DNA from: Halieaceae bacterium
Lineage (GTDB): Bacteria; Pseudomonadota; Gammaproteobacteria; Pseudomonadales; Halieaceae
Reading direction: 5' to 3'
Length of the DNA: 45,340 nucleotides
Assembly (NCBI GenBank): GCA_008081075.1
Contig: VMDB01000177.1
Coordinates: 1-45,340 of the forward strand
This document shows, piece by piece, positions 1-45,340 of this stretch. A program made the position numbers and the translations under genes. Every line of letters starts with the position of its first letter. Within the stretch, counting starts at the first letter, position 1. The notes under the pieces are model-generated. The model saw only the letters and a list, made by a program, of their open reading frames with translations, did no database searches and was not told where the DNA came from.

Positions 1-194
1 CGCCGCTAGATGTGTTTACCTCCGCACTGGAGCAAAGGGTGATGGCCTTTCAGGCTGCGACGGGTTTGGAGGTGGACGGCGTGATCGGCGCACGCACTCT
101 GCAGACACTCAATGATCAATTAGGACGAGGTTGGTGGTCTCCCTCGGCGATTGATCAGTTCAACCTTCGCATTGGGGCTGCGCCATGTCTTTGA
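1..194 (+). CDS. gspA: GspA/ExeA-like ATPase, C-terminal end with peptidoglycan-binding domain (5' truncated by window)
   Basis: Frame is open from the window start (..PLDVFTSALEQRVMAFQAATGLEVDGVIGARTLQTLND..), a typical PG_binding_1 motif; it overlaps the downstream GspB-like ORF. Confidence 0.7.
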   Translation, partial: PLDVFTSALEQRVMAFQAATGLEVDGVIGARTLQTLNDQLGRGWWSPSAIDQFNLRIGAAPCL

Positions 195-1063
195 TCCTTG
201 ACGCATTGGAGCGATCTGAAAGCGAGCAAAGAAATGTGCCCTCCATTTCTGTATCGGATGAAGTTGCAAACGTCTCAGACCAACGTAAGGGTTGGACGAG
301 GGCGCTGGGGCCGGGCGTAGCAGCATTGGCACTGCTGGGTCTTGGGTTTTGGTGGTTTGGGTCGGATGTCGGCACGTCGGGGGAAGGGGCTGAAAGGGGC
401 GCGGTGCAAGCTGACGGGGCCATAAAAGAGAGAGTTCAAGCGCTCGGCCTACCCATTCAACCTCAAGATGCGCGGCAGCCAGTAGCGCCATCAGCAGACA
501 ATTCCTTGCCATCGGCACCAGCACCTCCCTCTTCCCAAGCCGAAGTATTGGGTCGCGTTTCGGTAATCGACTCCAGCGAATTGCAGGCGCTGAATCAAGC
601 GATGTGGAGAGACGCAGAGGCGACTGCTGAATCGATGGTGAGCGAGGGAGGAGAGGAAGCAGATGTTTTGGGGGTCCCCCAATTGCAAGCCGATCCTGAA
701 GAACGGTTGGAGCCGGACCCACTCGCAGTGACCGAGACGTTGGTTACCGAGCCGGCAGTAGATCTGCAAGAGGTGATGCAGCGATTGGCTTTGGAGGTCG
801 GCGAGACCTCACTGCTTCCCCATCCCGTAGCGTTGCTCGATACCCTGACGCAGGCGCAAAAGGATAGTGTACCCACGATTATTTACAGCGCTCATCAGTA
901 CGGCGGGGATGCGGCCTTTGTCGAGTTGAATGGCAACCGACTGAAGGAAGGGGAGCGGGGCGATGGGATTCGTGTCATCGAAATCCTCCCGGATAGCGTC
1001 ATTCTTAATGTTTCGGGAGCAGAGTTTCGACTGAAGGCGCTCAATTCCTGGGTCAATCTTTGA
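185..1063 (+). CDS. gspB: General secretion pathway protein B (GspB/ExeB-like)
   Basis: MSLILDALERSESEQR N-terminus, a single TM segment, and C-terminal GspB domain (ELNGNRLKEGERGDGIRVIEILPDSVILNVSGAEFRLKALNSW). Confidence 0.8.
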   Translation: MSLILDALERSESEQRNVPSISVSDEVANVSDQRKGWTRALGPGVAALALLGLGFWWFGSDVGTSGEGAERGAVQADGAIKERVQALGLPIQPQDARQPVAPSADNSLPSAPAPPSSQAEVLGRVSVIDSSELQALNQAMWRDAEATAESMVSEGGEEADVLGVPQLQADPEERLEPDPLAVTETLVTEPAVDLQEVMQRLALEVGETSLLPHPVALLDTLTQAQKDSVPTIIYSAHQYGGDAAFVELNGNRLKEGERGDGIRVIEILPDSVILNVSGAEFRLKALNSWVNL

Positions 1064-2459
1064 GCTCGTTGTCGCCGCTGTTGAGGCCCAAGAAAGTCAT
1101 CATCGCGTGATACAAGTCTCTCTGTTTCATGAAAGGTTTGAGTAGTTTTGGGTCTGATAGATTGGCGAACAGAGGCACGTTTGCGCCTGTGTGCTCTTCA
1201 CTGAACCCGTTGTTTGTTGCGTAGTTGATCCGCATCACGCTGCCCTCGCGGGTCCTCACCCTTGCCGTGTGTCCGGGGGAATAAATGGGAACGGGGTAGT
1301 CAGAATAGTGGCTTGGTTCTGGCAAAATCTGGGCAGCTTGCGCATGATCTGCAGTGACCATAACGAGAGTGTCATTGTGTTGACCTGCAAATTCCAGCGA
1401 CACTGCCAGCACCTCCTCCAATTGCGCTATCTCGCCGAGTGACCCACACGGGTTTCGCTTGTGGCTTTGCTTGTCGATGGATGCAGACTCCACCATCAGG
1501 AAAAATCCGCTCTCATTACTCGCTGAGAGGTGGCGCAAGGCCGTAGCCGTCATCGAGGCAAGTTCCGGAGTGGCGGCAAATGCCGGATTAGGTTCACATT
1601 CCATTATCTCGGGCGGGGTGGCCTCGCCAAGAAAATCTGACAGACTGTGGAGCCAGCTCGTTTCGGTGGGTGCCGCTCGCCTACCGTCCGAACCCCGCCA
1701 CTTGACCTCGAGATTCTCAGTGTCAAAAAGACCGATGATTGCTTGGTCAGTCTGAATTTCCGACAGTTCGTCGCGGTCAGTGATGACGCGGAAGCCATTT
1801 TTTTCAGCGAGCGAGCGGATCGATTCTCCACTAGCCATTATCTGATTCAAAAACTTCTGGCCGCCGCCAAACAATATGTGTGCTTTGCTGCTGAATAGCT
1901 GCTCGATAATGGAGCCCGGGCCATTATTTTGCTTGGCATCCTGCGGGCAGACAGGTTGAGGCAAACCGTAATAGGTGCTCCCCAGGATTTCTTCTGGACC
2001 CTCGCAGCTTCTCGAGGAGACGTGCGCAAGAAATGAGGCCGGGGTGGCATCGGTGATAGAAGAAGTGGTGACGAGCCCCACCCGAAGGCCAGCCCCAATA
2101 GCGCGCTCGGCGATGGTAGGTAGATCTTCATCAGCGATATCCGTGCCGACTCTGCCCACACTGGTGATCCTGCCCGTCGCGATTGCAGTGGCTGTGTTTG
2201 CGGAGTCCGCAACATACTCGGGCTCGCCCGAGGCCGAGAGGGTTTCTACCTGCACCGCACCTCGAAACGGAAGTCCATCGAGGATGAGCGTCCCGCTCAT
2301 ACCAGTCAGGTAGTTCCGACCCATGGTGACATGTTGATCGTCGAATCCGTCGCCGATGATCAGGATGACATTTTTCGGAGCGGCGATGGTGTTCCACGAG
2401 GTAGTGCAGAGCAATGCCAAGGCAAAGCAGATGACAAGGCGGGAGGGTAAGTGATTCAT
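1053..2459 (-). CDS. Alkaline phosphatase, PhoA family, exported
   Basis: Signal peptide (MNHLPSRLVICFALALLCTTSWNTIAA), nucleophile motif VADSANTATAIATG, metal motifs MVESASIDKQSHKRNPCG, VTADHAQA, HTGANVP. The ORF is open to 2579; ATG at 2459 (or 2474) is the likely start. Confidence 0.88.
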   Translation of the reverse strand: MNHLPSRLVICFALALLCTTSWNTIAAPKNVILIIGDGFDDQHVTMGRNYLTGMSGTLILDGLPFRGAVQVETLSASGEPEYVADSANTATAIATGRITSVGRVGTDIADEDLPTIAERAIGAGLRVGLVTTSSITDATPASFLAHVSSRSCEGPEEILGSTYYGLPQPVCPQDAKQNNGPGSIIEQLFSSKAHILFGGGQKFLNQIMASGESIRSLAEKNGFRVITDRDELSEIQTDQAIIGLFDTENLEVKWRGSDGRRAAPTETSWLHSLSDFLGEATPPEIMECEPNPAFAATPELASMTATALRHLSASNESGFFLMVESASIDKQSHKRNPCGSLGEIAQLEEVLAVSLEFAGQHNDTLVMVTADHAQAAQILPEPSHYSDYPVPIYSPGHTARVRTREGSVMRINYATNNGFSEEHTGANVPLFANLSDPKLLKPFMKQRDLYHAMMTFLGLNSGDNELKD

Positions 2460-2609
2460 CGTTTGTCGATTCATGGTGGGACGGGCGCAGAATAATCCGG
2501 GGTCTTCTGATGCACAATCATCTTTCAAGCGTGGTGCCCGATTTCGATATTTGGGAAAAAGACTCCCGTTATGGCACACTCCGTCGCAAATTTTTTGAGG
2601 TCTGAAGTT

Positions 2610-3929
2610 ATGCCCGCTCTGTTGTCTCGCACCACTGCCTTGTCTGCTGTAGCACTCCTGGGGTCGGCTTTTGCTCCCTTCGCCCTTGCCGAGACGATAT
2701 CTGGTGCAGATACCGCGTGGATGCTGACTTCGACGGCTTTAGTGTTGTTTATGACGATTCCCGGCTTGTCGCTGTTTTATGCGGGATTGGTGCGAGTAAA
2801 GAACGTACTGTCTGTCTTGATGCAGTGTTTTGCGCTGACCGCGCTCATGTCCGTTCTTTGGTTCGTGGTGGGCTATACCCTGGCGTTCGGATCTGCGGGC
2901 GTTGAACAGGGCCCGTGGATCGGTGATTTGGGCAACCTATTTTTGGCGAAGGTATCCATGGACAGTGTCAGTGGGTCAATCCCAGAGACGCTCTTCGTGA
3001 TGTTCCAGTTAACCTTTGCGGTCATCACGCCCGCACTCATCGTCGGTGGATTCGCCGAGCGAATGCGATTTTCAGCCATGCTGATATTCAGCTCTCTTTG
3101 GTTGGTTCTGGTATATGCCCCTGTCTGTCACTGGGTATGGGGTGGAGGCTGGTTGGGTGAAATGGGTCTTCAGGATTTCGCGGGCGGCGCAGTGGTGCAC
3201 ATTACAGCCGGTGTTGCGGCGCTCGTTGCGGCGACGTCTCTCGGTGGCCGTCGGGGGTTCGGTCAGACCGCGATGCCACCTCATAACCTGACTATGACGG
3301 TGACCGGCGCTGGAATGCTCTGGGTGGGCTGGTTTGGTTTCAATGCGGGGTCCGCGGTCGCGGCGGACAGCAGTGCGGCCATGGCTATGTTAGTGACGCA
3401 CCTCTCTGCTGCGTGTGGATCCCTCGCTTGGATGTGCATGGAGTGGATCCGTCATGGAAAGCCCTCGGTGCTGGGTATTGTGACTGGCATGGTCGCCGGT
3501 TTGGGGACCATTACACCTGCGTCAGGCTCCGTGGGGCCAGCAGGTGCGGTCGTGATAGGCCTTTCCGCGGGCGTTGTGTGTTACTTCGCAACGATAACGC
3601 TGAAAAACCGACTGGGTATCGATGACAGTCTGGATGTATTTCCTGTGCACGGTGTGGGCGGCATGCTGGGACTCTTTATGGCGGGAATCTTTTGCTCTCC
3701 GTCACTGGGGTTATTCAGCGGTAATGGGTTTTCTGACGGTGTTGAAGGTATTTCAGGCCAGCTGGCTATTCAGCTCTGCGGGATTGGCGCCACCTTTGTT
3801 TACACCGCAGTGATAAGCTGGGTGCTACTGCGTATCGTGAATGCGCTGGTGTCCTTGAGGGTCGATCAAGAGGATGAGACTGCGGGGCTTGATATCGTGC
3901 TACATGACGAGAGAGGTTACGACCTCTAA
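2610..3929 (+). CDS. amt: Ammonium transporter, Amt family
   Basis: Multi-TM protein with Amt motifs (GADTAWMLTSTALVLFMTIPGLSLFYAGLVR, GGAVVHITAG, DVFPVHGVGGMLG). ORF opens at 2571; ATG 2610 has an SD-like GAGG upstream. Confidence 0.92.
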   Translation: MPALLSRTTALSAVALLGSAFAPFALAETISGADTAWMLTSTALVLFMTIPGLSLFYAGLVRVKNVLSVLMQCFALTALMSVLWFVVGYTLAFGSAGVEQGPWIGDLGNLFLAKVSMDSVSGSIPETLFVMFQLTFAVITPALIVGGFAERMRFSAMLIFSSLWLVLVYAPVCHWVWGGGWLGEMGLQDFAGGAVVHITAGVAALVAATSLGGRRGFGQTAMPPHNLTMTVTGAGMLWVGWFGFNAGSAVAADSSAAMAMLVTHLSAACGSLAWMCMEWIRHGKPSVLGIVTGMVAGLGTITPASGSVGPAGAVVIGLSAGVVCYFATITLKNRLGIDDSLDVFPVHGVGGMLGLFMAGIFCSPSLGLFSGNGFSDGVEGISGQLAIQLCGIGATFVYTAVISWVLLRIVNALVSLRVDQEDETAGLDIVLHDERGYDL

Positions 3930-3943
3930 CACGGGCACTCACT

Positions 3944-5452
3944 TCAAAGCAGGGCTGCGAGCTCTACGGTGACATCTAGTCGCTCAAATGACGGTTGGCT
4001 CTGCTGTATTTCCCAGATCGTCAGGGGATGTGCCTCTCCCCAATCCGCGGGATAGGTCAAGGTGAGGGTCTCGCCTCGTGCGCACACGGCGAGGTCTGGG
4101 ATATTTTCCATTTCTTCCACGTGTTTCAGGATGACCGCCAACCTCAGTAGGATCATCATGCGGGCCACATTTTGTCGCCTGCGGCGGGGAATTGGTTCGA
4201 GGATCTCAGGCCTGATTTTTCCTTTCAGTCCGGATATCAATGCGGCCATGACCTCCTGGTCTTGCTGGGCGAATCCAGGTAAATCACTGTTCAGCACGAG
4301 ATAGGCTGAGTGCTGGGAGTAATTTTTCTGAGATACCGCAACGCCAATCTCATGCAAAGCCGCCGCCCACGTTAGCAGGTCCATTTCGCCGCTGGTTAGG
4401 TGCCATTCCGGTGCGGTTGCTGAGGCTAATGTCTCCACACGGCGACAGACCAAATCAGCGATCGCCGCGTCTACGTTATAGCGTTGCTGCATCGCCACTA
4501 CGGTGCGAGTGCGAACATCCTCATGGTCGAATCTTCCGATCAAGTCATAAATGACGCCCTCTCGCAGCGCTCCTGATGAAGTGCGCATTTCTTCTATTTG
4601 CAGCCCGTCAAAAATACCAAGAGTGATCGCCAGACCTGCGGTTACAACGCCTTTTCGCGTGTCGCTCAGCCCCTCCAGACTGAGTTCGTCAACGTGTCCG
4701 AAAGTCAGGAGTTTTTGCTTGAGTTTCTCGAGGGAATCGCGATCGATACCGTTTTCTCGCCAGCCCGCGCTTGCGATGAGGGTTTCGATTGCTCGGAGGG
4801 TGCCGGAAGACCCGACAGCTTCCTGCCATTGACTACTATGGTAGCCGCGCCGAATGTGCGAGACCTCAATTCGGGCTCGGTGGTACGCGGCGTCGAAACC
4901 ATCGCGATTGATGATGCCGTCTGGAAGGTAGAGTCGGCCATAGGATACGCAGCCCATCTGTAGGCTCTCGAGTTTTTTTGGTTCAAAGCGCTCTCCGAGG
5001 ATGAACTCTGTGCTTCCTCCGCCAATATCGATAACCAACCTGACATTGGCGTCGTCAGACAGAGTGTGTGCTACGCCTAGATAAATGAGACGAGCCTCTT
5101 CACGGCCGTAAATCACCTCAATAGGGGCGTTGATAATTTGTTCCGCTGGTTCGATGAATGCTTGGCGATTCTTGGCTCGTCGTAAAGCGTTGGTGCCAAC
5201 AATGCGAATTTTGTCAGGGCACGTGCTGTCTATCAGTTGCTTGAAGCGTTCCAGACAGGTGAGGCCGCGCTCAATTGCCGTTGTCGTGAGCATGCCCGAT
5301 TCGTCGAATTCACCGAGTTGCACTTTTTCGGCGAGGGCGTGGACCGGTTTTAGCTCTCCAAACTCTGATTTGGCGATCATTAGGTGAAATGAATTACTGC
5401 CCAGGTCGATCGCAGCCAAAAACTGCCCCTCGGTGCCGCTAGTGCCGGTCAC
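3944..5452 (-). CDS. ppx: Exopolyphosphatase / guanosine pentaphosphate phosphohydrolase (Ppx/GppA family)
   Basis: AAIDLGSNSFHLMIA, DIGGGSTEFILG and a C-terminal HD-like region; GTG start at 5452. Confidence 0.9.
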   Translation of the reverse strand: MTGTSGTEGQFLAAIDLGSNSFHLMIAKSEFGELKPVHALAEKVQLGEFDESGMLTTTAIERGLTCLERFKQLIDSTCPDKIRIVGTNALRRAKNRQAFIEPAEQIINAPIEVIYGREEARLIYLGVAHTLSDDANVRLVIDIGGGSTEFILGERFEPKKLESLQMGCVSYGRLYLPDGIINRDGFDAAYHRARIEVSHIRRGYHSSQWQEAVGSSGTLRAIETLIASAGWRENGIDRDSLEKLKQKLLTFGHVDELSLEGLSDTRKGVVTAGLAITLGIFDGLQIEEMRTSSGALREGVIYDLIGRFDHEDVRTRTVVAMQQRYNVDAAIADLVCRRVETLASATAPEWHLTSGEMDLLTWAAALHEIGVAVSQKNYSQHSAYLVLNSDLPGFAQQDQEVMAALISGLKGKIRPEILEPIPRRRRQNVARMMILLRLAVILKHVEEMENIPDLAVCARGETLTLTYPADWGEAHPLTIWEIQQSQPSFERLDVTVELAALL

Positions 5453-5526
5453 GGATAGAGGTCCTTGTGCGTGGCAAAGCCGGTGTCGCGCACTGGCGCA
5501 AGGATTATTGGGTAGTTTGGACTCAT
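5449..5526 (-). CDS. Candidate 25-aa small ORF (MSPNYPIILAPVRDTGFATHKDLYP) between alr and ppx
   Basis: Start forms a 4-nt ATGA overlap with the alr stop and the stop forms a 4-nt GTGA overlap with the ppx start. No homology recognised. Confidence 0.35.
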   Translation of the reverse strand: MSPNYPIILAPVRDTGFATHKDLYP

Positions 5527-6590
5527 TTTCGGTAGCGCCGCGTTGCTCTGCCAGTCATACGCGTGATCAATTCGTACCCTATCGTGCCACAGGCCTCCGC
5601 CACCTCGTCTACGCCCGGATTTTGTCCCCAGAGAATGGCGGGCGTGCCTATCGCCACAGAGCCGCAATCAGTAACGTCAACTGTCACCATATCCATCGAT
5701 ACGCGACCAACCAGAGGAACTTTTTTGCCATTAACGGCCACTGGCGTTCCACTTTGCGCGGACCAAGGGTAGCCGTCTCCGTAGCCCACAGGCAGCGTGG
5801 CGATCACGCTGTCGCGCTGCGCTGTCCAATGACCGCCGTAGCCAACGGACTCTCCAGCGCCCACCTGCCGAAGAGCCATCACGGTTGTGTGAAATTGCAT
5901 GGCCGGCTTCAATGCTGAATTGCTGGTTGATCCGGTGATGAGGCCACCGTACATGGCGTAGCCCAAGCGACCCCAAGTGTCTTTTGCGGCGAGCCCCAGG
6001 CGGCTGGCTGCTGAATTGGAGAGACTCATTTCATAGGGCCAGTCCGACACAATTTCGTGCCACCGGTCCAGCTGGCGCTTGCTAAGGGGGCTCTCGGGTA
6101 GCTCGGCGGACGCTAGGTGAGACATGAGCGTTAGGCGAGCGCAGCCCGCATTTTCCAGTGATCGTCTCACGGTAGACAGCTGTTCAGCCGGGAATCCGAG
6201 TCGATGCATTCCGGTATCGATTTTTATCCACAAGTGAGGCAGCGCATCGCCGCGCGGCAAACACCAGTCGACCTGGGAGTGCTCGTGCAGTGCAAGCCAT
6301 AGATTTTCTTCAGCCGCCAGCGCTACATCCTCAGCCGAGTGCGGCCCCTCTAGGATGAGAATGGGCTTGCCAATACCTGCAGCCCGAAGCGCTAACGCCT
6401 CCTCGGTAAAGGCCACAGCGAAAGCGTCAACTGAGCCTTCAATGTGCTGAGCGACTGGGACGGCCCCGTGTCCGTAAGCGTCGGCTTTGACAACGCCCAT
6501 GAATCGAGTGGCGCCCAGGCTGGTTTTCAGCACGGCGATATTATTGCTAATGGCGCCGAGGTCGATGGAAACAGTGGTAGCTCTGGGCAT
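5523..6590 (-). CDS. alr: Alanine racemase (PLP-dependent, fold III)
   Basis: PLP-lysine motif VKADAYGHG, plus KIDTGMHRLGF, SVGYGGHWTA and GRVSMDMVTVDVTD. Confidence 0.93.
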   Translation of the reverse strand: MPRATTVSIDLGAISNNIAVLKTSLGATRFMGVVKADAYGHGAVPVAQHIEGSVDAFAVAFTEEALALRAAGIGKPILILEGPHSAEDVALAAEENLWLALHEHSQVDWCLPRGDALPHLWIKIDTGMHRLGFPAEQLSTVRRSLENAGCARLTLMSHLASAELPESPLSKRQLDRWHEIVSDWPYEMSLSNSAASRLGLAAKDTWGRLGYAMYGGLITGSTSNSALKPAMQFHTTVMALRQVGAGESVGYGGHWTAQRDSVIATLPVGYGDGYPWSAQSGTPVAVNGKKVPLVGRVSMDMVTVDVTDCGSVAIGTPAILWGQNPGVDEVAEACGTIGYELITRMTGRATRRYRK

Positions 6591-7450
6591 CAGGGAGTGT
6601 CAAATCGATAAAGATGAAAAAGGCGCTGTGCCTCAGCCCAATAATTACCGGGCGTGCCATCGCCGACCGGCTTGCCGTCGATGGCTGTTACGGGTGCCAG
6701 TTCTTTTGTTGAAGAGCTCAACCAAACTTCGTCTGCTGACATAACTGTCTCGCGAGTTACCGGCCCGACTAGCGCCGGCCAATTGGTATGTTTTTCGATG
6801 AGCTCAAGGCACAAACGCCGGGTCACCCCCGGGAGCTTCTCATGGTCCAGTTCTGGGGTGTAGATCTGCCCGTCTTTAACCACAAAGACATTGCAGGCCG
6901 CCGCTTCAGTTAAAAGGTCATGTTCATTGAATAGCAGAACTTCTTCTGCTCCTTCATTAATTGCCTCCATCATATGAAGCACATTTCCGAGCAGCGCGGT
7001 GGATTTGATATGGCATCTGGCCCACCTCGCGTCTGCCCGGGTCACAGTCGTAAAGCAAGTCGCGGTTTCCATGTCGCCAGTTGACGGGGCATTAATAGGA
7101 AAGGTGTAGGCGAATACTGTGGGAATGGTGTGATCCGGGAATGCGTGTTGGCGCTTCTCAGCTACACCACGTGTGATTTGCAGGTAAATGCCTAGGTCAC
7201 CGCTCCCATTGCGTTCGATCAGCAGCTTAAGCACCTGTGAAAGATCCTCATCCGACGGCGTAATGTTCAGTTGAATACCCGCGAGCGAGTGCCTGAGTCG
7301 ATCCAAGTGATACTGAGCGGCGACCATTTTTCCTGCATAGCAGGGAATCACCTCATAGACGCCATCGCCGAAGAGAAAGCCGCGGTCCATGGGCGATATT
7401 TTCGCCTCAAGCAGCGGTAAGTATTCGCCATTGAGATAAGCGATTGTCAT
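6590..7450 (-). CDS. dat: D-amino acid aminotransferase (class IV, D-alanine transaminase-like)
   Basis: YLNGEYLPLLEAKISPMDRGFLFGDGVYEVI, PLP-lysine region CHIKSTALLGNVLHMMEA and LTEAAACNVFVVKDG are class IV DAAT hallmarks. Confidence 0.87.
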   Translation of the reverse strand: MTIAYLNGEYLPLLEAKISPMDRGFLFGDGVYEVIPCYAGKMVAAQYHLDRLRHSLAGIQLNITPSDEDLSQVLKLLIERNGSGDLGIYLQITRGVAEKRQHAFPDHTIPTVFAYTFPINAPSTGDMETATCFTTVTRADARWARCHIKSTALLGNVLHMMEAINEGAEEVLLFNEHDLLTEAAACNVFVVKDGQIYTPELDHEKLPGVTRRLCLELIEKHTNWPALVGPVTRETVMSADEVWLSSSTKELAPVTAIDGKPVGDGTPGNYWAEAQRLFHLYRFDTP

Positions 7451-8301
7451 AGGGAGCCCTCTTGATTCAGCAAGGTAATGATAGCTTCCACCAGCGCACA
7501 GCCGGCGCCTTCCGCAAAACCATCCTCGGTAGCTGTCTTTGCGCCGGTGACTCCATCAACCGCACCAGATTCAACTAGAAGCAGTAGGTCCTTGCGGATA
7601 TCCGCGATGATGTCCGCCCTGTCGTCATTATGGGAGTAGGCTAGGGCGCATACCGCATAGGCCGCCCAATTTGATACGTCTGCCACCACCAACTCATCGC
7701 AAGTGCTGATCGCAGGATGAATATCCAATTCACTTAAAACGTTGAGGGCTTTGCCCATGCCCATTTCATTGCCTCCGTCACCAATCGCTATCGTGGGACA
7801 CTCGGCTAGCTCGAGATAGGCCTCAGCGGGGGTGCAGTCCGCTGAAATGTCCTTTCCTGCCATGTTGTAGTACCGCCCGTCCCGTGCGGCCCCGGGACGC
7901 TCGATACTGATCACGAGATCAGGCGGTGCGTTGTAGTAGAGATTGATCACTGACTCCCGGATTTGCTCTCTGGAGCCGGTGGGCAATTCAAGGCATCGGA
8001 ACGCCGGACTCAGGCATTGGGTGAGGGCGGATTCGGAAAGGATCGTCGGTCGCAGTTGGTGCCGTTCGCAGGCCCGATAGAGTGCCATCGCCCCGGCGGG
8101 CCCATCTGTTTCAAAAGTGCCCGCCACGGGGAAGCCGGTGACGATGTAAGCATTACCCCGCTGCGTTCTCACCAGATGTGCCGCTCGCTCGAGATAGCCC
8201 GGGTCGAGTGCTCGTCTCACGCGACTCATGTGCCGATGGTCATGTTGTATCAGCAGCTGCTCAATCGCTTCGATGGTTTGTGTGATGTTAAGGCCATTCA
8301 C
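7447..8301 (-). CDS. DUF4392 protein, D-glutamate cyclase-like (homologous to the C-terminal part of eukaryotic DGLUCY)
   Basis: DUF4392 motifs (VTGFPVAGTFETDGPAGAMALYRA, IAIGDGGNEMGMGKA, SNWAAYAVCALA); GTG start coupled to pxpC. Confidence 0.8.
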   Translation of the reverse strand: MNGLNITQTIEAIEQLLIQHDHRHMSRVRRALDPGYLERAAHLVRTQRGNAYIVTGFPVAGTFETDGPAGAMALYRACERHQLRPTILSESALTQCLSPAFRCLELPTGSREQIRESVINLYYNAPPDLVISIERPGAARDGRYYNMAGKDISADCTPAEAYLELAECPTIAIGDGGNEMGMGKALNVLSELDIHPAISTCDELVVADVSNWAAYAVCALAYSHNDDRADIIADIRKDLLLLVESGAVDGVTGAKTATEDGFAEGAGCALVEAIITLLNQEGSL

Positions 8302-9224
8302 GATAATTTTGTCTCGATGTAGTGGTGCTCCAACCAGGTGATGCGATCCGCCTCCTGAGGCGTGATGGGGACAAGCTGCACTCGCTGACCAGGTCTGGAT
8401 TGTACTAAGCGCTGGCAGTCTGCTTCGATAACCGCGCCCGCCTTTGGATAGCCGCCAACCGTTTGACGATCATTGAGTAAAATGATGGGTTTACCGTCCG
8501 GGGGTATTTGCACAGCACCATAGCAGGTCGCCTCAGACAGCAGTGACTGAACGCCTGTATTCACCGGATCGCCCTCCAGTGCGATACCCATGCGATTGGC
8601 GCGTGGCGTAACCGAAAATGTCCCATTATCAAGTGCCTGCTTTGCGGCTGGGGAGAAGGCGTCGAACTGAAATCCGGGGACGAATCTCAGTGACAGCAGG
8701 TCCCGGTCTTGCACGGTGATCGGCGTTGGACATTGCGTGACGTGGGGGCGGGTGCCTGAACCCAGGGGCAGGGTGTCACCGTCTCGGAGATACCTGCCTT
8801 CGACGCCGCCAATACGCTCTCTGGGAGACGTGCTTCTACTGCCAAGCTGGAGGGGAGTGTCGAATCCTCCCTCGACGTGAAGATAGCTGTATATGCCTTG
8901 GCCGCGGGGTTTGACGGTGACTACTTGGTTTTCTACGGCTTCTTCGATTTTGCCGCTATCGCGCTCGGTGTTGCCAATGGTAACGACGGTCGGAGCGCCG
9001 GTTACGATGAATCGGCAATTGTGAGATGTGACGAAGGCGAGGTCCCCGTAGGCGAACTCCAATGCGGCTTCATTATCGCCATGTCCAAAGCAGTACTGGC
9101 CTGCGCGCAGCGCATAATTGTCCATGGCGCCGCTGGGAGGGATGCCGTTTCGCTGGTGACCCGCGCGACCGCTATCCTGAATAGTGCTGGCGATGCCCGA
9201 GCGAATGAGTGTCAGTGTTCTCAC
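8298..9224 (-). CDS. pxpC: 5-oxoprolinase subunit C (biotin-dependent carboxyltransferase-like)
   Basis: IRSGIASTIQDSGRAGHQRNGIPPSGAMDNYALRAG and ILLNDRQTVGGYPKAGAVIEADCQRLVQSRPGQRV; GTG start overlaps pxpB stop. Confidence 0.92.
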   Translation of the reverse strand: MRTLTLIRSGIASTIQDSGRAGHQRNGIPPSGAMDNYALRAGQYCFGHGDNEAALEFAYGDLAFVTSHNCRFIVTGAPTVVTIGNTERDSGKIEEAVENQVVTVKPRGQGIYSYLHVEGGFDTPLQLGSRSTSPRERIGGVEGRYLRDGDTLPLGSGTRPHVTQCPTPITVQDRDLLSLRFVPGFQFDAFSPAAKQALDNGTFSVTPRANRMGIALEGDPVNTGVQSLLSEATCYGAVQIPPDGKPIILLNDRQTVGGYPKAGAVIEADCQRLVQSRPGQRVQLVPITPQEADRITWLEHHYIETKLS

Positions 9225-9922
9225 GCTTTGTTCAGTTTCGCTTTCAAGGCCCGATAGTCAGCCATCGTAACGGGTTCAAATTTGACTGAATCGCCGACGG
9301 CGATCCGTGCAGTCGGATTCGATGCCAGATCAAACAGCGGTGTCGGGCAGGCCCCGATAAGTCGCCAGCCGCCAGGCGATACGCATGGATATACTGCCGT
9401 CTGCCGGTCGGCGATGGCGACCGAGCCTGCTTCCACACTCGCCCGGGGAGTGGTCAGTCTGGGTGTCGTCAATTGCGCGTCCACTGTACCGAGGTAGCAA
9501 AATCCCGGCGCAAAACCTGTAGCGTAAGCAAAATAAGCGCAGCCGCTATGTCGCTCTATAACATCGTCAACACTCAGATTCTTCTCCTCGGCCAGCCACT
9601 CGAGATCGGGAGCGACGCTGGAGTGGTAAAGCACGGGCAGGGTTACCGTTTTACAACTGGCTTCAGGTTCGTTGGCGGTTACCCTCAAACTTGTCGCACG
9701 TTCTTCCAGCCAGTGCTGAGCGCGCTCTCGGTCCAGCGCGAGCGGCTGGAAAAACAAAGTTAACGTGGTGTAGCCCACAACACTATCGACGAGGGCACCC
9801 GCAAATTGTCGCTGGGCTTGGGTTTGAATGGAGAGTAAGCCATAAGTCAATGACGGCGAGGGTGTCTCGGAGAACACCAAGCGCAATCCCAGACTACCGG
9901 CGGGGCCAACGGCAAATTCCAT
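9221..9922 (-). CDS. pxpB: 5-oxoprolinase subunit B (KipI family)
   Basis: LPVLYHSSVAPDLEWLAEEKNLSVDDVIERHSG, ATGFAPGFCYLGTVD, PGGWRLIGACPTPLFD. Confidence 0.92.
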   Translation of the reverse strand: MEFAVGPAGSLGLRLVFSETPSPSLTYGLLSIQTQAQRQFAGALVDSVVGYTTLTLFFQPLALDRERAQHWLEERATSLRVTANEPEASCKTVTLPVLYHSSVAPDLEWLAEEKNLSVDDVIERHSGCAYFAYATGFAPGFCYLGTVDAQLTTPRLTTPRASVEAGSVAIADRQTAVYPCVSPGGWRLIGACPTPLFDLASNPTARIAVGDSVKFEPVTMADYRALKAKLNKA

Positions 9923-10663
9923 TCACATTTTGTCCAGAGCGTTGCGAATAGCCTTGATCATTTTGATGGCGCCGGGTGTGTCGCCATGGACGCACAGCGT
10001 GTCAGCATTGACGGGTATGCGCTTACCTTTGGGCGTTCGAAGATTGTCTTTCGCAATCGCAATAGACTGATTGGCCGCTTCTTCCACGGTGAGGAGAGCA
10101 CCGGGTTTGTCGCGCGGAATGAGCAGTCCTCTACTCGTGTAGCCTCTGTCCGCAAACGCTTCGTAACGAAGTGTTAATCCGTGCTCAATGGCGAGTTGGA
10201 CGGTTTTTCTATCGCGCGGCGTTGCGAGGACAACCAGTGACAGGTCGGCATGCCAGCTGGCAACCGCCCTCATGACGTCACTGAGTATCATCGGATCGCC
10301 CAGCATCGCGTGATAGAGCGCACCGTGGGGCTTCACAAAGCTGACGCGTGTCCCATGGGTTCGCGCAATGCCATCCAGCCCACCGATCTGATGGTGAATC
10401 AAGTCAATCAATTCAGGTCCGCGAATATCCATTGCTCTGCGACCGAAGCCTTGCAGGTCTGGGTAGGATACGTGGGCCCCCACTTCTTTGTTGTGACGGC
10501 GTGCCATGGTCACGCAGCGACGCATGGTGCCGGGATCCCCAGCGTGTCCGCCGCACGCGATATTGGCGGCGTCGATCAGGGGCATGATGGTCTCATCATC
10601 GCCCATGGTCCAAGCCCCGTAGCTTTCTCCCATGTCACAGTTCAGAGTCAGTTTGTTTGTCAT
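9923..10663 (-). CDS. pxpA: 5-oxoprolinase subunit A (LamB/YcsF family)
   Basis: LNCDMGESYGAWTMGDDETIMPLIDAANIACGGHAGDPGTMR, KPHGALYH, NADTLCVHGDTPGA. Confidence 0.95.
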   Translation of the reverse strand: MTNKLTLNCDMGESYGAWTMGDDETIMPLIDAANIACGGHAGDPGTMRRCVTMARRHNKEVGAHVSYPDLQGFGRRAMDIRGPELIDLIHHQIGGLDGIARTHGTRVSFVKPHGALYHAMLGDPMILSDVMRAVASWHADLSLVVLATPRDRKTVQLAIEHGLTLRYEAFADRGYTSRGLLIPRDKPGALLTVEEAANQSIAIAKDNLRTPKGKRIPVNADTLCVHGDTPGAIKMIKAIRNALDKM

Positions 10664-11460
10664 CAGAAGATCGCCAGATCGGTATTTTTTAGGTCAGTAA
10701 CAAGCATGTGCCCGGGTTCATGGGTCACGGCAAGCGGCAGTTTTGCCGTCTGCAGGGCGACTTGGGGTGTAACGCCGCAGGCCCAGAAGACGGGTATTTC
10801 GGAGTCCTTTACCGTTACGGCCGCGCCAAAGTTCGGTTTGCTCAAATCAGCGATGCCTATTTGCGAAGGATCCCCAAGGTGTATGGGTGCGCCATGAACT
10901 GAGGGAAAGCGAGAGCATATCTGTATGGCACGTATGGCGTCTGAGGCGACCATCGGCCGCATACTCACCACCATATTTCCTGAAAATGGTCCTGATGCAG
11001 CGCAGGGGATGTGCGTGGTGTACATGGGCACATTAACACCTTCCGTAAGGTTGCGAATTTCAATTCCGGCATCCAGCAAGGCCTCTTCAAAAGAGAACGA
11101 ACAGCCAAGCGCAAAAGCCGTCCAGTCGGCCTGCCAGAGCCCGGAGATATCAGTGACTTGCTCCGCCAACACCCCATTTCGCCAAACGCGGTATTGAGGT
11201 AGGTCGACGCGGATATCGATGTCATCGCCTAATTCGGGAAGGGTGGGCGCGCCGGGCTCCGGACTCATGGCCAGCAAGGGACAGGGGCGGGGATTGCGTT
11301 GGCAAAAGGTTTGGAAATGATTCGCCGACGCCGCAGGCAGTATTACGATATTGGCTTGGACGTAGCCGGGCGCCAGCCCCGACGTTTGCGTGCTGAGAGT
11401 ACCCGCTCTGCATTGTGCTCGAATATTTTTGCCAGTCCCCTTGGCTTCAACTGCTACCAT
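10663..11460 (-). CDS. DUF1445 protein, putative hydro-lyase / D-glutamate cyclase N-domain homologue
   Basis: [43 protein letters not shown] and NMVVSMRPM are DUF1445 hallmarks; 1-nt stop/start overlap with pxpA. Confidence 0.85.
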
Positions 11461-11515
11461 CTCAATCCTGAAAATGTATAGTGTTCACGCATAATAATCC
11501 TAAAAGAGAAAGGTC

Positions 11516-13045
11516 ATGCCGCATTTTTCTTCCTACGCAACTGAAACCCCCGATCGGCCCGCTTATATCTTGGCCAATTCAGCAGAGACAGTGACCTATG
11601 CGGAGCTCGATCGGCGCTCAAACCAGATTGCACAGCTGCTGAGAGACTCAGGTATCGAGCGCGGTGATCATATTGCAATGATGATGAAGAATTGCGCCGA
11701 GTTTCTACAGGTCGCGCAGGGGGCGCTGCGCGCCGGGGTGATCTTTACGCCCATCAGTACACACCTAAAGCAAGATGAGACGGCGTATATCATTACCAAC
11801 TGCAAAGCGAAGCTATTCATCGCGTCGGCCAGCCTGGCAGAGGTCGCCACTGCGGCCGCGGCGGCGTCGGCGGGTTTGAATCGATGTTTGTCAGTGGGCG
11901 GTGAAATCGCTGGTTTTGAATCCCTTGAAGCGCAGCTGGAGCAGTTGCCCGCCACACCAATCGCGGATGAGTTTCTGGGTGCGCCCATGCTCTACTCGTC
12001 GGGCACGACGGGTAAACCCAAGGGCGTCTATTGGCAGCCGCACGCGGAGAGTATTCACGCCGACCACCCGATGTCCGGTAGCGTTGGCGCGTTTTTTGGA
12101 TTTGGAGTCGATACGGTCTATCTGTCGCCAGCGCCGCTCTATCATGCCGCCCCGCTGCATTACAACTTGATGGTCCTCGGTATGGGCGGCACCTCAATCA
12201 TCATGGAGCAGTTTGATCCGGTGCAGTCCTTGGCGCTGATAGAGCAATACAGAGCCACCCACAGTCAATGGGTGCCGATTATGTTCGTGCGCATGCTCAA
12301 GCTCCCCGAGGAGGAGCGCGAGCGCTACGACCTCAGTTCAATGAAGTGCGCGATTCACGCTGCCGCACCGTGCCCCATCGATGTCAAAGAAGCGATGATT
12401 AATTGGTGGGGCCCGGTGATTGTGGAGTATTACTCAGGCAGTGAGGGTAATGGCTTCACCATCATCGATTCGGCGAATTGGCTTACACACAAGGGTTCCG
12501 TGGGCCAGGCCATCATCGGACAACCGCGCATTCTCGGCGAAAATGGAGAGGTATTGGGTCCTGGCGAGGTCGGCGATGTTTATTTCGCGGAGAGCCGTCC
12601 CTTTGAATATTTTGACGAGCCTGAGAAGACCCGAGAAGCTTTTAACGATCAGGGTTGGAGCACTATGGGGGATGTCGGTTACCTTGATGAGGAAGGGTTC
12701 CTTTACCTGACGGATAGAAAAAACTTCACCATTATCACAGGCGGAGTGAATGTTTATCCTGCCGAGATTGAAGGGCTGTTGATTACCCACGATAAAGTTG
12801 CCGACGTTGCCGTTTTTGGTGTGCCTCATCCGGAATTTGGCGAAGAGGTGGTGGCGGTGGTGCAGCCTCTGGATTGGAAAGACGCGACCGATGAGATGGC
12901 AGAGGAGCTCTCATTGTGGATGCGCGAGCGGTTATCCAGCGTGAAGGTGCCGCGCAGGATTGATTTTTTGCAGGAGCTGCCCCGCATGGACAATGGCAAG
13001 CTCTATAAGCGCCATTTGCAGGACGCCTATCGCGCCGCCGTGTAA
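11516..13045 (+). CDS. Acyl-CoA synthetase (AMP-dependent)
   Basis: YSSGTTGKPKGVYW AMP-binding motif, YYSGSEGNG, GWSTMGDVGYLDEEGFLYLTDRKNFTIITGGVNVYPAEIE. Confidence 0.92.
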   Translation: MPHFSSYATETPDRPAYILANSAETVTYAELDRRSNQIAQLLRDSGIERGDHIAMMMKNCAEFLQVAQGALRAGVIFTPISTHLKQDETAYIITNCKAKLFIASASLAEVATAAAAASAGLNRCLSVGGEIAGFESLEAQLEQLPATPIADEFLGAPMLYSSGTTGKPKGVYWQPHAESIHADHPMSGSVGAFFGFGVDTVYLSPAPLYHAAPLHYNLMVLGMGGTSIIMEQFDPVQSLALIEQYRATHSQWVPIMFVRMLKLPEEERERYDLSSMKCAIHAAAPCPIDVKEAMINWWGPVIVEYYSGSEGNGFTIIDSANWLTHKGSVGQAIIGQPRILGENGEVLGPGEVGDVYFAESRPFEYFDEPEKTREAFNDQGWSTMGDVGYLDEEGFLYLTDRKNFTIITGGVNVYPAEIEGLLITHDKVADVAVFGVPHPEFGEEVVAVVQPLDWKDATDEMAEELSLWMRERLSSVKVPRRIDFLQELPRMDNGKLYKRHLQDAYRAAV

Positions 13046-13139
13046 ATTAAAAATATGTCAAGCTGGTTCCCGCGGCGATGAGCCTCTATGCTCACGGTTG
13101 CGTATGCGTTAACAGACTTCAATGGCGAGGTGGTGGTAG

Positions 13140-14759
13140 TTGACGGCAAAATCGGAGTTACGGCAGTACGAGCGGGATATGGATCTCGCCGAATCCTACG
13201 AAGAGTGGTTTTTGGCCGCGGAGTCACATGATGCGGCGAGTGGCATGGCCACTTGGCGCAAAGAAGAGCCCTCTGATCTTTATGATCACGCACAAATCCG
13301 CTACCGCCTTGACCGCTTGCGCAAGTACCGAAAGCAAAAAGATTGGCCCGGCTTGCTCTATGCGCTTAACGAGGGCATCCATGGCAACATGGGCGGGATG
13401 GGCAAAAGTCTCCTTTATCGGCAGGCGAAGGCTGGCACTAAAATCCTGATCGAGGAATATATTCAGGAGATTGATGACGCGCTCAGGCTGTTGGCAGAAC
13501 TGCCTGATGAAGTGATTCCGATCCAGCAAAAGCTGGATTTTTTCTATCGAAGCAACGTTTGTTACGGTCGCTCCGCGTTGATGCTGAGTGGCGGCGGCGT
13601 ACTCGGGTTTTTGCATGTCGGTGTTGTCACTGAGTTGCTGAGGCACGGCCTGCTACCGCGTGTCATCTCGGGTTCGAGCGCGGGTTCGATTGTGGCCGCA
13701 GTGCTTGGCGCCTACACCGATGAGGAGATGCAGGGTCTCGATTTTATCGCCATGCTCGAGTCTGGGGGTAACGACCCGGCAGGTTTGATCCGAAGGTGGG
13801 TGACCGGTGCGGGTGTGCGTTTCACGGCCGACAATACAGAGCAGCTTATCGCTGCCGCCATTCCCGATCTGACCTTTGCTGAGGCCTATGCCAAGACCGG
13901 GAGACAGGTCAGTATTACTGTGGCGCCCGCTGAGCCTCATCAGCGCTCTCGTCTGCTCAACGCCGTGTCGTCGCCGAACGTCTATTTGCGCTCTGCCGTG
14001 ATGGCGTCCTGCGCCATTCCCGGCGTTTTTCCGCCCGTCATGTTGCAGGCAAAGAACGAGAAAGGTGAGCCGCAACCCTATCTCCCGGCGCGTCGATGGG
14101 TGGACGGGTCGGTGGCGGACGATCTTCCGGCGAAAAGACTGTCTCGGCTGTTTTCGACAAATCATTACATTGTCAGCATGGTGAACCCTATCGCTCGCGC
14201 CTTCTTGCCGCGTGATGAGCGTGCCCGCCCTGTTCGACGAGCGGCGTCATCCTTGGGAATCGGGATTGGTCGGGAAATGCTCAATTTCTATCGGGGGGTC
14301 GCTAAAAGATATGGGGATAATTGGCCGAAATTCAATATGATGCTTCACAGTGTTCATGCATTGCTGGATCAAGAGTACTCCGGTGATATCAACATCGTGC
14401 CCAAGTTTAGATTCCAGAACCCCCTCAAGCTGATCAGTCAGCCCAGCTCGGACGAGTTGGGTCTGCTGGTACGGGAGGGTCAGCGAGCCGCTTTCAGTCG
14501 GCTTGAATCCATACGCCGGTGCACGCAAATTTCCAGAACATTGGAAGAGATTCTGCATCGCTTTGAATACGGTGATCTCCGGCCGGCCCCGGGTACCTAT
14601 CGTCGGCCGAAAAGCTCCCGACGAAGACCACCCCCCACGGCCGCTCAAATGAAGACCTTGAAAGCTGGATCAGATCAGAGGGTCGCCAAAAATCAGGCGA
14701 GGCCTGCCCGGGCCCGCAGCAGCGCGCCGCGGGCTCGGGTCAAAAGTTCGGTGGCCTGA
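13140..14759 (+). CDS. Patatin-like phospholipase / triacylglycerol lipase with DUF3336 N-terminal region
   Basis: GGGVLGFLHVGVV oxyanion loop, GSSAG nucleophile elbow, WVDGSVADDLP dyad Asp. Start is TTG 13140 or ATG 13179. Confidence 0.87.
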   Translation: MTAKSELRQYERDMDLAESYEEWFLAAESHDAASGMATWRKEEPSDLYDHAQIRYRLDRLRKYRKQKDWPGLLYALNEGIHGNMGGMGKSLLYRQAKAGTKILIEEYIQEIDDALRLLAELPDEVIPIQQKLDFFYRSNVCYGRSALMLSGGGVLGFLHVGVVTELLRHGLLPRVISGSSAGSIVAAVLGAYTDEEMQGLDFIAMLESGGNDPAGLIRRWVTGAGVRFTADNTEQLIAAAIPDLTFAEAYAKTGRQVSITVAPAEPHQRSRLLNAVSSPNVYLRSAVMASCAIPGVFPPVMLQAKNEKGEPQPYLPARRWVDGSVADDLPAKRLSRLFSTNHYIVSMVNPIARAFLPRDERARPVRRAASSLGIGIGREMLNFYRGVAKRYGDNWPKFNMMLHSVHALLDQEYSGDINIVPKFRFQNPLKLISQPSSDELGLLVREGQRAAFSRLESIRRCTQISRTLEEILHRFEYGDLRPAPGTYRRPKSSRRRPPPTAAQMKTLKAGSDQRVAKNQARPARARSSAPRARVKSSVA

Positions 14760-14775
14760 CTCAGCTTTCGATGGC

Positions 14776-15792
14776 TCAGGGAATGCAGGCGGCGCCGAGG
14801 GCGGCGAGTGGCCCTACCATAATGGCGCGGCTGTCGGCCTCAGCACTCGAAGCTGTCCCTATTTGTGCGCGCTTTTTGATGCCCTGCAGTATCGCGGCAA
14901 TTCTGAAGAAGCAAAAAGCCATATAAAAAGACCAATTATTGATGCCGTCGCGCCCCGTTCGGCGGCAATAGGCCGCGATGTATTCTTCGTCCGAGGGTAG
15001 CCCTAATGACGAGCGGTCGAGCCCTTCGAGTCCAGCAATGCCGCCCTCCCGAGGAAAACGCCACGCCATGAGCTGGTATGCGAGGTCGGCGAGGGGGTCG
15101 CCCAATGTGGAGAGTTCCCAGTCTAAAATGCCAATGATTCGCGGTTCTGTTGGATGAAAAATCATGTTGTCGAGCCGGTAGTCTCCATGTACCAAAGCCA
15201 CGGTTTCGTCACCCTCGGGGATGTGATTGGGCAGCCAATCGATAAGCGCTTCCATATCCGGGACGACCTCTGTCTCTGAGGCGCGATACTGCTTGGTCCA
15301 GCGGCCGATCTGCCGTGCATAATAGTTGCCAGGCTTGCCATAATCAGAGAGACCGACAGCACTCACATCAACGCAGTGGAGCTCGGCTAATACTCTGTTC
15401 ATCTCGTCATAGATCGCCGTGCGCTCGTCGTTATTGACTTCGGGCACCGCCGGATCCCAGAAAATACGTCCCTCAAGGTGCTCCATTACATAGAACATGG
15501 AGCCGATAACCGAGTCGTCAGTACACAAGGCGACGGCATTGGGAACGGGTACTGGCGTCTCACGCAGCGCGTCGAGCACTCTGAACTCTCGATCAACCGC
15601 ATGCGCCGAGGCCAGCAATTCACCGGGCGGCTTGCGTCGCAGCACGTAATTTGCTTCGCCCGCGCTGAGTTTAAAAGTTGGATTTGATTGCCCGCCTGCA
15701 AATTTTTCTGCTGATAGCGTTCCTTCCAGACTTGGAATTTGCTCACGGAGCCACGGCTCCAAAAGAGTCAAGTCGAGGTCTTGTGCGCTCAT
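14776..15792 (-). CDS. APH-type phosphotransferase, ACAD10/11 N-domain-like
   Basis: FAGGQSNPTFKLSAGEANYVLRRKPPGELLASAHAVDREFRV and VHGDYRLDNMIFHPTEPRIIGILDWELSTLGDPLADLAY kinase catalytic motifs. Confidence 0.88.
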   Translation of the reverse strand: MSAQDLDLTLLEPWLREQIPSLEGTLSAEKFAGGQSNPTFKLSAGEANYVLRRKPPGELLASAHAVDREFRVLDALRETPVPVPNAVALCTDDSVIGSMFYVMEHLEGRIFWDPAVPEVNNDERTAIYDEMNRVLAELHCVDVSAVGLSDYGKPGNYYARQIGRWTKQYRASETEVVPDMEALIDWLPNHIPEGDETVALVHGDYRLDNMIFHPTEPRIIGILDWELSTLGDPLADLAYQLMAWRFPREGGIAGLEGLDRSSLGLPSDEEYIAAYCRRTGRDGINNWSFYMAFCFFRIAAILQGIKKRAQIGTASSAEADSRAIMVGPLAALGAACIP

Positions 15793-16031
15793 TGTGCTCC
15801 TCTTGCATGCGATAAAGTTCGCACCGATGGGGGCTTAAATAGCCGGGTTATCTTCAGTTTGCTGTCGGTGCGTTTGGGCTGGAATACCTTTTTCAGTATT
15901 GGCATTATACCTGCCAATTCCTGCGCGACGGCAACTGGTCGTGGTCACAGCGTTAGGGTATCTTGCGCTAGCTTTCGGGTTCAATCATTCATGATTTCCC
16001 GTCCATAAGAAAATGAAGGGGCAGGTAGTAT

Positions 16032-17744
16032 ATGGGTACTGACCAAGTCATGGGCTATTACCGTCAGGCGGTGGAGATGGTGACGGCCCCGGGTGCGTTT
16101 CTCGAAGTGACCACTATCGAGCGCCAAGGGTATGCGCTGAAAGCCTATAAGCACGCGCCCGGCAGCCTTCGTGATCTATGGCTGCTTGGGCAAAGCCATG
16201 GCGACAAGGAATACATCGTTTACGGCGAGGAGCGTTGGACTTATGCCGAGGCAGGGCAAATCGTTGCCAATTTTTCTGCCTGGCTAAAGTGTCAAGGCGT
16301 CGGGTCTGGTGATCGTGTCGCTATCGCCATGAGAAATTATCCGGAATGGATTTTTGCTTACTGGGGCATCATCGCTGTCGGGGGAGTGGCGGTTGGCATG
16401 AATGCCTGGTGGGTCGCTGACGAAATGTCATATGCGCTCAACGACTCTGAGCCCAAGTGGCTGATCGCGGATGATCGCCGTTTGGCTACCTTTGCTGAAA
16501 TTGCCGCGGACTTCTCGCATCTCGGCGTTGTCGCTGTGCGCGATTCTGATCCAGCGGTGCCAGCAGTACAGTGGACCGACGCGATAGCGGAGTCTGGGGT
16601 ACTCGCTGACACGCCCATTGATCCCGATGATGATGCCTGCATTTTTTACACCTCTGGAACCACCGGTCGACCCAAGGGTGCGCAGTTGACCCATCGAGGT
16701 TGTGTGCACAATGTGCTGAACGTGGCAGCGATGGGGCAAATTTTTGCGACTACGCAGGCAATGGGGCGCGGCGAACAGCCCGATGCGCCGGTATCTTTGC
16801 CGGCCCCCACGTCCCTTGTCGCAACGCCGCTATTCCACGTCACCGCAAACAATTGTGTGATGCAGGGAGGCACGGTTGGTGGCGGAAAACTGGTGCTCAT
16901 GTACAAGTGGGACACGCTTGAGGCGCTGAAATTGATTGAGCAGGAAAAGGTCAACACGCTAAGCGCAGTTCCAATGATGACGAGGGAGCTCCTCGCGCAC
17001 CCCGATTTCAAGGAATTCGATACGTCGAGTCTGAATTCTCTGGGTGGAGGTGGTGCGGCAATGCACCCGGATCTTCCCGGTAAAGTGGTCGAGACGACGA
17101 AGCGAGCAAAGCCGGCGCAAGGTTATGGTATGACTGAGGTCTGCGGCATCAGTACCTACACCACGGGCGATCTATTCATCGCGCGGCCGCAGAGCTGCGG
17201 TCCCCTGGTACCCACGCTCGAGGGGAAAGTCGTCAATGCGGAGGGCGAGGCTCTCCCCGTCGGTGAGGCAGGGGAGCTGTTGGTGCGAGGTGCGCCGGTG
17301 ATCAAAGGCTACTTGAACCGGCCTGAAGCCACGGCGGAAACCATTGTTGATGGTTGGTTACATACGGGGGACATCGGGTATTTCGATGAGGACGGCTTCC
17401 TTTACCTAGTTGATCGTGCAAAAGACATGATTTTACGGGGGGGAGAGAATATTTACTGTGCCGAAGTCGAAGGGGCGCTCTATACACACCCTGCCGTCTT
17501 GGAGACGGTCGCTTTCGCGGTGCCCGACGAGCGGCTGGGGGAAGAGGTTGGCGTTGCCGTGCATCTCAAGCCCGACGCGATGCTCGATGCGCCGGGGCTC
17601 AGGGAGCACATGGGCTCTCGGCTCGCAGCCTTTAAAGTTCCCAAGTATGTCTGGTTTCTTGCTGAGCCTCTTCCGCGAAATGCGAATGGCAAGTTTCTCA
17701 AGCGAGAGTTACGCGAGGTCTTGGATCCTGCCTCTGCTGATTAG
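16032..17744 (+). CDS. Acyl-CoA synthetase (class I AMP-forming)
   Basis: FYTSGTTGRPKGAQLTHRG, AQGYGMTEVCG, DGWLHTGDIGYFDEDGFLYLVDRAKDMILRGGENIYCAEVE. Confidence 0.92.
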   Translation: MGTDQVMGYYRQAVEMVTAPGAFLEVTTIERQGYALKAYKHAPGSLRDLWLLGQSHGDKEYIVYGEERWTYAEAGQIVANFSAWLKCQGVGSGDRVAIAMRNYPEWIFAYWGIIAVGGVAVGMNAWWVADEMSYALNDSEPKWLIADDRRLATFAEIAADFSHLGVVAVRDSDPAVPAVQWTDAIAESGVLADTPIDPDDDACIFYTSGTTGRPKGAQLTHRGCVHNVLNVAAMGQIFATTQAMGRGEQPDAPVSLPAPTSLVATPLFHVTANNCVMQGGTVGGGKLVLMYKWDTLEALKLIEQEKVNTLSAVPMMTRELLAHPDFKEFDTSSLNSLGGGGAAMHPDLPGKVVETTKRAKPAQGYGMTEVCGISTYTTGDLFIARPQSCGPLVPTLEGKVVNAEGEALPVGEAGELLVRGAPVIKGYLNRPEATAETIVDGWLHTGDIGYFDEDGFLYLVDRAKDMILRGGENIYCAEVEGALYTHPAVLETVAFAVPDERLGEEVGVAVHLKPDAMLDAPGLREHMGSRLAAFKVPKYVWFLAEPLPRNANGKFLKRELREVLDPASAD

Positions 17745-17973
17745 TGTCGTCGCAGCGTGCCCCGAATCGCTGAGCGGATGCTCCATGACCGATGGCCGTA
17801 GCCGCGCAAAATCTGAAAAAAAGGGTGCCCCGTGAGCCGAACGGGATCTCGTTATGTTGAGGTGGTACCGGCGTGTCGAGTGCGACGCCCGATGACAACA
17901 GTGATGACCGTGGCAGGCCGTCAAGGCTTGGCGCAGCTTTTGATAGTGACAGAAGAAGAGAGAGGAGAGCGGC

Positions 17974-19149
17974 ATGCTCGCCAGACAGTTTACTGACGAA
18001 CAGAATATGTTTCGCGAGGCTTACCGGCGGTTCTTGGCCGAAGAGGTGGTCCCCCACATGGAGAGATTCCGCGACCAAGGCGTTGTCGATAGGGACATCT
18101 TTAAAAAGGCCGGCGAGAAAGGGTTTCTGATGGTCTGGCCGGAGGAGCGGTTTGGCGGTATGGATGATTATGATATCCGCTGGGAGCAGGTCATCATCGA
18201 AGAGCTGGCTTACGCGCGCTGTAGCGACTGGTTCGGCTCCTTGCACAGTCGCATTGTAGCGCCTTACATCACTCGCTTCGGTACAGAGGCGCAGATTGAG
18301 CGATACATCCCGGGCGCGGTATCAGGAGAGATTATCCTCGCTGTGGCGATGACCGAGCCAGATGCAGGGAGTAATTTGGCTGGCATGCGCTCCCATGCGG
18401 TTGAGCACGAGGATCACTGGCTGCTAAACGGGCAAAAAACGTACATATCTAATGGTATCAATTGTGATCTGGTGGTCGTTGCCGCAAAGACGGATCCGCA
18501 AAACAATCCGCATGCCATGACCTTGTTTTTGGTGGAGTCCACCTGGGAAGGCTTTGAGCGAGGGCGGAATCTGAAGAAGCTGGGATTGAAAGCCCAAGAC
18601 ACCGCTGAACTCTTCTTTAACGGCGTTAAAGTGCCGAAGGAGAACGTTCTGGGCGAAGCCCACAAAGGTTTTTACTACCTGATGGAAGGTCTCGCAGAGG
18701 AACGTCTACTAGGGGCTATGGGCTACCTGGCCGCGGCGCAGCTGTCCTGGGATCTCACAGCAGAGTTTGTTCGGGAGAGAGAGGTTTTTGGTAAATCTCT
18801 CGCCGCGATGCAAAACACCCAGTTCAAAATGGCAGAGCTTCGGGCAGAGCTCGACATCGCTCAATGCTATGTCGATCAGGCCGCCTTGGCATTTAATGCC
18901 GGTACTTTGTCGGCTGAAGATGCGGCCGTGGCAAAGTTAAAAACCTCGGAATTGCAGCAGCGCGTCGCTGACGAGGGGCTGCAGTTACACGGCGGCGCAG
19001 GTTTCATGGATGAATATCCTATTAGCCGACAGTCAGCCGACGCGAAGATCGCCACTATTTATGCCGGCAGCTCGGAGATTATGAAATTAATTATTGGTCG
19101 GCATTGTCTTGGAGATCATTATGACGCCTTCAATCAGCGCAACTTTTAA
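17974..19149 (+). CDS. Acyl-CoA dehydrogenase (LCAD/IVD-like catalytic Glu arrangement)
   Basis: AMTEPDAGSNLAGM, WLLNGQKTYISNG, LAEERLLGAMGYLAAAQ, QLHGGAGFMDEYPISRQSADAKIATIYAGSSEIMKLIIGR. Confidence 0.92.
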   Translation: MLARQFTDEQNMFREAYRRFLAEEVVPHMERFRDQGVVDRDIFKKAGEKGFLMVWPEERFGGMDDYDIRWEQVIIEELAYARCSDWFGSLHSRIVAPYITRFGTEAQIERYIPGAVSGEIILAVAMTEPDAGSNLAGMRSHAVEHEDHWLLNGQKTYISNGINCDLVVVAAKTDPQNNPHAMTLFLVESTWEGFERGRNLKKLGLKAQDTAELFFNGVKVPKENVLGEAHKGFYYLMEGLAEERLLGAMGYLAAAQLSWDLTAEFVREREVFGKSLAAMQNTQFKMAELRAELDIAQCYVDQAALAFNAGTLSAEDAAVAKLKTSELQQRVADEGLQLHGGAGFMDEYPISRQSADAKIATIYAGSSEIMKLIIGRHCLGDHYDAFNQRNF

Positions 19150-19158
19150 GGTGGCTAT

Positions 19159-20301
19159 ATGGGGGCTCTGAGTGGTTACACGGTCATAGAACTCGCGGGC
19201 ATAGGTCCCGCGCCGATGGGCGGGATGATTCTCGCCGACATGGGTGCGGAAGTGATTCGTATAGAGCGCCCCGGCGCGGCAGACCCCAAGGTGGCGGAGC
19301 CTGTCAGTGGACGAAATAAGAAGTCCGTTGTGCTCGACCTGAAACAACCGCCGGGTCATGCTGCTCTGATGGGGTTGATTGAGCGTGCGGACGTGCTCAT
19401 CGACCCCTATCGGCCAGGGGTCTGTGAGAAGCTCGGTTTTGGTCCAGAGGAGTGCCTGCGCCGAAATCCAAAATTGGTGTTCGCCAGAATGACCGGCTGG
19501 GGACAGACCGGACCGCTGGCGCAGGCGGCTGGGCATGATCTTAACTACATTGCAATTACGGGTGCGTTGCATGCGATAGGGCGTCGAGGCGAGCGGCCTG
19601 TGGTGCCTCTCAACCTCATTGGCGATTTTGGTGGCGGCGGCATGTTGTTGGTAACCGGTATCCTTGCCGCGCTGTTGGAAGCATCGAAGTCCGGTCAGGG
19701 GCAGGTGGTGGACGCGGCCATGGTCGATGGCACGGCCCAGCTCATGTGGATGATGCAGGGATTTCAGCAAATCGGTGCCTGGAATGCAGACGAGCGTGAG
19801 GCTAACCTGCTGGATGGCGCTGCCCATTTTTACGACACCTATGAGTGTGCGGACGGGAAATACGTTGCCGTCGGTGCTATCGAGCCTCAGTTCTATGCGG
19901 AATTATTACGCCGCGCTGAGATCAGCGACCCTCAGTTTCAGTCACAGCACGACAGCGCGCAGTGGCCCGAGCTGAAGGAGAGGCTGGCTGCCGTGTTAAA
20001 AACGAAAACGCGGGACGAGTGGGATGCCATTATGGCAGGGAGCGATGCCTGCTTCGCGCCCGTGTTAACCATGGTTGAGGCGCCTAAATATCCCGCTAAC
20101 GTCGAGCGCACCGTCTATGCGGATATTGAAGGATTGGTTCACCCCAGCCCTGCACCGAGATTTGCGAGGACACCCTCTGAGATTCGTCATGGAACGCGTT
20201 CGCTCGGCGCCGACACCGTGTCGGTACTGCAGCGTACCGGTATTTCAGAGTCACAGATAACTGAGTTATTGGGCTCCGGTGCCGCTGTGCAGGGTGAGTA
20301 A
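19159..20301 (+). CDS. CaiB/BaiF family (class III) CoA-transferase / alpha-methylacyl-CoA racemase-like
   Basis: YTVIELAGIGPAPMGGMILADMGAEVIRIERPG, RNKKSVVLDLK, FARMTGWGQTGPLAQAAGHDLNYIAITGAL are AMACR-type motifs. Confidence 0.88.
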   Translation: MGALSGYTVIELAGIGPAPMGGMILADMGAEVIRIERPGAADPKVAEPVSGRNKKSVVLDLKQPPGHAALMGLIERADVLIDPYRPGVCEKLGFGPEECLRRNPKLVFARMTGWGQTGPLAQAAGHDLNYIAITGALHAIGRRGERPVVPLNLIGDFGGGGMLLVTGILAALLEASKSGQGQVVDAAMVDGTAQLMWMMQGFQQIGAWNADEREANLLDGAAHFYDTYECADGKYVAVGAIEPQFYAELLRRAEISDPQFQSQHDSAQWPELKERLAAVLKTKTRDEWDAIMAGSDACFAPVLTMVEAPKYPANVERTVYADIEGLVHPSPAPRFARTPSEIRHGTRSLGADTVSVLQRTGISESQITELLGSGAAVQGE

Positions 20302-20307
20302 CTGCTG

Positions 20308-21114
20308 TTGGAGGATACGATGAGTGAATATGAAACGATCTTAATAGAGCGTGAGGGTCGCGTTGCGCGGGTCTCCTTCAACCGGCCAGATAAGTTGAAC
20401 AGCTTTAACGGGACGCTGCGGCGAGAGTTTCTGCGTGCGGCCTTGGAGGTTAATGCGGATAACGACATTTGGGTCGTTGTTCTTACCGGTGCGGGGAGGG
20501 CGTTTGGTGCCGGTGCGGATCTGACGGACACCTCGGAACCTATGCCCAACGGTGGCGAGGGGGTAGAGGATCAATTGAACGCGGAGTACAAACCCGGCGT
20601 GCTTGCGATACATCATGCGCGGAAACCCTGGATCGCTGCGATTAACGGGCCTTGCGCGGGCATTTCATACTCCTATGCTATGGCTTGCGATTTGGCCGTC
20701 ATGGCCGAGAGCAGCTTTCTTTATCAGCCCTTTGTTGGAATAGGTTTGGTTCCCGACGGCGGCGCTACCTGGCTACTGCCTAATTTGGTAGGCGCGAAAC
20801 GTGCCTACGAGTTAATGGCTTTTGGCGAAAAGCTGACAGCCGAGAAAGCGGTAAATTGGGGGCTGGCCAATCGAGTGCTCCCGGATGATGACTTTGCTGC
20901 GCACGCGATGGCCTATGCCCAGGATTTGGCAAATCGGTCGCCACTGGCATTGCGCTATGCCAAGGAATCCCTGGTGTTTGGGGCGTCAAACAGTTTGGCG
21001 GACACTATCTCCAAGGAGGCCGCGCTTCAGGCTTTTTGCATTGGCAGCGATGACGCGACGGAGGCAATCAAGGCATTTTTTCAGAAGCGCCAGCCCGAAT
21101 GGCAGGGTAAGTGA
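20308..21114 (+). CDS. Enoyl-CoA hydratase/isomerase family protein
   Basis: SFNRPDKLNSFNGTLRREFLRA, VLTGAGRAFGAGADLTD, GPCAGISYSYAMACDLAVMAE. ATG at 20320 is an alternative start. Confidence 0.9.
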   Translation: MEDTMSEYETILIEREGRVARVSFNRPDKLNSFNGTLRREFLRAALEVNADNDIWVVVLTGAGRAFGAGADLTDTSEPMPNGGEGVEDQLNAEYKPGVLAIHHARKPWIAAINGPCAGISYSYAMACDLAVMAESSFLYQPFVGIGLVPDGGATWLLPNLVGAKRAYELMAFGEKLTAEKAVNWGLANRVLPDDDFAAHAMAYAQDLANRSPLALRYAKESLVFGASNSLADTISKEAALQAFCIGSDDATEAIKAFFQKRQPEWQGK

Positions 21115-21187
21115 GGTCCAGCGCCAGGTCGGTGGTTGTTTTTTTTAACACATGAGAACTAGAGATATTGCTGAAAGGGGAAGACCT

Positions 21188-23140
21188 ATGATCGCGGGGC
21201 ACAGTCGTTTGCGAGGAGGTTGCGCGGTGCGCGGGGCGGGTTGCAGTATCAGGCAATATGCCGGCTTGGCGACGACGATCCTCGGGTTCTTGTTGCCCGT
21301 GTTCCCGGTCTTTGCAGACGAGCACTCAGCCGGTGGAAAGCAACTTTTATGGGGCGATACCCATCTTCACTCGACCTATTCTTCCGATGCTTTTACCAAT
21401 GGCAATCTCACTGCCACGCCAGATACCGCTTATCGCTATGCCAAGGGAATTCCGGTGGAGCATCCGGGGCACAAGGCGCGCGTGCAGATTGGCACCCCCC
21501 TCGATTTTCTCGTGGTGTCAGACCACGCCGAGTATTTGGGTGTCATTCGCAGCCTCTACTTTAATCCGATGGAGAGCGAGGGCTTGGGCTGGCGAGATCG
21601 GTTGTGGACGCGTTTTGTCCAGTACTTGTTAAGGGACGCTATTGACGATCAGTCTGGTAGGGAGCTCTTCACCTCTATTCTCCCCAAGCCGTCTCCTGAT
21701 GCCGTGACCGCTATGGCGGGCTGGGACGAAGACCGGACCTCGGGTCTTATCCCTCGTCAGCCTAGGGTTGAGATCGACACCTGGAAGACAATCACTGATG
21801 CTGCTGATCGCCACAATGACCCTGGTGTGTTCTCGGCATTGATTGGCTGGGAGTACTCGTTGATCCCCGGCGGGGCTAATCTGCATCGGATTGTCATGTC
21901 TGATATCGGTGCGGAACAGGCGCAGACCTTTGCGCCCTTTGGCTTCGATGACAGCTCTTATCCGAGTGATTTGTGGGCGTGGTTGGAGAGCACCAGTCAA
22001 TCTACGGGCGGGAATTTTATTGCGATTCCGCACAATTCAAATATCTCAAAGGGCTCCATGTTCGATGTGCGGGATATTAGGGGTAACGAGATTACGGAAG
22101 ACTATGCCCAGATTCGTCGCTACTGGGAGCCTGTCGTCGAGATCACTCAGATAAAGGGCGATTCTGAAACACACCCAGTCCTCTCGCCCGAAGATGCTTT
22201 CAGCGATTTTGAAACCTATCCCTACTATATACAGAGAGAGTGGACAGATTACGTACCAAAGCCGGGAGATTACATTCGAAGCGCGTTGCAGACGGGCCTT
22301 AGCTTACAGGCGTCAGCTGGTGTGAACCCGTTTCAGTTTGGCGTGATCGGATCGACGGATGCGCATACCGGTTTGCCGTCGGCGGAAGAGGATAACTTTC
22401 ATGGCAAGATGGCGACCGATTCGGTGCCCTCTCGCAAGTCCGGGGGGTGGTCAGATGACGCGCGCGGTACTTTTGGTTGGGGCATGAGTGCCTCTGGTCT
22501 GGCGGCGGTTTGGGCCGCGGAGAACACTCGGGAAGCGATCCTTGCGGCCATGCGTCGAAGAGAGGTCTACGCAACGACGGGCCCGAGGATTGCCGTGCGC
22601 GTTTACGGTGGCTGGAATCTGTCAGAGGAGATGCTGGATGACGCCGCATACCCGGCTAGCGTTGGGACGCGAGCCGTGCCAATGGGGGGCGAGCTCGTTG
22701 GCGTGAGCGAGGGTGGTCAATTTAGTTTGCTGATTGAGGCTCAGGCTGACCCCGAGGGGGCTTATCTGGATCGCGTTCAGGTCATTAAGGGTTGGATTGA
22801 CGCCGATGGGGCAACCCACGAGGCGGTTTATGACGTAGCGTGGGCGGGAGAAGATCGTATTACCGAGGATGGCGCGCTTCTGCCCGTGGGCTCGAGCGTC
22901 GACATGGAAACGGGATTAACGTCGAATGCTATCGGTGCAGCGAGTTTGACGGCCGCGTGGGCAGATCCCCAATTTAACCCTCAGCAATCCGCTTTTTATT
23001 ATGTCCGCGTGCTGCAAATTCCCACCGCGCGCCACTCCTTGCTGGACAAGTTGGCTTTGGCTGACCCCGAGATAGATACTAGGCGTCCCGATACCATTCA
23101 GGAGCGCGCCTATACCTCCGCGATTTGGTATCGACCCTAA
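21188..23140 (+). CDS. DUF3604 family protein, predicted exported, PHP-like N-terminal motif
   Basis: Signal-like N-terminus (..LATTILGFLLPVFPVFADE), LLWGDTHLHSTYSSDAF, VVSDHAEYLG, FGVIGSTDAHTGLP, RREVYATTGPRI. ATG 21188 has SD GGGGAAG; ORF opens at 21152. Confidence 0.85.
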   Translation: MIAGHSRLRGGCAVRGAGCSIRQYAGLATTILGFLLPVFPVFADEHSAGGKQLLWGDTHLHSTYSSDAFTNGNLTATPDTAYRYAKGIPVEHPGHKARVQIGTPLDFLVVSDHAEYLGVIRSLYFNPMESEGLGWRDRLWTRFVQYLLRDAIDDQSGRELFTSILPKPSPDAVTAMAGWDEDRTSGLIPRQPRVEIDTWKTITDAADRHNDPGVFSALIGWEYSLIPGGANLHRIVMSDIGAEQAQTFAPFGFDDSSYPSDLWAWLESTSQSTGGNFIAIPHNSNISKGSMFDVRDIRGNEITEDYAQIRRYWEPVVEITQIKGDSETHPVLSPEDAFSDFETYPYYIQREWTDYVPKPGDYIRSALQTGLSLQASAGVNPFQFGVIGSTDAHTGLPSAEEDNFHGKMATDSVPSRKSGGWSDDARGTFGWGMSASGLAAVWAAENTREAILAAMRRREVYATTGPRIAVRVYGGWNLSEEMLDDAAYPASVGTRAVPMGGELVGVSEGGQFSLLIEAQADPEGAYLDRVQVIKGWIDADGATHEAVYDVAWAGEDRITEDGALLPVGSSVDMETGLTSNAIGAASLTAAWADPQFNPQQSAFYYVRVLQIPTARHSLLDKLALADPEIDTRRPDTIQERAYTSAIWYRP

Positions 23141-23149
23141 ACATTATCG

Positions 23150-25900
23150 TCATACGGCTATACAGACTCGTAAGCCCTCCAATACAGGCTTAGTTTGCTC
23201 CAGCGCTTTGAGGCAGGCGGACTGTTCCTCAGCCAATGCGTCGAGCTCTCTCTCGGTGACTCCGGGGTTAATGGTTTTTAGGTAAGTCAGGCGGCTGCTC
23301 TCGCCTTGATAAAAGTGATTCGCCTTCTCGATGGCTGCCTCTCGCCGCTGCTGCGTAGCGTCGGTCGCGCGCTGCTCCAACGAACCAAACAGGGCTTCTA
23401 ACATCGCTCTCAGCTTGCTGAGCACCGCAGCGCTCGTTGCGTTCGGCACAGATTGCAGCGCTTCGGCGAGATAGTTAGCGGATAGCTTGTCGCCAACTTC
23501 CTTGCCATCTTTTGTCACCAACATTCGGATGGGCGTGTAGTCTAAAAATTGGCCGGCCTCAAGATAGCGAGGCGCGAGACACTCTATTCGAAAAAGCGCT
23601 TCCAGCAGGAACGTCCCTGCAGGGACACCCTTGTGAGCGAACGTGCCAAGACAGGCCTTCCCGATTTCACTGCCCAGCAGCACGGCCATGGACTCCATGA
23701 TGATGGGATGCTCCCAGGTCAGAAAGAGCACGTCCTCTCTCGCGAGGGCTGTGGACCGGTCGTAGGTTGCAGTGACGCCTTCCTCATTGAGTCCCGGCAG
23801 CTGCCCGGTAACGAGGTTTTCCGTCGGCCGAACAAGCGACAGGTTTTCTTCTAAATATTCTTGATCGATTCCGATGCGGTCAAAGAGTCGTTCAGTAAAG
23901 TCGTACAGGTGGCCTGCTGACTCTCGTGACTCAAGGCTTTGAATGATGTGACGTCCGGTATCGCTGTTGTGGGAGTGCCGCTCTAGTAGCCGGTCCCTTC
24001 CTCGTTCGGTTTCCAGCGTGAGTTGCTCACGACGGTCTCTGGTGGCGTCTATGATTGATTGAAGGCCTTTCTCTCCGCGCATGACTGCGCTGAGCGTCGA
24101 TTCGAATTCGTTGAAGATTTGGTGCCCGAAGGAGCAAGTGGCAGTGAATGCGCCGAGGCCATTGTGTAACCAGAGGAAGAGTTGTTCTTGTGCGGTGCCG
24201 AGGAGGTAGGGCACATGAATGTGTATTTCGGCACCTTGTCCAATTCGGTCTAGGCGTCCAATTCGTTGCTCCAGAAGATCTGGGTGCCTCGGCAGGTCGA
24301 AGCAGACGAGATGACGGGCGAACTGAAAGTTGCGCCCCTCGCTTCCAATTTCGGAACAGATAAGCGCTTGTGCACCGCTCAGCTCGTCGGCGAAATATGC
24401 TGCCGCTCGATCGCGTTCAATGAGACTCAGGCCTTCGTGAAAAGCAGCGCAACGGACACCGACCTTGAAGTGGAGGTGGTGTTCCAGCGCCAGCGCAGTC
24501 TCTTTGTGAGCGCAAATGACAAGCGCTTTCTCCGGTCGTAAGGTTTTAAGTGTCTCTTGCAGCCACGCTACCCTGGGATCTTGCTCCAGCCACGCTTCAT
24601 TCAAATGGGCCAGCTCTGGATGCAGTGCGTGTGGGGCGTCTGCATAGAGATCGGGCGCCGTCAGCGGATAGGCGTTAAGCAGTCTTTGCGGGAAGCCGGA
24701 GACGGCGCGGCGTGAGTTTCGGTAGAGCACTCTCCCCGTACCATATCGATCCAACATTTGCTGAATTTGTTCTTCAGGCCCACTGTTAGGGTCGATGCCC
24801 TCAGGCAGCGTCGGACTCAAGCCCGCCTCGATTTGCTCGATGACCTGATTCCAGCGTGAGAAGTGCGCCTGCTCCCGCTTGAACTGATCGAAACTGGGAA
24901 AGCGGGAAGGATCGATGAGTCGCAGTCTCTCGAAATGCGCCTCGGGCCCTGCTTGCTCTGGCGTCGCGGTCAGTAGCAGCAAGCCACGCGCGCGGCCCGC
25001 CAGTTGGCCAACAAAGGCTCCGAGGTCTGATTGGGGGTCCCGTAATCCTGAGATGTGATGCGCCTCGTCGATAATAACCATATCCCAGGGTAGTCCTATG
25101 ACGATTTGCTGTAGCTGGGCGTTATCTGAGAACAGCGTGATAGGGGATATGACCAGAGGGCTGTCGGTGTACTCCTCTTCCCAATTGGCATCCTCAAGCC
25201 TGTGCTCATTCAGTAGCGAGAACGCCAGGTGAAAGCGCCGCTGCATTTCTACCAGCCATTGATGTGTCAGTGATTCGGGGGTGAGCACTAACACCCGCGA
25301 CACTCTCTGTCGCAATAACTGCTGACTCAGTATCAAGCCCGCTTCAATGGTTTTCCCAAGGCCTACCTCGTCAGCCAGCAGCACACGAGGTGCGGACTGC
25401 TTCCCGATGCTTGCGGCAACATACAGCTGATGTGAAAGCAGAGACGTGCGCGGCCCAAGTAAACCTTGAAGACCAAAACCTTCGCCGGCGGCGCTGTGTT
25501 CAAGCGTGATCCGACGCAGATCAAAGTCTGCGGTTTTGCTCAATTGGTTGTTGAGTAGACGTTCAATTGGCGTGTTGAGCTCGATGTGCGCGTCCAGTTC
25601 AGCTTCTTTTACCACTTGGCGCGAGTCATCCTCGCCGACTGTTTCGTAAATCGCCAGTTCCGCAATGTGCTCTACTGAGAGCACGGTAAAAGTCGAGCCG
25701 TCGAGGCGGGTAAGTTGGTCGCCCGGTTTTAGCAGCAAGCGTGTGAGAGGCGCGCGATCGGTAGCGTAAACGCGCTCCTCCTCCACCGCAGGGAAGTGTA
25801 AGGTCACTCGTCGCTCGTCGACCTGAGTGACGATACCCAAGCCAAGGGAGCTGTCAGCATGGCTAACCCAGCGCTGACCGGGCGAGAATAGATTCGTCAT
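23150..25900 (-). CDS. rapA: RNA polymerase-associated SNF2-type ATPase RapA (HepA)
   Basis: FSPGQRWVSHADSSLGLGIV N-domain, Walker A ADEVGLGKTIEAGLI, IIDEAHH, LLLTATPEQ, RIGRLDRIGQ. Confidence 0.95.
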   Translation of the reverse strand: MTNLFSPGQRWVSHADSSLGLGIVTQVDERRVTLHFPAVEEERVYATDRAPLTRLLLKPGDQLTRLDGSTFTVLSVEHIAELAIYETVGEDDSRQVVKEAELDAHIELNTPIERLLNNQLSKTADFDLRRITLEHSAAGEGFGLQGLLGPRTSLLSHQLYVAASIGKQSAPRVLLADEVGLGKTIEAGLILSQQLLRQRVSRVLVLTPESLTHQWLVEMQRRFHLAFSLLNEHRLEDANWEEEYTDSPLVISPITLFSDNAQLQQIVIGLPWDMVIIDEAHHISGLRDPQSDLGAFVGQLAGRARGLLLLTATPEQAGPEAHFERLRLIDPSRFPSFDQFKREQAHFSRWNQVIEQIEAGLSPTLPEGIDPNSGPEEQIQQMLDRYGTGRVLYRNSRRAVSGFPQRLLNAYPLTAPDLYADAPHALHPELAHLNEAWLEQDPRVAWLQETLKTLRPEKALVICAHKETALALEHHLHFKVGVRCAAFHEGLSLIERDRAAAYFADELSGAQALICSEIGSEGRNFQFARHLVCFDLPRHPDLLEQRIGRLDRIGQGAEIHIHVPYLLGTAQEQLFLWLHNGLGAFTATCSFGHQIFNEFESTLSAVMRGEKGLQSIIDATRDRREQLTLETERGRDRLLERHSHNSDTGRHIIQSLESRESAGHLYDFTERLFDRIGIDQEYLEENLSLVRPTENLVTGQLPGLNEEGVTATYDRSTALAREDVLFLTWEHPIIMESMAVLLGSEIGKACLGTFAHKGVPAGTFLLEALFRIECLAPRYLEAGQFLDYTPIRMLVTKDGKEVGDKLSANYLAEALQSVPNATSAAVLSKLRAMLEALFGSLEQRATDATQQRREAAIEKANHFYQGESSRLTYLKTINPGVTERELDALAEEQSACLKALEQTKPVLEGLRVCIAV

Positions 25901-26706
25901 TATTCGAAAAACAGTCGGTAGCTGTTTGTGCGAGTCATCTCGAGAAACTGCTCTATCTCGAGCCCTTTCAGCTCAGCCAGTTTCTCGGCGATTAACGGTA
26001 GGTAGCAGGGTGCATTAGGTTTGCCGCGAAAGGGTACCGGGGTGAGATAGGGGGCATCAGTTTCCAGCACAATGGATTCGACTGGCGTCGCACGAACGAC
26101 GGCGCGAACGTTTTCGGCGTTTTTAAACGTGGTAATGCCGTTAAAGCCGAGCACAAAACCCTCCGCGAGGCAAAATTCCGCGAGCGCCAGCGAGCTTGTA
26201 AAGCTGTGAATCACGCCTTTCCTTGCCAGGGACTGACTATGGTTTGCCAGAATCGCTCGCGTGTCATCGTCGGCGTCTCTGGTATGAATCACTACCGGTA
26301 AGTTCTCCTGCGCCGCAATCTGCAGTTGCTCCTCGAACGCCTTCGCCTGTGCCAGGCGGTCACTGTGCTCGTAATAGTAGTCCAGGCCGATTTCACCCAC
26401 CGCCACAACGCGGGTCTCCCCGCAGCCGGCTGCCACTCTCTGTGCGACATCTGGGCTCCAGTCGCTCGCTTCGTGTGGGTGAATGCCTTGGGTGCACCAT
26501 ACTTGCGCATGCGCTCCGGCGAGCTGCCGCACTGTATCGAGATTGGCCGGCGACACGGCAATGGTGATGATTCGCTCGATGCCATGAGCCGTCGCTGCAT
26601 CGAGCGTTTCCTGAAGCGCTTCTTGATTCAGGTAATCCAGATGGCAATGAGTTTCTACGATCGGCGTCGAAAAACGGGGGATCGTTTTGTCGGGTGCTGG
26701 CTTCAT
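25900..26706 (-). CDS. tatD: TatD family metal-dependent DNase
   Basis: VETHCHLDYLNQ, QGIHPHEA, AVGEIGLDYYYEHSD, VIHTRDAD, LETDAPYLTPVPFRGKPNAP. Stop overlaps rapA start. Confidence 0.92.
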   Translation of the reverse strand: MKPAPDKTIPRFSTPIVETHCHLDYLNQEALQETLDAATAHGIERIITIAVSPANLDTVRQLAGAHAQVWCTQGIHPHEASDWSPDVAQRVAAGCGETRVVAVGEIGLDYYYEHSDRLAQAKAFEEQLQIAAQENLPVVIHTRDADDDTRAILANHSQSLARKGVIHSFTSSLALAEFCLAEGFVLGFNGITTFKNAENVRAVVRATPVESIVLETDAPYLTPVPFRGKPNAPCYLPLIAEKLAELKGLEIEQFLEMTRTNSYRLFFE

Positions 26707-26774
26707 GCGGATGCTACAACCTGAAGGCGAGCATTATCGCATATTTGCGTAGCTGGGGTGCCTCGTGAGAGCAA

Positions 26775-27716
26775 TTAACCCCTGTGAACGGTACGAAAGC
26801 GCATTGCCTGCACCGTTTCAATGATTTCGTGCCAGAGCCACTGGTGCACTGGCGAGTGTTCCGTGCGCTTGTGGGCAATGAGGGAGTATTGAACGCTAAA
26901 GGTGAGATCGAGCGGGAGTGTGAGCGCGACGATATCGCGGGTTGCGCCCTCGTTGCGTGCGAGATAAGCGGGACATATCAATAGGTAATCCGTTTCCCTC
27001 AACACCTCAAAAGCAGTGAGTAGGTGGGACGTTTCCAAGGTTCCTCTATCGCTTTCGAAGAGGCCGCGGGCGAGCACCTGGCCACCAATCAGTTCCTCCC
27101 TGTCCGCAACATATAGCGCGACTTGGGGATATTGGCGCACCAGGTCACTGGTCAGCGTTTGCTCGACCAGCGGATGTTCCTGGCGAACGAAGATTGCCAG
27201 TGGCGACGCTGCGAGCGGCGCTATAGTGTACTCGGGCGGATATTCCTCCCGGTGTATTTGAATGGCGAAGTCGAGTTCTCCCTTTGCTAGCTGGTCAAGC
27301 TGCCTTTCTGCCCGAGTGATAGTTCTCAGTCGGAGCCGCGGCGCAATAGATTGAAGGCGTGCCGATAGGGGGGGAAGTAGGGTAAAGCCTACATACTCCG
27401 AAATGGCGAGGGTGATCTCCCCGCGGTAGGCTGCGGGAGAAAAGTCTCCAGCGTCTAGCAGGCTGTCGACCTGCCCAAGGATGCTTTTTAACTCTGCCAC
27501 TAGACTCAGCGCCCTTGGGGTGGGCTGGATACCCCGTTTGCTGCGCACGAACAGGGGGTCGTCAAAGGTTTCTCTGAGGCGCCCCAGCGTTTTGGACATC
27601 GCAGGCTGGGTTATAGAAAGCCGGTCTGCGGCCCGAGAAACACTGCCCTCCTCAAGCAAAACATGCAATGAAACCAATAGGTTAAGATCGATTCTTGCAA
27701 GTCTGTTCAAGTTCAT
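26775..27716 (-). CDS. LysR family transcriptional regulator
   Basis: N-terminal HTH (LARIDLNLLVSLHVLLEEGSVSRAADRLSITQPAMSKTLGRLRETFDDPLFVRSKRGIQPTPRA). Confidence 0.93.
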   Translation of the reverse strand: MNLNRLARIDLNLLVSLHVLLEEGSVSRAADRLSITQPAMSKTLGRLRETFDDPLFVRSKRGIQPTPRALSLVAELKSILGQVDSLLDAGDFSPAAYRGEITLAISEYVGFTLLPPLSARLQSIAPRLRLRTITRAERQLDQLAKGELDFAIQIHREEYPPEYTIAPLAASPLAIFVRQEHPLVEQTLTSDLVRQYPQVALYVADREELIGGQVLARGLFESDRGTLETSHLLTAFEVLRETDYLLICPAYLARNEGATRDIVALTLPLDLTFSVQYSLIAHKRTEHSPVHQWLWHEIIETVQAMRFRTVHRG

Positions 27717-27799
27717 AATGTGTGGCCTATAACACGCAAGACTGAATGTAAGTCGGTAAATACATTAGCTGTATTGGCAGTAGTTATGGATAGTACCAG

Positions 27800-27895
27800 A
27801 TAGGTTCCCTAGCGACAGGTGGCGTTTTCCCCTTTGAAGCGCTGGCTGACGGGAACTTCCAGCCTTAACCCGCCTCTCAGAGGCGGGTTTTTTTT
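27800..27895 (+). ncRNA. Candidate structured small RNA or leader ending in a Rho-independent terminator
   Basis: AGGTTCCC (27802-27809) can pair with GGGAACTT (27851-27858), followed immediately by a strong terminator hairpin with U-tract. No CDS lies upstream on this strand between the divergent lysR gene and the terminator. Confidence 0.25.
27867..27895 (+). terminator. Rho-independent terminator
   Basis: AACCCGCCTCTCAGAGGCGGGTTTTTTTT: GC-rich perfect stem followed by T8. Confidence 0.85.
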
Positions 27896-27933
27896 GCGCT
27901 ATATTGCGTGTTGCGACCATACCGGGTGCTGAT

Positions 27934-29130
27934 GTGAGGCAATTTCTCTATGCGCTGGGGTGTTTCTGCGGGCTGGCATCCGCGGATACGCCACTACCCT
28001 TTGGCCTCGACCTTCAGTCGGCGGATTGGATGCGGGCCCAAACGATGACAACGGAGACGGCGGTCACCCCAACTGGCGTGCTGGACGAGGCTGTTTTTGC
28101 GCTGGACGCGATGCAGCGTGAGTTGGGGCCGTATCATCCGGACCTGGTGGCTCCGACCTTGGCCGCCGCCGCGCTCGCGACTCAGACGGGCGCTGTGTCG
28201 CGTGCGGAAGAGCTCTATGACAGGGCGCTACACACAGTACGGGTGAACGATGGTCTGTACGGTGATCAGCAGTTGCCCATCTTGCGCGGACTCCTCGACC
28301 TCTATTTGATCTCCGGCGACCGCGAGGGATTTGAAAAAAGAGCCGACTACCAGTTCAGGCTTCTGGGCTCTGGCGTGCCGCCCTTCAACAGTGCAGAGCT
28401 ATCAGCGGCAGGAGAGTTTTTTGACGTCACACTTGATGCTCTGATTGACGCCTCATGGGAGGGCAAGTCGAGAGAGCTGCTCCGTTTTCACGACAGAGTC
28501 GAAGCCCTGACTGAGGCGGTTTGTGCTGACGCGGAGTTTGGTATGGACTGGTGCCAACCGTTTTCTTTTCGACTCGCCCGGTTTTACTATTTGCTCGAGT
28601 ATAAGCTCGATGTCTTTGTGGATGATCCGCGATTCGAGCCGAGATTGAGTGGCGCGGATTGGCAAACACTGGAGCGTGAACCTCGTATGGAGGCGCTGCA
28701 GCGTCGCCTGTTTCAGCAAGGAGAGCGCGTTTTTGATCGATTGCTGGCCCTTAAGCCCGAGGACCACGACGCTTTATCTGCTTTGGCTGACTGGCACTGG
28801 TTCTATCAAAAGCGGCCCGCCGCCATCAGACACTATCAGGCAGCTTGTCAGTTGCGGCCAGAGCGTTTCGAATATCCGGCGCCGTTACCGGAGTATCCGG
28901 CGCTGAGCAAGTACCGGGCTTTCACAGAGATTGGCGTGCCAGTGGGCGTTACCTTGGAGATCAATGAGAGAGGCGTGCCGTCGGATATTGTGCTGGCATC
29001 GCTCGACGTCGAAGGACCGCTCAGCCTCAAGCGCAAGCTGCGGGCAACACGGTTCCGGCCCATTTTTGATGACTGTAAAGATCCGCGTCCGGTAAGCCTG
29101 CTGAATAGCGAATTTGTCCGGCTCGATTAG
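27934..29130 (+). CDS. Exported helical/TPR-like protein with TonB-C-like tail, function unknown
   Basis: Signal-like N-terminus VRQFLYALGCFCGLASA from GTG 27934 (ORF opens at TTG 27904). Helical repeats, and C-terminal VTLEINERGVPSDIVLASLDVEGPLSLKRKLRATRFRPIF resembles energy-transducer C-domains. Confidence 0.6.
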   Translation: MRQFLYALGCFCGLASADTPLPFGLDLQSADWMRAQTMTTETAVTPTGVLDEAVFALDAMQRELGPYHPDLVAPTLAAAALATQTGAVSRAEELYDRALHTVRVNDGLYGDQQLPILRGLLDLYLISGDREGFEKRADYQFRLLGSGVPPFNSAELSAAGEFFDVTLDALIDASWEGKSRELLRFHDRVEALTEAVCADAEFGMDWCQPFSFRLARFYYLLEYKLDVFVDDPRFEPRLSGADWQTLEREPRMEALQRRLFQQGERVFDRLLALKPEDHDALSALADWHWFYQKRPAAIRHYQAACQLRPERFEYPAPLPEYPALSKYRAFTEIGVPVGVTLEINERGVPSDIVLASLDVEGPLSLKRKLRATRFRPIFDDCKDPRPVSLLNSEFVRLD

Positions 29131-29808
29131 TCAGTCATTGTGAATGACAAGCAAGGCGCCGGTGGCTTTCACCGCTCCGCTCAAGCGCCAATCAAGCAGT
29201 TGTCCGCCGTGCTTCTCTATCGCTCGCTCAGCCATCTCGTGAAATGTGGGTCTTTCTGGGTCGCCGATCACAATGGTGCCTACGCCCGCGGCAATGGCAC
29301 GATCAATCATCTTGCCAACAGGATTGACTAATTCATCCCAAAAGCAAATGTCGCCGCCAACAAGTACATCGACGTCGCTAAGGTCCCTCTTAGTCACCTG
29401 TTCGAATCGTCGTACCCAAGGGGTTGTCTCTACGCCATTGAGCGCCGCGACGGCGTTGAGATAGGGAAACACTGCGGGGTCCGCGTCCATTGATACTGTC
29501 TCTGAGCCCCATTGCTTCGCACACCATATGCCGGTGACGCCCCAGCCGCAGCCTGCATCGAGCACTCGTCGCGTTTTGGCGGGCTTATGCTTATTCAGGT
29601 AATCAATGATGAGGCAGCTGGATTTCCATAGTTTGGTTCCGTGAATGCTGGGCTCGTGCCCCGCGCGCTTGACGGCACGAATGCTGGCGTGACCGGAATA
29701 GGGCATCGCCACGCCGCGGAAACGCCTGAGCTTACTGGCGGCGGACTTGTTCGGCGTTCTGGGTTTTTTTTTCGTCGCAATCGCGCGCGCAGACTTCGGG
29801 GTGGGCAT
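29131..29808 (-). CDS. Class I SAM-dependent methyltransferase
   Basis: VLDAGCGWGVTGIWCAKQWG motif I, SMDADPAVFPYLNAVAALNG, VDVLVGGDICFWDEL. Confidence 0.8.
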   Translation of the reverse strand: MPTPKSARAIATKKKPRTPNKSAASKLRRFRGVAMPYSGHASIRAVKRAGHEPSIHGTKLWKSSCLIIDYLNKHKPAKTRRVLDAGCGWGVTGIWCAKQWGSETVSMDADPAVFPYLNAVAALNGVETTPWVRRFEQVTKRDLSDVDVLVGGDICFWDELVNPVGKMIDRAIAAGVGTIVIGDPERPTFHEMAERAIEKHGGQLLDWRLSGAVKATGALLVIHND

Positions 29809-29864
29809 GAGAGTACTCGCTGTGTTGGGGCCGCGAGCTTAACAAACCTCTGGGAAGCTGGGTA

Positions 29865-30077
29865 TCAGCGTTTGGTCACTTCCTCAGCCTGAAGCCCTTT
29901 GGGGCCCTCCACGAGCACAAACTCCACTTCTTGTCCCTCGTTGAGGCTGCGATAACCATCTCCCTGTATGGCACGAAAATGGACAAAGATGTCGTCAGGG
30001 CGGTCGGCCATGGTTATGAAGCCAAAGCCCTTGGCGTTATTGAACCACTTCACGGTTCCCACTTGGCGGTCTGACAT
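29865..30077 (-). CDS. Cold shock domain protein
   Basis: [47 protein letters not shown]. Confidence 0.95.
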
Positions 30078-30130
30078 GACTGAGACTCCACCGTTTTAGA
30101 ATTATTATCGTGCACAGTGATATCAGGGCT

Positions 30131-32899
30131 TCAGGCAGAACGCAACTCCTCAATTTGCCGTCGTTGCTGCTGCAACACTTTCAAAGCGGCGTCAACCTGG
30201 GTTAACTTTTGGCGCTCCGCGGCAACAATGTCGGCTGGTGCGCGCTCAATAAATTTAGCGTTGGTTAATTTACCGTTAAGCCGGGCCTTCTCCGCTTCAG
30301 CCTTGGCGATCTCCTTGTCGAGGCGAGTTAATTCGGCGGTCACATCAACCAGTCCGGCCATGGGTACACGCACTTCCAGCTCCCCAAACAAGGCCATCAG
30401 GCTGGCCGTCTCGGCGTCGTGATTATCAATAGGGATGATGCTCGCGCTTTTCGACAATCTCTGTAGAAAGGTACCGTTCCTTTGCAGGCGATCTCTGTCT
30501 AGCTCGCTGGTATTGGCCACTGTCACCTCGAGTGTCGTGGCAGGGGGGATGTTGGCTTCGGAACGGATAGTTCTGATTGCGACAATAATGCCTTTCATCC
30601 ACTCGATCTCGTCCTCAGCGTCGCGATCGGTGTGTTCCGGCTCGGGTGTCGGCCATGGGGCCAGCATTATGCTGTCCCCGGTCGCGCCGGTGAGCGGGCT
30701 TACGCTCTGCCAGATCTCCTCGGTAACAAATGGCATAAAGGGATGCAGCATGCGAAGCGCTTGTTCTAGGACCTCTGCCAGCGTCTGACGTGTTCCCAGA
30801 AGCGCCTGGGGGTGTCCTGCCTCATCCCAGAGCACGGGTTTGGATAGTTCGAGGTACCAATCGCAAAACTCATTCCACACAAAGTCATAGAGTGATTGGG
30901 CGGCCAGATCGAAACGGTATGCCGCAACGGCATCGTCAACGGCTAGCAAGGTGGATTGCAGCCGGCTTCTGATCCAGCGGTCAGCGAGCGACGGGGTGCC
31001 ACGCGCTTTGAGCAGGTCGTGACCCTCCGTATGACTGAGTACGTAGCGGGCCGCATTCCATATTTTGTTGCAGAAATTTCGATAGCCTTCCATACGGCCA
31101 ATATCGAACTTGATATCACGCCCCGTGGAAGCTAGGGAGTAAAAAGTGTAGCGGAGGGCGTCGGTACCATAGCCTGGGATGCCATCGGGGAACTGTTTAC
31201 GTGTCGCTTTCTCGATCCTCTCCGCCAGTTGAGGCTGCATTAAGTTGGCAGTACGTTTCGCGATCAGTGCTTCCAGCTCGATGCCGTCAATCAGATCAAT
31301 AGGGTCGAGGACATTCCCCTTTGATTTGGACATCTTTTGCCCTTCGCCATCGCGGACAAGACCGTGAACGTATACCGTGTGGAACGGCACTTCGCCCATG
31401 AACTCCAGCGACATCATTATCATTCGGGCAACCCAGAAGAAGATGATGTCAAAACCGGTCACCAGCACCGACGCAGGGTGGAAAGACCTGAGATCTGCGT
31501 TTTCCTCAGGCCAACCCAAAGTCGAGAAAGTCCAGAGTGCTGAGGAGAACCAGGTGTCCAGCACGTCCTCGTCCTGAGTCAACGCTAGGGTTTCCGGCAG
31601 CTCATACGCTCGCCGAATCTCCGCCTCTGATTGTCCGACATAAACATTGTCGTCGGTGTCGTACCAGGCAGGAATCCGATGCCCCCACCACAATTGACGA
31701 CTGATGCACCAGTCCTGAATATCGCGCATCCACGCAAAATAAGTGTTTTCCCATTGCTTGGGGACGAACCGGATGTCGCCCTGCTCAACAGCTTTGATCG
31801 CAGGCTCGGCAAGTTTCTTGGCATCGACGTACCATTGCGGCGTTAGCCAGGGCTCGATAACTGCACCCGACCTGTCGCCTCTGGGAACCTTGAGCGCGTG
31901 AGGTTCGATCTTATCGAGTAGGTTGAGTGCCTCGAGCTCGGTGATGACTTTGTCTCGAGCGACAAATCGGTCGAGGCCGCGAAAGTGCTCCGGCACAGCA
32001 TCATTGAGTGCGGCACTCGCGGTCAAAATGTTGATCTTGGGCAGATTGTGTCGTTCGCCCATCGCGTAGTCGTTAAAGTCATGTGCAGGCGTAATCTTGA
32101 CGCATCCAGATCCAAATTCCGGGTCGACATAGTCATCGGCAATAATCGGGATCTGGCGATCTGTCAGAGGGAGGTCGATGGTTTTACCGACGAGATGCTG
32201 GTAGCGCGGATCACTCGGATGAACCGCTACGGCCGTATCACCCAGCATGGTTTCTGGTCGGGTTGTCGCTACTACGAGGTGCCCCTCACCGTCGCTCAGG
32301 GGGTAACGCAGGTGCCAGAGGGAACCCTGTTCCTCTTCCTGCACGACTTCGAGATCCGATATGGCGGTATGGAATTTCGGATCCCAATTGACCAATCGAT
32401 GTCCGCGGTAGATCAGGCCCTTCTCAAATAGTGCAATGAAGACTCGCTGCACGGCGTCCGAGAGCCCGGGGTCCATCGTAAATCGCTCTCGCTGCCAGTC
32501 AGGGGAGGTGCCAAGCCGCCTCAGTTGCTGCGTGATAGCGCCGCCGGATTGTTCCTTCCAATCCCAGACTCTTTTGACAAAGGCTTCGCGCCCCAGCGCT
32601 TCACGCGAACTCCCCTCCGCCTCTAGCTGTCTCTCGACCACCATTTGCGTGGCGATGCCGGCGTGATCGGTGCCGACTTGCCATAAGGTGTTGTGGCCGC
32701 GCATTCGGTGGTAACGGATCAAGGCATCCATAATCGCTTGCTGGAAACCGTGCCCCATGTGCAGTGTGCCGGTGACATTCGGGGGTGGAATCGGAATGCA
32801 GTAAGCCGGACCGTGGCCCGATGGAGCGAAGTAGCCCGCCGATTCCCATTTGTCGTACCAGCGGCCTTCGATGTCCGCGGGAGAGAAATTCTTGTCCAT
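30131..32899 (-). CDS. valS: Valyl-tRNA synthetase
   Basis: [21 protein letters not shown] (HIGH motif), [14 protein letters not shown] (KMSKS), C-terminal coiled coil. ATG 32899 preferred to GTG 32905. Confidence 0.97.
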
Positions 32900-32929
32900 G
32901 GTCACAGTATTTGAAGCCTTACTAGCGTT

Positions 32930-33358
32930 TTACGCTGTCTGAAGTTCATGCTTTGCGAGTGGATAGCCTCGATCACGATAAAATCGCCACGCTTCCCGCG
33001 ATGCGGCGATCGCAGTGTGATCGTGGGTCACTATTTCTGCCAATCTTTCGAATCGCGCAAAACATTCGGGAACCCCATTGCTGAGATTGATCAACACGTC
33101 GCTGTACTCGAGTGGGGGGTCTTCATGCCCCACAATGACGCGCTCTACACTCGCGTCGGCCGATCGAGCATGAGGGACAAAGCTCGACGGGCGAAAGTGC
33201 CAGAGCGCCTCGTCCAAGCGCTGTGTTTCCTGTTCATCCCCGGTTTGAATGAATACATGATGCCCCCGGGCACAGGCTTTTTCAGCAAGTCGCCCAATGG
33301 CGACTTCCACCGTCATGCTGCCGTCCTCGGGTAATACGTAAAAATCGATTTTTGTCAT
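32930..33358 (-). CDS. holC: DNA polymerase III chi subunit
   Basis: MTKIDFYVLPEDGSMTVEVAIGRLAEKACARGHHVFIQTGDE..; position between pepA and valS is the classic synteny. Confidence 0.92.
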   Translation of the reverse strand: MTKIDFYVLPEDGSMTVEVAIGRLAEKACARGHHVFIQTGDEQETQRLDEALWHFRPSSFVPHARSADASVERVIVGHEDPPLEYSDVLINLSNGVPECFARFERLAEIVTHDHTAIAASREAWRFYRDRGYPLAKHELQTA

Positions 33359-34854
33359 CGCCGGGCAGAGCGCTCTCTGAGATAGTCAACCAGCATCGGG
33401 ACGGGGCGACCTGTTGCGCCCTTCGGCGAGCCCTTGAACGCGGTCCCCGCAATGTCAAGGTGAGCCCATTTGTAGTCTTCGGTGAATTGCGCGAGAAAGC
33501 AGGCAGCTGTAATGCTACCAGCACCGCCCGTACCAATGTTGGCGAGATCTGCAAAGGGGCTTTCCAGTTGCCGGTGGTATTCCTCCCAAATGGGAAATCG
33601 CCAGCCGCGATCATGAGACCTAATGCCCGCCTCTAAGAGGCTGTTTGCGAGATGGTCGTCATTCGAAAAAATGCCCGTGGCTTCATGCCCGAGCGCAACG
33701 ATGATGGCTCCGGTGAGTGTTGCAATGTCGATGACTTCTTCGGGTGCAAATCGCGAGACGTAAGTAAGTGCGTCGCACAGAACGAGGCGGCCCTCGGCGT
33801 CGGTGTTCAGGATTTCGATGGTTTTTCCCGAGAGGCTCTTCACTACGTCGCCCGGTTTGGTCGCTCTGCCACTGGGCATGTTTTCCGCGGCGGCAATGAC
33901 GCCAACGATGTTAATGGGGAGTTTCAGTAGGGCTGCTGCGTGAATAGAGCCAAATACAGAAGCGGCGCCGCCCATGTCAAACTTCATCTCATCCATTTTT
34001 GCCCCCGGTTTGAGGCTGATACCGCCGGTGTCAAACGTGATTCCCTTGCCGACCAAGCAGTAGGGTCGCGATTTTGCTGGTCCACCTTGATACTTGAGGG
34101 TAATCAACCGCGAAGGCTCATCCGAACCATTGCCGACAGATAGCAACGAATGCATTCCCAAGTCGGCCATTTTGCGCTCGTCTAAAATTGAGACCGAGAG
34201 TTCGCTGTGTCGTTTTGCGAGTTTTCTGGCTTCTGCAGCGAGATAGCGAGGGGTGCATATATTGCCGGGCAGATTCACCAGTTCTCTGGTGAGGTTAGCT
34301 CCGTGTCCGATGGCTGAGCCAGCGTCCAGGGCGCGCTTGGCGCTGGCGGTTGTGCAGAGATTAGTGGGTGTGACAGATACGCGCCGCAGCTCACGGGGTG
34401 GCTTCTTCCGATGATTCAGCGTCTGACTGTACTGGTAGTGCGCTAGTGTGAGTTGTAGCGCAATCTGCTCCAGCAATTGCTCCGGTTGTTTTATTTTTTG
34501 CGACAGCCCCTCTGTCCAGATAATGGCGTCTTTGGCTGCGCAGTTCATGAGTGCACGAGAAAGCCCCTCGGCTATTTTCTTGTCTGAGGCGGGTGCGCGT
34601 TGACTGAGATCGCCGCAGCCGACCAGAAGCACCCGGTCCAATTGGTCCGCGCCCGATAACCAAGTGGTGGCGCCGCAGGTTGGCGTAAAGTCCCGGTTGG
34701 CGATGGTTCTGGATAGCGAACCTCCGAGGAACTTATCGAGTTCTCTCAAGCGCGCGCCCAATGACTTGCGCTCAGGCACTAGTACAACCAGTGCATGGGA
34801 TTTCAATTGATCAAGTGTTGTCGCTGCCTTGGCCGTAATGTTTAAAACTGACAT
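33355..34854 (-). CDS. pepA: Leucyl aminopeptidase (M17)
   Basis: VGKGITFDTGGISLKPGAKMDEMKFDMGGAA and NTDAEGRLVLCDAL M17 signature. ATG 34854 has SD AGGAA; ATGA overlap with holC. Confidence 0.95.
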   Translation of the reverse strand: MSVLNITAKAATTLDQLKSHALVVLVPERKSLGARLRELDKFLGGSLSRTIANRDFTPTCGATTWLSGADQLDRVLLVGCGDLSQRAPASDKKIAEGLSRALMNCAAKDAIIWTEGLSQKIKQPEQLLEQIALQLTLAHYQYSQTLNHRKKPPRELRRVSVTPTNLCTTASAKRALDAGSAIGHGANLTRELVNLPGNICTPRYLAAEARKLAKRHSELSVSILDERKMADLGMHSLLSVGNGSDEPSRLITLKYQGGPAKSRPYCLVGKGITFDTGGISLKPGAKMDEMKFDMGGAASVFGSIHAAALLKLPINIVGVIAAAENMPSGRATKPGDVVKSLSGKTIEILNTDAEGRLVLCDALTYVSRFAPEEVIDIATLTGAIIVALGHEATGIFSNDDHLANSLLEAGIRSHDRGWRFPIWEEYHRQLESPFADLANIGTGGAGSITAACFLAQFTEDYKWAHLDIAGTAFKGSPKGATGRPVPMLVDYLRERSARR

Positions 34855-34961
34855 GGGGGTTCCTAGTGCCACGAAGGGTCGGATAGAGAGGGCGCTAGTG
34901 TATGATGCCCGGCGGGTGAACGAAATAACCCATCGCTAATCCCGGTGAATTGGCTGATCAC

Positions 34962-36050
34962 ATGCGCATCCTTCGCTACCTAACACGAGATATTTTGACC
35001 CACACATTGGCGGTGAGTTTTGTCCTTTTTCTCGTGGTCTTCGCGGGTCGGTTTATCCGTTACCTCGCCGAGGCGGCGGTGGGATCCCTGACGGGAGATG
35101 TGTTGCTGCCCATTATGCTGTTCAAACTCCCCGGGTTTCTCGAAATGATTCTGCCGCTGGGTCTTTTCATAGGCATTCTCCTCAGCCTTGGCCGTCTCTA
35201 TGCAGATAGCGAGATGGTGGTGCTCAAGGCCTGTGGAGTGGGGCCTGGCCGCCTCGCCCTCTACGTGATGGCCCCGGCGACGCTGGTGATGATGACGGTG
35301 GCGGTACTGTCGCTTTATGTTGCACCTGAGGGGTCCGCTCGCGCGCAAGTACTCCTAGATAACCCACGCTCAGCGGAGGGGTTACATATGCTGAATGAGG
35401 GGCGCTTCAGAAAGCAGCGCGGAGGGAACTACGTTACCTATGCCGAGCGTATCGATGAGAGCGGGCTAATGCATAACATCTTCGTGTTTGAACGAGATGA
35501 AAAGAATGGGGGCCGTGCTCATGTGGCGACGTTCGCGCAAGAAGGAGAAATCATCCTCGATGAGCAATCTGGGCGACGCTATCTCGAGTTGCGGGGTGGG
35601 AGCCGTTATCGCGGGTCGCCCGGGAAATTGGCGTTGGAGGAGGTCACTTTTGACCTCTACGGCGAGCTAATCCCAGAATCGAAAAATAGTTTGCGGCGCT
35701 CAGGTAAGGTAGACGCCATCCCCACCGAAATGCTGTTGTCTAGTGAGGAGCCCAAACTTCGTGGGGCGTTGTGGTGGCGCGTCTCGCTTCCGCTTATGGT
35801 GCCCGCCGCTGCGCTGATTGCGCTCGCGCTGAGCAGAACAGACGCGCGCCGAGGGCGCTACGCAAAAATTGGTCCGGCGATGCTCGTGCTGCTGGTGTAC
35901 TTTTTGGGCCTGACTCAGGGGCGGGCGGTAATTGAGTCGGGTGGCGGGCCAGAGCTAATGATCGGTGTGCATGCCATGATGGCGCTAGTGGCGGTGCTTC
36001 TGCTGAATGCAGAGCGCTTAAGACACGTGGGCAGGCCAGCGCATGCGTAA
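34962..36050 (+). CDS. lptF: LPS export system permease LptF
   Basis: MRILRYLTRDILTHTLAVSFVLFLVVFAGRFIRYL..; N- and C-terminal TM bundles with a periplasmic domain; pairs with lptG. ORF opens at 34950. Confidence 0.93.
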   Translation: MRILRYLTRDILTHTLAVSFVLFLVVFAGRFIRYLAEAAVGSLTGDVLLPIMLFKLPGFLEMILPLGLFIGILLSLGRLYADSEMVVLKACGVGPGRLALYVMAPATLVMMTVAVLSLYVAPEGSARAQVLLDNPRSAEGLHMLNEGRFRKQRGGNYVTYAERIDESGLMHNIFVFERDEKNGGRAHVATFAQEGEIILDEQSGRRYLELRGGSRYRGSPGKLALEEVTFDLYGELIPESKNSLRRSGKVDAIPTEMLLSSEEPKLRGALWWRVSLPLMVPAAALIALALSRTDARRGRYAKIGPAMLVLLVYFLGLTQGRAVIESGGGPELMIGVHAMMALVAVLLLNAERLRHVGRPAHA

Positions 36051-37104
36051 GTTTGATTACTACATCGGCCGTTCGGTATTGATGGCAACGCTGGCGGTGC
36101 TGTTGCTCCTGACCGGGCTCGATTCTCTGATTTCCGTGATCGACGAATCCGATGATATTGGCAACGGCTACCAGTTCAGCGATGTACTGATTTATGTCGC
36201 TTATACCGTCCCGCGACGCATTCATGAGTTTGTGCCGTTTGCGGGATTGATTGGGGCTTTGGTTGCCCTGGGCCGCCTGGCGGCTTCAAGCGAGTTGGTG
36301 GTGTTAAGGACTTCTGGCGTTTCATTGGGCGGCATTGCTCTTATGGTGCTTAAGCCCGCTCTGGTGATGGCGATTTTCGGGTTTGCGGTGGGAGAGTTTG
36401 TTGCGCCGCATTCTGAGCAGCTAGCCATGAGTCATCGCGCGCTGGCGCAGCGTTCGGAGTCAGCGGTAGCGGGTCGATTTGGCGCTTGGAATCGCGATGG
36501 GAACACGTTTATTCACGTGGATGCCGTGCAGCGCGGCGGAGTCGCCTATGGAGTGACGCTACTGACATTTGACGACGAATATCGCTTGGTTAGGTCGCTC
36601 ACCGCAGAGAGAGGGACGCATTCGGGAGATCATTGGATGCTGGAGCAAGTGCGCTCCACTCATCTAGAGGAGGGTGGCACCGCGGTTCAGAGTGACACGC
36701 TTTGGCGGTGGGACACCGCAATTACGCCTCAGCTGTTGACCTTGGATGTTGTCGAGCCCGAGACGCTGCCCATCTTGCAGCTTTGGCCTTACGCAAGGTA
36801 CCTGCAGAGACAAGGAATGGTGTTTGTGGACATTGAGCTGGCATTTTGGCGGAAGGTGCTGCAGCCCCTTGCGACGCTGGCCCTCGTGCTCGTAGCGATG
36901 TCTTTTATCTTCGGCCCCCTCCGCGAGGGGACGATGGCTGCCCGCGTTTTCATCGGGATCATAGTGGGTGTTGTGTTCAGGATCAGCCAGGATTTTTTTG
37001 GTCCCGCCAGCCTGATTTTTGGTTACGACCCTCTACTTGCGGCATTGTCGCCGATTGCCGTTTGTTGGTTTGGGGGAATGTGGTTACTCAGGCGCCGTAC
37101 CTGA
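36043..37104 (+). CDS. lptG: LPS export system permease LptG
   Basis: KFDYYIGRSVLMATLAVLLLLTGLDSLISVIDE, VPRRIHEFVPFAGLIGALVALGRLAASSELVVLRTSG; overlaps lptF. Confidence 0.93.
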   Translation: MRKFDYYIGRSVLMATLAVLLLLTGLDSLISVIDESDDIGNGYQFSDVLIYVAYTVPRRIHEFVPFAGLIGALVALGRLAASSELVVLRTSGVSLGGIALMVLKPALVMAIFGFAVGEFVAPHSEQLAMSHRALAQRSESAVAGRFGAWNRDGNTFIHVDAVQRGGVAYGVTLLTFDDEYRLVRSLTAERGTHSGDHWMLEQVRSTHLEEGGTAVQSDTLWRWDTAITPQLLTLDVVEPETLPILQLWPYARYLQRQGMVFVDIELAFWRKVLQPLATLALVLVAMSFIFGPLREGTMAARVFIGIIVGVVFRISQDFFGPASLIFGYDPLLAALSPIAVCWFGGMWLLRRRT

Positions 37105-37112
37105 CGACAATC

Positions 37113-37604
37113 CTAATCGCGCTTAGGTACCAGTATGAGACGGGTGCGTGACAGCGTGTCGTGCCAATACCGATAACGCGGTGGCATCCATTTCCAGATA
37201 AATCCGAGCCCACAGGCAGTCAGCGAGAGCGTTGCGACCAGGAGTCGCGTTGCGACCTGTGGCCATGTGGGTTGCTTGCCGTCCTCGCTGATCAACTTGA
37301 GTCGCCACGCCTGCATCCCCAGCGTTTGCCCGTTTTTGCGCCAGAACAAGCCGAAAAACAGCAACAAAATAATGCCCCATGACAGCCACTGCACGACGGG
37401 AGGGACAGTTTGAACCAAGGCATTTTCCGTGGGCCCCCAAACAGAGACCCAGAGAGCTGCGGCTGCCATAAAAAGCGGCAGGATCAGCAAGCTGTCATAC
37501 ACCATGGCCAATAGATGTCGCCACAAGGGTGGGCTCGGTTCGCGATCGGGGTCTTCTTGAGGCGGGTTCATTAAAACCTGGGGCAGATGTCTCTCGGGAA
37601 TCAT
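37113..37604 (-). CDS. RDD family membrane protein
   Basis: PPLWRHLLAMVYDSLLILPLFMAAAAL and WRKNGQTLGMQAWRLKLI are RDD motifs. Confidence 0.87.
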   Translation of the reverse strand: MIPERHLPQVLMNPPQEDPDREPSPPLWRHLLAMVYDSLLILPLFMAAAALWVSVWGPTENALVQTVPPVVQWLSWGIILLLFFGLFWRKNGQTLGMQAWRLKLISEDGKQPTWPQVATRLLVATLSLTACGLGFIWKWMPPRYRYWHDTLSRTRLILVPKRD

Positions 37605-37639
37605 CGTAAAATACCACGTCCGTTAGCCGGATTTGACCC

Positions 37640-37951
37640 ATGACGATCCAACAACAAATGACAGAGGCCCTCAGGGCAGCGTTCGCACCCTCTTTTCTCA
37701 GTGTGGAGAACGAGAGCCATCGGCACAATGTGCCGCCCGGATCCGAGACACACTTTAAGGTGACGCTGGTCAGTGAGAATTTCGAGCAGATGAGGAGTGT
37801 CAGGCGGCATCAGGCCGTGTACAGCGCCGTGGCAAGTTGGCTGGCAGGTCCTGTTCACGCGTTGGCGTTGCATACCTACACGGCCGAGGAGTGGGCGGTT
37901 TCGGGCGATGCGCCAGCCTCTCCCGACTGCAGGGGAGGTACGGGAAAGTGA
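37640..37951 (+). CDS. bolA: BolA family protein
   Basis: [55 protein letters not shown]. Confidence 0.93.
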
Positions 37952-38946
37952 CAGCGGAGAAGGTAAAGCGAGAGCGAGTTGTAGTTGCCCTCTATCGCTT
38001 TGTAAGGCTTGAGGATTTCGAGCAATTAAAAGCGCCTTTACTTGAGATTTGTCGGCGAGCCGGGTTGAAAGGGACGTTGCTGCTGGCCCAAGAAGGAATC
38101 AATGGCACTGTCGCGGGCACACGCGCGGGTATTCAATCTGTTATTGAATGGCTTCTGGAAGATCCGCGGTTTGAGGGGCTTGACTGGAAAGAGTCATTTC
38201 ACGACGCCGACCCCTTTCATCGAATGAAGGTAAAACTGAAGCGAGAAATCGTCACAATGGGTGTGGAGGATATTGACCCCAACGTGTGCGTCGGCCGATA
38301 CGCGGATCCTGCTCAGTGGAATGCGCTGATGGATGATCCAGAATGCTTGGTGATCGATACCCGCAACGATTATGAGGTTGCCATCGGGAGTTTCAGAGGC
38401 GCTGTAAATCCATCTACCAAGAGTTTTCGGGATTTCCCCCAGTGGGTGCGCGACAACCTGCGGCCGACAGAGCATAAAAAAATAGCGATGTTCTGCACCG
38501 GAGGCATTCGTTGCGAAAAATCCACTTCTTTTCTGGTCTCCGAGGGGTTTGCAGAGGTCTGGCACTTGAAGGGGGGTATTCTGAAATATCTTGAAGAGGT
38601 GCCTGAATCTGAGTCGCGCTGGGAGGGGGAGTGTTTTGTTTTTGACTCTCGTGTGGCGGTGAATCATCGGTTGATGAAGGGGAGTTTTGATCAGTGTTAC
38701 GCCTGCAGACACCCGATCACGGAGGAAGACAAAGCGTCGGGCTGCTACGAACGCGGTGTGTCCTGCCCGCATTGCTATCAGCATCTAACCGACGATAAAG
38801 AGGCGCGTTTTAGAGAGCGGCAAAAGCAAGTGGAGCTTGCCGCCAATCGAGGCGAGCAACACATCGGTGGTCCACCGCCGGAACGACAGAAACGTCAGGC
38901 TCACGTTCAGGGGCGGATCAGCGGAGACAGCAAGTCTGCTGGGTAG
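37948..38946 (+). CDS. trhO: tRNA uridine(34) hydroxylase, rhodanese-domain (TrhO/YceA)
   Basis: [54 protein letters not shown] and C-terminal Cys-rich [22 protein letters not shown] start overlaps bolA stop. Confidence 0.92.
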
Positions 38947-39626
38947 AAATAACTCACACTTGTGCCGTCTCCTGCTGAAATGATTCCGTAGAGCCGGAGA
39001 CTGCCGCTTTGGGTTCTTCCTACAATAGGTCCTCCAGAGGCACCTTTTTGGATGACGCAGTTCGATGCGAGTGGTGCCGGCATGATGCGGCAATCGGCGT
39101 CAACCGTCAGCGCGTGCTCTTGACCATCATCCAGTTCGAGAGCACTTGCCCCGGATGAGCGACTGAAGCCCGCTGCGCTCACGCGTGACCCCGGGCGCAC
39201 TCTGTCTCTTGATACAGGAATCCAGATGCTTGGCCACCATTGGGATGTGCTGCGAAGTAAAGCCCAATCCTCGTCCATTGAGCCGCCCGACGCCACCAGC
39301 TCTAAACCCGCTGGTCCCGTTTCAGTTCGCAGTATCGCGGGGGAAGACAGCGCGTTGTAACCCTCGAAGCAGTGCCATGCGCTAATGACCATAGGGAAGG
39401 GGCCTGGCGACACGATGGTACCACTACAGCGCTCAAGGAAATGGCGTGGATAACCGTTGACGCTGCGGACAATGGGCACCTCTATTTTGACGATTGCTCC
39501 CGTCCACGTCCCTTCGCCCTGAGAGAGGGGCGGGGCAGCCTCCGTTCGGCAAAAGGCCGCTGCGGCAAGGAGTGCGAGCACAGCGAAACTGTTTTTGGCG
39601 CAGGCGCGTACCGCGGGTGAGGACAT
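38907..39626 (-). CDS. Exported trypsin-like serine peptidase
   Basis: Signal peptide; catalytic motifs ISAWHC (His), DEDWALL (Asp), [10 protein letters not shown] (Ser). Confidence 0.75.
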
Positions 39627-39789
39627 GGCTTTAAAACGTGCTTGTGGGCCTAGATCTGGCCGAGGCTACTTGGGTTTTTTGTTCTTGGAAAGGTTCAGGG
39701 TGGTTAGGTTAACTGACAGCGTAGCTGGTGTATGCTCCCGCGCGACAGGCGTCACTAACTACAGGTAAAGCGAGAGCCAACGAGGAAGG

Positions 39790-40695
39790 GTGTCATTGGA
39801 GTATTCGGTACAGCAGCTCCGTTCGGGCCTATCCCTGGCGATTGTGGCCAACGTTATCTGGGGTGTGGCGGCCCTGTTCTGGGTAGAGACCAGGCCCGTT
39901 GATGCCGTTGACGTGGTGGCGCACCGGGCGATCTGGACGCTGCCAATCGCAACACTGATCTTGCTTTTCGCCCGCCGGCTGCGGTCGACGTGGTCTCTCA
40001 TGCGCGTTGGCAGCACGTTTTTCTGGAGTCTGATGGCGGCCAGTCTGCTCAGCGTAAACTGGGGCGTCTTCGTTTATGCGGTGACAGTGGGTCGCGCTAC
40101 TGAGGCGAGCCTGGGCTATTTCATGCTGCCGCTTTTGACGATTGTTGTGGGCAGGGTGGTATTTGAAGAGGCGCTGGGCGGTGTTCAGCGCTTCGCGATT
40201 GGTCTCGCGATTGTTGCCGTTTTGGTGCAGCTGTTCTCATACGGCAGTTTGCCCTGGATCAGCCTCGCAGTGTCCAGCAGTTTTGCTTTGTATGGCGCGA
40301 TCAGAAAGAAAATTGCAGCCGACACTATTCAGGGTCTCTTTATCGAGACCCTATGCATGTTCCCTTTCGCGTTGGCGTGGTTTTATATAACGGACGGAGC
40401 GGGTTTGGGGGTTTACGGCTGGAAGGTCGATATGTTCCTGATTCTTTCAGGGATTTATACCGCGGCGCCGTTGCTGACCTATATCGCTGCTGCTCGACTG
40501 CTGCCGCTGAGCGTGGTGGGTTACACCTCGTATCTCGGGCCTTCGCTTCAGTTGCTGGTCGCCCAGACGGTGCTAGGAGAAACCATTGATTTCGTTACCG
40601 TGGTGTCATTTGGGCTGGTTTGGTTGGGTGTGCTGATGGTTTCCGGAAGAGGGCTGTTGCAAATGCGGCGACGCCGAATAGGCGGAGACACATGA
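39790..40695 (+). CDS. rarD: EamA family transporter, RarD-like
   Basis: SGLSLAIVANVIWGVAALFWVETRPVDAVDVVAHRAIWTLP, NWGVFVYAVTVGRATEASLGYFMLPLLTIVVG. Confidence 0.9.
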   Translation: MSLEYSVQQLRSGLSLAIVANVIWGVAALFWVETRPVDAVDVVAHRAIWTLPIATLILLFARRLRSTWSLMRVGSTFFWSLMAASLLSVNWGVFVYAVTVGRATEASLGYFMLPLLTIVVGRVVFEEALGGVQRFAIGLAIVAVLVQLFSYGSLPWISLAVSSSFALYGAIRKKIAADTIQGLFIETLCMFPFALAWFYITDGAGLGVYGWKVDMFLILSGIYTAAPLLTYIAAARLLPLSVVGYTSYLGPSLQLLVAQTVLGETIDFVTVVSFGLVWLGVLMVSGRGLLQMRRRRIGGDT

Positions 40696-41393
40696 CGCAA
40701 AACGGTACCCAGCGTGACGTGATCAGAATGAGCCCAGAGTGGCTCTCTCTCCTGCGGCCCGAGTTCACTTCACCCCACATGACTGCCCTGAGGGCCTTCC
40801 TTAAGGCTGAAAAGGCTGCCGGTAAAGTCATTTACCCGCCCGGAAACGAGTTTTTTGCTGCGCTGGATGCGACCGCTCCTTCTGAGGTGCGGGTTGTGGT
40901 GATCGGTCAGGATCCGTACCACGGCCCTCAGCAGGCACATGGTCTGAGTTTTTCGGTGAGGAAGGGGCAGCCTATTCCGCCATCTTTACGAAATATTTTC
41001 GCCGAGTTAGAGGCGGATCTCTCGGTTGCACCTCCAACGCACGGCAGCCTTCTCGGCTGGGCGAAACAGGGCGTGCTCCTGCTCAACAGCGTGTTGTCGG
41101 TGGAGCAAGGTATGCCCGGGTCGCATCAGGGGCGGGGATGGGAGCCTTTTACCGACGCGGTAATAGCGGCCATAGACGGTGGTGAGCGCCCGGTCGTTTT
41201 CATGCTATGGGGCAAACATGCACAGCAAAAAGGGGCGTTTATAGACCGTCAAAAACACTGCGTGCTCTCGGCGCCGCACCCTTCGCCGCTGTCCGCTCAC
41301 AGGGGCTTCTTCGGCTGCAGGCACTTTAGTCAGGCTAATCGTTTTTTGCTTGAGCGGGGGTATCAGCCGGTGGATTGGTCCGCTACCGGATGA
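40692..41393 (+). CDS. ung: Uracil-DNA glycosylase
   Basis: VVVIGQDPYHGPQQAHGLSFSV catalytic motif, LLLNSVLSVEQGMPGSHQGRGWEPFTD, APHPSPLSAHRGFFGCRHFS. ATG 40692 overlaps rarD stop. Confidence 0.96.
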   Translation: MTQNGTQRDVIRMSPEWLSLLRPEFTSPHMTALRAFLKAEKAAGKVIYPPGNEFFAALDATAPSEVRVVVIGQDPYHGPQQAHGLSFSVRKGQPIPPSLRNIFAELEADLSVAPPTHGSLLGWAKQGVLLLNSVLSVEQGMPGSHQGRGWEPFTDAVIAAIDGGERPVVFMLWGKHAQQKGAFIDRQKHCVLSAPHPSPLSAHRGFFGCRHFSQANRFLLERGYQPVDWSATG

Positions 41394-42277
41394 CAAGGCG
41401 CTAACGATGACAGGGTGAGTTGTTTATCGCCCACGAATAACGGTGTCGTTGTCGCGTCTGGCATCACCTCAAGCAGAGCGCCAATTTCTCCATCCAGCGG
41501 CGACAGGTTCACGAGGCTACCTACGTGCTGTCCTTCGGAGTTCCTGATGCTCTCTCCGGGTGCAGGTGGTTCCGCCGTTTCCGACAGGGTGGCGCGGAAA
41601 AGTCTGCGCTTGGGTGTGCCGCGATAGTGCAAGCGAGCCACAATCTCCTGTCCGGTATAACAGCCCTTGGTGAAACTCACGGTTTCATTGAGATCATAAT
41701 TGAGATCTTGCGGCAAAAAAGCAGCAATGGTGTTTGACTCTATGCGCGCTCGCGCGGTTTCGAAATCAACGCGAGCGATAGAAACTTCGTCCTTGGGATC
41801 TGCGACTATCGTCGCGTCACTGCTGTGCCAATGCTCTGTAAACCCCATGCCGCGGCCGACGGCGATGACTGAAAGAACGCCATTGTGTCGATCTATGAGC
41901 ACGTGATTTGGATCGAGGTTTTGGGCGGCTTTATTTCTGTAGCAACACACTGCCAAATCAAGTGTCATCAGTGTTGATTTGGAAAAGGCGATGTAGGGTT
42001 TGAGGTGGGCAGCCAGTTTTGTCATCACAGACTGGCGCCCTCTCATTAGCACGGTGTCTTCGGCAACGACGACGGCGAGTGTATCGGCAAGCACTCTCCC
42101 TTTGGGGTTGCAAAAGGCCGCGTGCAGCTGTGTGCCGACTTCTGCCTTCTGAAAATCGGCCGTCGTTTGTCCTTGCAGGACCAGCCTCGCGTCCGCTCCC
42201 GAAAGTTGTAGAACCTGCTCTGGCGGGGTATCGAATGCGCTCGAAAGAGAGGAGGAAGTTTCCACGGTTTTCTGCAC
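41363..42277 (-). CDS. ygfZ: tRNA-modifying / folate-binding protein YgfZ
   Basis: KGCYTGQEIVARLHYRGTPKRRLFRA YgfZ signature and N-terminal LSGADARLVLQGQTTADF. Confidence 0.93.
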   Translation of the reverse strand: MQKTVETSSSLSSAFDTPPEQVLQLSGADARLVLQGQTTADFQKAEVGTQLHAAFCNPKGRVLADTLAVVVAEDTVLMRGRQSVMTKLAAHLKPYIAFSKSTLMTLDLAVCCYRNKAAQNLDPNHVLIDRHNGVLSVIAVGRGMGFTEHWHSSDATIVADPKDEVSIARVDFETARARIESNTIAAFLPQDLNYDLNETVSFTKGCYTGQEIVARLHYRGTPKRRLFRATLSETAEPPAPGESIRNSEGQHVGSLVNLSPLDGEIGALLEVMPDATTTPLFVGDKQLTLSSLAPCHPVADQSTG

Positions 42278-42331
42278 CTGTGTGGGGAAGCCCTATACTA
42301 CTCGATTAGTCAGAGACTTCAGATTGCCGAT

Positions 42332-42589
42332 ATGGATCTGCGAGAAGAATTGAATAGGGCAAAGTGGGCAAGTCGACGGGGGCTCTTGGAGTTGGACCTG
42401 TTGCTCTCGCCATTTGTAGAGACGCAATTTGCTGAATTAGAGCCGGCGTTGCGCGACTTATACCGGGATCTCATGTTCGAAGGCGATCAAGATTTGTTGG
42501 AGTGGATTATGGGCCGCGCTCCGCTGACGGATTCGCGCCTTCACCCAATCGTTGAGGCCATCAGAATCTTCCATCGTCTAGAGTCCTGA
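42332..42589 (+). CDS. sdhE: Succinate dehydrogenase assembly factor SdhE (CptB/YgfY)
   Basis: AKWASRRGLLELDLLLSPFVETQF; RGxxE motif; adjacent to ygfZ. Confidence 0.93.
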   Translation: MDLREELNRAKWASRRGLLELDLLLSPFVETQFAELEPALRDLYRDLMFEGDQDLLEWIMGRAPLTDSRLHPIVEAIRIFHRLES

Positions 42590-42593
42590 GTTG

Positions 42594-44231
42594 CTAGGCG
42601 GTGTACTGGGGAAGTTGATCTACGGCACCGGTCAATGCTGTGCGCCGGTCGAAATTGCTCGGAATGAGGATCGAATCCCTTTTCAGCGGTGACGTATCGG
42701 GATAATCAGAATTGAAGTGCAGTCCCCGGCTTTCCTTTCGCCCCGATGCAGACTCAACCATCAAAGCCGAAACTCTAGCCAGATTGCGCATCTCTAGCAG
42801 CGGGCGACTGATCTGGAATCGCGCGTAGTAGCCCGCCACCTCTCGCTCGAGCAGCGAGATGCGTTGTGCGGCATATTCGAGGCGGCGTGTCGTTCTTACT
42901 ATGCCCACGTAGTCCCACATAAGGCGCCTTAGCTCCTGCCAGTTGTGCTGGATAACCACTTCTTCATCTGAGTCCCGCACCCGGCTGTCATCCCAAGGTG
43001 TGGGGTTGGCATTTTGCGGGACCAGAGATTCGGCGATGTGTGACGCTGCTGACTGTGCATAAACAAAACATTCCAGCAATGAGTTGCTGGCCATGCGATT
43101 GGCACCGTGGAGTCCGGTGCAGGCGGATTCTCCTACCACATACAAGCCTGGGACATCTGTTGCGCCATATTGATTCACCACTACGCCGCCACAGGTGTAG
43201 TGGGCCGCAGGAACGACCGGTATGCGTTCCTCGGTCATATCGATGCCGAGTGAGAGACATTTCTCGTAAGCTTTTGGAAAGTGGCGAATAATGAAATCTT
43301 TTGGGCGATGGCTGATGTCAAGGTAAACACAGTCCGCGCCGAGTCGTTTCATTTCGTGGTCTATCGCGCGCGCGACGATGTCTCTGGGTGCAAGTTCAGC
43401 GCGATCGTCGAAGGACGGCATAAAACGCGTATTGTCCGCCAGATGTAAGGTGGCGCCCTCACCCCGCAGCGCCTCAGTCATTAAGAACGAGCGGCTTTCT
43501 GGATGAAAGAGGCAGGTGGGGTGAAACTGGTTAAACTCGAGATTTGCGACCCGGCACCCCGCGCGCCAGGCTGCTGCGATGCCATCGCCGCTGGCGCCAT
43601 CGGGATTGGTCGTGTAGCGATACGCTTTGCTTGCCCCGCCGGTGGCTAGCACGACGGCATCGGCGGCAAAGGTATCGACGCCGTCGCCGGATGCCGCCAG
43701 TAGGTAGGCGCCGCAGATACGATCACCCATTTTGATAACGTCAACGAGGCAGCGGTCTTTGAGGAGCGAGATGTTGGGTGCCTCTTCGACCCGAGAGACG
43801 AGCACCTCGGAAATGGCTCTCCCTGTCTGGTCAGCGGCGTGTATGACCCTTCGATGGCTGTGCCCACCCTCCATAGTGAGGTGAAACTCTCTGAATTCCG
43901 CGTCTGCCTGATCCTCGCGTAAGTCAAAGTGCATGCCCTGATCGATAAGCCATTCGACGCACTGACGACTCCGGCCTACAGTGAAGTGTACGGCCGGCTC
44001 GTGACATAGCCCGGCACCCGCTTTGAGCGTATCCGCGACGTGGGCCTCGACGGAGTCACGATCATGCAACACCGCCGCCATGCCACCTTGCGCCCAAAAC
44101 GTGGAGCCCGCTCCCAGCTGACTCTTGGACACGACGGCGATTGAGAGTGACCTTGGTAGCTGCAGCGCCAGACTGAGCCCCGCGGCGCCGCTGCCAACGA
44201 TCAGCACATCATATCGGTTAATAGTAGGCAT
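42594..44231 (-). CDS. nadB: L-aspartate oxidase
   Basis: [22 protein letters not shown] motif, [63 protein letters not shown]. Confidence 0.96.
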
Positions 44232-44293
44232 TTTGTCGGGCCATCAGAGGGGCGGGTGTGGGGTATAGTGGCGCAATCAAGTTTACTGTATCG

Positions 44294-44322
44294 GGAACTT
44301 TTTGCCTTGATCGCGATCATAC
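44294..44322 (+). promoter_or_regulatory. Sigma-E-like (autoregulatory) promoter upstream of rpoE
   Basis: GGAACTT (44294-44300), 16-nt spacer, TCATAC (44317-44322), about 60 bp before rpoE GTG; resembles GGAACTT-N15-17-TCnnA. Confidence 0.6.
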
Positions 44323-44383
44323 AGGGCAATACGGGTTCGGGGAGGCAAAGTCCCGGGATTTGCGAGCGGAATAGGGCGCAGTT

Positions 44384-44974
44384 GTGACAGCCTCTGATAC
44401 AGATCAGCAGCTGGTTCAGCGAGCACAGAGGGGTGATCTCCGGGCTTTTGACCTGCTGGTGCTCAAATATCAGGGACGAATCGGTGCTTTAGTCAGTCGC
44501 TACGTGAGTGACGCCGGTGAAGTGGAGGATATAACGCAGGAGGCCTTTATCAAGGCCTACCGGGCTCTGGATAAGTTTCGTGGCGACAGTGCGTTTTATA
44601 CTTGGTTGTATCGAATCGCCAGTAACGCCGCTAAGAATCATCTGGTTGCGAAGGGCCGCCGGCCGGGGGCGGATACGACGATTGAGGATGCTGAGGCCTT
44701 TGAGCAGGCGGGGTTGATTTCTGAATCAACCACACCAGAGGCCGTGGTGATGAGCGAGGAGCTCGCTCAGGTGGTGACGGAGGCTATGGATGCGCTTCCG
44801 GAGGAATTACGGGCCGCACTGACGCTAAGAGAGTTGGAGGGGCTCAGTTATGACGATATCGCCGCGGTGCTGGAGTGTCCCGTGGGTACGGTACGGTCCA
44901 GGATTTTTCGGGCCCGGGAATCAATAGATGAACGGGTAAGAGAGCAGATGAGTGAGGAGTTGGGTTTCAGATGA
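44384..44974 (+). CDS. rpoE: RNA polymerase sigma-E factor
   Basis: LVQRAQRGDLRAFDLLVLKYQGRIGALVSRYVSDAGEVEDITQEAFIKAYRALDKFRGDSAFYTWLYRIASNAAKNHLVAKGRRP. Confidence 0.96.
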   Translation: MTASDTDQQLVQRAQRGDLRAFDLLVLKYQGRIGALVSRYVSDAGEVEDITQEAFIKAYRALDKFRGDSAFYTWLYRIASNAAKNHLVAKGRRPGADTTIEDAEAFEQAGLISESTTPEAVVMSEELAQVVTEAMDALPEELRAALTLRELEGLSYDDIAAVLECPVGTVRSRIFRARESIDERVREQMSEELGFR

Positions 44975-45340
44975 AGACCAATGAACAGGATCTGGCTGCG
45001 CTTTCGGCCTTGATGGACGACGAGGCGCAAGAGCTTGAGTTAAGGCGGTTGCTGGGTTCAGTGTCTGAGGATCCGGCATTGCGGGCGCGGTGGCGGCGCC
45101 AACAGCTTGTGCGAGACCTGATACAGGGCCGGCGCGTAGACCGCCCCGGGTTAGATGTCACCGCTGGCGTCAAAAAAGCCATTGGCCGTCAGCCCGGAAT
45201 TGCCCGCAGCCCCCTCTGGAGTATGGCAGTCGCTGCCTCAGTGACGATTGCGGTTGTGTTGGCAGGACAAACCCTGATGCCGGTGGATCAGGTGGTACCT
45301 CGGACGTTGGTGAGTGAGCTCGGTGGTAATGTGGTGCCCG
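44971..45340 (+). CDS. rseA: Sigma-E anti-sigma factor RseA (3' truncated by window)
   Basis: ATG overlaps rpoE stop; LSALMDDEAQELELRRLLGSVSEDPALRARWRRQQLVRDLIQG N-domain followed by a TM segment (LWSMAVAASVTIAVVLAGQ). Confidence 0.85.
   Translation, partial: MKTNEQDLAALSALMDDEAQELELRRLLGSVSEDPALRARWRRQQLVRDLIQGRRVDRPGLDVTAGVKKAIGRQPGIARSPLWSMAVAASVTIAVVLAGQTLMPVDQVVPRTLVSELGGNVVP

Follow-up and report, generated by a model that had tools for sequence, protein, structure and literature searches.

A seven-gene operon of a Halieaceae bacterium that may couple a D-glutamate source to a 5-oxoproline-linked sink

Organization of the operon

The window, a stretch of 45,340 nucleotides, is part of a MAG (G000) that is 70% complete; genome-wide absences were therefore scored on near-complete congeners. 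Seven ORFs are located on the minus strand at 5523-11460 in the order DUF1445-pxpA-pxpB-pxpC-DUF4392-dat-alr. They are listed below by coordinate, together with the adjoining intergenic region.

5523..6590, minus strand: alr, alanine racemase (TIGR00492, 298.6 bits, cut-off 168)
6590..7450, minus strand: dat, class IV D-amino-acid aminotransferase (PF01063; best TIGR01121, 227 bits, cut-off 277)
7447..8301, minus strand: DUF4392 (GLUCM-like_C), proposed Mn-dependent D-glutamate cyclase (PF14336, 186.5 bits, cut-off 27.9)
8298..9224, minus strand: pxpC, ATP-dependent 5-oxoprolinase subunit C (PF02626, 243 bits; TIGR00724, 237 bits, cut-off 230)
9221..9922, minus strand: pxpB, 5-oxoprolinase subunit B (PF02682, 194 bits)
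9923..10663, minus strand: pxpA, 5-oxoprolinase subunit A (PF03746, 284 bits; NF003816, 301 bits, cut-off 213)
10663..11460, minus strand: DUF1445 (YcsI-type), opening the operon (PF07286, 214.6 bits, cut-off 25; NF003969, 392 bits, cut-off 324)
11461..11515, no strand: divergent intergenic region of 55 bp between DUF1445 and an acyl-CoA-ligase gene

The junctions, in gene order, read TGATG, TGA/ATG, GTGA, GTGA, ATGA, and TGATG, each being an overlap or a direct abutment. Pfam E-values of the operon proteins ranged from 1e-43 to 1e-84. The sequence-only reading had described a minus-strand operon of seven genes with this order and these junctions; ORFs, Pfam matches, and junction letters all agreed with it, and the stated coordinates held. 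Promoter and terminator scans gave signals no higher than those of shuffled sequences.

Conservation of gene order and loss of a five-gene block

The operon order, with identical 1- or 4-base (-1/-4) overlaps, was kept in about 20 congeners and in several other families. Because order and overlaps recur in about 20 other genomes, the arrangement is more than chance. The earlier description of a coupled D-Ala/D-Glu/5-oxoproline operon is supported. The seven genes are one translationally coupled operon. A dat/alr adjacency confined to this strain would have counted against the sequence-only reading; it was clearly not so confined, being conserved across the genus and also found in other families.

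In six congeners, dat and alr still lay at this site between the ligase gene and ppx, and exactly DUF1445-pxpABC-DUF4392 were missing. In these relatives, the gap matching the 55-bp intergenic region was 91-96 bp and ran directly into dat. In a rooted tree, the block-minus genomes grouped as a single clade, with UFBoot support of 100, inside the block-plus genomes, and the block tree mostly tracked the core tree. An origin of the block by horizontal acquisition within the genus was weighed and rejected, because the major branchings are common to both trees and all block-minus genomes belong to one nested clade. One clade thus lost the five genes and kept dat-alr at the site, indicating that the core is dat-alr and that the five genes can be separated from it as a unit.

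Dat, Alr and the supply of D-glutamate

The genome had no alr match other than the operon alr, and nearly all near-complete congeners likewise had a single one; Alr scored above the TIGR00492 equivalog cut-off. The genome has one Dat only. It scored below the NCBI equivalog TIGR01121 (227 vs 277 bits) and the subfamily NF005209 (226 vs 320 bits); nevertheless, D-AAT was its top-scoring family, and its nearest solved structures were D-AATs. Dat carries an Arg/His pair, R100 and H102, at the position typical of D-AATs. This pair and the PLP Lys149 aligned with the D-AAT structures 4pbc and 9pxs, and all three residues were invariant in the operon Dats.

Bacteria build D-Glu into their cell wall, and its supply is essential for peptidoglycan. 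The standard source of D-Glu is taken to be MurI, which is also treated as a drug target. No MurI (TIGR00067) above the cut-off was detected in the genus, including genomes that are 96-99% complete (G016, G010, G004, and G025). Among the genera of the order, 8 were Dat+/MurI-, 13 were Dat-/MurI+, 2 had both, and 0 had neither (p = 9e-5). Across 292 Gammaproteobacteria genomes, the counts were 176, 56, 44, and 16, respectively (p = 1.2e-18); Dat and MurI substitute for one another in this set. As MurI was missing at the threshold used from 192 of the 292, nearly all of them with a Dat homologue, the textbook picture of MurI may be the minority case in the class. Dat is known as an alternative source of peptidoglycan D-Glu (PMC9963018, PMC8788868): S. 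aureus draws on both MurI and Dat, and it becomes a D-Glu auxotroph when murI and dat are mutated together (PMC9963018). Here, in contrast, Dat occurs without MurI, and its gene shares an operon with alr and a proposed D-Glu sink.

D-Glu might instead come from a moonlighting DapF or a MurD2/MurL epimerase route, with another cause behind the Dat/MurI pattern. DapF makes D-Glu in Chlamydia (PMC5885031), MurL does so in Xanthomonas (PMC8788868), a MurI-free supply as here, and the 16 genomes of the class with neither Dat nor MurI at the thresholds used also fit such a route. However, Dat was present in every MurI-less genus of the order. MurD of G000 and G016 retained Asp182 and Lys348, the determinants for D-Glu (PMC8788868); the MurD2-type residues Glu197 and Arg358 were absent from both, with Asp and Lys at these positions. 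A second MurD was not found, each genome having one above the cut-off. Unlike in Xanthomonas, free D-Glu would be expected with such a MurD. On the MurD and Dat/MurI evidence, we consider a DapF or MurL origin unlikely.

In the proposed supply, Alr would convert L-Ala to D-Ala, and Dat would interconvert D-Ala plus 2-oxoglutarate and D-Glu plus pyruvate, the D-Glu feeding peptidoglycan synthesis in this MurI-less lineage. That Dat and Alr supply D-Glu and D-Ala for peptidoglycan is the most likely role judged from the genomes, since the genus is without MurI, alr is single, Dat and MurI are complementary, and the MurD residues are D-Glu-type.

The sequence-only reading had suggested possible salvage of peptidoglycan D-Glu and D-Ala. 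Its link to peptidoglycan stood, as elsewhere in Gammaproteobacteria families the module adjoins peptidoglycan-recycling genes (NagZ-like, NamZ, NagK-MurQ, and RpiR/MurR-type). Such neighbors in family f151 and Pseudoalteromonas would also suit a wholly catabolic operon, degrading peptidoglycan D-Ala and D-Glu to pyruvate and L-Glu while another enzyme makes the wall D-Glu. Several of these genomes have MurI, so Dat is not the sole D-Glu source there. A mainly salvage role did not hold up, and we regard the wholly catabolic version as rather unlikely: alr is single, MurI was not detected in the genus of the window, and dat-alr outlasts the loss of the five genes, so dat-alr is better read as a D-Ala/D-Glu supply. 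Confinement of the DUF pair to MurI-less genomes was ruled out, because f151 genomes (G457, G527, and G596) and G037 had the module or its DUF pair together with MurI; the module is thus not bound to MurI loss.

DUF4392, DUF1445 and PxpABC as a proposed sink

DUF1445 scored above its Pfam and NF003969 cut-offs, and DUF4392 above its Pfam cut-off. The adjacent pxpA, pxpB, and pxpC each passed the Pfam cut-off, and PxpA, PxpB, and PxpC shared 37%, 42%, and 35% identity with the E. coli subunits. PxpA scored above its subfamily cut-off, whereas PxpB (138.7 vs 145.6 bits) and PxpC (210 vs 500 bits) missed their equivalog cut-offs. AlphaFold models of DUF1445 and DUF4392, built from two-row alignments, had mean pLDDT values of 30 and 38 and were set aside.

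In DUF4392, E64, D66, E134, D175, E179, and E203 were invariant in 19 homologues. E64 and D175 aligned with E59 and D157 of TON_0340 (PDB 4dwz, 5gl2-4), a member of the same fold family; the Mn site of TON_0340 has six acidic residues, and DUF4392 retained every one. TON_0340 is archaeal, has no DUF1445 partner, and was called a phosphatase from weak activity. It hydrolyzed AMP with Mn (PMC5132392), and the conserved metal residues would let DUF4392 be an Mn-dependent phosphatase as well, with an indirect link to D-Glu. This is highly improbable, because TON_0340 showed very low activity (kcat/KM about 190 per M per s), measured with arbitrary substrates, and the module context throughout is D-amino acid and 5-oxoproline genes. 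The evidence leans toward DUF4392, rather than DUF1445, as the putative cyclase. DUF1445 had six invariant residues, C60, C120, C228, H189, H194, and H247, and is possibly a 5-oxoproline epimerase acting as a partner of PxpABC and DUF4392.

In mouse, D-Glu cyclase is a fusion of DUF1445 and DUF4392 (PMC5339696). The mammalian protein (DGLUCY/9030617O03Rik) has both domains and converts D-Glu to 5-oxo-D-proline (PMC5339696), whereas here the two halves are separate genes, with pxpABC between them, and are joined to dat and alr. In the proposed sink, D-Glu that is surplus or released from peptidoglycan would be cyclized to 5-oxo-D-proline, the D-glutamate cyclase reaction (EC 4.2.1.48), most likely by DUF4392 with DUF1445. 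PxpABC, driven by ATP, would then open 5-oxoproline to glutamate, perhaps after inversion to the L form by DUF1445.

We propose that the operon is a D-Glu source (alr and dat) coupled to a sink that returns D-Glu to glutamate via 5-oxoproline, with a probability of roughly 0.58; we infer the enzymatic activities, the flux direction, and the assignment of each DUF to a step from sequence. Several points count against it. PxpABC activity on 5-oxo-D-proline would remake D-Glu in a futile cycle. An epimerase role for either DUF is hard to square with mammals, which have both domains and, unlike the route proposed here, excrete 5-oxo-D-proline. The module or DUF pair also stands beside MurI in f151 and G037. 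Finally, Dat, PxpB, and PxpC, being below NCBI equivalog cut-offs, are family members some way from characterized ones.

A more specific version is tentative and, as a whole, doubtful: DUF4392 alone would cyclize D-glutamate in an Mn-dependent reaction, and DUF1445 would epimerize 5-oxoproline, using its invariant cysteines for thiol chemistry. With PxpABC, the two would form an ATP-driven one-way route from D-Glu to L-Glu that balances the Dat-based supply in bacteria without glutamate racemase. Alternatively, the cyclase might store surplus D-Glu as 5-oxo-D-proline, and PxpABC might use this D form to restore D-Glu on demand. The mammalian fusion does make 5-oxo-D-proline (PMC5339696), and the low scores of PxpB and PxpC against canonical models leave room for altered stereospecificity, but they equally fit plain divergence. 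Such storage would spend ATP for no net change, and the published growth substrate of PxpABC is 5-oxo-L-proline (PMC13274462). We consider it quite unlikely.

In Bacillus subtilis, DUF1445 also clusters with pxpABC, in ycsFGI-kipIA (pxpABC, the DUF1445 protein YcsI, and an Mn importer), among whose operon genes dat and alr are not named (PMC10448178); a PF07286 match was likewise obtained in B. subtilis. DUF4392 was found in none of 14 control genomes. Our literature search found no paper treating DUF1445 and DUF4392 separately in bacteria. In this operon, bacterial counterparts of the two halves of human D-glutamate cyclase are available as separate genes in their natural setting, together with a series of naturally occurring deletions. 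Since the halves are separately encoded here, which of them is the enzyme becomes answerable by a simple assay.

The operon and its conservation

The seven ORFs at 5523-11460 are all on the minus strand. In operon order, they are:

DUF1445, minus strand, PF07286
pxpA, minus strand, PF03746
pxpB, minus strand, PF02682
pxpC, minus strand, PF02626
DUF4392, minus strand, PF14336
dat, minus strand, PF01063
alr, minus strand, PF01168/PF00842

The NCBIfam family matched the Pfam family for each protein but DUF4392, which has no NCBIfam model. Dat, PxpB and PxpC scored below their own NCBIfam equivalog cut-offs, and the Pxp subunits were 35-42% identical to their E. coli counterparts. The window corresponds to contig C3 in an assembly of 2.13 Mb that is 70% complete. 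After the operon come a Ppx/GppA phosphatase gene (3944-5452), which adjoins alr in most of the genus, and, by eye, an Amt-type ammonium transporter gene (2571-3929).

The gene order and the junctions (TGATG, TGA|ATG, GTGA, GTGA, ATGA and TGATG, in order) proved to be as the sequence-only reading described. About 20 congeners keep the full order, flanked by a divergent acyl-CoA ligase gene, with overlaps of -4 or -1 at most junctions and, in most of them, ppx downstream of alr. The closest named relative, a Halieaceae MAG, has the identical gene set and neighbours. The operon is real, conserved and coherent, with known parts in a new arrangement. At one locus (L058, G011), alr, pxpC, DUF4392, DUF1445 and ppx were split into several frames, probably through assembly errors rather than decay.

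Of the 59 relatives, 25 had DUF4392. In the class-wide sample, just 2 genomes out of 292 had it, counting the window's own, and in the phylum-wide sample 10 out of 299. All seven genes were present in G047 and G037, members of other families in the order; in G037, about 1.2 kb separates DUF4392 from dat. Shorter versions were DUF1445-pxpABC-DUF4392-dat (G307 and G527), pxpA-DUF4392-dat-alr (G039) and DUF1445-pxpA-DUF4392-dat (two Pseudoalteromonas replicons). At L078 (G048), pxpABC, with recJ immediately upstream of pxpA, neighbored dat-alr without either DUF; a phosphoribosyltransferase-domain gene lay between them.

Six congeners without DUF4392 had ligase, dat, alr and ppx arranged as in the block-bearing genomes, with a ligase-dat gap of 91-96 bp. 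At this site, they lacked exactly DUF1445-pxpA-pxpB-pxpC-DUF4392. In an outgroup-rooted core-gene tree they formed a single clade (UFBoot 100) nested within the block-bearing genomes, indicating a single loss. The main splits of the five-block-gene tree agreed with those of the core tree. Therefore, the five genes act like one dispensable unit, and dat-alr like a separate, retained one.

D-Glu supply

No genome of the genus had a glutamate racemase (MurI, TIGR00067) above cut-off, including the near-complete G016 (99%), G010 (97%), G004 (97%) and G025 (96%); some had weak matches of 25-29 bits. Near-complete members each carried one real alr. Dat was counted with an HMM made from the operon Dats. 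Members of the genus without Dat were those with alr likewise absent or at a contig end, so these absences reflect assembly gaps. One congener had a second Dat-like gene outside the operon (G004:C247:3130-3984; 396 bits), its product being 44% identical to the Dat of the window.

Among genera of the order, 8 had Dat without MurI, 13 MurI without Dat, 2 both and 0 neither (Fisher p = 9e-5). For 292 evenly drawn Gammaproteobacteria genomes at least 90% complete, the counts were 176, 56, 44 and 16 (p = 1.2e-18, which overstates the strength because the genomes are not phylogenetically independent). At the threshold used, MurI was absent from 192 of the 292, and 176 of those 192 had a Dat homologue. 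Dat is an established D-Glu source (PMC8788868, PMC9963018). From these patterns, we infer that alr encodes the sole alanine racemase and dat supplies D-Glu. The MurD2/MurL route to D-Glu is disfavoured, as the two MurD residues that determine L- versus D-Glu use are Asp and Lys in both G000 (the window's genome) and G016, and each genome has one MurD above cut-off. D-Glu may also come from a moonlighting DapF (PMC5885031).

Proposed D-Glu cyclization

In mouse, a fusion of DUF1445 and DUF4392 turns D-Glu into 5-oxo-D-proline, but its domains were not separated (PMC5339696). DUF4392 has six invariant acids (E64, D66, E134, D175, E179 and E203). E64 and D175 line up with E59 and D157 of the archaeal TON_0340, residues at which mutation abolished its Mn-dependent activity (PMC5132392). 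The invariant residues of DUF1445 are C60, C120, C228, H189, H194 and H247, and its solved relatives 3db9 and 2pif have no function attached.

In the phylum sample, DUF1445 was present in 8 of 10 DUF4392 genomes, but occurred without DUF4392 in 47 (p = 3e-5). B. subtilis likewise has DUF1445 with pxpABC as in the operon, but lacks DUF4392 (PMC10448178). Thus, DUF1445 has a 5-oxoproline role independent of DUF4392, whereas DUF4392 mostly depends on DUF1445. Given this asymmetry, the D-Glu-specific cyclase is more likely DUF4392, with DUF1445 as its partner on the 5-oxoproline side. DUF1445 is perhaps an epimerase, although humans carry both domains yet excrete mainly 5-oxo-D-proline (PMC5339696).

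Judging from family membership and context, Alr would convert L-Ala to D-Ala, and Dat would convert D-Ala and 2-oxoglutarate to D-Glu and pyruvate. D-Glu would go either to MurD or, by DUF4392 with DUF1445, to 5-oxo-D-proline, possibly followed by conversion to the L form. PxpABC would then use ATP to convert 5-oxoproline to glutamate. We read the operon as both source and sink of D-Glu, a reading distinct from pure salvage.

Neighbourhoods outside the genus

The peptidoglycan link of the sequence-only reading was supported, as outside the genus the module has recycling genes around it. At L049 and L060, the gene immediately upstream of DUF1445 encodes a GH3 protein whose closest family is beta-N-acetylhexosaminidase, and GH3 is also present at L065; the GH3 hexosaminidase scores were 182-203 bits, below the cut-off of 207. 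L051 had the hexosaminidase-like GH3 in that same position together with an RpiR-type regulator, and at L050 NamZ, a NagK-MurQ fusion and a regulator of the RpiR type lay beside the module. Several genomes whose module adjoins recycling genes have MurI, so the module's Dat is not their only D-Glu source; there, recycling is the likelier role.

Long DUF4392 proteins (about 330-380 aa) of Alpha- and Betaproteobacteria (L062, L063, L067, L068 and L069) had Asp/Glu racemase, arylmalonate decarboxylase, UbiD, RidA or selenocysteine-synthase-like genes as neighbours, and no pxp genes nearby. The RefSeq name 'glutamate cyclase domain' may be ill-suited to them. Two giant ORFs had a DUF1445 gene nearby. 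One, on a Ralstonia wenshanensis plasmid (L066, 4527-12263, 2578 aa), combines two DUF4392 domains with DUF4781 and an Asp/Glu-racemase domain, and has a glutaminase gene and genes for type III secretion next to it. In the other (L052 in G604, 4680-15401, 3573 aa), two DUF4392 stretches flank a racemase-like stretch.
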